A DNA stretch of 64,000 bases from Thysanoteuthis rhombus. Lineage: Eukaryota; Mollusca; Cephalopoda; Oegopsida; Thysanoteuthidae. Shown in pieces: positions 1 through 64,000 of this stretch (positions are counted from its first letter, which is position 1; every line of letters begins with the position of its first letter). The stretch is from assembly GCA_963457665.1 (NCBI GenBank), contig OY735218.1, forward strand, positions 46,224,841-46,288,840, read 5' to 3'. The notes under the pieces were generated by a model. It saw only the letters and a list, made by a program, of their open reading frames with translations, did no database searches and was not told the origin of the DNA. The position numbers and the translations under genes were made by a program.

Positions 1-68
1 TTAGTGCAACACACTCATCTTACGCCTATTTTCTCTACTCCCTTCCAACTTGCCCGGTCGAAGCTGAG

Positions 69-121
69 ACATCATCATCTATGCGATATTTTCCTCTGTT
101 GATGATGATGATGATGATGAT
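69..121. repeat. Short ATC run and (GAT)7 array
   Basis: A short ATC run is followed by seven GAT units. The same triplet ends several LINE fragments in this window, so this may be the tail of an element whose body is no longer recognisable. I see no LINE-like protein reading beside it. Confidence 0.6.
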
Positions 122-162
122 AACCACACGCATAGAATGCAATATCTCTCCGCCCTTCTTTC

Positions 163-170
163 TCTCTCTC

Positions 171-223
<53 letters not shown>

Positions 224-318
224 AACACACACACACTCACACATGTATATACGCACACAGAAACACATATATATACACACACACACACATATATATATAT
301 ATGTATATATGTGTATAT

Positions 319-380
<62 letters not shown>
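163..380. repeat. Compound TC/TA/CA microsatellite
   Basis: A TC run passes into (TA)n, then (CA)n with interruptions, then a second (CA)n, and ends in about 50 bp of pure (TA)n. Open readings across it give only Ile-Tyr and Thr-His repeats and are not genes. Confidence 0.95.
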
Positions 381-382
<2 letters not shown>

Positions 383-2353
383 CATTGAATTGACATTGTT
401 TTGCACAAATCTAATAGAGATACGGAAGGTTGAGTTCAAATAGAGCCCATCTTTTGCAGTAGCTAGGGTTGATAAACTAAGTGTATTTCAAGTGTATAAA
501 TATATCAGGACGAGGCTGATTTGTGTGCGTGTGGTCAGCAGGGAAATATTAGATGATCTCCTGATGTAGAACCGACCTGGAAAGTTGATTGATAAATATC
601 TGATTGTCTCTTGCGAAAAATTTCAATTGTCATGTGATACGAGTGGGTGTTGTTAGGAACCAAAGGGTGTAAGCTGAAACGTTTGAGGTCAAATAATTCC
701 ATGTACTTTATTTTGAATGGTTTCAGTACCAGGAGGAGGTTGAAAACAGGTGTTTGTCTGCTCATTAGAAAAAGAAAACCACCATCACCACCACTACTAC
801 TACTACCACTAAAAATGTTAATTATTGATACTGGTGATGATTCCAATGGTATCAGTCAAAACAAATTATGCAATTTTTCTTTTCAAATCTTGATATTTTT
901 TTCCAATTCTCATGACTTACACCACGTGGCAGTTGTTTCAATAAAAGGTGTGTGTAATTATTAAAAAATGATTTTGTATTATTACCTCGGCTTTTATGGG
1001 AATTATCACCCTTACGATCCGAGGAATTCACTTAACGAGTGTTTGTAAATACTTAGTGCTCTTATACGCATTAGTTTGATGTGGATCCTCATGGAATAAA
1101 ATCTTAAAAATGAATAAAATGACATAAAGGAGGCATAATTTCCAAATGCATCGAAATGCATTTCAAGCCTGGAGATTTATAAATTGTAGCGTTTACTGCA
1201 TTACTAAAGACTGCAGGGTGTGGATTTTCCGAGAATTGCTTTTCAGTCTCTTGGGTTAAAGAGAGTCAAGGAGATTGATTAAGATATCGCCAGACGTAAG
1301 AGAGGAAAAAGCCAAGAGAAATGGTTTTAGCTCGAATAACAACCTCTAAAGACGGATATAAATGTTGCACATTGCGCTGGGCGATTTGCGCCAAAACTCG
1401 TGAAACAAATTAGATTATGATGTTTGTGAAACTTTATCGATGTCCTTTCCAATGAATACAGGCAATCTATTTCACTTAAGGCCAGCTGTTAGGCTTGCAA
1501 ACCTCAAATTATACGCCGGGCGTAGAAACTGGCGACTCACGGACCATAATGCACAAATTCATTCCCACATTAAGATGCTCGAAGGCAGTAAAGACAATGA
1601 AATCTTTCTCTGGATTTGAAGATATTGGTTTGTAACGAAAGTTCTGTTCGATGTTTCATTTTATTACTAAAATGGTAGTCAAAGATACACTTAATCATAA
1701 ATATTTCCTCCTTTGCTTTCAGTAACCTTATTCCTTATACAACCTCAACCTTATACATTTTTTCTATGTAAGTTCCCCGACGGACTAGCCATGCAGGGCC
1801 CATATTCTTCAGAACAACTGTTGAAAAAAAAAAACAATATAATACTAAAAAACCCTGTACAAACATGGATTGAACATCAAATAACTCAACCAAATAACAA
1901 ATTAGAAAGAAAATTTCTTTAAGAGAACTAATAATGGAAATATAAAAACGTGCTTAAAACTGATTGATATTGAATAATAATGACTAAATAAATAATACAT
2001 TTCAGTTAAAGGAAGAAATAAAACGATATATACACAAAAAGCGTAGAAATCCGTTGGAAGCAACAGCAGTTACTTGTCATGTGATAATGAAAAAACACAC
2101 CTTAGATAAAGTAGTATCACATCATGTGTTGCAACGTAATTGATTACAATTTACTGTTACAGTCATATTCGAAATCAAAGTGAAAGTAATTTCATTTAGT
2201 ATAAGAATGATATAGACGCCTAACTAAACTGTCGTGGGAGGATCCAATCGTTGTTATTGACCAAATCTTCCCATTTAATCGACATATTGTCTCTACTCAA
2301 AGTATTGAGAACTGTTTGAGAAACAATTCTCTTGGGCGAATAAGTACGCCTAT

Positions 2354-2358
<5 letters not shown>
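381..2358. other. AT-rich stretch with no recognised gene
   Basis: No reading frame with family resemblance, RNA gene or repeat was recognised. A pyrimidine-rich stretch ending in CAG near 1,710-1,722 looks like a splice acceptor, but the short reading after it has no recognisable protein content. Confidence 0.5.

Positions 2359-2427
<69 letters not shown>
2359..2427. repeat. (TA)n microsatellite
   Basis: About 69 bp of uninterrupted TA dinucleotide. The sequence is self-complementary and could extrude as a cruciform. Confidence 0.95.
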
Positions 2428-2428
<1 letters not shown>

Positions 2429-2732
2429 TGTTGGAAGTGACTATTGGATGGTGAAGAAAAAAACTTAAGAGAAAATAAGTATTACATCTCAATTTTTTTC
2501 CATTGGCATGTTTCGATTCATTTCGACGGGTGCCAATTGTATTTTTTAGAGAAAATATTCACAGTAGATCACAGAAAACGATGGCTGCTAGTCGTCAAAA
2601 TGCATCAAATCATGCCCACGGAGTAATTGTACATTTTGAGGTGCAACATTTTCTTTTGAGTTTCTCTCTTCACCTTCTAATAGTCACTTTCATCTACATT
2701 CTGTCAGATCACTTCACAACCAAAATAAACAC

Positions 2733-2763
2733 TCTCACACACACACACACATATATATATATA
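2733..2763. repeat. (CA)n(TA)n microsatellite
   Basis: A short CA run passes directly into a TA run, the same junction type as at 16.0 and 52.2 kb. Confidence 0.9.
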
Positions 2764-3004
2764 AATGATTAATAAACCATTGTGCGCCAAAGTTTTCTGG
2801 TTTCTAGTTCTAGTTGTCTTCTTTCACACAGCTACTATCTGCGTGTATGTGTGTGAGTGAGCATATATACATTTGTTTGTGTGTATTCACGTGTATTTTT
2901 GTAAGAAGTCATTTCATCAAGAGAGACGTATTCTGATTGAATATTTCCTGTTCGTTGTTATACATATCATCTTTAATCTTACTATTCATCATCGTGTACT
3001 CTAC

Positions 3005-3490
3005 ACTTATTATCGAGTGCAAATTCTAGACAAGTTAGGTCTGCTTCATCACTGTATAGAATGTATCACTGGACTAACGTCTTTTGGTAGTATACTTTGT
3101 CAGAGTGATAAATCAAAAATTGGAAGAAAGGATGATCAATGAATAAGTTCCTTCCCTCGTCTTTTGTTGGGATGTGATCATAGAAAGAGTCCAAATTTCC
3201 AAAGTCCCCCACCCTAAGCAAACAAGAGTGAACATTGCTGGACACAAACAAATGTACCATCTAGCGTAAATTTACATCATTAACTCAACCTCTTCTAAAA
3301 TCTATTCGAGGGGCAATTTTGAAAGATATGAACATTTTTTCCGTACATAATACGGGCTAAATTTTTTAATTTCCAGTCATCAATCTTCATTAATGATGTC
3401 CTGTACGCAAAATCTACACATAGATAACCTGTCATCCTGACTAACTTGAAAACCGAAGGAAGTTATATTGATATCGACAGTTCTGATTCT
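3005..3490 (+). repeat. Dispersed ~480-bp family, copy P1
   Basis: It shares ordered blocks with the other members: a GATCAATGAATAAGTT-like block near 3,135, the TTTTGTTGGG...GTGATCA block near 3,160-3,182, a TACATAATACGGGCTAAA block near 3,343 and the GACTAACTTGAAAACCGAAG block near 3,439, followed by a GACAGTTCT end. No coding capacity is visible. The family is described under findings. Confidence 0.6.
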
Positions 3491-4104
3491 AATTAGTACT
3501 TATAGATAGTCGCTTCGTTATTCAGAATAACTGCACCCCAGACGCCTACCATTAGTAATCTATTATCTACAATCGCTTAACACTTGTTTTTTTTTAGGCA
3601 TAGGCATCTACAGTCACTTTTCCTGGGGGTGAAAAGGGATATATTCCCAGGTTGGGTGGGGGCACAAAAAGATGTGTTCAGCTAAGACTTACCTTTTATT
3701 CCCAATTGCACTATTATTAGGATGACCAGGTAAATTCTTTCATTAGTTGTAAGACCAAAATGAGTGCATTTTCTGTTAGAGCACTGATCTACAGTCATGT
3801 GCGCAGTAAAAAATTGGAAATTTGGAAATAATTTCAGAATTTAGATTTTGTTTTTTGTATAGAAAAAAAAATCAAAATTCTTGATTTTTTTCGACTTTTC
3901 AGACATCATTTTTTTAAGTAAATTACCTACATTACTTTATCATTGTAAATTGGTAGAGTAGAAATGAGTAAATTAAATGAATTGTTACACTTTTTCCGGT
4001 TTGCTAATACACCCTCTTGTTCCCTTTTATAGACGCTCAAGGTTAAAACTTATTTTAGAGTGCTTTGCATTAGCGTAGTATACGATAATCTCGAATCGCT
4101 TATC

Positions 4105-4151
4105 CTTGTACCAAGGTATACTAATCTTTTCTTTGTACCGAGGTATACTAA
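4105..4151. repeat. 27-bp direct repeat, two units
   Basis: TTGTACCAAGGTATACTAA is followed 27 bp later by TTGTACCGAGGTATACTAA, which differs at one base. The first unit contains the near-palindrome GTACCAAGGTAT. Confidence 0.7.
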
Positions 4152-4209
4152 GCTTCACAAGTGAAAACACGGATTCGGAAAGAACAGAATTTGTTAAATA
4201 AAAAAAGAA

Positions 4210-4640
4210 GTCTGGTAACTCACAAAATAGAACCTGTTATATGACGAATGTCTCTTGGAAGCATATTATGTTGGGTATTATCAATTACAAAAATCAGAAA
4301 AAGGTGATTGATGATAAATGAATGAATTCTTTTGGCTTTGTGAAGCAGTGATCACCAGAAAAGTTCGAATTTTCAAAAAAATAGGAAACATTTCAGCGCA
4401 TACTTACATTGTAAATTAAACATCTCACTAAAAATCAATTGGAGATCAAAAAACAAAATAAAATTGTTTTTTCTCAAACATAAGGCGTAAATGTTAGAAT
4501 GTTCATCAATTTAGTTCTAGTGTTATGGCTTATTCACATGATAGAAACATCCACAGTCTGTCAGCCAATCAGACCAACTTGAAAGAGAAGAGACCCAACG
4601 TTAAAAGTTTTGGTATCGGTTTTAAATGGTGGCTTCTAAA
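4210..4640 (+). repeat. Dispersed ~480-bp family, copy P2
   Basis: Ordered family blocks are present: ATGACGAATGTCT near 4,241, GCAGTGATCACCAGAAAAG near 4,346, ACATAAGGCGTAAATGTT near 4,479, and CAGCCAATCAGACCAACTTG near 4,561. The terminal GACAGTT block is degraded. Confidence 0.6.
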
Positions 4641-5449
4641 AATATGTTCAAAAGATGAAAGTCGTAAACTGAGATGAGAACCGTTAATGCGAAAAAAATA
4701 ATCTGCAGTAAAAGACAAATTAGGATAGAAAATAAAATCATGCTTATGTCAAAGAAAAGAATTTGAAAAAGTCAAAGCAACGACATTTCCCTGAGGGATG
4801 GATAGCAATTTTGGATAAGTAGAATTAAAATCACATCAAATAGAAAAAAACGCGTTCAGAAAACAAAAGCCAAACCCCAATTTTAGCTACAAACAGTCAG
4901 GGTGTTAATGCGAAGAACGTTTCGTGTTGAAGAAAACAAAAACAAAAACAAAACGAAAGACAGAAATAAGGAGAATAGTTTCTAATGTAAAAGAGTTTCA
5001 AAAGAGCAAAGCATGGACTTTCCCCTGAGGGACGAATGGCAATTTTCTTCCTATAATCTTTCTGCTTTTCTGACTCGGGAGATTATACTCTTTATTTCTT
5101 TACCGAGAGCAACTAAACATTCTTTGAAGCTCAGTAGTATTAGATATTCAAATGAAGTACATTTATATGTCCCAACTGCGTGACTACTTAGAGCAAACAT
5201 TGGTCATATTATACAGGGCCGACAAGAGCACCGAACTCTGAATACATATCTAAATGCAGATGCGCGTAGGAATGCGTGCTTAAAGAGTATACATGATCTT
5301 TTGGCTATTATATATCTACCAATATATGTACCAACGCACTCATGAAGATTAATGCACATGCATGTATGGAATATTAATAAATTGACAATTTATATACGAC
5401 GGAAAGTGCTACAAATAACAACATAAAGGGAATATTTTTTTTGTCAAGG

Positions 5450-5676
5450 TCCTATTCTACTCAGTAGCAAATCGAGCAGCCTTGGATTGTGTAAACGAAC
5501 AAAGACATGAGCGTCGTGCAGGAATAGAACCCGAGTCCACCTTGGGGCCAGTCTTAAACACGGGTTCTGCTCTTAATAACTGAGCTAACAGCACTCTCAG
5601 GGGTAATCTCAACTCTTACTTGGTTATAATTTACACGACCTAAAGCCACTTGATTTGCTACCGAGTAGAATCGGTG
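5450..5676 (-). mobile_element. Small inverted-repeat element with tRNA-like core
   Basis: Two ~36-bp arms in inverted orientation (about 5,451-5,486 and 5,641-5,676) match at roughly 28 of 36 positions; the shared stretch includes GTAGCAAATC and ATTCTACTC. Between them, on the minus strand, lies a tRNA-like sequence. The arms could be terminal inverted repeats of a MITE-like element that captured a tRNA, or a SINE that inserted into its own inverted relative. No target-site duplication was identified, partly because a (TA)n array begins at 5,703. Confidence 0.5.
5511..5594 (-). pseudogene. tRNA-like sequence (SINE head or tRNA pseudogene)
   Basis: Read on the minus strand it begins GTGCTGTTAGCTCAG. 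A perfect D stem, GCTC/GAGC, encloses the A box. The B box reads GGGTTCTATTCC (5,521-5,532). The T stem pairs at four of five positions and the acceptor stem at six of seven including wobbles. The anticodon arm does not fold and the body is longer than a standard tRNA, so a functional tRNA is unlikely. A tRNA-derived SINE head is the better reading; tRNA-derived SINEs are well documented in cephalopods. Confidence 0.55.
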
Positions 5677-5699
5677 CTAGGCAAAATATTTTTATTACT

Positions 5700-5836
<137 letters not shown>

Positions 5837-6936
5837 CACTGGGTAATAATATATATACATATAGAAATCAAATCGTTTTCATTATCATTCACCAGTTCCA
5901 TGGAGGATCTTACAGCGTATGCAGTGTAAAATATACGGGCTTTTGCCGAGTTGTGGGAACTGATATGCATATTTTGCCTTTATACCACTGGTTTGCAAAA
6001 AGCAGGGATATACAATATGCAGGATATACAGCGTGTATATAACAATAATCTGGGAAGGTCATAGAATACTCTTTCCGAGTGGGTCATAATTTATTCTAAT
6101 ACTTCTGGTTAGTTTGCTGGTGCAACGATTTGAGAACGTAGATACATGTAAATGGCCTTCTTCTTGCATTTTTTTTTTATTGTTACCACTTCTACACTGA
6201 AGTCACTCATTTGAAATTACAGCTTCAGCAATTATAGTATTTTACTGTGATCGACGTAGGAACATCCAGGAATGTATTGTGTCAATCAAAATGAAGTTGT
6301 AAACACGTTCTAATTTTAAGAGTTGCTAAAAATCTTTTCTTTACCATATGGCAACAATGAAGAATGAGATGGCAATCATCTTCTTGAAAAATGCTCCGCG
6401 AGCAGCAGTTATGAGTGTTGTTCCAAAATAAAATTTTCAGATATCTAGATCTATATCAGAAATGATTTAAAAAAAAATTATTTGGAAATTCTTCCTTTCT
6501 GCCGAAAAATAATGAGAATTATGATAAATTCATCATCGTTTCTCCAGTTGGAAGTACCTCACCGTAAAATTGAGTTGTTCTCATGAAAAAAAACTATACA
6601 TAATTCCTCGAGCAAATACGCATATAATTGTGAGTGGAAAAATGAAAATTAATGATTGATGAATCCTTAGAGGCCAATTTGCGTTATACTTACAAAATTT
6701 TAGATGGTGATAAATACGTGTTCATTCTAACAAATTTTTATAGCGATCACAACCCTCCACATGATTGACTATTACAGCCTCGAATCGAAATACTCTTAAA
6801 ATAAGTGTGCAATGGAGATGCAGGATGTGAAAAACACAACGTGAGCACAATAAACATTGAGAAGAAAAATGTATGAGCTCATCTGCTTATAGTCATCTTG
6901 GTAAAAGTATATATGTGTATGTGCTTGTGTGTGTGT
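5837..6936. other. AT-rich stretch with no recognised gene
   Basis: I see no protein family resemblance, RNA gene or clear repeat here. Confidence 0.5.
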
Positions 6937-6980
6937 ATGAGAGAGAGAGAGAGAGAGTGAGAGAGAAGGTGAGAGTGACT
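6937..6980. repeat. (GT)n/(GA)n microsatellite
   Basis: A short GT run is followed by about 30 bp of GA repeat with two interruptions. Confidence 0.85.
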
Positions 6981-7163
6981 GAATAAAGAATGATACAAAG
7001 CCAAATATGGAATGAAAATGGAATAAAAAGACTGTCATATCAATCATTAAAATGTTCATGTCTCCATTGAGATATGCATTCGAAACACTTGACAGGACAC
7101 TGACAACAATTAGTGGCCTTTAATTATACTCTCTCCACACATGTACATACATTAACATACATA

Positions 7164-7166
<3 letters not shown>

Positions 7167-7247
<81 letters not shown>

Positions 7248-7261
7248 TATATATATATATA
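7167..7261. repeat. (TA)n microsatellite
   Basis: About 94 bp of TA with a single GCATAT interruption near the right end. Confidence 0.95.
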
Positions 7262-8355
7262 GTCAGAAATGCTAGGAAATATATAGAATTACCTGATGTA
7301 TATTGAATATCAAGCACAAATGCAAAACTCAGTTCTCTTTGAATTTTGCTTCAGTTGAGATGTTGAACTTGAAACCATAAACGCATTTCTAGATAATCAA
7401 TTCCCTGGAAAACAGTAAAACACATCTACAGTAGGATTTTACACAGAGAGAATGTAAGATCTTGGGCAACAGAATCATGAAATTGTTTTAAAGATGGTAA
7501 GACTTGATAAACAAAACCACTGTTTAAGGATGTTTTTGTCGAAAACAAGAGAAAGTCTTTTTTTTTAACTTCATAAACCGAACATACTTTTGCAGTTACG
7601 CACTATGCCCGTCAAATTCTATCTTACTATGATAAATGCTCTTTCTAGAAGTCCCACTATTTCCCAGACACGTTGACAGCAAGAAGCAAGCCATCGAATG
7701 ACGCTTTGATAGAGGGTCTGGTTTATGAATATAAATAAGAACTAGGCCCTACAGGTGTTAATCAAATTGTCTTCTTCGTATCAGATATATAAGGAAAAAT
7801 GTACAACAGAATTTCTGTTGTGGTAGGAATTCGACATGCCTAGGGATTTTGCACAATCTTTGAGCATTCAAGTGATTTCATAAAATTGCTCGTTTCACAA
7901 TACTGTTCTAATAGTTAACAAGCTTGTGATACTTATTCTTACTACTGTAACGAGTTCTATGTTTAAGTCACCCTCACTAATTAAAAAAAAAGTAGATGCA
8001 ATTCAAAAGAAGCCGTGCAGTTTTTGTATCCGACCCAATCAAAAAATTCCAGAAATAAGAAACATTCAAATTTCTGAAATTGGAATAGGAATAACAAAAA
8101 CTCAATTTGAATACACCTTTAAGAAGTTTACTTTCAATGATCAATATCAGTTTTTAGTACTTACCTCTCTAGTCTGCAACACATACATACCAGATTTCCG
8201 GTGTAAGAAAGCAGATAATTATGTGCTATATTTATAATGAATAGTGTGACTTTTTTTCTGTATTTATTTCCTTCTGTAATGAGCTTTAAAGAGTCTGTCT
8301 CATCTCTCACTCTGATGCACTTTCTAGTTTTATTTGTTCAATTTAAAAAGATTTT
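7262..8355. other. AT-rich stretch with no recognised gene
   Basis: It contains a 103-codon open reading at 7,926-8,237 (+), Lys- and Ile-rich, beginning MILILTTVTSSMF. I do not recognise it, and it has no clear domain, signal peptide or membrane segment. At this base composition a reading of this length is not significant. Confidence 0.4.
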
Positions 8356-8416
8356 TCCGACCAGAATTTGAGCTTGGGCCGCTGATTTCATCGTCGAAAC
8401 TGTTACTGATACGCCA
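8356..8416 (-). pseudogene. tRNA-like SINE head (weak)
   Basis: On the minus strand GGCGTATCAGTAACAG resembles an A box and GCTCAAATTCTGG, about 35 bp on, resembles a B box. Stems are not convincing. It may be the 5' head of a decayed tRNA-derived SINE. Confidence 0.3.
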
Positions 8417-9540
8417 ATTGCCATTTGAATGGATCGAAGATGTTATTAACTCCTTTCTTTGTTAGGCAAGGACTTCAATGCCATGTACCTGTTGGGCAGC
8501 GAAAGCCACATCAATTGTACCCCCGTGGGACGCTGTAGAACGAATTGCATGAACATTTTCGACAACTAGCTGGATACCCACCCAAATAGTTTGATTTCAA
8601 AAGTCCTAATAGACGGCCTATATGTGTCTTTTGACCCTGATAGAAGATCAAAACTGTGAAATAGTAGTAGACTTGGACGCACTGACATTTTGAGATTTAG
8701 AGCAATGGTAAGTTTTTAAGTAAGTGAGAACGCAACTGAACAAAACTTGGCATCAGTTTTGCATAAAATTGCATTGTAAATCGGAATCTCCAACTGAGAA
8801 CTTATTTTTTAGAGAAACTCGATCAGGTAATTTGTTAAAAAACGGTGTTTATGGATAATACAGTGGCCATAGCTCTAGTTGTTCTCGTGGTATCTAATGA
8901 TGAACGGACATTCCGTTAACTATTGTAAAATAATATTGTTATTCTTTATATTCGATAGTCTTGTGTCTGATTTGTTGTAAAAATATCAGATGATTCACAC
9001 CCTCTTTATACATCAAACAGAAGGACCACATTGTTTTTTTTATTTTATTCCTAACTTTTATATTCGTGACTGTCTGGCTGACGGTGAAAAAGAGATCTCG
9101 TCTCTTTACATTGTAATCCACATGGGGACCATAATATATGATGCTGCGCTTACTTGTGCTGTCTTACAAGAATTCCGTCTGTCTACTTTGACATTTGGGG
9201 GAGAAAAATCTTTTTAGCTTTATTCTTATATTTTGGTCTTTCGATGTTCGATTTTTATTTCTTTCTTTGGTCGCTTTAGAGGAAAAACTCATAAATATTA
9301 CAAACTGGTTCTATTTCAGTCCAGGCGATACAAATGTACATCCCAGTGGTTGAACAGTCGGGTTTGAAGATGTAAAGTAACAAATAGGAGAAAAAAAAAA
9401 CTCTTCGAAACTGAGTGAAGAAAAATGGAAGAAAACGAAGGAGAGCGCTTAGAAGTATAAAACGTATTTATTCACTTGAGTATTTGATTCGTCTACTTTT
9501 TCTTTTCTACTATCCACGGTATCTTTTTGAAGTGTAAAAG

Positions 9541-9643
<103 letters not shown>

Positions 9644-9925
9644 AAGGGAAGACGGAACAGGAAATGATAAAATATGCACATATTAGATTGGAAGTAAAAT
9701 GCTTTTGTAACTGTATGCACTTGAGAAATATGAAAACTTTTAGAATAAGCGCATACCATGAACCTACATTCTCAAACGTTCACGTATAGATATTCAGATG
9801 TGTGTGTGGGGGCGGTAAGATGGTATGTACTAGTTGAAAGATATAAGTACATAGGTATTTTTTGAAATACGAATAAGGAACTCAGTTTTCAAGACACGCA
9901 CACTCATGCATATATACATATCAAC

Positions 9926-10150
9926 ATCATCATCAGCCATTAAAAGTGCCATTCCGGACAAATACTTTTCTCATTTCTCATTTCCCTCCAGGACGACCGT
10001 GATTGTGCTAGTCAATGCCATCTTGTGTCAGTCTTTTTTTTTCTGTTTTACTGTGTTCACTGTCTAATGGGCTCCGATCAAGTTGACTTTTCAGCCATCT
10101 GTGGTCGTGTCTTCCCGTTAAGTGCCCAGCCAATATCTATTTTTGTTGCT
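9926..10150 (-). mobile_element. Possible element ending in an (ATC)n tail (weak)
   Basis: A GC-richer ~210-bp block (9,938-10,150) abuts a short ATCATCATC run at its left edge. In minus orientation this gives a body followed by a GAT tail, the same polarity as the LINE fragments of this window. I recognise no protein motif in the body. Confidence 0.3.
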
Positions 10151-10195
10151 TATTTATATGTCCTTCCCTCTAGATCATTTTCTCTCATATACACT

Positions 10196-10198
<3 letters not shown>

Positions 10199-10257
<59 letters not shown>
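10199..10257. repeat. (CT)n(AT)n microsatellite
   Basis: About 22 bp of CT passes directly into about 30 bp of AT and a short CA run. Confidence 0.95.
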
Positions 10258-10689
10258 AATTGTTGGAAGAATCGTTATCTCATATCTATATATGTATGGT
10301 CTTAGTCAGACGAATATCTTACCATAAAATGACCTTATATGCAATTCTTTTCTGTTTGTTTGTCGCAGACGCATCTCATTGTATTTTTAACCTCCATATT
10401 ATGACATAAAAATTACTTCATAGATTTTAAATTTTTTTATTCACTAAACTATAGATTCAAATCACATGCCTATTTCTGTCTATAATGATAATGCTTTTTT
10501 TGATTTGTTTTTTGGAATAGGTCTTTGCATGAATAATCTTTGGTTATTGACAGCAACCACAGCAATCTAATTAGCTAATTTAGTTGGAATATCCTTTTAT
10601 TAATCAAATGCATATTGTATTAAAAAAATTCTCAAATCAAGGTGTTAGATGGAAACTATTTTTTGTTAGAAATATTAATTTTTTTTAAA

Positions 10690-10990
10690 GGTTTTGGCTT
10701 AGGATTAGGAGGTAGGTCTAGGCAAAAGTTTAGTCGATAATTTTAGGGTCAGGTTGAGTATTGAGGTTTGGGGTCAATGTTTCTTATTTCTCAATTATTT
10801 GTCTTTTGTTGCCGTGAAATTAAATCTACTCAATGGAAATTTTGAGAAATGTCAATCCACTTTTAGCTACTTAGAAATAACACGCTTCGAAATGGCCGTA
10901 GCTGATGCAAAGGTATTCAAAGTTATATATTTTTTCCGTTGTTAATTGCAATCCCAACCCTAATACTACCCCTAAAAACGTTAACCCTAA
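10690..10990. repeat. Possible foldback element with GGTTAGG-type ends
   Basis: The left end (10,690-10,726) is G/T-rich with GGATTAGGAGGTAGG. The right end (10,951-10,990) is C/A-rich with CCCAACCCTAATACTACCCC and AACCCTAAA. Read in opposite orientation they resemble each other, as in a foldback or MITE with degraded terminal inverted repeats and a ~220-bp interior. Confidence 0.4.
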
Positions 10991-11099
10991 ATGATATCCT
11001 GTGTAGTTGAATTTGATAAATTACTGTTTTAATTGTATCATCATTATCCTCATAATCATCGCCAGCAGCATTTTGGCGTCTGTTGTTGGACATAAAACT

Positions 11100-11729
11100 C
11101 CTGAAGATTCTCTAAACCTCTCTATCTATGGCAACATGGAGCCAATATTCTCTGAACCCATCTAATCGTCACACCATCTTATTTCCAGTTGGTCACATTT
11201 CCTATACGACCTTTGCAGATCTACGTTGTGAGTCATGATGTACAGATGTGGTCTGACATCTTGTCATATGCCCAGCTCATTGCCATTTGATTCTTTTAAT
11301 GGATTCAAATATATAACTGATTCCTGTTTTTCCTCTAATATACTGTCCCGTCTTGTAATCTCCCCATGTGATGTTGGGCATGATTCTCTGATGTTGCATG
11401 GTCCTGAATTTGAGAGTTAACCTTCTGGTTAACTTTCATGTTTCTGCTCCATAGGTGACTATTGGGAGGATGCATTGGTTGTATACCCTTTTCAAAAGGA
11501 CAAATGGGGTTTTCTTGTCTTTGAAGGCTATGTTTGCAGAACCAAAAGCTTGCCAACCTGGTGTGATTCTTTGCTTGATTTCCTCTTTTGAAGATTTCTT
11601 GAGGATTTGTTGTCCTAGATCGATGTAGTGATCTACTTTCTTTATTCTTTGTATTTTTTTGATTTTGATTGTTGAATCTTTGTCTTTAATATTCTTGTTG
11701 TACATGGCATTTGTTTTGCCAAAGATCAT
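11100..11729 (-). pseudogene. LINE reverse transcriptase C-terminal region, broken
   Basis: Frame 11,729-11,436 reads KKVDHYIDLGQQ, ITPGWQAFGSAN and VYNQCILPIVTYGAET, the conserved post-catalytic segment of this LINE family. A frameshift follows, after which NITWGDYKTGQYI and IKRIKWQ can be read, then stops. A degraded DREVWRIF-like segment lies near 11,120. The order of these blocks matches the family, which is strong evidence despite the breaks. Confidence 0.85.
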
Positions 11730-11902
11730 GGGTAGACCTAATTACTAGCTTTGTTTATTCAGTTTGACCAGCATCAGATAAAGATTATAAAGGCTTTTTG
11801 CAAAAAAGCACAATGTCGTCTAAGGTTATGCTGTCTATTCTGATTCTTTTATTTTCATAGTCTAAATTTTGGAAGATTAACTCGAAGCAGGTTGTGAAGA
11901 GT

Positions 11903-12148
11903 TTAAGTAATCAAGCATCTCCTTGGCTCACCCCTTTTTTGAGCTGAAAGGGTTAAGAATCTATATACTGCCTGGTAAAGGAACTGCTGTGTTGTTAGAT
12001 ATCTTTCATGACAAATATAATAGGTGATCACTTTGTTGATGCTGTTGAGTGGGCTTTTTTTTGGTTTGTAGATGTGATTGAAAAGGTTTAATGGCCTGTA
12101 GTATGTTTTCTTTTGGGTTCCCCTCCCTTTGAAGAATAGCATTAGCAT
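11903..12148 (-). pseudogene. LINE reverse transcriptase N-terminal block, broken
   Basis: The reading contains LMLFFKGRGTQKKTYYRPLN, which matches the F/YKKGD...NYRPISLLN block at the start of non-LTR reverse transcriptases (motif 2). It then runs out of recognisable sequence. The catalytic YADD-type box expected between 11,730 and 11,900 is not readable. Confidence 0.75.
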
Positions 12149-12589
12149 TGTGGTGTTTCAATCTTCTAAGATTTTACTGTTTGAGGCGCGTGGAATAAAG
12201 TGGGTAGCAGCATAATTATGACTTTACCAGTTTTTTGAGTATATCGATGATGATGTAATCTGATCCAAAGGCTTTTCCTTTTTTTTGTCTGTTTGATGGC
12301 TTGCTTAACCACCCACGGAGTGACTTCTAGGAAACATGGAACTGGTTGATCATGGCTCGTATATCTTGTTCATTATTCTGCGTTCTTTGTTTCGAGGAAT
12401 AGTAGTTTTTGTAGAACTCTTGATCATGTTCGGTAATTCGATCGCTAAAATTTGTAAGGTTTCTGTTTTTCTCGAGCACACCAGTTATTTATCCTTTATT
12501 GGGAGTCTTTTTAACAGTCTTGGAACCCTTAACTTTTTCAAGAATGCTTATGATGGCAGCCGTCGTATATCTTCTTTTGGCTTCCATTC

Positions 12590-13320
12590 GTCTTTTTCGT
12601 TGCTTTTCTTTAGCTCGGTTGCTATGATCTTTTCTTTTGCTGTAGTGGTTGGCTTAAGAGTTTTGCATTTTTCCATGAGACTTTTTATCTTTAACCAAGA
12701 TATTACTGATGGTGATTCGTTTGGTGTTTGGCTTAAACATCTTAGTGACTACAATCAGAGAGATTTTGATGTTGTTGCTGGTCTCGTTCATGTTCTCTTC
12801 AGTGAGAATTTCATATGTTTTTCAGTTTGAACTTGAAGGGTGTACTCTTTTTGTTTGCTAAGTGATCGCAGTTTAGTGCAAAACATTTCCCTATTTTTTT
12901 CTTGGTCCTTTCGAATTTTGCATCCTTTCATTTCGTGGTCGCTTTCTACATTAACTTTGTTTAGAACTGAATATCACTGATGGTGTCTCTCTTACCTGCA
13001 AGGATATAGTCGATTCCATTCTTGGTTTCGTGATAGGGGCTTCTCTGAATGCATATTCTATTGGATCATTTCCGAAAAAGATGATCATGATTTTTAATCC
13101 GTTGCAAATTTCACCCTTTCGTTTCGTATTTTGTATTTCCTTGTGTAACTCAGCGTCCCATAAAAATGTAGGAGTATGTTTTGGTATCTCTGAGTGTGAA
13201 GTTCAAGTCATCGTAGAAGTTGTAAATCTCCTCCTTCGTTGACTGAGATGAGAATGTATACTTTAATGGTGTCCAATTTGTACCTTTTTCCTACCACGTT
13301 ATCCCTGATTTTTTTTATAT
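12590..13320 (-). pseudogene. LINE endonuclease and basic linker, broken
   Basis: On the minus strand near 13,030-12,970 the translation gives KNGIDYILAGKRDTISD, the characteristic (N)EIDYI segment near the end of the endonuclease domain. Upstream, about 13,320-13,150, one frame reads KRYKLDTIKVYIL and another YNFYDDLNFTLRDT, with stops and frame changes. Near 12,600 the basic segment RAKEKQRKRRMEAKRRY fits the linker before the reverse transcriptase. The plus-strand open reading at 12,336-12,830 is the antisense shadow of this region. Confidence 0.75.
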
Positions 13321-13330
13321 ATATATAAAG

Positions 13331-14606
13331 TCCTCGGATTTTTCTTTTACATTGTTGTACAGGAACTGATTTATCATCAGTTTAATTAGTTTTTCTTTGG
13401 GTCTTCTCATCTCGCTGTCTCAGTTTTCACATAAGAAGTTGAAAGCAGTGGCAGCTAATCACGTCTGTTGAGGAGTTATGTCCCTTGCAAGATATGTACA
13501 TAATGTTTTAATGAACTTTTTCAAAGAATTACCGAGATATTTTTATGATCAACTTTCTACATGAAGTATTTTGAAACTTTTTTCCATATTGAATTTAGTT
13601 ATACCTTCAACACTTTTACTTTCTGTTGTCCAATCAACTTTACAACAGTTTGATTTCAGAGACTTTTATACAACTTATATTTAGTTGATTACAAATTGTA
13701 CATTTAAATTACCGACTATGTTAACCTTTGGATCTTAACTGCCAATTCATATGTACATAAATTACAACGTCACATAGCGGGTAATATTCTATTAGATATA
13801 TGTCATATAATGATAAATTCCACAAATTGACGAACGTACAGAGACACACAAATATATGCAGTGCCCTGCAAGGGATACATTATAAACAATTTCATTGTTA
13901 TCTGTAATAAATCCATTACGTTTGTGATTATATGGTCAAACACTGTCAAATAGCGGGAAGTTGAGCAGAGTTCATTAGTCGGGTAGTTTCATGGAAAATT
14001 TTCGTTGCAAATAAACTTTAACTTCATGGACCATCGACATTGTATAAAGGTTTTGAATTTCACTCTATCGATTTCTTTTGTTGCAATCTCATAATCACAA
14101 ACGGCAATAAATTTATTTCAGATGATAATGAAATTATCAAAAATTCTCGTTTGGGTTTGAGATAATGTATATACATATACATCTATCTACCCAAATAAAT
14201 TAACATAAGCTATATCATTTGAACACATGAGTGTGTGCATAAGCTGAAAAAATGAATTATCAGATATCAGTTTTCATCAATATTTTCAGTGATTCCTATT
14301 ATGATGTACATTAATATAAGGGATCCAACTATTTCAATCATATGTATACAATCAAAAGTAACTGACAACTTCTATCTATCCAACTTTGTAGTTAATCTTT
14401 CTTGATTGTGTACGAACGTTTTATTTTCTCGATTGAAATTTTGTGAAAATGTTCAAACATTGGTAGGTTTTGAAGTTCTAGATAAAAAAGTTAAATAGAG
14501 AGTGTTTTTCAGTTATTTTCAATATTGTATATTTGGATGGAGGCTTGCTTTCTCGTCATACTCTTTCAAAATATATGTTTTATGTGCCTATGTGTGAAGT
14601 CACTGT
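13331..14606. other. AT-rich stretch, possibly the LINE 5' flank at its left edge
   Basis: The first ~110 bp on the minus strand can be read as a basic peptide (RPKEKLIKLMINQ) that might belong to the LINE, but I do not recognise it. The rest shows nothing. Confidence 0.4.
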
Positions 14607-14610
14607 TATA

Positions 14611-14670
<60 letters not shown>
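14607..14670. repeat. (TA)n microsatellite
   Basis: About 60 bp of TA with one CA interruption. More TACA/TATG-rich sequence follows at 14,680-14,780. Confidence 0.9.
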
Positions 14671-14674
<4 letters not shown>

Positions 14675-15260
14675 TACTTATATGTATGTATACGATTCCG
14701 TTAGACTCACATTTTTTTCAATATATACATACATATATATGTCTGTATATATACATATACATACATACATACTTACATATTTATGCTTCATATTCAGTTA
14801 TTTTAGGTCAGACATAGCATGAGTAATCACAGTAATTGAAATGTCATTCACGTTTCAAACGAAATTTGATTCAAATAATCCGTTGCCTGTTTGAATATAA
14901 AAACATATCTTCTTCGCCGTCTGTACCTACATGAAAGCTGAAGGAAAAATACTTGTCAGTATTAAGTATAGATAAAATGATGAGTGCACATGTTGTATAA
15001 GATTGATGCACATAATCCTGCCTGGTCCAAGATCGAAGTATTCTAATCGAGAGGGAGGAAACCCAGTCATTTTTCTCTTATTTTCGTAACAAATGTTAAA
15101 TAATGGGAGGCTTAGTTGTCACTTTATCCCGTTAGAATCGCAATCTTATCAACAAAACAAATCTTAAGTATACATGTATATATGTGTGGGTTTATGTATA
15201 TATGTGTCAATAGCATGTATATGGAATGTGTGGGCGAGATGATATAAACACGCTAATGGA

Positions 15261-15280
15261 AACGTTCTTATAAGAACGTT
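15261..15280. repeat. Perfect 20-bp palindrome
   Basis: AACGTTCTTATAAGAACGTT is its own reverse complement. It lies in otherwise unremarkable sequence. Confidence 0.9.
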
Positions 15281-15877
15281 TTGTTTAATATAGACGGTCG
15301 GTCTGAGGTTTTCAATAAGATTATTTTTAATGTCACTCAAAGGTCATAGATGTCTATCAGTGCATGGTCTCAATTTAACTTAACAAACAGATTTAACTTA
15401 AAAAATAGTCACATGATATAGTTGGCCAATCAAAAGTAAGAATTTGGCCGGACTTGAAATAAACTAATGGGAAATAGGCAGCTTTTAAAGCTCCTAAATA
15501 TGCTAGTAGCAGTATACTAACTGCTTGCAGATGGAGGGTTGGTCAACAGTGAATAGAATTAAAAAGTTGCTCACTAGTCTTTACAATACAATGACCTCGA
15601 TTGAATTTATTCAGAGGAATATATGTTTGCTAGCTTACATTCTCATGTTTTGCTTTCGCTACTCAAACATTTCGATTTCAGTGTTACATTTTGATTCTCT
15701 TGTTTCAATTCTTTGCCTAATCATTTAAAAACTCAACGGACTTTTCATCGGATAATGCATCGACCCACTTGTACTGTGTGGATAAAAATACATCTAACCC
15801 CATTGTGCAGTATAAGCAGCTTCAGCCATTTTGGAAAACTTGCTCAACGTCTTCTTCCCTATCACGTTTCTCCTACA

Positions 15878-15894
15878 CACACACACACATACAC

Positions 15895-15965
<71 letters not shown>

Positions 15966-16011
15966 GATGAAAAATTTTTGATCCAATATCGATACGTGTA
16001 CGGTTATAATT

Positions 16012-16072
<61 letters not shown>

Positions 16073-16088
16073 CACATATATATATATT
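15878..16088. repeat. Two (CA)n(TA)n arrays in tandem
   Basis: A CA run leads into about 60 bp of TA (to 15,960), 50 bp of other sequence, then a second CA run leading into interrupted TA (16,012-16,088). Both arrays have the same order and polarity. Confidence 0.95.
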
Positions 16089-16692
16089 GAATGCATACTG
16101 AATATACATCTCTCCAAGCTAAACCTAATCATACTGAGTCGTATAAGGAAATTAAATACAAATCAGCAAACAATTTTGGATATATTAGGTCTATGCAAAA
16201 CCTCTCAGCGTCATTTTTGTACAATGTTAGGATAATCTTGAAAGTGACTTTGGATATATTCAGCTATGCATTGCTTCTATGACGATTTCAGTATTGTGGG
16301 TCATTTACCGACATTAGAGAAATTGAATTCCGAATGAACTGACTGAAAGTAATACAGGTTAACATTTAAAGATCGGATTTTCTTCTTTTTTGCTCAAGGC
16401 AGACATTGATGATGATGAAAGGAAATCTTGGATGGATTTTAGATAGCCTTAGTTTCATTTATGATCTCATCAATATCGATCAATAGCATGAATATACAAT
16501 AAGAAAAAGATATGTATGCCTCGCACAAATTAATCACCATAGCCTACGCATGTATAAGAACTATCTAAAAGAATTATCTAAAATAGTATAAAACAAAGAA
16601 AACTTTCATCTAAAAATCTCACAGATAATACCAGCTCAAGATTTAGGCAATGTTAGTCCAAAATTATAAAAGAAAGTCCGAGAAAGCTATCT

Positions 16693-17190
16693 TTGAGAGA
16701 AAAAGAGATTTTTAGATGGTGCCTAGTTTGTATACTCATGCAATTTTTCAATGCAGTGCTAAAAGATGTGATGACCCTTGGATGGCAAGCCTTTGGCAGT
16801 GCAAGCTCAACCTTCAAATATGAGACGATCCCAATAATCCTAAAAAGAAGGGTGTACAACCAACGCATCCTCCCAATTATCCCTTTTGGAGCTGAAACAT
16901 GGAACTTAAGCAACAGCCAGACCTGCAAAATGAGAAGCATGCAACGTGCACGTGAGAGAATCATACTCAACCTCACATGGAGAGATTACAAGACAGCACA
17001 GTATATCAAGAAGGAAAATGGAGTCCGAGATATCATAAAATCTATTAGAAAACTTAAATGGCAATGGGCTGGCCATGTTGCAAGAATGACAGGTAACTGA
17101 TGGACATCATGACTCACAACTTGTATCCCCAGATATCACATGGGGACCCGAAGCCGACAGAATGGGAAGATGAATTAGACAAATTTAGTA
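16693..17190 (+). pseudogene. LINE reverse transcriptase C-terminal fragment
   Basis: An open reading of about 135 codons (16,693-17,100) contains LGWQAFGSASSTFK, RVYNQRILPI, FGAETWNLS, NLTWRDYKTAQYI and KLKWQWAGHVARMTG, the ordered C-terminal blocks of the RTE/CFDP2-like family. A stop then occurs where the family continues, and frames beyond it read NRWTS and SPDITWGPEADRMGR-like segments. This is the best preserved LINE copy in the window but lacks endonuclease and catalytic domains. The first ~30 codons do not match. It ends within about 10 bp of the hammerhead element. Confidence 0.88.
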
Positions 17191-17195
17191 CTCCC

Positions 17196-17330
17196 GAGGT
17201 AGGATATCGGCTTCCGGGTCTGATGTGAGGGTTTCAATCTTGCCTCGTGGTACTGGAAGGGATAAAGTCTATAGCCACACTGAAGAGATGTAATACGTCG
17301 AAACAGCTGTCTGTGGATGACACAATATAC
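17196..17330 (+). mobile_element. Hammerhead-bearing repeat, copy A
   Basis: The left part (17,203-17,264) shares GGATATC, CGGGTCTGA, GTTTCAATC and CCTCGTGGTACTGGA with copy C at 63,849-63,910. The right part is the hammerhead. GGTTTCAATCT at 17,230-17,240 resembles a tRNA B box. The element sits between a LINE fragment and an (ATCT)n(TA)n array. Confidence 0.7.
17267..17321 (+). ncRNA. Hammerhead ribozyme, type I, intact-looking
   Basis: All invariant core bases are present. Stem I: CCACA (17,275-17,279) pairs perfectly with TGTGG (17,312-17,316). The core CTGAAGA is at 17,280-17,286. Stem II: GATGT (17,287-17,291) pairs over five positions, one of them a G-T wobble, with ACGTC (17,295-17,299), leaving an AAT loop. 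GAA at 17,300-17,302 follows. Stem III is a two-base-pair AC/GT stem with an AGCT loop. The cleavage triplet is GTC at 17,309-17,311. A distal stem I extension, GTC (17,267-17,269) with GAC (17,319-17,321), encloses an internal loop of the sort used for loop-loop contacts. A very short stem III is known from hammerheads of Penelope-like elements and animal retrozymes. Confidence 0.8.
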
Positions 17331-17390
17331 ATATCTATCTATCTATCTATCTATCTATATATCTATATATATATATATATATATATATAA
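17331..17390. repeat. (ATCT)n(TA)n microsatellite
   Basis: Tetranucleotide ATCT repeats pass into a TA run. The array begins about 10 bp after the hammerhead element. Confidence 0.95.
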
Positions 17391-17869
17391 GCATGGTGGA
17401 ACCTGTTTTTATTTGCCCACCTCATTTCGTGCCTGAGGGCCACTTATGGGATTGTGCGAAGAATCAACGTTTTTTGCAAAAGTGATGGGAAAAGGTATTC
17501 ATATGTTGTTCTGCAGCTGTCATGTACAAATAAGCAAATCATTCGATCTTTGGGAACATGTTTTCTCCCGTTTTCTGGGATTAAAACACTCCCACGCTAA
17601 ATAATATTAACCACTCACTATTAAAATATAATCCCATAAATGTAATATATACAGATATGAATGATTGACAGCACTACTGAAAATATTTAGAAAAAATCAT
17701 GATATGAATTCAGAAATATCACAACATTTAGAGAATGACGTTGACGAGATTTTATGACGTTCCGAAGTGATATGCTTGTTGGAAATATTGCATTTGCAAT
17801 GGTGAGAATGGAAGATTGGAATAAAGGAAACGTGCCCATCCCCCCAGTTTGTCGTAAATTAAACTTCCT
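17391..17869. other. AT-rich stretch with no recognised gene
   Basis: No coding or repeat signal was recognised. Confidence 0.5.
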
Positions 17870-18290
17870 CCATTTCTTTCTCTCTTTCTTTCTTTCTTTC
17901 TATCTCCAGTTCTTCCTTCTTCGATTTGATTTTATCACTCTCATGCTGGTTCGTTCATTCAACTCTCCCATTCCCACCATCAATTTCTCTATCTCCCACA
18001 TTTTTTTCATTTTCAAACATTTTTTTCTTTCATCTTTTGTTTTTTTCTTCCTATATTCTCCCTTTCACTGACCTTTCTTCCCCCTTACCTTCTTCCTTTG
18101 CTTTCTCTTTCTTTTCCTTCTTTCTTTCGTCCTTTTTCTTCTGTTTCTTCCACCCTTTTTCCTTTCCTCCTTCCCCCTATCTTTTTCCCTTCGGTTTCTT
18201 TTTCCCTCCTTTCTTCTTTCTCTTCCAATATTTCCCTCTTCGTTAATTCTTTTCTTTTTACTAATAAATGATGTAATTTTTCCCATTATC
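17870..18290. repeat. Polypyrimidine tract I
   Basis: About 400 bp are overwhelmingly C and T on the plus strand, with CTTT and TTCC runs. Open readings on either strand give only Phe/Ser or Arg/Lys/Glu-rich peptides. It could form intramolecular triplex DNA. Confidence 0.8.
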
Positions 18291-19841
18291 TCATGATTGA
18301 GTTTTGATTTTCCGATTTACAATCACATCGTCCATTCATCTTTCTGTTTAGTTCATCCAAAAGACTCATTCATTTCTCGAACAATCACTCCTTCATTATC
18401 TATCCATGATTTAAAATTCACTTTATTAGGAAATCAGTTAATTAGTGATAAACTTCTTTAGCTGTAAAGAGAATAATTTGACGGAAAAAAGTCTCAAAGC
18501 AAAATGCTTGCAAGCTATCAATTCCGATTCCATGAATCTGCACTTGCTTTAATGTTGTGATACTATACTGACGTAGACTCTTATGAACTACTTGTTGTTC
18601 AAGAATGTCGATCTTAGTTATTTTCATCTTTAATTGGAGTAATTGTTTTAATGTAAAAAGATCAAAACGATATTTCAGTGATAGTAATAAAACAATATAG
18701 TGATACTTATTACTGGAATATCAGACAAAAATGTGGTATTTTATGGCTGTATAGCAACGGTAAAAAAATTCCTCCACTCGTAAAAAAACCTGTGTATTCA
18801 ACTATTTTTGTATGTTTTCTTAATCTTAAGCCCCTCATTATAACCATAATTCATCACGTAGCAAAGTGCTGAAAAGAATACTCATATGGAAGCAACTTTA
18901 CGAGGAACACGAAGAGATTCTAATAGGAAAGATGTCAAATTTATACTCAGTCCAAAATGCTTTTATCTTACCAATGATTATTGTGCATGAATGTATTTCG
19001 CATTATATAGGTTGTAAAGTTTCCAATAAAAATGATCAGTAAACTATTTTGTACTTCACAAAGTGGCCGTCTGAAGAATAATCTATAAGGCCCTACCCTT
19101 GGGTCAGAGAAAAGATAATGAAAAGAATTCAAATCTGTTATAGACAGTGGGTGACTAGCTGAACAGTGGGCACAATTAACATTTGTTCCTTGACTCTATA
19201 AGTAACGTGCAGACGTTGGATAAATTTTCTGTGAACCCAAATTCTAAAATTCTATACACATGTTTTCTTTTCGTTTCGATTTAACTAAATATGACGATGT
19301 AATAATGGAATCGTTCAGGCGCTGTGAGCAATAAGATGTGTCTGAAAAAGTCATGAAGTATTTTATAATGTCTATATGACGAGTATCATCCCTCTTTACA
19401 ACTACTCCTATCGCTTTGAGTGATATGGAGGCTATTGAAGTTTTTGAGTATGTAGAGAGTATCAAACCATTGCATTTGTGTCGCTGGCCACTGATGTCAA
19501 TAATTACCCAATATTATGATCAGTCTTAGGTCTTCAACAAGGTTTATTATTGCTATCGATATTCCTGCTTAACAGTTTGTCATGTAAAGGTGTTCACTTC
19601 AAATGCTTTGTTGTCGTAATCAACATAATGTCCTGATTTGGAAACGTACTTGGATACTTGTCTTAATTATTTTGGGTGGACGCCATTGCTGCTGAAGGCT
19701 CAAAAACACCAAATAAATAAATTACATATTTACATGGAAACTGCAAAAGATGCAATCAAATTAATAAATATTTCAATTTTTGCGTAATTCCCCATGATGT
19801 AATGAAAAGACATTTAATGTGTAAGAAGACAATATCTACAT

Positions 19842-19842
<1 letters not shown>
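18291..19842. other. AT-rich stretch with no recognised gene
   Basis: Only short readings without family resemblance. Confidence 0.5.

Positions 19843-19925
<83 letters not shown>
19843..19925. repeat. (TA)n microsatellite
   Basis: About 80 bp of uninterrupted TA. Confidence 0.95.
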
Positions 19926-19928
<3 letters not shown>

Positions 19929-20490
19929 AACCCCAAAACTGAATTTAAACTTTGTCAGTCAATTCTTTACAGACTTTGCACCCTATTCTCGTTTTCAACG
20001 GTGCAATCAGAAGTTAATTATTCCAGTACTTGCAAACAGACGATCAATCGGCTGAACAACTTCCTTACAACAAAGGCAAAAACTAAGAAAAGGGACATGA
20101 GAGATGATGAACCTTTTATGTGCGGGAATAAGTTCAAATACCAGAGTAGAGAACACAGGGGAAGATAGGAATTGGGAGGCGGGAATTCGACAATGACGCC
20201 ATGGCTGCCCGACTGACATTAGCCCTGCTGAAGGGAGTTGCCCAGAGTCCACTGGTGTGTTTGGGTTACAACTCAATACACTGCAATGAGTTTACAGGAA
20301 TAAATATAATGATAACTTCTCACAATAATACATTCATGAAGCCAGATAGGATGAATATTAGTGTGAGGCAAAGGTAGCTTCTTGGCGTATAATTATTTTG
20401 CAAATAGGACTGCACTCCTTCGAATAACCACCTGCTTCTTGCCTAAAATCCAAATTATACAAGTTAAATGATTCAAGTCTGTATATCAAA

Positions 20491-20583
20491 TTGTATAATT
20501 ATGTAATACAATCATCTCGACCAACACATTTGACGATTCAAATACTGCATTTCCCAAGATTGTATAATACAATCACCTTGACA
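20491..20583. repeat. Short local duplication around ATTGTATAAT
   Basis: TTGTATAATTATGTAATACAATCATCTCGACC-like sequence recurs about 70 bp later as ATTGTATAATACAATCACC followed by TTGACAAAG. Each unit contains the palindrome TTGTATAATACAA or an expanded version of it. Confidence 0.45.
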
Positions 20584-21280
20584 AAGACCAAGGCAACTTG
20601 TAAAGCTGGGGTCCTCCAAATAACCTATAGTTCAGTTAATATCTCGATCTCTGTCCGTCTGTCTATCCGTTCTCTACATACATCGATTTCATACCGATAA
20701 TTATCTCTTTAGTTTCTTAAATACTATAAGGTGGGTCTCATGCGGTCTGAGATTATATACGACGTGACAGATTTAATATTCACGCAGGTAAACATTCCAC
20801 AGAAGTGACCCAAACAACAAGTGGTTATATTCATTGATCCCTCATTGTTGAACGTATGGGAGTATGCCTTTGGTTCCAAAATGTAAATGATGTGTACCAC
20901 AAAATATCATGTACAATACATTGTGATAATACCCAATGTGAAATAACAAACTATATGTATTATGACATACCCCTAAAAATAAGGATAAATATTAAAATCA
21001 CAGCTTAAAGTGAAATGTTGTTTGATCAACACTGCTATGGAGCCATGATAATGAGTACTGTTTTTAAATCCCAGAAACGGTTACATAGCAAACTACTGAC
21101 GGTCACAACAAAGGAATTTACATATAGTACCGCAATGTGCAATTCTGAGCAAAACATAAAATTTAGTGAAAAAGTTATATAAATTGCATTAACGGATATT
21201 TAGAAGGGATTTATTGAAATGAACTAAATTTTCTAAACCCTTTTCAAATAAATTTTGTGTTTAAAGATGTCGTTCGAGAC

Positions 21281-21284
<4 letters not shown>
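20584..21284. other. AT-rich stretch with no recognised gene
   Basis: Nothing recognised. Confidence 0.5.

Positions 21285-21372
<88 letters not shown>
21285..21372. repeat. (TA)n microsatellite
   Basis: About 87 bp of TA. Confidence 0.95.
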
Positions 21373-21374
<2 letters not shown>

Positions 21375-21839
21375 TATATGATCTAAATTATATGTTACGT
21401 TACACAGTACATTCATCTTGATAAAGAACATCGCTGCTTCAGAAACTGCGTTTCTTCAAGTAAGCAACCCACTCCTTACGTCAAATCCTAAACCATCAAT
21501 GCCTCCTTCAGACTCTGGTGTTCGTGAAGTAACTTCAGTTGACGTTAATCTAAAGATCGATAGATTTTTTATTTCCATGTCTTTGACAGGGACAGCCGCA
21601 AATCACTCAATGCCAACAGGGCCAGCCTATCATGTTCGTTGATAGGGGAAAAACCCATTGGCCTCTATTTGGAAGTTCGGGATACTCAATTGACCAAATG
21701 ACACGCCATATCGGCATTTTTGCCAGCAAAGTTTTAGTTTTTATTTACTCAAGAAGTAGGAGGGGTTTCTGTTTGTCAACCAAGTATTTGTATTAGGATG
21801 ATAGCCATTGTGAAGCCTCAGAATATCGGATTATATTGA

Positions 21840-22230
21840 CGTCACCGTTACACTGTCTGTTCCATATCTCCTTTCACTTCCTTTTCTCTTTTTTTTCTAA
21901 TCATATCTATTTTACTATTGCATTCTTCTTCTTCTTCTTCTTCTTTTTCTTCTTCTTCTTCTTCTTCTTCTTCTTCTTCTTCTTCTTCTTCTTCTTCTTC
22001 TTCTTCTTCTTCACTTTTACTTCTTTATCTTCTTGACACTTGATTTCTTTTTCATTTTTTCTTGCCGAATCTGTTCGATATCAACCTTTCTCTTATTTTC
22101 ACAAGGCTCTCCTATTTCTTTCTCATGTTTGTATTATATGTGAACGTTCTCAGCCAATCTTCATCGTTTTTTTCGTTTCCCTCTTCTTCTTAACTTCTTA
22201 CCCAAAAATGTCCTCTTTTTTTCTGTTCTG
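21840..22230. repeat. Polypyrimidine tract II with (TTC)n array
   Basis: The pyrimidine-rich block contains about 30 TTC triplets at 21,923-22,012, interrupted once near 21,945. GAA/TTC triplet arrays are known to form triplexes and to be unstable. No gene surrounds it here. Confidence 0.9.
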
Positions 22231-22262
22231 TTCAACAACCGTTATCACCAAAGGAAGAACTA

Positions 22263-22985
22263 CAGCGACCACCAAAATTTGGGAAGGGTCGAAGTCAAAG
22301 GCCACAAAAAGAGGCTAATAGTTTGATATACATGGCCACAAAAAGGGCAGATGATTGAACAGCTATTGCCTGAGAAAAGTGTATATGGTGGAACAGCCAT
22401 GGCTGTAAAAAAAAAGGCAGATGGTTGAACAGCTTTGCCCACAAAGGAGGCGTATAGTTGAACAGCTATGACGAGGAAGAGGGATCGACGATCAAACAGT
22501 CGTGGTCACCGAAAGGCAGATAGTTGAACAATCTTGGTCAGAAAGAGTCGCAAATAGTTGAACAACCACGGCCAGAGTAAGGGGCAGCTCGTTGACTAAC
22601 TGTAGCCACAAAAAAAAAAAAGCCATGGCCAGAGAAATGGGTGGCTTATTGAAAAGCCATTGACAGAATAAAGGTGGATGATTGAATAGCCATTACCATA
22701 AAAGGGGCAGATGGTTGAACAGCCATGGCCTCAAAAGGGGCTGATGTTTGAAGAGATGTGGCTACGAAAAGGTGCGAATAATTGAACAGCCATGGCTAGA
22801 AAAAAGGTCGAGTAGTTGGACAGCCGTGGCAATAAAAATGTGCAAATAGATGAACAACCGTGGCCTCAAAAAAGGGTCAGATGGTTGAACGGCCATGGCC
22901 ACAAAATGAGGAGGATAATTGATCAGCCGCGACCACAAAAAAGCGAATAGTTAAACAGCCGTGGCCACAAAAAGGGTCGGAGTTT
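22263..22985. repeat. ~34-bp minisatellite, about 20 units
   Basis: The unit approximates GGTTGAACAGCCATGGCC followed by ACAAAAAGGGGCAGAT. Recognisable unit starts lie near 22,351, 22,387, 22,422, 22,455, 22,490, 22,524, 22,557, 22,591, 22,648, 22,680, 22,713, 22,746, 22,780, 22,814, 22,848, 22,883, 22,917 and 22,949. Units differ from each other by several bases, so the array is old. CCATGGCC gives many units an NcoI-type palindrome. Confidence 0.9.
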
Positions 22986-24239
22986 AAACGATTTATCAGA
23001 TTCTTGTCTTTTTTGTCTATATCCTTTACTTGAAAAAGTATTCTTTTATCCTTTATAAGCTGATCAGGAATGCACACTCTTGTACGTAAACAAGGAAAGT
23101 TACCAAAAATAATTAGAATTTTGAAAACGATGAATTAAAAAGCTAGAATGTTGGCTAGCAAACCTCATTTCGGGATTTTCAAAGAAATTTGTATTTTTTG
23201 CATATTTTGAATAGGATTTTAATCTGACTGAAAAATTCAGCTTCAAAATAAGCCCAAAGAAAGGAGGCCAGGAAAGAATTATGCTTAATATTGCTTTGAA
23301 GGAGAAAAGGTCGGTACAATGGATGCAAGAGTATCGTGATACCGTCAAAAACATAAACAATTCAATTTGTGACTGAGTATGACACATGGTGAGAATGGTA
23401 GACAACAAATGGACCCCATCGTTAACCAAAAGCCTGTTCTGAGAATCTACATTTGAAATCCTGGCGTTTTATCTTAACTGGAACAGATGTATTTGAATTT
23501 GAAGCTCTTTTGATCTATTGCTGTGAACTGCACACTCGACAGATACATATATACATGCATACGTACATACATGCATAGCCAAACAACCAGGCAGTATAAT
23601 TTGAAACGTAAGTTACCTGTTTTGTCTATTTGACATTTGGGTTGATCGTTTGTATTTCCTTGAATTAATCAAATTGCTGATAAACGATTCCATTATTCTC
23701 TTGTACCATTCGTCATTGTCACATAAGGCAGACTTTGCATCTTGAGAGGGTGATTTTGCGGAATAATTATGTTTTTATGAACAAAAATGCCCCAATAGAT
23801 TGGTGACGAGTATCCTTTACCTGGTCTGAGGAATAGGAAGAGTTCAGATTCAGGAAATATTTGCTTCAGAAAAATCTTTTTTAATGCCTCATCCATTGTT
23901 CCTGTTCATACATCTTTGCAAATGATTCATGATTTTTCTTTCGAAAAACTCCCAAGAAAAACCTTTAGAAATAGCATTTGGAGAAGAAACAAAGCAAGCA
24001 GAGTGATGCAAATGATATTCATTGTTGAAGGAAAATCTTATTTCTTACAAGAAATTCATTTTGTCTCACGACCAAGAACTAAAAATATTCTAATGTATAG
24101 AAGTACTGCTAATTGTAGAAAAATGGTTATTGGCCACGACGTAAAGAACTTTCAATATTGGATTAGATTATCCCCAAGAACTCTTGAATCAACTCTTAGT
24201 GATAATCAATTTAATAAGACCACTGGAAATTAGAACCAA
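22986..24239. other. AT-rich stretch with no recognised gene
   Basis: It contains a 105-codon open reading (23,916-24,233, +), basic, beginning MQMIHDFSFEKLP. I do not recognise it; it has no clear domain and no sign of splice sites. A 109-codon minus reading at 23,100-23,429 is also unrecognised. Confidence 0.4.
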
Positions 24240-24610
24240 TCTCACAATAGGACCAATTCTGTAAGAACCAATTTAAACGTAAGTCAACATTACTAATTTG
24301 CTTAGCACATAATGACCTATGTGCTGTTTATTTGGACAAAATTCTTTGCTACTGAAAAACATTTTGAACATTTGAAATATGATAAGATTACTGAAAAATA
24401 TATTTCGCATTCTCAAGACGATTAACTTTTTAACTTTATCTCATGTTAAATGCTAAATTAAAAAAAAATATATGTGTGTTTTCAACAAAAAAGTTTTCAA
24501 GTTATTCAGAACAATCGGTTCATTTTTGCCCCTAATCGTTGGTCCCGATGCAGATTTATCGACCAGAATCCATTGTTTATTGCTTTGTGTAAGTCGTTGA
24601 AAGTGACTGG
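24240..24610 (+). repeat. Dispersed repeat pair, copy 1
   Basis: It shares ordered blocks with 26,735-27,120: AATTTAAACGT, TTATTTGGAC, and TTGGTCCCGATGCAG at about 24,540-24,554. Confidence 0.5.
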
Positions 24611-25754
24611 CCTCAAGTAAATAAATGTTGGTATTTCCTAAGATGAGATTAGTCTGGCGCTATGTACCGTGGGGATCCCTAGTGAACAGCTAATTCTCAA
24701 CTGCATTAATAATTTGCAAAGGTATTTTACCATCCATTATGCCATACCGAAACTTTGAATTTGAGTTAATATCGAATTAAACTGTAGTGACACCTTTATG
24801 TTCATAACTTTCTGATAATTGATAATTTGAATGAAGCGTTAAAGATTGAAATTCCAATTAGTCTGAATATATTTTGTCCTCTTTCAAAACAGATTATTTT
24901 GCCAGAGTTGTAGGTCTGATATTTAGCCACCTTGTGCTTTGTTTCAGACTAAGCTATGCTTAGTAAATAATGTAACAACTTATAGATTACTCTTGAAGAT
25001 GACAGGGTTATTTACACATCGAAAAATTATACAGGTATCATTTATTATAAATGTATATGTTGCAGGAATACGCACACCTCAAATGAAATTGATTTTTGTC
25101 GATTTTCAGCAACTCTTCATATTTTCTTGGGCAAGAGAATCGGATAAAAACTAATATCCTTTTTTAATTGGAGAAAACGTCAATTTTACCTTTGAAATAT
25201 CACATATGTCTATATTTGTTTTTTGTCCAATACGAGCTTATCATCATCATCGGCAGAAGTCGTTATAGAAGCAGTAGTAGTGGTATTGGCGGTGTAAATG
25301 CAAACACAGAGGTAAACAGCTATGTGCTTTTACATACGTGAACACACAGACAAGCTTTGCTTCACTTCACTCCACTCCTCCTGTTTGCTTCAGTGTAACA
25401 AAAGGCAAGAGACAATTGAAACATGCAGTGACTCTTACATGATAAAATGAATGTTGGCTTGTGGATTCAATGCATAAAAAGGGGTTGTTTGTCGTTCTGA
25501 GTTATTTCTGGGAATTTTGAGAAAAAAAGGAATAGAATTGAAAGATAGGATGGGTGGAATTTCTCGCAGTACTGGGATTCGTTTTTTCAGTAGCCAGATT
25601 GATTGAACTATCGTGAAAGTCGGAAAATTCGTGATCCAAGATCGTGGCGTAAATGGATTGTTGAATTCTAACAAAAAAGCCATTATAGTGATCGGTAAGA
25701 AAGTAAACTAGGTGGTGGTTGTAGCCAGAAAAACGTAGGAGAGTTATCTGCAGC
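24611..25754. other. AT-rich stretch with no recognised gene
   Basis: A short ATCATCATC run at about 25,241 lies beside sequence with no recognisable element. Confidence 0.45.
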
Positions 25755-25960
25755 AAGCAAATAGGATTTGAACAGTCGATATCTCACATGACTTGGTCGA
25801 GTCATTAAAGTGCCATTAGTTAACTTTCATTGCCTGACGACCACAACTCTGTTACCACGAACACTTCATACTCTTGAGTTTCGCTATCTACCTCTCAGGA
25901 AGCTCTTGCATTCTGGGCCTTGCCACACCCTCGTGCAGAATGGATTTTATTTACAGAACT
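25755..25960 (+). repeat. Local duplicated block, copy 1
   Basis: Blocks such as CAGTCGATATCTCACATGAC and GTCATTAAAGTGCCATTAGT recur, diverged, at 26,240-26,420 in the same order. Confidence 0.45.
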
Positions 25961-26234
25961 TTTATTGTTATTGCTAACTAAGTACATGTATAAATAGTGA
26001 TCGTAGCCAGAAAAGGGTCAGGGATTCGTCTTTTTATTTCATCCATATTCTTGAAGTCTCGTGTGAAGATTGAGACTGTTGTCTCTCATACACCCACTCC
26101 AACTCTTGTTTACATGAGCAGTTTACCGTAGTCCCCATCTGGCTTGCAAGGCTTCCCTAGCCTGTGACGTATTGGACATTGGAAGGGATGGTTACATGCC
26201 TTTTTAAAAGAAATTCGCCCACGACAGGAAAATA

Positions 26235-26420
26235 CAAATTGAGCAATCGATAGTTAACAGGACTAGGTTGAATCATTAAACAGTTATTAGTATAACTTCC
26301 TATCTTCAGGGATCCCATACCCTGTATTACATGAGCCCATCATTCTCCGCTGTTTAGTAGGCTCTTTAATATCCGTCGTTGCCACGCCAAATTCATCAAA
26401 AGGACTTTACATTCATAGGG
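26235..26420 (+). repeat. Local duplicated block, copy 2
   Basis: GCAATCGATAGTTAACAGGAC and ATCATTAAACAGTTATTAGT match copy 1 about 480 bp upstream. Confidence 0.45.
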
Positions 26421-26734
26421 TGTATTGAAAAGAATTTATGATATTAACTAGTACACCTTTGCTGTCAGAAAATGGCGTAAATATCGAAGTAGATTTGCAA
26501 TTGCATTGCACTGAATAAATATAAAAAGCATTGCCTTGTTCATGTTCAATATTTCTCCAATATGAATATCAACTGAAGATACGGAAGGAAATTGGAAGAA
26601 GCTAATACAAAGGGCTGGGACAATCGCCGATCATTATATTTTCTTTTCTGTATGAATGTATAAATATTGAAAAGTCTTACACACAAAAATATATACAGTG
26701 AATTTCACTTCATAGAATAAACAGGTATCAGAAC

Positions 26735-27120
26735 CAGTCAGAGCAATTCAAACGTCTGCAATCATCCCTAACTTGGTTCATTTATAACGACAAATGCACA
26801 GCTTATTTGGACCAAACAGTAATAATACTGGATTATTATGTTATTTAATTGATTTGCAACCATTTTTCCAGTTCTGAAAACGACTATCATTCAAGTATTT
26901 AAACTCACGACAAAAATCTCAGAAGATAGAAAAAATTGGAAAGAGAATGAACAAGTTGTTGTGGTTCCCATGCAAGTTGACCCTCCAAGTCGAAAAAAAA
27001 AACATCCATTTTTTCTGCTAAAATAAATAGATTTTCATTTATCAGATAAGCTGGTTTTTGGATTTAAAGCATTGGTCCCGATGCAGTAATATTAAATAGA
27101 ATCTGCTGTATATATACATA
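26735..27120 (+). repeat. Dispersed repeat pair, copy 2
   Basis: AATTCAAACGT, TTATTTGGACC, and TTGGTCCCGATGCAG at about 27,074-27,088 occur in the same order as in copy 1. Identity over the alignable parts is roughly two thirds by eye. Confidence 0.5.
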
Positions 27121-27289
27121 TGATGATCCAATATGCCATCTTTTTGAATATCGATGAAGTGAAATGTTCAACCAGCTAGTGTTTCGAATCATCATTATTG
27201 TCGAGAATCTCTACAGATATTTGTTGGTTTATTTCATTATTCTTGAATTTTCTCCACAATAAACTACAAAGTCTATCTGCCTGGATTGA

Positions 27290-28250
27290 AAACTATGTAA
27301 CGTTGACTTCTGAGGGAATTCAAGGTGGCATGAAGTCATTCCTGCTCATTTTAAAACAATTTTCTCGGTTTCAGGCCAAAGTTTGAAACCTATGAAACTG
27401 AAATTGGCACAAAAGGTGAATTGTTCCGTGGCAAAGGTCATATACAATATGGAGTTGAGCTCTGAGGTCATATGAAGTGAAAAAAGTCATTTCTGGTCAT
27501 TTGTAGTCAACTTTTAGAGTAGTGGGCCAGAGTTTCGCACCAAGGAGGATAAAATTTACCGTATGGCAAAGGAGATAATCTACATAAAATTGACTTTTGA
27601 GGTTACTCAAGGTCATTTCAGATAATTCGTAAGCAATTTCCAAGTTTAAGGCTATAATTTTACACAATACTGAGTTTTTCTATTAGGCATTTGAGGTCAC
27701 ATGAGGTAATTCCTAGTCTTTTCTAGCGTTTTTTTTATACTGAAATTTAGCATATTGGTACATCTTCACAAAGCGAAGGAAACGGGCTTAGTGAGGAGAT
27801 TTAAGGTCATCAGAAATCAATTCCGATCATTCCATCTCGTTTTCAGGATTTTGGCAATAATTTCACATCGGAGGAACTGAAATTTGGCAGAGTGGTAAAT
27901 CTTTCCTTCGGCAAAGCTCCAAGGCAACGCGATATTGACTTCATAATTCATTTGGTCAATCCTTTATCAGCCTCATTTTTGCGCCTCTGAAACTGAAATT
28001 TGGTTAAGAATTAGATTCTTCCACAGCTAAAATATCTTGAAATTTGATTCTTACGTCGAGATCATTGAGTTCAACAAAAGTAATTTCTGATCATTTCTGG
28101 TAAATCATTCTGGAATTTTTTACCACTGAATGCCCCTAAGATACAGACAATGTACATAATGGTACATTTTTTACATAACGAAAGTTATAAGAAAGGTTGG
28201 GTTGATGCTGGAGATCACCAAGGGTCGCCGAAGGTCATTTCTTGAATTTT
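27290..28250. repeat. Diverged tandem repeat, ~100-150-bp unit
   Basis: A phrase like TTGACTTTTGAGGTCA, then AGGTCATTTC, TTTCAGG, AAACTGAAATTTGGCA and TTCCGTGGCAAAGG recurs in order. Unit starts fall near 27,302, 27,450, 27,590, 27,688, 27,800, 27,935, 28,050 and 28,210. Units are strongly diverged and some are internally deleted. Confidence 0.75.
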
Positions 28251-29814
28251 CAACATGGCCCTGTGATAATCTCTCGAGATGGCTGACCTTGTGTTCTCTA
28301 TGCTTTTCTCATAGACAGTTATATATTGGTTGTTCAAAGATTGAGTCCTTGCACCCAAATTGAAGAAAAATGTATGCAGTGTATCCAGAAATCCAGTAAG
28401 TTTAAGTGGCAAAATCATATGCATTAGAATATGTCTTCCCTTACAGCTACTTTTTCATGTGTTCATTAATTGTTTTTTCATTGATTGTTGTGTAAGAGGT
28501 ACATCAAAGTACATATTTTCTTGTTTGGTTTTATTTTAATCTATCTCCTCCGGGCCTTACCAGGTAACCCTGCTAGTATTCAATATTTTTTTTTGCATGG
28601 TTGGAGTGCTGAGTGGCTTTCGCATTTACAGCTTAGAAGACGTAATCCACAACGATGTATTCGAATCATTCAGTTAGTTCCACGGGGCGAATTTCATCTT
28701 GGCACTCAAAGCAGATCATCATTCAGATTAGACAAGGACTTACAAATATATGAGGTAAAAACAAAATGCCATAATTATTCATTAATTGAGATCATCATTA
28801 CGTGAAATGTTCCAGTTGAAATCAAACTCTCTGAAGGAACACTCATTGCACTAATTTTGTGGTCATGTCGACCTACTCAGCCCCACTTTGCTCTGCTCTA
28901 CGTCAACTCTTACGTATTGAATAAAGATAACGCATGTAGCTCTCATGCGATCCTAATCAACAGGGGCCCTATTATACAGAAAATTTAATAAGATTTATCC
29001 GACCATGAAGATACCGTCTTCTGTTATTTGGTCGAGAAATGAGTTGCTTAATTATCTTGCATGCAAACGATACTCAATGTTAATCAAGCACTTAAATAAC
29101 CCCATATAATCTATTGCATACGGGGAAATAATTAATTGCATCCATTTATTACAGTAAGATTGTGAAACTAATAATTTAGTGGGAACCCTTGGGATATTGT
29201 AAAATTCCAGAAAATTTGAGTAATTTCAAGATATCCTTGGTTTTAAAATAAGTGTAGTATTAGTCAACGAGCGCGTGATGCTGAAAATAATTGCTGCAAT
29301 GGGTTTGATACTCACTGGGTTCCCTATTCGTGGAGCTATGCGTCAAACTAAGCTAAACTTAGTAAATATAAAGTATATTCAGCTTCAGCATTCATATTGC
29401 TTATACCGCTCAGTTTAATGCAAGACTAGAGTAGTGAAGCACGCAATGAGGCTCAAACCCATCACGGTAGTAATGGTCAACAACACAAGCTTGTTCATGT
29501 AAGGCATATGGATGGAATTAAATAAATAAATGTGAACGTTTGATACAACGAAATACCCACACATTCAATCAAACTAAATGCATAGAGAGAACACTTGGGC
29601 TGATATTCTACTAATCCATCATGGATAGTTAGTTAATTTACTCGGCGACAAAAGACAAAAAGTTCATGTCTGCAGATAAAAGAACTTAATTATCTGAATT
29701 ATTATCCAAGTTATCTGTTCATTATAAAGTAATGAACGTTTCTAGTAAAGATAATTACTTTGTTAGTCCGTTCTACTTGATGTTTCTTTTGTATAAAAAA
29801 TACAGACGAAAATC
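28251..29814. other. AT-rich stretch with no recognised gene
   Basis: A 106-codon reading at 28,485-28,805 (+) has a hydrophobic N-terminus but no recognised family. A weak inverted pair, GCAATGGGTTTGATACTCACT (29,297) against GCTCAAACCCATCA (29,451), encloses about 130 bp. Confidence 0.4.
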
Positions 29815-30150
29815 ATTTATCAACCTAAACTGTCAACCAAGGTTTCTTCAGTTTTTGAACAGATCTGTCTGGCTGTGTACGTGTATGTCAAGTGTATATG
29901 TTGCATCATTAGGACTAGAGGGCTGAAAATTGAAAAATATACAATTTATAATGTCCAGAACAGGAATTGACATCCCTTGGTAATATGTTTTGATTTGGTG
30001 GTTTGAGTGACGATAAGAATTCATGCTAAATTGGTACCTCTTTTTCGTTCAGACTTTTTTCCAGTGATCACTCCCCAACTAAAGGCGGAAGAAGTAATTG
30101 ATCACCTGCTTTTCCTAATTTAGTTGATCTTCCCCAACATAACAAAATAT
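29815..30150 (-). repeat. Dispersed ~480-bp family, copy M1 (inverted)
   Basis: On the minus strand it reads AAAAACTGAAGAAACC then TTGACAGTTTAGGTTGA at one end and GGTGATCAATTACTTCTTCC and GGGGAGTGATCACTGG at the other, in family order. Confidence 0.55.
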
Positions 30151-30511
30151 CAAAAACCTCGCTCGAGTGACGATTTCTATTGATTGCCTAATCAGGCCTG
30201 TTATTCTCATTATATGAGGCTTTGACAATCACTATTATTATTAATTATTTCTTGTATTTTCTTTGATCGTAATTTTTTGGAACAAATACCATCAGTGCGT
30301 AAACAATGGCAGATCTTGCGCGTATGGTACGTTTGAAGGTTGGATTTCTTCCTTCCAAGTCGATGAGTTCTCATGCTTCCATTGAGTAAAGTATTGTAAG
30401 CCATTATCAATTTTTGACCAGTATTTCTTTTTTTTAATTCTATTTGCTAGTTATCAAAACTACTCAGACCGTTAGTCTGGAATAGATCAATAAAAAATAG
30501 AAGAAGCTTTC

Positions 30512-30595
30512 GGTGAGATTTTTACTCGCATCCATCTTACCTCAGAATAATGACCTATGCACGGCAACTGCTCAATCGATTGAGCTACTAAAGCG
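30512..30595 (-). pseudogene. tRNA-like SINE head
   Basis: On the minus strand TAGCTCAATCGATTGAGC is a clear A box with a GCTC/GAGC D stem. About 35 bp on, GCGAGTAAAAATCTCACC is a degraded B box. The middle does not form an anticodon arm. It is probably a tRNA-derived SINE head; the lower-coordinate side would be its body. Confidence 0.45.
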
Positions 30596-30639
30596 TTTCT
30601 AGCTGTCAGAAAATCAAATCTAACGAATCCAAACCCATA

Positions 30640-31190
30640 TTTTATTTCTCCTCATTAGTATTTGGAATAAGGATTGACCAATGAATAACGTACTCCGATA
30701 GTCTTTTGTTGTGCAACGATCACAAATAAAAGTCAAATAAAGAAAAATGTAAGACACATACTAAAGCGAAAAATCACCCTAAGATGGCATACCACAAGAG
30801 AGAATCATGCTCAACCTTACATGGATATGAGGAAGAAAACAGGAGTCAGAGACATCATAGAGTGTATTAGAAAACTAATACGGCAAATGACAGGCCATGT
30901 TGCAAAAATGACAGACAACAGAATCGAACGTTAAAAGAATGATGATGATGATGATGATGAGGGATAAATTTTGCATAATTTACATTGTACATTTAAAATT
31001 CCCGAAAACCTATCCGGGGTAGATAAAAAAAAAATGAAACTTTTTCCCAGACATAATAAGAAGTAAATATAAAATTTGTTGCGTCTTATACACGTGTCAC
31101 ATACGTAGACCGTTATTTAGCTAGCCAACCAGATTCACTTAAAAACTGAAAAAACAAACAAAATGTTGACAGTTCTACTTGACTGCTTTT
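30640..31190 (+). repeat. Dispersed ~480-bp family, copy P3, interrupted
   Basis: Family blocks occur on both sides of an inserted LINE fragment: GACCAATGAATAACGT and TTTTGTTGTGCAACGATCAC at left, ACATAATAAGAAGTAAATAT, ATTCACTTAAAAACTGAA and TGTTGACAGTTCTACTTGAC at right. Confidence 0.65.
30785..30962 (+). mobile_element. LINE 3' fragment with (GAT)n tail, nested
   Basis: The translation near 30,830-30,920 reads RKKTGVRDIIECIRKL and TGHVAKMTDNRIER, the last coding block of the RTE/CFDP2-like LINE, then a stop. Seven GAT triplets follow, to about 30,962. It is nested inside a member of the ~480-bp family, so it inserted later. Confidence 0.8.
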
Positions 31191-31589
31191 AATGTGCCAG
31201 GAGTTTCTTGCGATCCACAAACGTGTGTTGGTCCTACACGAAAAAGACCGTCCCGAAATGCATCCCTGTGGTGGGAATGAAGATTTACGCTATCGTATAT
31301 GTGAATTCGGTGAAATCTAAATCTTAGCTATTTACATGCATGATTCCTGCTTTCCTTTGAGAAAATGAACTATTGATTTTTTTAGGAAAATCACCACCAC
31401 AATATCGATGCTATGCTGTCATAGAATGTCCCATGTTGTTATATCTATGAGAAGCCAATGTGATCATACCTTAAAACATAGAAAAAAAAAAGAAGAAAAT
31501 CAAATTGAATGCATTGTTGAAAAGCAATTTTCTTCATGTCCAATAGATTTAATATTTCTGTAGTAGGGACCAATTTGATTATTTTTAGA
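31191..31589. other. AT-rich stretch with no recognised gene
   Basis: Nothing recognised between the two family copies. Confidence 0.5.
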
Positions 31590-32010
31590 AACCGTTAATC
31601 GAATCTGTCACTAAAACTATCAACACAGATTTCTTCAGTTTTCAAGTTGGTCTGGTTGGCTTGATGGCTGGCTGGTTATGAGTTACAGGTCTGAAAATGT
31701 AAATATTTTCTTCTGACTCTTTTGAAAAATCCTCCCTCCAAAATGGTCCTTAGTTCAAAGGAAGACTTCAATATGGACATTTTTGGTGATCGTTATCCAA
31801 CCAAAGGCAACATTGATAGATTCGACTTCTTATTGATCACCCTAACACGGCATGCCGCCAAAAACGTTGGTCTCGTCAAGGTTTCTATTATTTGACTTAG
31901 CAAACCCGTTTGATTTTCGAGGGACAGAGATAGAAGATTCTTAAAATGACATTTCCAATTCTCAAAAAATGCAAAAAGAACGATAATGTCTCCCATTGAA
32001 ATAAACACTT
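31590..32010 (-). repeat. Dispersed ~480-bp family, copy M2 (inverted)
   Basis: On the minus strand: AGCCAACCAGACCAACTTG, AAAACTGAAGAAATCTGTG, TTGATAGTTTTAGTGACAG and, at the other end, GGTTGGATAACGATCACC. It gives the clearest 3' block of the family. Confidence 0.6.
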
Positions 32011-32348
32011 CTTACATTGACAGAAATAATGCTTTCATCCATAAGAACCAATCATTTCAACTTGCCAAGCGATGATATCAGCACCGTTCCCATCAGTTCG
32101 GCGAAGTTGACTCTGCTATGTAATAAAGTTCTTCTTATGTCTCCTCCCTTTTCGTCTCTCAGTTAAGACTTGGCAAAGTTCCAGACATAAGCAAGGCCAC
32201 AAATAAGATGGTTCCAGCCAATAATTCAGCTCGATTGACACAAACCTCGCAAACATGCGATTTCTGTTTTGGTCTGAGGATTCATTTCGTTTCGTTCTGT
32301 TTTTTGACACATCAGGCAACACACCGTAGGTATATGATTTGGCTGACG

Positions 32349-32475
32349 AGAAAATATATCTTATCTACCTTTTTTTTACAAAAAATAAAAAGAAATATAC
32401 CTAATCTATATTTTTATAAAGAAGAAAAACATATCTCATCAACTTTTTTTTATAGAAAAGAAAAAGAAATAAAAA
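32349..32475. repeat. ~75-bp direct duplication, A/T-rich
   Basis: ATATCTTATCTACC plus a T run and AAAAAGAAATA recurs about 76 bp on as ATATCTCATCAAC plus a T run and AAAAAGAAATA. Confidence 0.55.
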
Positions 32476-32859
32476 CGAAACAAAACTAGGAGGAAAAAAA
32501 AGGAGGCTTCTCATATTTATACTTATATCACTGTTCCAGACGATAAAAATGATAGAAGCAGTTCAGAAATTTGTTCGAGGCAGATAAATAAATTATTTTT
32601 AGTTCTATTATTCATAACTTACGTCTCCAGTTTAAAATTCAAGAGAAGTCTGGGAGTTTTCCTCCAGAATTATAATTATTAGTTGCTTCCTTGTAGAAAA
32701 TGATTATTTTTCTTCAGAAAACATTACTGCTAGTTGGCTGCTGCTGCTGCTTTTTCGTTGCAAAGTAGGAATTCGTTTTTCTTTTGAAATAGAGGCATAT
32801 ACAGAAAAAAACTTGAGAATGTATACTAAAGAAAGGGAAAGAAAGATAGAGTACGACTA

Positions 32860-33195
32860 GTTGGTCACTTGATAGAAAGTCATGTGACGAATGTCTTTCG
32901 CCTGCCTGCTTTGTTAAAAAGATCAACGAACAAATTGCATCACTGAAATATCGATTATCAAAAGAACATGCATGGATCCTGCTAGACCCATATTAAGAGA
33001 CAATTTAACGTTAACTTACTTTATAAATTGAGCAAAAATATATGAGGAGTAACTTCAATTTCCAAGATCTCCTGCCCTATTCGTATGGCCTCAAAGCGGG
33101 ACATAAAGATAGATAGCACGTCAGCAGGCCAAAATTGAAATCCAAAAAACCCACGTTGACAGTTCTAGTTGACGGTCTTCCAAAAAGAAAGGAAG
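32860..33195 (+). repeat. Dispersed ~480-bp family, copy P4
   Basis: CATGTGACGAATGTCTTTCG near 32,880, TATGAGGAGTAACTTC near 33,041 and CACGTTGACAGTTCTAGTTG near 33,151 place it in the family. The central GTGATCAC block is missing or unreadable. Confidence 0.6.
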
Positions 33196-33360
33196 AGAAA
33201 GAGCAAACGTTAAATATCAAATGAATTTTGTTTTACCTTCGACTGAACGCTTCAAACAATCTTGAAATTAAGAATAAGATATACTCATACCTTTTTCTAC
33301 AGTTGTTTTTCCAGAACCACCACTAATTAATTGATCCAAGACTTAATTTTTTGAAGAAAG

Positions 33361-33420
33361 AACAACAACTACAACACCACCACCAATAACAAGAACAAGA
33401 ACAACAACAACAAAAGCATT
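33361..33420. repeat. AAC/ACC-rich simple repeat
   Basis: Imperfect AAC and ACC triplets over about 55 bp. Confidence 0.7.
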
Positions 33421-33957
33421 AAAGAGAAACAAAGACGAACAAATAAAAACACATCAAATTCAATGAACACACCTCTATGGGAGATGGATATACAAACTAT
33501 GGAAGCTTCAAAAAGTCACAATAATTTCTTTTAAACACTGAGTCTAATCTCTGTAAATTTGTTGGTTAGCGACGAAGCAAAACCAAACAGATTGTGTGTT
33601 TAAAATAAGAAACTGCTGTTGCCTCTGTTGATATTAAACCTTGCTACGCTTTTGGTGGTAGAGTTTCTCGTATGTTAGAAAAGTCCAACGTTACTCAAGG
33701 AGATTCTATTCTCTAGGAGTTCTCAGGATACGTCGTCGGAAAGGGATCAGTCGTGTAACTTCTCTGGAAAAGGAAAATGGTCAGGCGAAAAACGAAGAAA
33801 AAAGGTTGGTAGCTGCAGATTTAGCCCTCGTTATAAGAATTCGAACATGATGTGTGAAAAATATGTCAATGGACATTTTTTCTATATCGACTGGGAGATG
33901 CATGAATTTCAAGCTTACGGATAAACGTATCTCTATCCCTCTCCACAGGGAAATCCA

Positions 33958-33962
<5 letters not shown>

Positions 33963-33992
<30 letters not shown>
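33963..33992. repeat. (CT)n microsatellite
   Basis: About 29 bp of CT. Confidence 0.9.
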
Positions 33993-33996
<4 letters not shown>

Positions 33997-34260
33997 ACTT
34001 CAATATAGTTATGTTTATTTATCTGCCTTGCCATCAGTTCTAATTAGCCTGAAACCACTTAGATGAGAGTGCAAGACGACAGTCTCCAATGTTATCTGGA
34101 AACATTAAAATCACGAATAGACAATTCCATTGCTTATCCTGTAACACATTGGTATTCTACAGCGCTTTATGAATTCCCTATACTTGTGTATTGATTGGTT
34201 ACCACCAAAAGAAACGGTATCTTGGCTTATTTGCAAGCGAATCTTTGCTGCTTAATATTT

Positions 34261-34272
34261 CTCTTCTCTCTC

Positions 34273-34345
<73 letters not shown>
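34261..34345. repeat. (TC)n(TA)n microsatellite
   Basis: A short TC run leads into about 66 bp of TA. Confidence 0.95.
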
Positions 34346-34639
34346 GTAATATTGCTGAATCTGAATCCAATCATGGATTTAGAATCATATAAATATTATG
34401 ACAGATGCCATCTGTTTGAGGCAAAGAATACAAAAGCAATGCCGAGCGATAATTTCTGTGCTTAAGAGATTTGTCATATCAAGATAATTCCTATGGAGGA
34501 ACCAATGCATGGACTAAGTATTATAAACTGTCTGTCAAAAATGTTCACTCTGTTAACGTTGTAAAAATGATGAACACGCAAAGAGGTGGTAAGGGGTGAT
34601 TTCAGAAGCATTTTATCTTACATCCAGGTTGTCAAGTAC

Positions 34640-35125
34640 ACTGGATTACTTATATTGATTTCTGATAAAATATGCAGTTTTGCAGATGTATAAAAAACAG
34701 GTCTGGTTAGTCCATTGATTGAAACCTTACCATGACCAACTTCTTTTAACAACATGAGTGATTGATCAGAAAAACCGAAAAAGGAGGGGATGAATAAATA
34801 AGTTACTTCCACGCATTTCGCTGGGTACTGATCACTAAAGAGTTTTGAGTTTTCAGAAATATATGAATGATCGCTACCAGGCTCAAACTGAGGGACCAAT
34901 TTAGCATAAACACACATTATTAATTGAACCTCTCACTTGAAACCTATTCAAAGGAGATTTAAAATGACAAAAAATTTTTTTTTCTCGACAATAAGGGGTA
35001 AATATTTACATTCTCTGTCTTACCGAAGTGTACCGGTGATACATACATACCTAACCACCCAGGCACACAACTTAGAAAACGAAGAAGACTGTTTTAGTTG
35101 ACTGTTTCTAATATATTACAGACTT
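34640..35125 (+). repeat. Dispersed ~480-bp family, copy P5
   Basis: ACAGGTCTGGTTAGTCCATT near 34,699, GATGAATAAATAAGTTAC near 34,789, GGGTACTGATCACTAAAG near 34,823, ACAATAAGGGGTAAATATT near 34,988 and TTTTAGTTGACTGTTTCTAA near 35,091 occur in family order. It is one of the two longest copies. Confidence 0.7.
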
Positions 35126-36229
35126 CGGTTAATTGAAAACAGTGAAGATTTAGTAAAAAAAAAAAATTCTTGGGTATTTTTGACTCACAGGAAGAAGGTC
35201 AAAATCAATACAGAAAAATAATTCCAATATTTTAGAGATATTTTCGTTTTCTCTCTTTTACAATTCTGATATTTACTCTACCTCATTATAGAAGACATAC
35301 AGAAATGAATGCACATACACATAGACTATAAATACTCGGACAGTGTACGTTCCAAAGATTTGAAAGGGCCTAGTCTTTATAGTGTGTGGATATGCGTCAT
35401 ATAAAATAAACTTCTATCCATCTTACGAAACTATGGCGTCAAAGTATTTCAGTTACTTTGCTCTAGTGTTGCCAAATTAGATGATTTATATCCACATTTA
35501 AATCTGTAGCCAATTTAGATATACTGTATCTGAATTTTGGTTTATTGCCAAATTAGTAAATTATTTTTGTTTTTTTACGTCTATATCGATTGCTAATATA
35601 TACATTCACATCTAAATTTGGATCTATGATTTTAGATATTTTCATTTTATTTATTCTTATCAGATTTCTATGGAGAACTGCTGATACAAATGACTCTACA
35701 CCCGACAATGCAATGTCTGGTGTGTTTACACCATTCTGGTTTACAAGATATTTTTATGGGAACACTTTACATTTGGATAGTGGGTGGGGGGATTTAGCAT
35801 TCGTAAGAACGTCCTCGTTTGTTTATTCAGAGCTGATACTTATCTTTGTACAAGAATGATTCTCTCTTTCAGTTTATAATCAGAAAAAAAAAAGATCACA
35901 GCCATTGTTAATACAGATTTTTTTGCTTTCAAAGAAAGAAAAACAAAGATTACTGTTGTCAATTCGTTTTTCACAGTAACATCTGACGGTCACAATGATA
36001 TCGAATTTCTCTTTCTCTCCTTCTCAGCATTATCCTGATAATTCGTTCGTTGACGACATATCTTGCAGCAAATCCATTTTTGGTTTTACATAATCTTCTT
36101 AAGAACCATTCCATGTATATCCTCAAGGCTTCATTCGATAGAATCTCGCTCACTAATACGTGATGTTATTACGTGCTCTATTCTTTTTTGCAATGCACAC
36201 GAGCTTTGGTGGTCAGAAATGCGCTCAAA
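35126..36229. other. AT-rich stretch with no recognised gene
   Basis: Nothing recognised, apart from the 5' margin of the next family copy. Confidence 0.45.
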
Positions 36230-36715
36230 CAAGAATGGCTGTTGTCATAGCTTCCAATATGTATGGAAACAGGTCTGGTGAATCAGTCAATAGAAAACGT
36301 TTTCAGCAGCATGCCGTATTGGAGTGATCAATACTAAATTTGGAAAAAGGGTCGATCAATGATTAAATTATAATCTCTTGTCTCGTGTTGGCCAGTGATC
36401 ATTAACAAAACCAAATTTAAAAGATCAAAACAAGAATGAATACAGCAGGGCACAAAGTAATATAAACGTATATTGTAAGTTGATCCCCCTCTAAAAACCT
36501 ATCTAGGAGCAGACATTAACATTGAATATTTTCTATACATAATAAGGAGTAAATGCATAAAATTTCCTGCCCTTTAGCTCCATTGGTGAGACCTGTACTT
36601 GTGTGGCATACATACATAGCCAGATAACCACCCAACCAAACATACCCACTGAAAACCTGGATAAGATCTATATTGACACTCTGAAAGAGTTATGATTGAC
36701 GGTTTCTGATATCTT
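36230..36715 (+). repeat. Dispersed ~480-bp family, copy P6
   Basis: ACAGGTCTGGTGAATCAGTC near 36,270, GGTCGATCAATGATTAAAT near 36,349, GGCCAGTGATCATTAAC near 36,400, ACATAATAAGGAGTAAATGC near 36,536, CATACATACATAGCCAGATA near 36,608 and GATTGACGGTTTCTGATAT near 36,692 follow the family order. Confidence 0.7.
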
Positions 36716-37284
36716 CTTTCCCTTTGACAGATTCGTGGTCACGTGACTGTGAAATTATTCTGTTTGTCACACTCTATTTTAGTTTCTATGTAAACTCTCA
36801 TTCTTATTCAGAAGAAAAAAGTGATCGAATGAAGGAGAAATGAATGAAATAGCTTCATGGATGGAAGACCAGAAAGGAGAAACGGGTCATACAAGGGTTT
36901 CAAAAGACTAAATTCACTAGAAGAGCGTGGCTTTATTTTGCATTATTAGCCTTAAAACGAAACTAACGTGCAGCTGTAGACAAATAAACGGTATCGGATC
37001 TCAACCCCTAAATAGATAATCGTGGGTATATAAGCTTTTTGTATTTCATTCGAGTCTAATGAATCAACCATTGATAGATTACACCGAGCGTAGGCACTTT
37101 CATATTTTACTGATACCTGTAAAAATGAGAGGATTATTTATAATTGGATCTGCACTTCTGAATAAGATTCCTGTAGGTATTTATCTACCTCCACAAGAGG
37201 GTGGACTGTGACACAGGTTAGAGTTTAACTTCAGAGTTCACAGAGGATAAGTGTGGGCAAAATCAGAAATAGTTTAACCCTTGC

Positions 37285-37375
37285 AACATTGACAAGGCAA
37301 CCTATGACCCTGCCATTTTGGTGCGATTGGATGTGTTGTCCCTATACACCCGAAGTTGGGCATAGTTTACTAGTG
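37285..37375 (+). pseudogene. Possible Penelope-like reverse transcriptase motif A fragment
   Basis: One frame reads KATYDPAILVRLDVLSLYTR, resembling the ILVTLDVSSLYTNIP segment that carries the first catalytic Asp in Penelope-like and related reverse transcriptases. The frame stops soon after and no second motif was found, so chance similarity is possible. Confidence 0.35.
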
Positions 37376-38869
37376 TAGCCAATGTTTTTCGCATTAAATT
37401 TAGCGCATCCTTTGTTTTAGCATGGCGAAAGAAGCACATGTGTGCTTGAACAGTTGGGCCACTTTTTGACCATTTTTGGCATCATTTTGATGTTCTTTTG
37501 GCCACTTAGTACATTTTTCTTCTGTTATTTTCTTATTTAGTGCTTTTTAGTGCATTTTGGTTGACTAACTCGCTGGTAAATATTACTTGAATTGGTAGGG
37601 CTGTACAAGGTAGGTTTGGCAGGAATTTTGGATTTAGTGGTTAGCTTGATAAATCGCTACTTGCCAAATATATTTGTAGAATTACAACGTAAAAAAATTC
37701 TTACTGCTCCTCCCCGTATTTAGACATACTATACAGATAAAATTTTGGTTTAAAATATCTTTCTATGATATTTGAAGTGGGGGATTTCTCCCGAAGAAAA
37801 CCGAACGAGTGACAATGTGTCTCTCAATTATTGTTTTCGTTATATCGAATTTTCCACTTTCTTTTTTCTGGTGACTCATCACTGCTATTTTGAGAAACAT
37901 TCATAATTTATTTTCGATTTTTTTTCATGATTTTTTGTTTTTCTATTCCATATATTTTTTCGGAGTTTATGTTTGGCAATTATTCTCTGAGGAATGTATA
38001 ACAGAAAATAGAGATCAATGCTGATAACAGCAGGGATTATAGTTTTGTGGAGACTGAGACAAAGAATTGTGAGACACTGAATTATGTGATAGACAGGAGA
38101 CAACTCAAGGCTTCGGATGAATACGTTGTGTTTTTTTATTGAAAAAAAAGAAGTAGAATGAGAAGATGGTGCTTTGTTTCAGATGCAAGAGATTTGATTG
38201 ATCTTTCATATGATTTGGAACATTTCACACATCGTATTCTTTCACAGTTTGGGAATTCCAGCCGTGTTATATTGATATCATTGGTAATTGATATCGCCCC
38301 CACTCAAGGGAAACACAGACAAAAGCAAAACAAAAACAAAAAGACCACAAGTTGATACTTTCAAATTAAACAAATTCCAAGCAATTCCGACACCCTTGGG
38401 CTATTTCTGCTAGACTGATCTAAATTCCCACCGATATAAAATAAATAAAATCTGTCTTCAATCACTTTAGAAACTTTGAATAGATTCGTTCAATTGCCGC
38501 TGAGGAAAATAAATTACATTTGCTAATTGAAAAAATATTTAATTATTTCCACCTGAAATATTTTTAGAATATTACTGTGCTCTAAGGGAGAGAGTTCAGT
38601 GACAAAATTCCTGAGAGCAAAATGCAGTTTTCGGTCCTTGGAAATATATGATGACCTTGGCTGTTTCTCAAACGAATTTCGTGAATTTTTATGCATGAAT
38701 TAAGTGTAAAATACGGAATTTGTTTAAAAGTGGCCTCGTTTATTCAGTGACCTTTGAGATTCATGGTATGAAGGAAATCTCACTAATTCGTCTTCGACAT
38801 ATTTTTTGTTTTATTTAGTCCTTAGAGTTTCTTCTTCCTGACCTATTACCACTCATAGTATCAATATTA
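37376..38869. other. AT-rich stretch with no recognised gene
   Basis: Nothing recognised. Confidence 0.5.
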
Positions 38870-38965
38870 ATTCACTAAGTGAGGTACAATATTTAGTGAG
38901 TTTAGTTTATTTGTTCAGGAGGGTAGATGGTGGTGGCGAGTGAATGGTGCATACGAAGATTGTAT
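38870..38965 (+). repeat. Short dispersed repeat, copy 1
   Basis: GTGAGTTTAGTTTATTTGTTCAGGAGG-like sequence followed by GAAGATTGT matches 43,705-43,775 in order. Confidence 0.4.
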
Positions 38966-40249
38966 TTCATAAAATCTTTAGGTAAGGGGATGGGCATGCA
39001 TAACTTGAAAATTAGCATTCAAAATCAAACCAATTTATCCGAACTCTATCGTCTGTTTCATCATCGATTTATTTGAACTTATTTTCTTTCATCTTATTTT
39101 CAATCGCTTTTCATCGCAACTACCAGAACCATCTATCTACATCAATGAGTCAACAATGAAAATTGGAAATGAATGATAAGCTCTCAGTGAGAGTCGCTCT
39201 CACATGCCTGCTGACTTGTTTTCTCTTCTAACTGCTTCACGCTTTCTGCTACAAGAGCTTTCACGCCTAGAAGAAAATCAAATGTAATCTATAAACCTAA
39301 AATTTTGATTCTTCCTCCATCTTTCTACGCCGTAATTGTTATTGTGCTTTTTTTTTCTTTCTACATAAAGTAATTGTTTTCGTAGTAAAATTATTAGGTT
39401 TTAATTTTTGTTAATGAAGTATTATCAATTTTTGACTAAGTTTTCTTTTTCATCGCTCATCTTTATTTTGAATCCAAGGCGTTGACTTATTGTGGTAGAC
39501 TGACGAACTGAGTAGTTGTGATAAGCAGCAACTATAATCATGATGAGAAAATACTTGTAAAATGATTGATATAGAAGTACAAATTTCAAATTTTGCCATT
39601 GTTGTATAGCAATTAATAAGGTTACAAAATCGAATACTACAAATATCCCCAAAAGACGACACTATTCGAAATATTTAGCCAGACACTTGCTGATCAGGTA
39701 GGAAAAAACTTGGTAGAAGCTGGTTAACGGATATTACGTTGCCAGAGATTCCAAAGACTCAGTACATGATGAATGATGCCTCTTAATGGAAGAAAAAAAA
39801 AGCAGTCAACATCACCGAAATCATACACAACAAAGCAGAAGTAATCGAACAGGTGGAACTATCAAATCTGAATTCAACACAAAGATGAAAAAAATATCAG
39901 CTCAAAGAGAGGAGACAATAGAACAAACGACAAAAAGAAAAAAAATGGAGAAGGGAAGAATAGAAACACTACCGTCTCCCAAATAACAGTAAACAACAAT
40001 CTCTCTCATTTCCCGTCTCTATTCAGAACGGATTACCAAGGTGGAATAAAACAAGAACAGTTTTCTGCATAAACACTCGGAACTTTCAAGAACTTGAATT
40101 CATACCAACCCCTAAAATATGCAATTTGATATTTTGTCAAAAACATAACTATAATTCACAAACTGAACATTCCAGTATTTTATTCAAGTATTCTAATGTG
40201 TGCACATCTATACAAAGTTTGTCCTCAAAGTTTGTAAATACCCATAATT
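38966..40249. other. AT-rich stretch with no recognised gene
   Basis: A 66-codon Lys/Arg/Glu-rich reading at 39,786-39,986 is low complexity and not convincing. Confidence 0.45.
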
Positions 40250-40560
40250 AGCGACCCCAGGCCCCAGCTTGGTCGATGACGCTTCAGTCCCTTTTAATCA
40301 GTCCCTTAAAAACTTCACATATTCATCCAAGCGTCACTTCCACCTTTCAGAAGAGTCTACAAAGACCTATTTCGGGATTGCCATCAGCTGGCTCATCGCA
40401 TTCCCTTTGTGTCTACAGTGTGAAATCTCTTTGGGAAAACCAGAAGACACAGGGAGCTAAATTTTGACTGTAGGGGGGGGGGAAACTGACAAACCTTGCT
40501 GGTGGTCGATGGCGACTGGGTTACCTTATGGGGGAGGTTCTGTTCATGTAATACTTATAA
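40250..40560. other. GC-richer island, unidentified
   Basis: Two overlapping short open readings (40,269-40,460 and 40,276-40,467) and a run of about 10 G occur in an otherwise AT-rich neighbourhood. CTTGGTCGATGACGC near 40,269 and CTGGTGGTCGATGGCGAC near 40,500 resemble each other. It may be an inserted element; I cannot name it. Confidence 0.35.
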
Positions 40561-40583
40561 GATTTAATCTGATTGATCATCAA

Positions 40584-40627
40584 GTTACATAAAGGTTACG
40601 TGAAGGCTACATAAAAGTCACGCAAAT
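40584..40627. repeat. 11-bp tandem repeat, four units
   Basis: GTTACATAAAG, GTTACGTGAAG, GCTACATAAAA and GTCACGCAAAT lie end to end. Confidence 0.7.
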
Positions 40628-40762
40628 GGTTTCAAAGATATCCGTAATAGCTTGATACATTCCGGATAAACCTTGTATGAACCCACATTATTGCTTGGAT
40701 ATTTAGCGATAAAAAGAGACACAGATCATGTATATACATACACTGATTCTTTCCTTGATCAA

Positions 40763-40766
<4 letters not shown>

Positions 40767-40823
<57 letters not shown>
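40767..40823. repeat. (TA)n microsatellite
   Basis: About 55 bp of TA. Confidence 0.95.
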
Positions 40824-41121
40824 CAAGCTAAAGTATCCGACCTATTATTTTTACAACTGCAAGATCCCTTTAGAATATGCAAAAAAAAAAAACAAAACAA
40901 TTACTGACTGAATACAGTTTTCTCTCTTTCTGTCTTTTTATTTATATCTAAAAGACTCTTGTCTGATTCCTTTCCGGAGTGGTGGCATGATTCCCACCGA
41001 TTCCAATGTTCAGTGTTCAAGTCGTGATTGATACTCTGATCTTGAATGATGGTCTTTAAAGTAGCCATTTTCACTGCAGCTCTTTTTTAGCCCATTTCCT
41101 GAGTAATCTCAGTTTATTGTG

Positions 41122-41193
41122 TATATATATATATATATGTACACACACACACACACACACATATATATGTATATATATATATATATATATATA
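41122..41193. repeat. (TA)n(CA)n(TA)n microsatellite
   Basis: TA, CA and TA runs in succession. Confidence 0.95.
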
Positions 41194-41209
41194 AACATAG
41201 ATAAATAGA

Positions 41210-41590
41210 TGAGTTATTCAATGGAAACCATCATGTGACATATGTTGTCTTGCAGTATTCGGTGTTGGCATGATCAATTGAAAAGTTGGAAAAAAAGGCG
41301 ATCAATTCATATGTTTCTTTTCCAGCATTTTGTTGAACTTGATCACTAAAAATGATTGAATTTAAAAATAAAAGCGTGAATTCATGTCGGACAAGTCAAG
41401 ATATTAATTTACCAGGAGTGTGGTATTAGAGAAATAAGAGAGGTTTTTTCTACACACAATAAGGACTAAATATAGCTGTCTTACTCGACTTAATGCACAT
41501 ATACAAAGCCAGTCAGTCAGACAGACTAACTTGAACACTGGAGAAAGCCATGTTGACTGTTTCCCTTTCAGATACATTGATTGAAAATAT
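41210..41590 (+). repeat. Dispersed ~480-bp family, copy P7
   Basis: CATGATCAATTGAAAAGTTGG near 41,269, AAGGCGATCAATTCATATG near 41,295, CACACAATAAGGACTAAATA near 41,452 and AGACTAACTTGAACACTGG near 41,524 follow the family order and begin just after the microsatellite. Confidence 0.65.
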
Positions 41591-42594
41591 ACATGACGAT
41601 TCTTTGCATTTTAAGAAATTTCTTGGCAACCAGTTCATCCCTATTCTAATAAAATCTACACAATCTATCAATCTATCTGGCGTAATTCTCATATCATCAA
41701 ATAAATGGATGTAGTTTACAGAACAAAGTTTTTTATAGACATTTCCAACATCTGAGAAAATCTATAAAGGGCTATAATATCAAAAAAAGAACAAGGAAAA
41801 ACGAAAAAACAAAATACTAGCCACAAAGGAAGACAGAAATAAAGATAAATTAAAGAGTCATTATTTACAGCAATGAGGGTGATGAAAGTTTCTGGGTCTG
41901 ACACATAATGGCAAAACATTTCACCAAATAGTTTTTCTTCCTGTGATCTGCGAGATTTGGTCTGCTAATTTTATATTGGGGATTAAGTTCAGGAAGCACA
42001 TTCTATCCTGGAAATGAAAACTGCAAAATAATGTCTTGGGAATACAAAGGATAACACAGCTGCAAAAAGAACCCTAGTCTCTTTTAGAATCGTTAATTTG
42101 AAAGTCAATGCCGTTTTTTGCTGAGTTGGCGGGTTTTATTCAAGTTTTTCCTCTTTGTCCTTATTTATCAAACGTGACATATATTTGTGAAGTATGAATC
42201 TATTGATATTAATAAAGAAACCCAGATAGACAGACGGACACAATAACCAAGAAACAAATTTACAGACGAATAATGATTTTTCTCACTATCGATAATACAG
42301 AATTCATGCAAATCTTTTGGAAAACCTAAATGGTGTGGAGCTAAGGAGCAATAACTGTTAATCTTCTCAAGGGAAAGCCAGCTAGACCAATTTAAAACCT
42401 GAAAAAAAAAAACTTTATTTACAATTTTGGTCGATTGTTTGGAAATATTTCGTAAGTGTCGTGATACACAGTTTGGAAAGCCCTGCCCCAAATATTGTGT
42501 AAATTTGATGGCTTTGGTCACATATCAAGTATCGTATGTACACTTCGTATATAGTTTTCAAACCAAAATAAATCTTTTAAACGTTGCATCGTCA
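41591..42594. other. AT-rich stretch with no recognised gene
   Basis: A 117-codon minus reading at 42,168-42,521 has no recognised domain. Confidence 0.4.
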
Positions 42595-43455
42595 GGAAAA
42601 TTCAACAAAACTGGCTGTTCAGTTGTTGATGGACCTCATTTCATTTGGTCATAGAATGGAGTGTGAAATAAACGTCAAACAAGGGAAAGGTTTCCTTAGA
42701 TTGGATGTTCAGGGGTTGATAGCTTTCATTTCGTTTGGACGTAGTATGAAGGGAAAAAAGTTAGTCGAACAAATATGCGGCTTGTTCAGTGTTTGATTGA
42801 TAGCCCAACTTCATTTAGACGTTGAATAGACTGTGAAATGGAAGTCAAACAAGGGATAGGTTTTCTTTGATCGAATATTCACTTGTTGACAGCGTTCATT
42901 TTGTTTGGAGTTAGAATTATGTGTAAAATAGATGTTGAATATTGGGGATGGTTTAGCCTTCACCCGATTTGGATGAACAATGGAGGGAGGAAGGTAGGTC
43001 AGAGGGAAAGGTTTTCTTTCGATCAAATATCCAGTGGTTGATAGTCACTTGGACGATGTGCGGAGGGGAGAAGATTAGTTTAATATTGGGAAGGCTTCCT
43101 TGGATTGAATGTCTATGGGTTGATAGCCCCCACTTAATTTGGACGTAGTATGTAGTGTGAAATAGAAATCTGGCAAGTGAAAGGTTTGCTTAGACAGGAT
43201 GCTTAGTGGTTGTTACCCTTCTCTTCATTTGGACGTAGCATAGAGGGTGAGATAGATAACAAGCAAGGAGAAGGTCTGAGAACCTCAGACCATTCGATTT
43301 TCATTCGAATGTAGTATAGAAAATATGGGAAGGTAAACGAAGGGAAGGTCCCCAGAGATCGAATGTTCAGTGGTTGATAGTTTTCACTTTGTTTGATCGT
43401 AGAATGGAGTGTGAAACAGAAGTCAAAGAGTAAAGTTTCTTTAGATGAATAAGAG
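42595..43455. repeat. ~85-bp minisatellite, about 10 units
   Basis: The unit runs approximately GTTCAGTGGTTGATAGC, TTTCATTTCATTTGGACGTA, GTATGGAGTGTGAAATAGAA, GTCAAACAAGGGAAAGGTTT, CCTTAGATTGAAT. Unit landmarks fall near 42,624, 42,716, 42,796, 42,893, 42,965, 43,036, 43,117, 43,207, 43,287 and 43,372. Units are diverged and some shortened. Open readings across it on both strands are by-products. Confidence 0.9.
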
Positions 43456-43704
43456 TAAAGCTTGGCATATCGCACCAGAGCCCCGGAATTTTGAAAGGCT
43501 GAGAACCACCCTCAGTTAGTCCTCATCGGATGGTTCACTAATTGCACTCATGCATTTCCTGACCAACTCCACATCAGTGCATTGTTTACTTACTCGGTCA
43601 CCAGTTTCGTCACCAACTTCCTAGATTAATCACGTCACACGAGCAGTCTTTGATCACCTCAGTCATTATCTCATTACGTTGTTGAATATATCAAACCGTC
43701 TTAA

Positions 43705-43775
43705 TTGATATTTACTAAGTTTAACTTATTCGTTCAGAAAGCAGGTAATCGGAGATAAGAAGATTGTGCCAAACA
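43705..43775 (+). repeat. Short dispersed repeat, copy 2
   Basis: ACTAAGTTTAACTTATTCGTTCAG and AGAAGATTGTGCC-like sequences match copy 1 at 38.9 kb. Confidence 0.4.
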
Positions 43776-44418
43776 ATAAAACGGGAAAAACATGCCTATC
43801 TTGGATATCAGAATTAAAGATCCTGGCTTTTTAGGTTAAAAAAAAACAAAGAACAAAAAAAAAACAATTATGTAATCCACCAAAGAGGTCTTCGCTACAC
43901 CTTTACCGCTTCAACAGCATAAAAAACTCCCCAATATTGCATTATATTAATGTTGAATGCAGAACAAAATACTTTCGCTACAAGCGTGTTATTGGAATGT
44001 TCAGCCGAGCAAGACTTTGAATATTGAATAGCATTACATTATGTTTTTATGGAATTAAAACTTCTCACTATTATTTTATTTCAGCAGCAATATAAAACGG
44101 CATTATGCCTTAAATTTTGCAATAATTTATTGCTTAAACGATGGGTACGTATGCTAATGATAAAAAGCGACTCTATATTGAATAAAACATGATATTGAAG
44201 AATGGTTATCGCTTCAAATGCGTTAAACAGTATTTTTTACAATAAAAAAATAAAGCCATGGATTTGATCTCAAAGAGACCGTGATCGCCATCCATACTGG
44301 GTTTCACCGATGAATTGTTCTATTAATTGTTCCCCCCACCAAAAAAAAACAGAAAAAAAAACAAACCAAAAACAAAAACTGACTACTTAGTTTACATCAG
44401 CTTTCGAATGATTCTGAA
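43776..44418. other. AT-rich stretch with A-rich runs
   Basis: Several A-rich runs such as AAAACAAACCAAAAACAAAA occur near 44,340-44,380. No gene was recognised. Confidence 0.5.
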
Positions 44419-44483
<65 letters not shown>

Positions 44484-44484
44484 C
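44419..44484. repeat. (ATCT)n microsatellite
   Basis: About 16 perfect tetranucleotide units. Confidence 0.97.
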
Positions 44485-44716
44485 ATTGTTGGAGTCAGAG
44501 GACTAAAAATTCAATCAATTACACCCCATCTTTCGAAAAATATTGAGTTTCCCAAATTGAGTTCTCAATAAAGGATCGATTTACAATGTAACTTTATACT
44601 AAATTGCTTCCTTAGTCTGTGTCTGCTTTTTGTCACGTTTTTGCTTTTGCTTTTGCGAAAAAAAACTAATGTCGTTTTTGCAGCAGACAGTTATAGTGAC
44701 AACGCACACCCTTTAA

Positions 44717-44718
<2 letters not shown>

Positions 44719-44757
<39 letters not shown>
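44719..44757. repeat. (TC)n microsatellite
   Basis: About 38 bp of TC. Confidence 0.95.
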
Positions 44758-44760
<3 letters not shown>

Positions 44761-45047
44761 TCTATACCCTAGTTTCATGTGCCTCCTGCTACCCTGACTT
44801 CCGATGACTCAGCTTAATATATTATCATCATCATTTTCGTTTCTGGGAATGTTCGAAGATTTTCCCAAACAAAGTGATGATAATTGCATCTTCGCTTTAC
44901 GCTCTTCTGGTTCAAAAATTTTTGGGGGGTAAAATTGTATTTTTGGATATCGGGGGAAACCTGCGAGTTATTATGAAATGAATCATTGTAGTCCAACAAA
45001 TGGCTTCACCAATCAGCCAAGTATGGTACAGATTTTCCTCTTTGCTC

Positions 45048-45049
<2 letters not shown>

Positions 45050-45098
<49 letters not shown>
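45050..45098. repeat. (GT)n microsatellite
   Basis: About 45 bp of GT. Confidence 0.95.
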
Positions 45099-45099
<1 letters not shown>

Positions 45100-45754
45100 C
45101 TTCGGGTTTCTTGGTCACATTTTGGGGGCTACATCCTTAGGAAATTGAATGACTGTACCACTAGGCATCAGATAAAACAGTGCTTTTTGGGGTTTCCTTG
45201 GTCATTTGGGACCAACAGAGTTGAAATTTAGTGCAGGTATTTTCTAGATAAACTTAAATAAAAGTTTGTTTTTTAAGATAAATTTGATAAATTCTCAAAA
45301 TGGTTAGTTCTGATACATACGCTACCGTGATTTATTTATGCGGACTACAGATATTTCAAATATTTTTGCTCATCAATTGTTGGGATAAAGTCTTGTATTA
45401 CATACTGAAAGCTGTTACGAGCAACGTTCTCTTATGCATCTGCTGTTCCAACCGTCATGTCGTAAGAGCAATGGTCGATAAAGGAATGGGGCTGTAATGG
45501 GCACAAGCTGCACCATTAAACTTAGGTAAGACACTGACTTTGCGCCCCCCTCATACACTTTTCGTCGTCATCATCTGTTTAGCGTTTACATTACCAGATT
45601 TTTCTATCATGGGTGTCACTGAGCCAAAACTGTCTGGACTTATCTAAGTTATTACGCCATTTTATTCTTTTGCAGGCAACAGTTTCGAATATGATCTCTG
45701 GATATCCACATTGTAAATCGTGATATCCAGCAATTGTCAGACATTCACAAAAAT
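45099..45754. other. AT-rich stretch with no recognised gene
   Basis: Nothing recognised before the LINE scrap that follows. Confidence 0.5.
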
Positions 45755-45860
45755 CATGTTCAGCATCACATGGAGAGATCACAAGACATCACTTTCTATA
45801 AGAAAAAAAAAACCCAGAGATTTCGAAAGAATAATAAAAATTCAAATGGCAATGTGCTTA
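45755..45860 (+). pseudogene. LINE C-terminal scrap
   Basis: The frame reads MFSITWRDHKTSLSIRKK and, after a small disruption, IIKIQMAM, matching the TWRDxK...IRKK...KWQWAG blocks of the LINE at 16.7 kb. About 100 bp survive. Confidence 0.7.
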
Positions 45861-45934
45861 GCATTGTGCAAGACTGGCCTTGTATTTAAATACTCAATTA
45901 TGGAAATTTTATCCAAAATATTTACGTATGCATT

Positions 45935-46369
45935 AGATTAGAGCATTTCCGCTCCCGGGCTATCTTCCCTTGAGAGCCTTCAGGCTCAAGCCAACTCACC
46001 CTTATGGATAATCCATCATGGGATTGAAGGCTCTAGAAAATATGACTCCCAAGGGTTCATGCCTTTTTCGGAATTCAGGGACGTTAAAGTGAAAACGTTG
46101 ATTGAAATCGGAATTCGACGATTAACGAGAATTTTTTTGAATGCTATAAAATGAACCCACGTGCATCATAGGAATCTCAAGGAAAATAAAATAAATATTC
46201 TGAAAGGTGGTCTTTAAGAATCAAACTTTTGCCGCGGAACAGAGATTCAGAGGAATTAAGTGAGCAAAACAATAGATGATATCCTTTGTGGAGTGCAACA
46301 CGCCGTTGACTTTTTGAATACAGTTATGGTTATGTTGGCATACGATTGATTATTCAATGTCGAAACTGA
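45935..46369. other. Unidentified stretch with an inverted repeat
   Basis: GAGAGCCTTCAGGCTC (about 45,973) contains the palindrome AGCCTTCAGGCT, and its AGAGCCTTC part is complementary to GAAGGCTCT about 46,026. It lies directly upstream of the Penelope-like remnant and could be part of its 5' region, but I see no hammerhead core in it. Confidence 0.35.
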
Positions 46370-47064
46370 TTCAGCAAAACTATGATTAATTTAGATTTTA
46401 CACCAGCTTCGAAATCACCTAAATATCAAATTAGCCCTACCTGCAAACAAAATCATTGAAATATGGGTACTTATAACGAACTAATGTTCTCTTAACATCA
46501 ACAAGAATGTCTAGAAACAAAATTTCGGCTTACTGATGGGTCCCCTATAAGTGGTGTTGGATTGTCTTTTCCTATAATTTCTTACGTATCATACCTGAAA
46601 CAGTTTCCTATTTTAACTACATTGACAGTGCCTTAATACTATACCTCCATCACGCAGATCTAAACAACTCAGTAACGAAACACAATAGAACCCTCTATCA
46701 GATTCATGCAACAAAAGGGTTCCAATAATCGCTTACCTTTTCTTGACATCTAATTATACAGAACAGTAACATCAAACTACAATCAAGAAAGACCAATTTT
46801 TACCCCCCTCACACCAAAAATGGAATCAGGAATAAGATTCCACCAAAATATGTAGCCCATAATACCCCGGGAGGTAATGAATACATCGAATACAACGTAA
46901 GATGAAAGGCAGATAAAATATTCACGACTAAAAGTGAACAAAATAAAAAAGATACCAGCAGCACGATTAGGAGCATCATATTACACATGGATTCAACCAT
47001 CGTCGACCTCAGCTCCAACCTGAGCTAATTGAATACTGTCACCATCACCTCGACAATCATCAAA

Positions 47065-47102
47065 GCATAAATGCCAGCTCCGGGCAGAGCTGGCATTTAT
47101 GC
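47065..47102. repeat. Perfect 16-bp inverted repeat (hairpin)
   Basis: GCATAAATGCCAGCTC (47,065-47,080) and its exact complement (47,087-47,102) flank the 6-base loop CGGGCA. The right arm encodes the AGIY motif, so the left arm looks like an inverted micro-duplication of it. Confidence 0.9.
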
Positions 47103-47319
47103 AATACAATGCAAGGATTGTGACAAGATCTGCGTAGATGACATCGAGACCTCTCGAAAAAAGAATATTAAAGAACAAAAGAACCTTGAAGTAGACAAAG
47201 AGACGAATTCCCTGTTCGAAAACAGAAACACACAACTTTCAAAAATCCAACCTCATCAAAAATGTACACAACTCCTCGACAAGCAAATGCATCGAGGCAG
47301 CCCTTATATCCGGATGTAA
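47071..47319 (+). pseudogene. GIY-YIG endonuclease remnant of the Penelope-like element
   Basis: The 82-codon reading contains AGIYAIQCKDCDKI (47,089-47,130), corresponding to the GIY...C-x2-C start of the domain. The YIG half is degraded to CVDDIETSRKKNIKEQK where YVGET.RS...RIKEHK is usual. It ends SPYIRM, like the C-terminus of these proteins. Loss of the YIG motif implies an inactive nuclease. The apparent start codon lies inside a hairpin and is not a real start. Confidence 0.75.
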
Positions 47320-47320
47320 C

Positions 47321-48038
47321 ACAGTAGCTCAAATCTATGGATATTTCAACATGCACATTTTTCAAATACATCAATTTGGGAACAAAATCATGTGAAAACA
47401 ACACGTCATAACATTAGCAAACATGATATACCTGGAGACATACTAGCCCCTTGTTCAAGAAAACTTCCACACACGCACGCATATACATGCTAAGTTCTAC
47501 CTACCAGTCATCCCCAAAAGACTAAAAGAATATAACTTACTTTATCTTGCCCCATATAATTCGACACTTATCCATAAAATGCTCGATACCACTTCTCCTT
47601 CCAAAATTCTCAACAGTGACACAAAGAACTCTCCTAAAAAGTGAACAATCATTTGACTTCTTTCCTCTCACCAAACCCCATGTGACCACTCTCTTCTCAC
47701 AGATACTAATACAAACTCTTCCCCTTCCTCTACTACTTAACAATCAGAGAACATACCATAAAGTATGCCCGTTCTCATTCCATTCATCACGCTCAAACAT
47801 GTAAACAGCAGAGAATTTTTTGCGTCGCTACAAATGCGTTTTGAAAATGTTGTTAGAACTAACAAAATGATCAGAAGCATGTCAACGTGAAATATGTTCT
47901 TTTGAGATGTAACACTTAGTGTTATTGTGAAATCACCATCACCATTTTGTCGGATGACCTCACAAAAAACACTTACGCATATACATGTAGACACGTATAT
48001 ATAATTAGGTACTTTTGTCAGCATAATGATGCAGTCAT
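47321..48038. other. Stretch with no recognised gene
   Basis: This may include the 3' region of the Penelope-like element; no motif was recognised. Confidence 0.4.
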
Positions 48039-48088
48039 GCCTATATATATCTATATCTATATCTATCTATCTATCAATCTATCTATCT

Positions 48089-48132
<44 letters not shown>

Positions 48133-48138
48133 GCATGT
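48039..48138. repeat. TATC/TC/TA compound microsatellite
   Basis: TATC-type repeats, then (TC)n, then (TA)n. Confidence 0.95.
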
Positions 48139-48452
48139 ATGTGCACGTGAAGAGAACGACAAAAGAACTGAAGTATTAGTTGATACGAGGTGTATCGCAG
48201 CAGAATGAGAAGTTTATCTCCGTTGATCAATAAAGGGTTTTGAGAAAGTTACCGAATACAAGAGGAACCTACAGTAGACCAAGAGATGCATCAGCCGGAA
48301 TGCTCCGATACAAACAACCAAGATGAGGACAACAGTTGAAAAAAAACAGTACATAAAACATTTTTGTGGTTCCATAAAACACAGCAGTGTACTTTTTATC
48401 AAAGAAGAAGCCTCTTTACAGGCTCTTAACTGACACACCACGACGGAGACGT

Positions 48453-48473
48453 TTCTCTCTCTCTCTCTCTCTA
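48453..48473. repeat. (TC)n microsatellite
   Basis: About 20 bp of TC. Confidence 0.85.
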
Positions 48474-51400
48474 CACTGTATTTGTCATCTGTTTTGAAAG
48501 TATGAAAGTTGGTTGAATTGGAGAGGTTATTTTGCTTCAAATATAGATTCTTTCTACATCCGGTTATTAAGTGAATAGGAATCACAGGAAAATCTGCCAT
48601 GTCTCCCTTTAATGGTGTTTTGTTACCTTTACTATTTGGAACCGAGAGTATTTGAAATCATGTTTTCGTTCTAAAGCTAAATGTCTAATGCTATCAGATA
48701 ATCTAGATCGGAAGGAAATGGTGTATTTTCGAAATGTTTTACGAAAATACTTTATTTTCCGGATTCATTTGTCTTTCAAAGTTTAAAGAGAATCATTTCT
48801 GAAACAAAATTGACAAATTAAGTCTACTATGCCTGAAAGAAAGAAAGCCATAAGAAGCTCAATTATACTGATTTTATGAAAATATGGATGGCTTGAAAGT
48901 ACAAGTAAAGAACAAGGTTTTGGCGTGGGATTATGGAAGATCAAATTCAAACTTTGTAATAATATAGTTTTTGTATTATTGGGAAAGTCTTGGAATTCTT
49001 TTCAGGTGGTAAACATCTGGAATAAGTTACCTTGAAGGAATTTGAAACCAAACAAATGTTTATCAGCATTGCAGATCAACAGTCAACAGAAAAAGCAAAA
49101 ACAAAACAAAAACATCTCACGGTAACAATTACTTAAGCCGTTCATTTTACTTTTTATCAAGCTGTAAAAAATGAGATAGTGTAGAATTTGCCACCAAATC
49201 ACGAACTGACAGTCTTTTTCAAACAAAATGGCGGAGTCGGCTTGATTATAGCGTAATTATACATTAAAAAAAAAAAAATTCAAATAAATTTTGCAATATA
49301 TATTCTTTTAAGAGGGTAATTTATAATAAAACATGTTTAAAATAAATAATAAGGGAAATATCAAAAGACCAAGTCGTGGCACCGCTGAAATCAAAGGAAC
49401 ATGCGACTTTATCTCATGTTGCAATTTAGATTTGTCTTTAAATACAAGAAAATGAAATTTAGATGATGTTAAGTGAAATAAGTAATGTTATTTGGCTTAT
49501 TCAAATTAATAAAATGTTTATAATACCCTCCGTTGATTGTTTATATTGAATATACCGTTATTTCTAACGACATCGATTTACTAGTTTAATCTAGAATTGC
49601 AACCAATTTGTTAAGATTAAGATCTGTCTATTTTAATGCCTTTAATGCCTTTCTCTTCAAGAAATACAATTTTCCTGCCCTCATATAAAACATTCCTCTT
49701 TAGTTGTAACACTATATGTTTGCTGTATTTCTTTCATTTCAATTTTAACTGTATCTTATTGCAACCACTCAAATCAATTTCGATAATCCAGATTTTCACT
49801 ACTTCTGTTCCATTTAGTATTTCTAGTTGAAAATATGTTGGCTGTCACGAATAAAAAATATGTTGTTTTTTTTATTTTTAATATGAAGCATTATTTTTTG
49901 GTAAAGTAAAGAATTTGTCCAGTGTATCAGACAGAAAGTCCAAGTATACTTTCATTATACGACATATTTACCAATTTGTTTCAATATCTTCTGTGATCAC
50001 TCTGCCATCTCAATATTTCCATCTTCCCAAATGTTTTACCTCTCTCAGCAACGAACTATCCCGAGTGTTTTTTGCAGTCTTCTGCAAAATTGCATTTTTT
50101 TCATTGAAATAATTCTCCAAAGACTGGGATGAATTGTATTCCAAAGGTGTAACATCTTGTGAATACGTCGCTCGATGAGTGGGAGTTTGCCGTTAGATGA
50201 GTGAAAACTGAATGGAACTGGTTCACCATTCCAATCATAATTATACCAATATAATCAGCTAAAGAACCCCAGATATTCATCGTTATAAGTGTATACCCCG
50301 GGTACAAAAGCTGTTATTCTCAGCCAATTTTGACGTTATAAATTTTATCATTTCTCTCTCTCTTGGGTTGCTCCGAATGTTATTATGCCAAAGAAATATT
50401 TCAAATCGTATTCATTGAATATATTACAAACACATCAAGTCTGAGATAACGAATATAAACCTTAGAATATTATTCGTATTATCCTGTTTTCTCTTTTGTT
50501 CTTGCAATATAGTCAGGGTGCCGAAAGGATTATCAAATAAAAATAAAGCCGATAAGATTAGCCAATGATGCTTGGCTTAAAAACACTTATTTTCGCCTTC
50601 ATAATCAAGTGTTTAGCTTTCATTTTATGTTTTTTGTGCATTCAATGTCTGAAAGCAAAGTTAGGTTTATTCATTGATCAGCAACATTTTTACTTTGCTT
50701 TCCAATGCCTTTTGTTGATCCACGTAGTTCATTACGATTACGTCCTGTTTTCAGAATTAACGTTCAAAATCCCGGTACTTGTCTAGATTCAAACATCAAC
50801 CATAACCATCCATAAGAACTATGCAACGAACTCAGTCAACTGAACAGTTCAAACAGCTAAGTTCTGTACAAGATGGAATGATGAAGTGCTGAATGAAATA
50901 GGAAAACTGTATTGCTTCGTTATTCCAATTGTTCAAAATACTGCACTTTACGTTGGCTTCGACAGCTGCCGGTGGCAGACATAATGAGAAGGCGACTGTA
51001 TCAGCCACCATAACAGGCTTTTTTCCTTTTGTGATTGTTGATATTTGCTCGTTCACGCTCACCAGGACAGAAAACCACCCCCCACACACACACACATATA
51101 AATATATATATACATATACATATAAGGGCTCAGAAAATTCAAAATAATAGTCCATATATAAGAACTTGAAGGCTAACATTTTAACAGCATGTAAGTTTAG
51201 GTCCGTGATCATTTCTACTTGAGAAAGCCTCTTCGTGGCATAAATGCAAATTTGCTATTCACTAAACAAGGAATCACATGGCATTTCAAAAGTTGAATGC
51301 TGTTTGGTGACATATAGCTATCAACGAGTCCAGAAAACAACTCATGATATAATAAATAAGTATTTTCAAAATTACTGCCGTAGAAACAATCTTTCTAAAA

Positions 51401-51601
51401 AGAGAATCGTAAACAACAAAAGCAAGCTTTATCCATTAACAGTCTGAAACGAGTTCAGTGGAGGCTTTTCTGCTAAGTATAAATTCATTGGAATTCTATT
51501 ATGTACATAAATGCTGTCAATGTGATTAACTAGTTTACGCATAAATAAAAGTTATTCACCAAACCTTGTATACTTTGGGCAGGAGATCACTAGAATCGGG
51601 T
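48474..51601. other. AT-rich stretch with no recognised gene
   Basis: Over 3 kb without recognised coding sequence, RNA gene or repeat apart from a short CA/TA run at about 51,083-51,124. The 126-codon minus reading at 50,832-51,212 spans that run and has no recognised domain. Confidence 0.5.
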
Positions 51602-51631
51602 ACCGAGTGAAGATACAACTTCTGACTCGGT
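51602..51631. repeat. Short hairpin
   Basis: ACCGAGTGAAG (51,602-51,612) and CTTC plus ACTCGGT (51,619-51,631) pair over 11 bp with a 2-base bulge and a 6-base loop. Confidence 0.7.
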
Positions 51632-52137
51632 GATAGTTACCATCGTGACTAGTTAACACACCATTACACAATGATAAGGCGCCTATATAAACTATATGCA
51701 TATTATTCAAATATTCTGATTACAGTAAAGTAGAAAGGTTGTGTACACGTAGCGAGCCAGGAGTGCCTTACAATCACTATTAATCTGGTCCTTCGTCAGA
51801 AAATGATTCGTGTTCTACGGAGATCTTCAACTTCTAAACAAAAACTTACACACACACACACACACACTCAAGCACAGATTCAAGCAAGTAAGCCCCCCAA
51901 AGTTTTACCTCAGGGCACACACATTTTTTGATCCATGCACGAAAATTAAATACTTATGAATAGAGTTTGGTGCAGTGGTGTATCAAACATTTGATTTTAA
52001 TCTCCTTCTTTATCAATACAAATGCCCCAATGCAACAACAAGAATCACATGAGACCGATCATTATAGATTGAACATTTTAGAGCACATTTCAGCTAAAAA
52101 CTACGTCAGACCATCGACACAATCAATCCATCCTTAC
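51632..52137. other. Stretch with no recognised gene
   Basis: Contains a short CA run at about 51,849-51,868; otherwise nothing was recognised. Confidence 0.5.
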
Positions 52138-52151
52138 ACGCACACACACAC

Positions 52152-52247
<96 letters not shown>
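52138..52247. repeat. (CA)n(TA)n microsatellite
   Basis: About 55 bp of CA with two G interruptions, then about 52 bp of TA. Confidence 0.97.
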
Positions 52248-52250
<3 letters not shown>

Positions 52251-53054
52251 CTTGATCTTTCCATTTTTTCCTCTCCCTCAATAACTATTTTCATGCATAC
52301 ACTTGATGCGCGATAGAAATAGTGCTTGCTCATATTTATTCTAAACTGGAAAATATATAATTCGAATCTGATTTATATCCACCCATTGCATGTGAAGCCA
52401 ATAGACTTAAAATGTTCCTGGTCAGTTGACATCCTTAGATGATGAATTTTTCAACTATTTCTAGAGTGCTCGTTTCGGCTATTTCGTAATATATATGCTG
52501 TTTCGGTGAAGCAACGATCATATTTCACTCTGTGACTATTTTATATTTCTTGGTCCAGTCCTTCCACGTGGAATGACCTTGCATGATCCCGGTGCCACCA
52601 GACCCGAGACCCCTAATGTATTTGCCCCCACGCAATGTCGATATAGATTAATGTCAAAAAGATTTAAGGCAATCGGCTAGTTTCACCAGTAAACAGTGGC
52701 CACTTAACTGCCAGTAAATGCGTCAGGGTTCAGAGTTTTTCGTTGACCCTGTCTCGTGACCTGTATCCTTTCGTGCGACTGGTCATCTCACGCTAAAAAC
52801 TTTCTATTTCACTTAGAATTGTTGTGCCAATAATATAGATCAGTGAAACTCGGTGATAACTTTTGCGAAACTGGTTGTTTTCTGCTTTCTGGTTGTGGAA
52901 AACCACACTGTAACGGCTTGGAAAAAAAGACATCATTCGACAAAGATCTATATTTACTGCCAATTAATGCTTTTATAATTATTTCTGTCGGATTATATAT
53001 TTATTCCTTAATAATATAATTACCAGCGTTGGGATTATCTGTACACATACAGGC
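52248..53054. other. Stretch with a GC-richer island, unidentified
   Basis: The part at about 52,555-52,800 is GC-richer than its surroundings and has no recognised protein reading; it may be an inserted element. Confidence 0.35.
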
Positions 53055-53097
53055 CCACGCGCACACACACGCACACACACATATGCATATATATATA
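53055..53097. repeat. (CA)n(TA)n microsatellite
   Basis: A short interrupted CA run followed by TA. Confidence 0.85.
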
Positions 53098-53724
53098 AAT
53101 AGGATTTTATCCTTGATATATTCAAAGTCTATTCCTGGACGTAATTAAACAATACATTTGCAGATTGAAATTTCATTTTCTGAAGATACGAATAAACTTT
53201 GTTAAACAACATATTTTCACAGAAATATGACTGTGAGACAAGGAAAGGTTTTTCCAAAGAAATTAAAATTTCATTTATGCGCATCATAAGCATAATAAAT
53301 TCGGTAGTTATATTTATATAGATATATGTGATTATAACTCGTGACGATAAACTTGCTCTGATTTTTTTCCTGGAAAAAAGGCAAAGGTAAAACAGCTAAT
53401 GAATCACATAAAAGAATATAAAATTGATATTAATTTACTGATATAAATAAAAATGTATCTTATCTACATGAACCAAGATCCTAAAATTGAGTTTGAAATA
53501 TCTCTGACTAATAAGATTTCTTCTATTTCCAAGCTGAGTACCCTATGTATTGATCAGTCATTACTTAACTAGATATTAGAATCCAAACACTTGTTCGAAT
53601 TTATTATTATCTCTTTATAAATCTTTATACTTGTGTTGATTAATATCTATGTATTTTGAACTTATTTCCATTTATCTAGATAGGTCTATAACCATATTCC
53701 TATTCCATAATTCTCACTCTCTTC

Positions 53725-53726
<2 letters not shown>

Positions 53727-53778
<52 letters not shown>
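53727..53778. repeat. (TC)n(TATC)n microsatellite
   Basis: About 24 bp of TC then about seven TATC units, with partial units beyond. Confidence 0.95.
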
Positions 53779-54389
53779 ATTTATCTTTCCGTCTATCTAT
53801 CTACGTATTTATCGAGTGTGCTTAGGTGGAAATTACACATACGAGTATACATTAAAATAACGGAAAAACTGTCCGCTTACATCACACAAGTTAGTTTGAG
53901 AAAGGTGTGAATCTATTTCTTGTACTCTGTTTTTTTGCCAGATATCTTGGTAAAAAAATCCTATAGACTTGATTGGAAGAGAAACTATTATCTCTCTATC
54001 TTTACTGATTATGTTGGATGTATGACCATTGTTAAGAACAGGGATACTACATTTCCCTTATTTGCCCCTCTGCCAAATTTAATTATATCTGCGCCTCACC
54101 TGCACATAAATGGATCATCGCGTTGTCTAAATGATATCCCCCAAAAATTCCTTCATCTGAAAATATCTAAAAAACATCAGCCGAAAATTTGGGTGCAGCC
54201 ATGGTTTCCAAATACTGCTAGACGAACTGGATGAAGAAGAGACTCAGTAAAACCAGTGTCATGTACAGAAAACATTTAGAGGACAAAGAGATAATGATTA
54301 ACATCGAAAAATGCAGAGTTTAATGAAGTACATCACTTCTACCGAGAGAAATGAATCTCCATGAAATCCTTTAAAGGAGGAATCCAGCG
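53779..54389. other. Stretch with an unrecognised 104-codon reading
   Basis: The reading at 53,920-54,234 (+) has no stop for 104 codons and contains HLHINGSSRCLNDIP, but I do not recognise it. It lies just upstream of a LINE fragment, so it might be part of an older element. Confidence 0.3.
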
Positions 54390-54890
54390 GGGAATCATTG
54401 TAGGTTCGTATGTTTTGCTGTAGAGTCAGCTCAACTTTCAAAAACAAAGAAAACCAATTATTCCTATAAAAAGGCATAAGACCAACGTATCCTGCCGATA
54501 ATCACCTATAGAGCTGAAACGCAGGACGTGACTAAATGATCAACACACAAACTGAGAATCATGAAAAGTACACTGGAAAGAATCATGACAAGGAGTGATA
54601 CAAGATAGCACAATATATTTAAACTCGGAGTTATCATAGGAACCATCAGAAAACTCAAATGGCAATAGGCTGATCATGTTACAATAATGACTGACAACCG
54701 ATAGATATCATGACTCATAATGTTGATGACCAGACCAAATACGAAACTGGAGCCAACAAAATATGAGATCACATGATAAACTAGACAAGTTCAGAAAGTA
54801 TTGACTCTGCAGCGTCGATGATAGAGAGGTTTGGCGAATGTCTATGTCCAACGATGGATGCTAAAAGTTGGCTGGTGATAGAGACCAAAA
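54390..54890 (+). pseudogene. LINE C-terminal fragment, heavily decayed
   Basis: In shifting frames: SSTFKNKE, ITYRAET-like sequence near 54,505, IRKLKWQ near 54,645, TDNRWIS-like sequence near 54,693, and DDREVWRMSMSNDGC near 54,820. The order matches the C-terminal part of the RTE/CFDP2-like LINE, extending further 3' than the 16.7-kb copy. Every block is broken by stops. No (GAT)n tail is seen. Confidence 0.7.
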
Positions 54891-54991
54891 GAGCATTTTT
54901 TGAGAAAAATATTTTTATATGGTGCCTAGGGGTGTATCTAGGTGAAATGTCAAATTTGTAGCCCTCAAAATGTGACATAGAACTACCAGAC

Positions 54992-55037
54992 ACACGCACA
55001 TGCACACGCACACACACACACACACATACACACACAT
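54992..55037. repeat. (CA)n microsatellite
   Basis: About 45 bp of interrupted CA. Confidence 0.9.
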
Positions 55038-55371
55038 AACCAAAGAGACAAGAATTTGTTGCCAAATTGGCTGGTTGGTTGGGCGAGCCATTTGTGCAGC
55101 GATTTGACGCGATTCTTTTTTTTTTCAAATCAAATTTTCATAATCATTATATTTTCTATTGAATCCCATTATATATTCAACAATTTTGCTGCCGGTGAAG
55201 ATAAATCTTTATGGATGAAGATTTGACCTAAGTGGCCATTCACTCAACTTAATTTTACAACTAAACAAGTGATAAATAATTATAATGAATATAACTATAT
55301 AATGAAAAATATATTTGAATATGTCTTTGATGAATTTTAAAGAGGAGAATATACGCACGAGTGCGCGTGAA

Positions 55372-55382
55372 CACACACACAC

Positions 55383-55413
<31 letters not shown>
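55372..55413. repeat. (CA)n microsatellite
   Basis: About 40 bp of CA with one G interruption. Confidence 0.93.
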
Positions 55414-55414
<1 letters not shown>

Positions 55415-56279
55415 TCATATAAGTAGTTTCTTCCGATTCTCTTTGAATGTAGTTCACTACTCTAAAGCTGGTAATGTCGTAAATAGATATTCACTTCCAA
55501 TCGATTTCATCTGAGGTTTTAGTAACATGAAAGTGAACATTTTGAGAAAAGTCCATTTTTTTATAAAGGGCGTTGGAGATAACTACAATCTTCAAGTGGT
55601 AGGGTACATTGTCACAGACAGAGAGACGAACAGAAAATTCACACTCTGTTATGTAGATAGATATTCTAACTGGCAAAACTCTAAAAAATCTTTGATCTCT
55701 TCCCGCAAATTTAATGGAAATATTCTAAAGACATCTTGTTCGGAACTTCGTATACTTGGACTCCACCCATTTTAATCAAGACTTGAAGGCAGTCTTGCGA
55801 GTAGCCCTGAGGTCCTTCAATTAACGCCCCGTGTTGTTTGTTTCGTTATGGTTAGTGTGTTCGGTACTTCAGAATTTCTCTTGCCAGCCAAAATATGGTC
55901 AGTGGCGACGTTTCGTCCAAAACTTTCTCTTCCCATTATCGTCTGTTCGGCCAGTCATGTGACAATATGTCAGATCGCATTCTTTTCAAAGAAACAAATA
56001 ATAAAGTTCGTTTCCAACAACGCTGCTCCCATTTCCGTCCGTATCACGAGTTCGCAAGTTGTTTTATTGAACAATTCCATCACTCAAGTCTCTTAACCCC
56101 TTTTCAGGTTGGCTAAATAATATGATGGGGTAAGCGTCAATCATAGCAGTTGTCTTTGTTCTCATCACAAAGGGGAAATGATGTTTTTCCGTCCCGTTAC
56201 AAAATTCCTTTCATCCTATTTTATTTTCCATCATTTCATCGATTGAATGGAAAATCTCGTTTCAGTCTACTTGCTAATT
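55414..56279. other. Stretch with a GC-richer island, unidentified
   Basis: About 55,790-56,120 is GC-richer, with two overlapping open readings (55,848-56,096 and 55,895-56,116) and the phrase GTGGCGACGTTTCGTCC. It could be part of an unrecognised element; no motif was identified. Confidence 0.3.
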
Positions 56280-56850
56280 TGAAGGATTTTTGAGTCGTAT
56301 TTCTTTCTTTTATCTTTATCATTATGATTCTGTCTTTGTCCCTCTCCCTACCTCTATCAGAGCACTGTCTTTCTTTTTTTTTCATTCATTGTTTTCTTTA
56401 AATAAATTTGGAGTAAGTCAATCTGTCAACAATTCAATTCTTTTTTTTCTCTTTTCGTCGACACATCTTATCAAATATATTTCTTATTCATTCTTTTCTT
56501 TTCAGTACTTTTTTCTCCGTCTTTCCTTTCTTTACTTTACCCACACTTGATCCTCCTCTAGGCTCTTTTTCATTCTTTCTTTATCTCTCCGTCTTTTGTG
56601 TATATTTCTTTCTTGCTGTCTTCCTCTCCTTATACACTTTTCTGTTTACACTGTCCTTTCTCATCTTTTTCTTTTTCTTTGTGTTTCTTTCCTCAAGACA
56701 CTTTATATCTTTTTTGGGCCTTTAATCGAGATGTCTCAGTTACAAACAGAATATTTCATATCTTTGACGGTCATATTTTCTGTCACACAATTTATTTTTT
56801 CATTTTTTTTTCTTTATATATCTTTTAGTTATTTTATAAATCAGTTAAAA
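56280..56850. repeat. Polypyrimidine tract III
   Basis: Over 500 bp are dominated by T and C on the plus strand, in TTTCTTT, TTCCTC and CTTTTC phrases. The open readings here (Phe/Ser/Leu-rich) are compositional. Confidence 0.75.
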
Positions 56851-57225
56851 ATAGGATAGACATTCCCCCCGGCCACTAGCAGTCAACAAGATGAAGGAGA
56901 TATTTCCTTGAAGTCATTTCCATGGTAAACCGGTCTCTATAAGAAGTTGATATTCAATCTCCTTACGACTAGGCAATTACATGGACATTGTGTCCGAGAT
57001 AGAGAAGTTTAAGAAATTATGGGGAAGGTGTAAGTCTAAAAAAGGCGGTAAAAAGCTGATTTTCGAGACATATGGATTCAGAGCAATTCATCTGAGAAAT
57101 GCGTTGATACAAAATTAAACCAAATTTTTTTCTCGAACTATTTCTGTGTCATTCATCCTTGAGTTTCTATCGCTAAGTTTCATTCAACCTCAACTAAACT
57201 GAACAATTTGAACATCAAATATGGT

Positions 57226-57275
57226 GGAGGGTTGAAAAACCATAGCCATCAAAGATGGTGAATAGCCATATCCTT
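57226..57275. repeat. Isolated unit of the ~34-bp minisatellite
   Basis: GGTTGAAAAACCATAGCC followed by ATCAAAGATGGTGAATAGCC matches about one and a half units of the 22.3-23.0 kb array. It lies some 34 kb away and alone. Confidence 0.45.
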
Positions 57276-57944
57276 TTTTTACATGTGTTTATTTGTCTGT
57301 TTGTCGTGCGTTTAGTTCAGTATTTCAGCGCTCCCGGCCATATCATTTTATCTATAGACTTGAAAATAGGTACCAATCCTCCATTAAACCCTTTTTTGAA
57401 ATAGATTTATTGGTCTTTGGAAAAACTATTTTGGACCTTTCCGGGCCTTATTTCAACAGGTTTATTAATTATATCCTCATTATCCAGAATCTGGATGTTT
57501 TTAGATGTTATTCAAAACTGTACTTCAAATGTTTTCCTATGAAAGGCGCCAGTAATGTCATAAATAAAATTTGTTCTAACCATATTCATCATCCAATCAG
57601 ATTTTTTCACATGACTCCAAAATTTGATGGTTGTTCAATTATTAACTTTGAGTGTCATTCATGATTATTTCAAATCTTTACCTTTGATTGGTTGCATCTT
57701 ATTGCAACTTTTGCCACTAATAATGAAGCTGATGAGGGAAAACTCTAGTCATAACAAGAACCATGAATTCAACGATGCGTAGAAGTAGCAGAATGACAAG
57801 GAGGGGTAGGATAATCAAGAAGTCTTTCTTTATTTCCAATAATTTTCGTACTTGTTTGATGTTGCGATATGAAATATTCTGCTGGTTTTTCTTAAATCGT
57901 ATAAAATTCTGAGCGGCCATTTTGCCCCTTCCCCCGATAGAAAG
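57276..57944. other. Stretch with an unrecognised 123-codon reading
   Basis: The reading at 57,293-57,664 (+), beginning MSVCRAFSSVFQRSRPYHF, is among the longest non-repetitive readings in the window. I recognise no domain. The initial Met is not supported by any promoter or splice signal I can see. Confidence 0.3.
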
Positions 57945-57945
57945 C

Positions 57946-58190
57946 GTTCATCATCATCATCATCATCATTATCATCATCATCATCATCATCATCAGTCTT
58001 TTTATCGATCATAGTTTCTCCTGGGCGTTGCAGGGCAATGGGATAGAGTTTGCTCTGCTGAAGGTTTGCAACCCTACAGTGATTCTTCGCTTGATTTCAC
58101 CTTCTTTTGAGGGTTTCATGGAGATTTGTTGACCGGGGCAGATGTAATGGTCTACTTTTTCAGCTTTGCGTTTTCGATTTTGATTGTTGT
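57946..58190 (-). mobile_element. LINE fragment with (GAT)n tail
   Basis: On the minus strand 58,175-58,025 reads VDHYICPGQQISMKPSKEG then EIKRRITVGLQTFSRANS, which is the segment before GWQAFG in this LINE family. The coding match breaks off at about 58,025, and within about 30 bp a (GAT)n run of some 45 bp follows (57,950-57,995), with one AAT interruption. The 3' part of the protein has been deleted between the two. Confidence 0.8.
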
Positions 58191-59294
58191 GAGTTCAAAT
58201 GATCGGAATCAATTTCAATTTGAGGCATGATACCTTTCAATGACGTCTTCACCTTTATTGACACCACACTTCGTCTTTACTTCTTTTTCCCGTTCTTTAG
58301 CGTAAGGAAGACCGACAGAACGATTACATAGAGTCTAAAAGATATATTTTTCTCACTTTTTGATTATTTCCCCTGTTCTTACTCTTTGCCAAGGATAATC
58401 ATTCAGTATGGATGTCCGTAGTTGCTGTTATCGCTTTCTTTTTCCCTAATTGCATAACTTCTTTCTTCCTTAATATATATCAATGATATTTTGTATGCAA
58501 GCTTACAGAGAGATTGTACTTGTTGGTTATGGCTGATCTGATTGTTTGTTTAGATTTTACACGCATAAAAAATCTCGAAGTTAAATCACCCTTCTCCAAC
58601 AATAGAGACTTTTTCCTGTCAGAACCTTTATACTTTTAAGATTATTTCGTATCATTTTTTTTTTCATGAGCAAAAAAAAACAAACTTGAAATTCCTATTT
58701 CATCCGGGATTTTCATAATTTCAAGACCATGTAAAATGACTAGGACTGACAAAGAATGAACAGAATTTTTCAGTGATATCTCGAGTAAAGTTAGTTAACA
58801 TCTTTGAGCTTAGAAGTAGATTCCCCGAAACAATATTTTCTAATAGCGTCTGAATACAATACACGTTTCTTTTATAAATATCAGAACATTTTGAATAATT
58901 TCTCATTTCCTTTTCACATTATTATCAACCTTTAATCCCCACTTCACTTTGATTTACCCTCAAAATAATTTAATTCACCTTAGGGTGAATTCACTAGTTG
59001 AAGGAATGCTGTTGTAAACAAAGAAAACCATCTTTGGGCCCTGAAATGTGTTCCTTCCTTCTTTATTATTGACTGAATATGTCTCCTGATGCAATGACTT
59101 ACTATTCGATTATCAATAAGCGTATAATTCTTTTTAGTTGTATTTATAGAAATCATTGGTTGACATCATAAATCATTTTCTATTGTTGTCTATAAATCTA
59201 AGAAGAACTTTTGGGGAGAAAATCTAATCTCTTCTTCCTGTTTCTGTTGACAAAACATTCCGGGTGATTTATGCTACAGCCTTCTTCAGGTGTA
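58191..59294. other. AT-rich stretch with no recognised gene
   Basis: Nothing recognised. Confidence 0.5.
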
Positions 59295-59334
59295 AGAGAG
59301 AGAGAGAGAGAGAGAGAAAGAAAGAAAGAAAGAA

Positions 59335-59380
<46 letters not shown>
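59295..59380. repeat. (GA)n/(GAAA)n microsatellite
   Basis: GA repeat, five GAAA units, then GA repeat again; about 84 bp purine-only except one C. Confidence 0.95.
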
Positions 59381-59865
59381 ACCGATATCAAAGACTCTTC
59401 CCTTATAGATATCATACAATACATATTAAAACTGGAGTTGACTTAAGTATGTCAACAATAATGATACGAAGAAGTGACTAGATTCTCTGAACAAAAGATA
59501 ATGATCCTGTTGTTTTCCAACTTCAAATTTTCATTTTCATGTTGTGCTTGAAGTATTTGTATAAGTAAATACTTTTACAATATAACCATAAGATTCATGC
59601 TACTTGATGGAAACCAACCACACAGAAGTTTTAAATGATGCATTTGGTCCCAATAACTGACTAGAACTGTTATAGAGGGTACATTATTTGTATGACACTG
59701 CTTACAATGTACCCCTCTAGCTACTCGAATGTCACTTACAGATAAAAACCAGTGTTTTAGTATTAAATAGATGGATACATGAAAATCATAGACACTTATT
59801 CCAGAATGCATTCCCACTTTTGAAGTTTCTGGAGGTATTCGAAGTGGTTATGTACCTTTAGGACT
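59381..59865. other. AT-rich stretch with no recognised gene
   Basis: Nothing recognised. Confidence 0.5.
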
Positions 59866-59983
<118 letters not shown>

Positions 59984-60699
59984 GACGTAAGAGTTTTTCA
60001 AGGTTGTGCCAGGTAACTCAATTTTTCAATGAAACTGTGAATTTAAATTTGACCTGGACATTTCCATTCTGGAAGTTTCGACTCCGATGGCTTCAATTCA
60101 GGTGGTTCACTTCCTGGTTCAGATATAAGTGAACCCAAAATCACACTGCAAGTCTAACTGAACAAATGGACACGCTAAAAGTTATATCCACGTAAATAGA
60201 TGATATTTTTCAAAAAAAGTAATGATTTTTTAAGGTATCTTTTCATCATTCATTCTTTTCGAATTTTATCATTATTGATTCATTCAATTATGTTCCATGT
60301 CATGGAAGCGGCTGTTTCATTTGTTCGTACGGTTGTTCAAAGCAGTCGTATATTTTTTTTTTGTAAATTACACATAAAAAAATTTTTTTTAGAAGAAACG
60401 TATTTACATATCCATTTTTTATACACCTTTAAATGGAAAGAAAATCACGTATTGTCAATGCTGATTTTTATTTCAAATAAAGGTAAGTAAAAACATCTGG
60501 CATACAGTTATCATTTCATAATCACCTCTGAACAAAGAGTAAAAATTTGATGAAAATATGTATGGTTGTTTAGAGCAGCCATAGAAATTTATCTAATGAT
60601 AATTTTTTTCCAAAATTACCCGTAAAATGATTAATTTTTCTAGAAAGTATGTATTAGTTTATCCATATGTTGTTATTGTTCAAGTTTGACTTGTTTTCA
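59984..60699. other. AT-rich stretch with no recognised gene
   Basis: A 96-codon reading at 60,200-60,490 has no recognised domain. Confidence 0.45.
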
Positions 60700-61030
60700 G
60701 TAGAGCCAGCTCCAAATCCAAGAACAAAAAAAAATCATTAATCCTACGAAGAACGGTATACAACCAATCCATCCTCCCAATAATCAAGCATTTATCTGAA
60801 ACATGGAACCTTACCTCAGTTCATAAGCTGAGAACCATACAGTGTGCATTCGAGAGACATCGCAGTATATCAGCAAAAGTCAGGGGTCAGAGATATCATA
60901 GAAATGGTTAAAAAAATCAAATAGCTATGGGTTAACCATGTTGCAATAACATCAGACATACGTTGGGCATCCCAAAAAGTTGATCTCCAGAGTTCAAATG
61001 TAAAAAAAAAAATGTAAAACACGGCCGGCA
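60700..61030 (+). pseudogene. LINE C-terminal fragment, decayed
   Basis: Readable blocks: SSKSKNKKKSLIL (60,706 on), RRTVYNQSILPIIK, ETWNLTSVHKLRTIQCAFER and, after a deletion and frameshift, GVRDIIEMVKKIK. These are the C-terminal blocks in order. It ends without a (GAT)n tail. Confidence 0.75.
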
Positions 61031-61980
61031 AAATATGAGATATTTTTCAAAAGAACGATCGAGAGCTGATTCCTAATTTCAAACGTTAAGCACTATTGGA
61101 ACAATGATTAGAAACGTAATACAAATATATCTTCATCTCTAAGAGCAGAGACTATTTTGATAAATGATGTCAAAGCTCCGATCTGTTTGTACGGTTGTTT
61201 TCATAATATTTCCATCAACTATGGATTTTTACGTTCTAACGAAAAGTTCGAGACTGATTAATTATTTAACTTGAAATTTTTTATGGAAACAGAGAGTTTG
61301 AAATGAATATTATTGCAAAATATTTTGTTGAATATTGGTTCATATAGTTCATAATCTATAAAATATTGTTTGCAACCTCCACTTCCAACTATATTATGAG
61401 TCCAGTGACTTGAAATTTCCTTTCTTTAATTTGTACATAAACTATGAGGCCAGAAAGGAAAAGCAGTTCAAGCCATCCAACTACAAAGGCCAGTACAAAA
61501 TAATGCTGCGAGATCAAATCGTCTGAAAGATTCACAATGGCCTTTTCTATTGAGAACCTCGCAGAGAAACAAAAACATAGTACACAAGAGAGAGCTGCAA
61601 TAGACATAAGAAGGTTTTCGCATTCATTTCAGATTTAGGAGAAGAAAAAATTCATCTTATATCCTAAATTTGTCTATTTCTGTTCATGTTTCTCATATTA
61701 TTTGGAAAAGTAAATTATGCTATTTTATGATTTGGATGATGATAACAATACTATCTGTGGTTGAATTCTGTAAGCTTCTTTGTAATCATAACAAATGTTT
61801 ATGCATTTGCATTGTTTAGACAAGGATACAAAGTACACATATTCGAAAAAAAGCAATTTTTCCGATTATAGCAAAGACATATAACTGCATGACGGACTTA
61901 ACAGACGTAAAAGATCCGGCAACATTAAGTATTTATTCTACCGTATATATCTATACATATACATATATATTTTCACACTT
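61031..61980. other. AT-rich stretch with no recognised gene
   Basis: Nothing recognised. Confidence 0.5.
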
Positions 61981-62212
61981 TCACACACACACACACACAT
62001 ACACACACACACACAGACACGTATATAGAATTTTATACACACATATACACATATATATATATGCATATTATATTTATATGTATATTCATATACATGTTTA
62101 TATATAATCTTGTGTGTATGTACATATGCATATATATGTATATACATACATGTAAATACACATATATATATATGCACATTTAAGTATATATATGTATAGA
62201 TATATATATATG

Positions 62213-62249
<37 letters not shown>

Positions 62250-62251
62250 GT
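61981..62251. repeat. Compound CA/TA/TATG microsatellite region
   Basis: CA runs at about 61,983-62,015 and 62,213-62,231 enclose a region of TA, TATG and TACA units, ending in (TA)n. Confidence 0.9.
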
Positions 62252-63472
62252 CGATTCATGTCAATTAAATACATAAATGTTGTTTGTGTCAATGATATAC
62301 TCTCATCTTGCTTCATTCAACTCCTCAGATATATTAAAATATTTTTTCTGATTTGTTTTTTTTTGTTCTTCTGGCTTTGACAAGATTTCATACCATATTC
62401 GATCACGATCTTTGATTTTGAAATATGTAATTAATTTATATCCTTAAATTGAAAAATTGTGTTTTTTCTCCGAGGTTCAGATTTCACTTTGAATATAGTT
62501 TTGTACATAAGTTGATTTTTTAAATTATTTTCCATCCTGTCATTGGATTTTTTCCTGCAGCTCTAAGTTTCCAGACATGAAAAGACATCGAAGTGTCGTT
62601 TTTGTACTTTTCAAGATTAAAGGAAGCATTATGATTATCTGAATTTAATTTTCAAGGTCAGAATTTAGGATTTAGAATCATTTTTGTGTATGTGTATAAA
62701 TTCGTGCTCTATATAGAATTTCTCGTGTTAAGCAATTGTTTTGTAGCATGCATTTTTCTGATTCTCTACAATTACTTTTTTTACGTAAATTCTTATTGGT
62801 GTTTTTATAATTATTTCATTCACATTTTCGTCATTGTGGTTACATATTATTCTTTCCATGATATCTACGCTGTTGTATGAGAGTTTCTATTTGTTTGAGT
62901 TGAAAAATCCGATCTGATCCGTTGTTTGGTGGGAAATATTCTTCTGTAACATCCAGTTTTTTTTTTTACCAATGTTTGATATTATCTGCTTTTGAAAGTT
63001 TGGATAAACCAAATTAGATTTCTTTTCCTCCATCTTTTGTTAGTTTTGGTATCCTTCCGTTTGTTTGTTTTATTAAACTTATTATCAAATTCTAGTTACT
63101 GCTTTACAAATCCACTATCTCCAAGTACTTTTTGGCAGTTTATGAAAACAAAAATATTTCCATTCGAGGAGTTAAATGTTGATCTTGTATTTACTGAATT
63201 GGAGACCTGTTGGCTAATGGATGGTTCGATTTCCTATTTAGATGAACAGGAGTCTGTTCCGATATTTTCAGTCAAGAGTTTGAAGTAGTTATCAGACTTT
63301 ATTCTTGTATGTTTTTGGTTTTGTTGGCTTTGATTGATATTTCCTAGGATTGTTAAAATTTTTGTTTACTCCCTGCATCGGCTTTTTAGGAAGAATTATC
63401 TTTGTGTTCTTTGTATTTAATCAAGTTTACCGTATTTGGGAGCTCATTTTCGTATCTTCCAAGGATTCTATC

Positions 63473-63474
<2 letters not shown>
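62252..63474. other. T-rich stretch with no recognised gene
   Basis: The plus strand is notably T-rich. A 98-codon reading at 62,992-63,288 is not recognised. Confidence 0.45.
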
Positions 63475-63539
<65 letters not shown>

Positions 63540-63540
63540 C

Positions 63541-63614
<74 letters not shown>
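63475..63614. repeat. Long (TA)n microsatellite
   Basis: About 138 bp of TA with four single-base interruptions. It ends 15 bp before hammerhead copy B. Confidence 0.97.
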
Positions 63615-63628
63615 CAGATAGTTTATAG

Positions 63629-63670
63629 CCACACTGAAGAGCTGTAATAAAACGAAACAGCTGTCCGTGG
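63629..63670 (+). ncRNA. Hammerhead ribozyme copy B, decayed
   Basis: Core CTGAAGA (63,634-63,640), GAA (63,654-63,656), the AC-AGCT-GT stem III and C17 (63,665) are intact. Stem II, GCTGT against AAAAC, has two mismatches. Stem I, CCACA against CGTGG, has one, at the position next to the cleavage site. Activity is doubtful. Confidence 0.65.
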
Positions 63671-63927
63671 ATGACACGATAATTAACGCTTCACTTTTCA
63701 GGGTTGAACAATCTCTAAGTGAGGTAACTCGCTCATTGTAAACTTATGCAATAGGATTTGAGCACTCTGGTGAACTAGGAATTTAAACTAAATGAATATA
63801 TCGCTTAAATTCAGCCTTATTGATCGTCCAGTTCCCTAGTGCAGGGGTTGGATATCAGTTTTCGGGTCTGAAGCGAAGGTTTCAATCCAGCCTCGTGGTA
63901 CTGGATGGGATAACAGGTATTCTATAG

Positions 63928-63969
63928 CCACACTGAAGAGTTGTAATACACCGAAACAGCCGTCTGTAG
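63928..63969 (+). ncRNA. Hammerhead ribozyme copy C, slightly decayed
   Basis: Core CTGAAGA (63,933-63,939), GAA (63,953-63,955), stem III AC-AGCC-GT and cleavage C (63,964) are intact. Stem II, GTTGT against ACACC, has one mismatch (a G at the second position would restore pairing). Stem I, CCACA against TGTAG, has one mismatch. It is intermediate in preservation between copies A and B. Confidence 0.7.
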
Positions 63970-64000
63970 ATGACACAATTATTGATTATGATAATCAAAG

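Follow-up and report, generated by a model that had tools for sequence, protein, structure and literature searches.

Does the hammerhead-like motif at 17.2 kb in the 64,000-nt stretch of Thysanoteuthis rhombus DNA analyzed here (hereafter, the window) form a genuine ribozyme and, if so, to what kind of element does it belong? Our reading, which we hold with a probability of roughly 80% on the strength of sequence comparisons, is that the motif is the processing ribozyme, of predicted activity, of a ~300-nt non-coding non-LTR retrozyme propagated through the circular or multimeric RNA described below. The 17.2-kb locus is one fossil copy of this small, very abundant, non-coding retrozyme.

Read directly, the bases, stems, loops, and GTC/GAC segments are, base for base, those listed in the initial annotation. 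Stem I pairs CCACA (17275–17279) with TGTGG (17312–17316), the core reads CTGAAGA (17280–17286) and GAA (17300–17302), stem II pairs GATGT (17287–17291) with ACGTC (17295–17299), including one G-T pair, around an AAT loop, and stem III consists of AC (17303–17304) and GT (17309–17310) around an AGCT loop and is followed by C17311; GTC (17267–17269) and GAC (17319–17321) are present in distal stem I. A conserved catalytic core is therefore combined with three helices and is open at stem I, as in a type I hammerhead. The pattern CTGANGA-N5-35-CGAAAC occurs at three sites in the window, against a mean of 0.14 in shuffled sequence and with none of 100 shuffles reaching three, and among the three hammerheads in the window, only the 17.2-kb copy has all its stems intact (Table 1).

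Table 1. Features of the window that bear on the retrozyme and its surroundings
Feature	Position	Strand	Basis and remarks
Type I hammerhead ribozyme	17267..17321	+	Predicted cleavage after C17311; base reading, Rfam, pattern, comparative pairing
5'-truncated retrozyme copy, subfamily 1	17184..17327	+	Unit position ~226 to the fixed 3' junction; BLAST against a real full unit
Pol III B-box-like stretch GGTTTCAATCT	17230..17240	+	Read against the unit and the box consensus
(ATCT)n/(AT)n tract	17328..17389	+	Directly after the 3' junction
Second retrozyme insertion	63614..63979	+	~1.2 units, two hammerheads
Decayed hammerhead copy	63627..63672	+	21.5 bits; two stem II mismatches, A.C at the stem I base
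Decayed hammerhead copy	63928..63969	+	16.2 bits; one mismatch each in stem II and stem I
Predicted ribozyme-to-ribozyme monomer	63666..63964	+	299 nt, 42% GC
Decayed Penelope-like remnant	46401..47205	+	Separate from the retrozyme

The covariance-model check proposed in the initial annotation gave a divided answer: RF00163 (type I) aligns over its full length to 17273–17318 with 25.4 bits (E = 4.3e-4 in a 351-base scan), but this lies below the gathering score of 34 bits. No Rfam match at gathering score was obtained in the whole window, and none of the scored copies reaches it (25.4 bits at 17.2 kb, the two decayed copies of Table 1, and 23.4 bits for locus L002). The same holds for a scan of 15 genome loci, in which L041, a locus overlapping the window, was the sole one listed and microsatellite miRNA matches swamped the output; the Rfam gathering threshold may thus miss an abundant hammerhead family. 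The sub-threshold score weakens the formal Rfam assignment, not the fold. As an isolated 58-mer, the sequence has a different, non-hammerhead minimum free energy fold (−15.4 kcal/mol, z = −1.58; 14 of 200 shuffles fold as well), and for a 61-mer, the hammerhead fold, calculated without tertiary terms, comes to −8.1 against −15.2 kcal/mol for the best fold, a gap of ~7 kcal/mol. The internal loop TATAG/AT and the loop AAT are conserved in most of the aligned hammerhead rows described below, and a tertiary contact between loops 1 and 2 may form.

What confirms the predicted hammerhead fold as real is mainly comparative: the copies number in the thousands, and stem II shows a compensatory change. 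The genome searched was the window's own (2.73 Gb, 514 contigs). It contains 5,594 exact occurrences of a 32-nt core in either stem II version and 1,554 of a 44-nt core, with no occurrence of the reversed control in either case; an exact-pattern scan of viral contigs, carried out once, gave no matches, and a DNA search with 66 bases, by a method that passes over very common words, also gave none. The 17.2-kb copy itself has 39 scored relatives, 89–93% identical over parts of 17181–17340 (among the 40 best scored of 5,314 candidates, which include the copy itself). We collected 106 hammerhead stretches, excluding L001 and L041, which duplicate window sequence, and short partial matches; after exclusion of 11 with indels, 95 stretches of 61 nt and the window copy gave an alignment of 96 rows, 83 of them distinct. 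Across the distinct rows, 94.4% of the cells agree with the pairing of the structure, compared with 12.9–49.3% for versions slid along the alignment, and each of the 15 pairs is standard in 87–98% of rows. One stem II pair is changed on both sides in 31 of the 83, and at 100 places listed from the whole genome, the same pair is A-U in 52, U-A in 46, and mismatched in 2. On these sequences, there are two subfamilies, set apart by this one compensatory change, which is a single evolutionary event inherited by thousands of copies. Both shuffle measures speak against wider covariation (double-change pairs: 1 observed, 500 of 500 shuffles as high; further pair types: 13 observed, 478 of 500 as high) because only one pair covaries. 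Net divergence between the subfamilies is 3.9% in the hammerhead and 3.4% in the body, a comparison that is uninformative because one of the sets was picked by its exact core.

The hammerheads delimit a short repeated unit. A query with two hammerheads gave at least 43 matches (40 of 9,349 candidates scored), and in the first 71 loci, neighboring hammerheads within one copy lie 287–312 nt apart; other gaps, of 159–1,036 nt (L050, L057, L059, and L067), separate distinct or rearranged copies. Sampled copies carry one to three adjacent hammerheads, with the maximum of three in L055, and no long arrays were seen among them. As expected of an animal non-LTR retrozyme, the unit falls within ~150–450 bp and is bounded by type I hammerheads, occurs as tandem dimers and multimers in the genome, has a GC content below 50%, and is without a coding frame of at least 100 aa. 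The two insertions in the window are 84% identical (17198–17326 against 63846–63979), and the window's list of open reading frames has none of 100 aa or more in either; ten ORFs of the window compared with Pfam gave nothing above cut-off. Because it is truncated and has a single ribozyme, the 17.2-kb copy cannot alone yield a circle. An A-box-like stretch is decayed in this copy (~17189–17199), and in L056, A-box-like (1 mismatch) and B-box-like (2 mismatches) stretches stand 41 nt apart, judged by the box consensus sequences; ARAGORN and Rfam found no tRNA in the element.

These properties, that is, ~300-nt non-coding units, hammerhead-bounded copies, and thousands of dispersed insertions, support a retrozyme rather than a Penelope-like element as the host of the hammerhead. 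The initial annotation had mentioned both kinds of host for a type I hammerhead with a short stem III; the ribozyme class and the retrozyme stand, and the Penelope-like host falls, because the sampled insertions are mostly no longer than about one unit and lack a frame for reverse transcriptase (RT) and GIY-YIG domains. The 3' end of a LINE can likewise be set aside as host: the LINE-like remnant upstream of the retrozyme ends near 17120, a stop common to two further copies in the window, and the retrozyme starts only at ~17184. That remnant (16600–17120) belongs to a repeat family also represented at 11225–11558, 54428–54720, 30798–30922, 45752–45876, and 60736–60949, and its peptide KWQWAGHVARM resembles what we take to be the end of a non-LTR retrotransposon ORF.

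Penelope-like sequences are nonetheless present, and their co-occurrence is what is expected of an animal non-LTR retrozyme. The remnant in Table 1 comprises an RT-like piece (46401–46544; 51% identity, E = 3e-7) and a GIY-YIG-like piece (47074–47205; 45%, E = 2.5e-6), and the latter matches all 150 scored places in the genome (the best 150 of 2,495 candidates); the Penelope-like 3' ends examined were too decayed to align. Such remnants appear to be common in the genome. Elsewhere, the window holds a minisatellite at 22618–22975, with 33–34/68-nt units and copies 68–79% alike. The genome also contains 66 matches to tyrosinase-family domains, many in arrays ~2 kb apart, as hemocyanin genes are laid out in molluscs; one domain of PDB 6r83, presumably the hemocyanin of the squid Todarodes, is matched with 403 bits by a 194-aa piece of this family. 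These arrays point to a mollusc and probably to a squid.

How the copies end hints at how they were made. Among 71 oriented rows (L001–L071 without L041, L018 being counted twice), an alternating AT run of at least 6 nt follows the last match within 20 nt in 62 and precedes the first match within 20 nt in 38. A separate sample of 40 copies was chosen by the 32-nt core alone, half from the A-U version (20 of the 27 listed copies that were absent from the 44-nt list) and half from the U-A version (the first 20 listed); L131 and L143 in it are the same places as L079 and L083. About 31 of the 40 end at GACACAAT(AAT), 15–18 nt past the predicted cut and mostly at simple repeats, the following sequence being AT or, less often, something else. 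Five continue into the next unit (L138, L155, L159, L166, and L170), three stop earlier than this junction (L143, L144, and L157), and L168 enters a CA repeat in which its end cannot be placed. The second hammerheads of L083 (= L143) and L094 are followed by 3' ends that lie not at GACACAAT but 2–3 nt past the predicted cut; these two cases could be ribozyme ends. Target-site duplications scoring at least 10 (at most 1 mismatch, at least 3 G/C) were found in 0 of 67 copies, against 2.4% of shuffled pairings, AT-only duplications being undetectable in AT-rich flanks.

For the 5' ends, we took 52 places (L079–L130) in the order of the 44-nt-core list, passing over C2:45552033 (= L034), and counted 50 copies after dropping L080 and L088, which lie next to N gaps; L122 (rearranged), L091 (with an internal deletion), and L125 (which runs off the sequence examined) were kept. 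Fifteen of the 50 begin at unit positions 59–75, a range defined after viewing the data, which puts their start one unit before their 3' end and abutting it on the circle, and 14 begin at 127–145. Nine extend beyond the one-unit joint (L083, L094, L098, L105, L120, L122, L124, L125, and L130); L124 is also among the 14, and L120, L124, L125, and L130 are seen in part only. The remaining copies are short or scattered. The region at 127–145 overlies the inverted repeat GCTCTTCC...GGAATAGAGC. In an earlier set of 39 copies (L002–L040), 15 of the 5' ends lie at 126–143 and 7 at 59–75. None of the 50 begins at unit 49, the 5' end of the ribozyme, where the chance expectation is only 0.8 in 5 nt. 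It should be noted that three alignments differ by some bases per copy (L085 begins at unit 63, 62, or 37 and L123 at 75 or 62) and that these cases were judged by eye.

The joints between units were followed in 39 hammerhead pairs spaced 270–330 nt apart, from L001–L071 and L079–L130. In 38, the joint is seamless, with no tail between the units (35 by script and L043, L050, and L068 by eye, L050 with a small deletion); in the exception, L079, one insertion lies inside the tail of another and starts near unit 162. Tail-less multimers of this kind need a circular or multimeric template, and a 3' end past the cut means that the template was ligated or uncut there. Together with the AT-rich flanks, the joints point to RNA in circular or multimeric form as the template and to internal initiation at AT-rich DNA, as reported for a Penelope-like element. 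Joints at (AT)4 were also counted genome-wide, giving 136 at the one-unit start, 11 at the ribozyme 5' end, and 69 at an AT-rich site inside the unit, near position 186; in view of these 69, some of the 136 may be due to microhomology or to the growth of local repeats.

In the mechanism that we propose, copies with two or more hammerheads would be transcribed, perhaps from a tRNA-like Pol III promoter within the element, into RNA that exceeds one unit in length and that the hammerheads, probably paired as dimers via the palindromic ACAGCUGU of stem III, would cut into monomers. A host ligase would close the monomers into circles, and the reverse transcriptase of another element would copy the RNA, starting at GACACAAU(AAU), 15–18 nt beyond the site of cleavage and ligation, and at AT-rich target DNA, to leave 3'-anchored, 5'-truncated insertions. 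Dimeric cleavage is plausible without being outright favored by the fold energies: two copies joined through ACAGCUGU give a double hammerhead of −32.9 kcal/mol, against −17.0 for two single hammerheads and −31.2 for two alternative monomers, and the best two-strand fold, at −39.6 kcal/mol, is not the double hammerhead.

The strongest competitor keeps the same retrozyme and differs in the template alone, which would be a multimeric transcript that stays linear and uncleaved, in line with the proposal made for the Anolis Penelope-like element, with the circle as a by-product. We take this seriously without preferring it. In the account of the Anolis element (PMC11167929), hammerhead mutants were without effect on insertion in vitro and unprocessed RNA was called the dominant substrate; a linear template is also compatible with multimers and internal initiation, and the cluster of 5' ends at 127–145 is about as large as that at 59–75. 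A linear template does not, however, predict the latter cluster, one unit upstream, nor the excess of AT joints at the one-unit start over the ribozyme 5' end, the internal AT joints tempering this second point. The coincidence of 5' and 3' ends on the circle favors a circular template, with reservations for microhomology and for the second cluster.

We consider it unlikely that the repeat is an ordinary SINE of tRNA origin, with a linear Pol III RNA ending in a microsatellite tail, LINE-driven target-primed reverse transcription, and a hammerhead that is incidental or trims tails. The common 3' end, the microsatellite, and the 5' truncation do make up the usual SINE/LINE picture, the unit has A-box- and B-box-like stretches, and LINE-like remnants lie in the window. 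Against this stand the seamless joints, the only tail found in a pair belonging to two insertions; the stem II pairing maintained across subfamilies; the lack of an Rfam tRNA match; and the one-unit 5' end, which meets the 3' end at the same point of the circle and, at ~165 nt upstream of the A box, is too distant for a normal Pol III start. That the motif is a chance resemblance without function, as its score under the Rfam cut-off and its preferred alternative fold might suggest, is contradicted by the genome-wide core counts with their empty controls, the full set of core bases, the compensatory subfamily change, and the two further copies in the window, and is highly improbable.

Returning to the circular or multimeric template, we tentatively consider that a Penelope-like enzyme captures the ribozyme-made circle, begins copying at the AC-rich motif 15–18 nt past the ligation site, with priming at (AT)n, and as a rule goes no farther than one lap, halting where it meets its own start. 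Primed copying of the circle has already been proposed, with Penelope-like elements named as a strong candidate (PMC7229834); what is added to the proposal as described there is junction evidence from one family. A review states that the repeats of animal retrozymes have no conserved motif pointing to the mobilizing retrotransposon (PMC7761336). A common 3' junction just past the cut, an AT-rich target, and thousands of copies make the question of the mobilizing element testable, and capture by a Penelope-like enzyme, if true, would show what helps animal retrozymes to move and provide a sequence signature of circRNA-templated insertion.

Among known systems, the Anolis element PAc resembles the retrozyme in its insertion arrangement. 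Its enzyme initiates at an internal site, an AC-rich stem loop located downstream of the hammerhead, and at AT-rich DNA, and in both cases, insertions end shortly past the hammerhead, with AC-rich RNA and AT-rich DNA (PMC11167929). PAc differs in encoding RT and GIY-YIG domains, where the present ~300-nt unit has no long frame, and in distances: its RNA start lies 111–118 bp and its cut 26 bp into the ORF, compared with a distance of 15–18 nt past the cut here (PMC11167929). Plant LTR retrozymes likewise make RNA circles with hammerheads but have type III hammerheads, LTRs, a primer-binding site, and 4-bp duplications (PMC7761336); here the hammerhead is type I, and no LTR-like repeat was noticed beyond the retrozyme unit itself. 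By description, the Schistosoma W-elements are similar as repeated, transcribed, hammerhead-associated invertebrate repeats (PMC8490949), as is the newt satellite hammerhead, whose stem III is also weak and becomes longer on pairing of two hammerheads and for which dimeric cleavage is reported (PMC6155905). In cephalopods, the giant squid genome paper counts 235 "hammerhead 1" ribozymes by Rfam, words that occur once in its text (PMC6962438); titles and the openings of abstracts, among which few subscription journals are covered, yielded no description of a cephalopod retrozyme. The closest likeness is to the non-LTR retrozymes of coral, mussel, and axolotl, with a type I hammerhead, a ~300-nt low-GC non-coding unit, dimers and trimers, and many copies, the circRNAs of animal retrozymes being ~170–400 nt; in axolotl HHR_Amex2, stem III is likewise 2 bp long and carries a tetraloop, and dimeric cleavage is reported in axolotl (PMC7229834). 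The present copies differ in being mostly truncated, dispersed single insertions and in two features that we did not find described there, the shared 3' junction and the (AT)n context (PMC7229834). Measured against known animal retrozymes by description only, their sequences being called species-specific (PMC7229834), the family is new and its class known: that of animal non-LTR retrozymes whose stem III is palindromic and 2 bp long.
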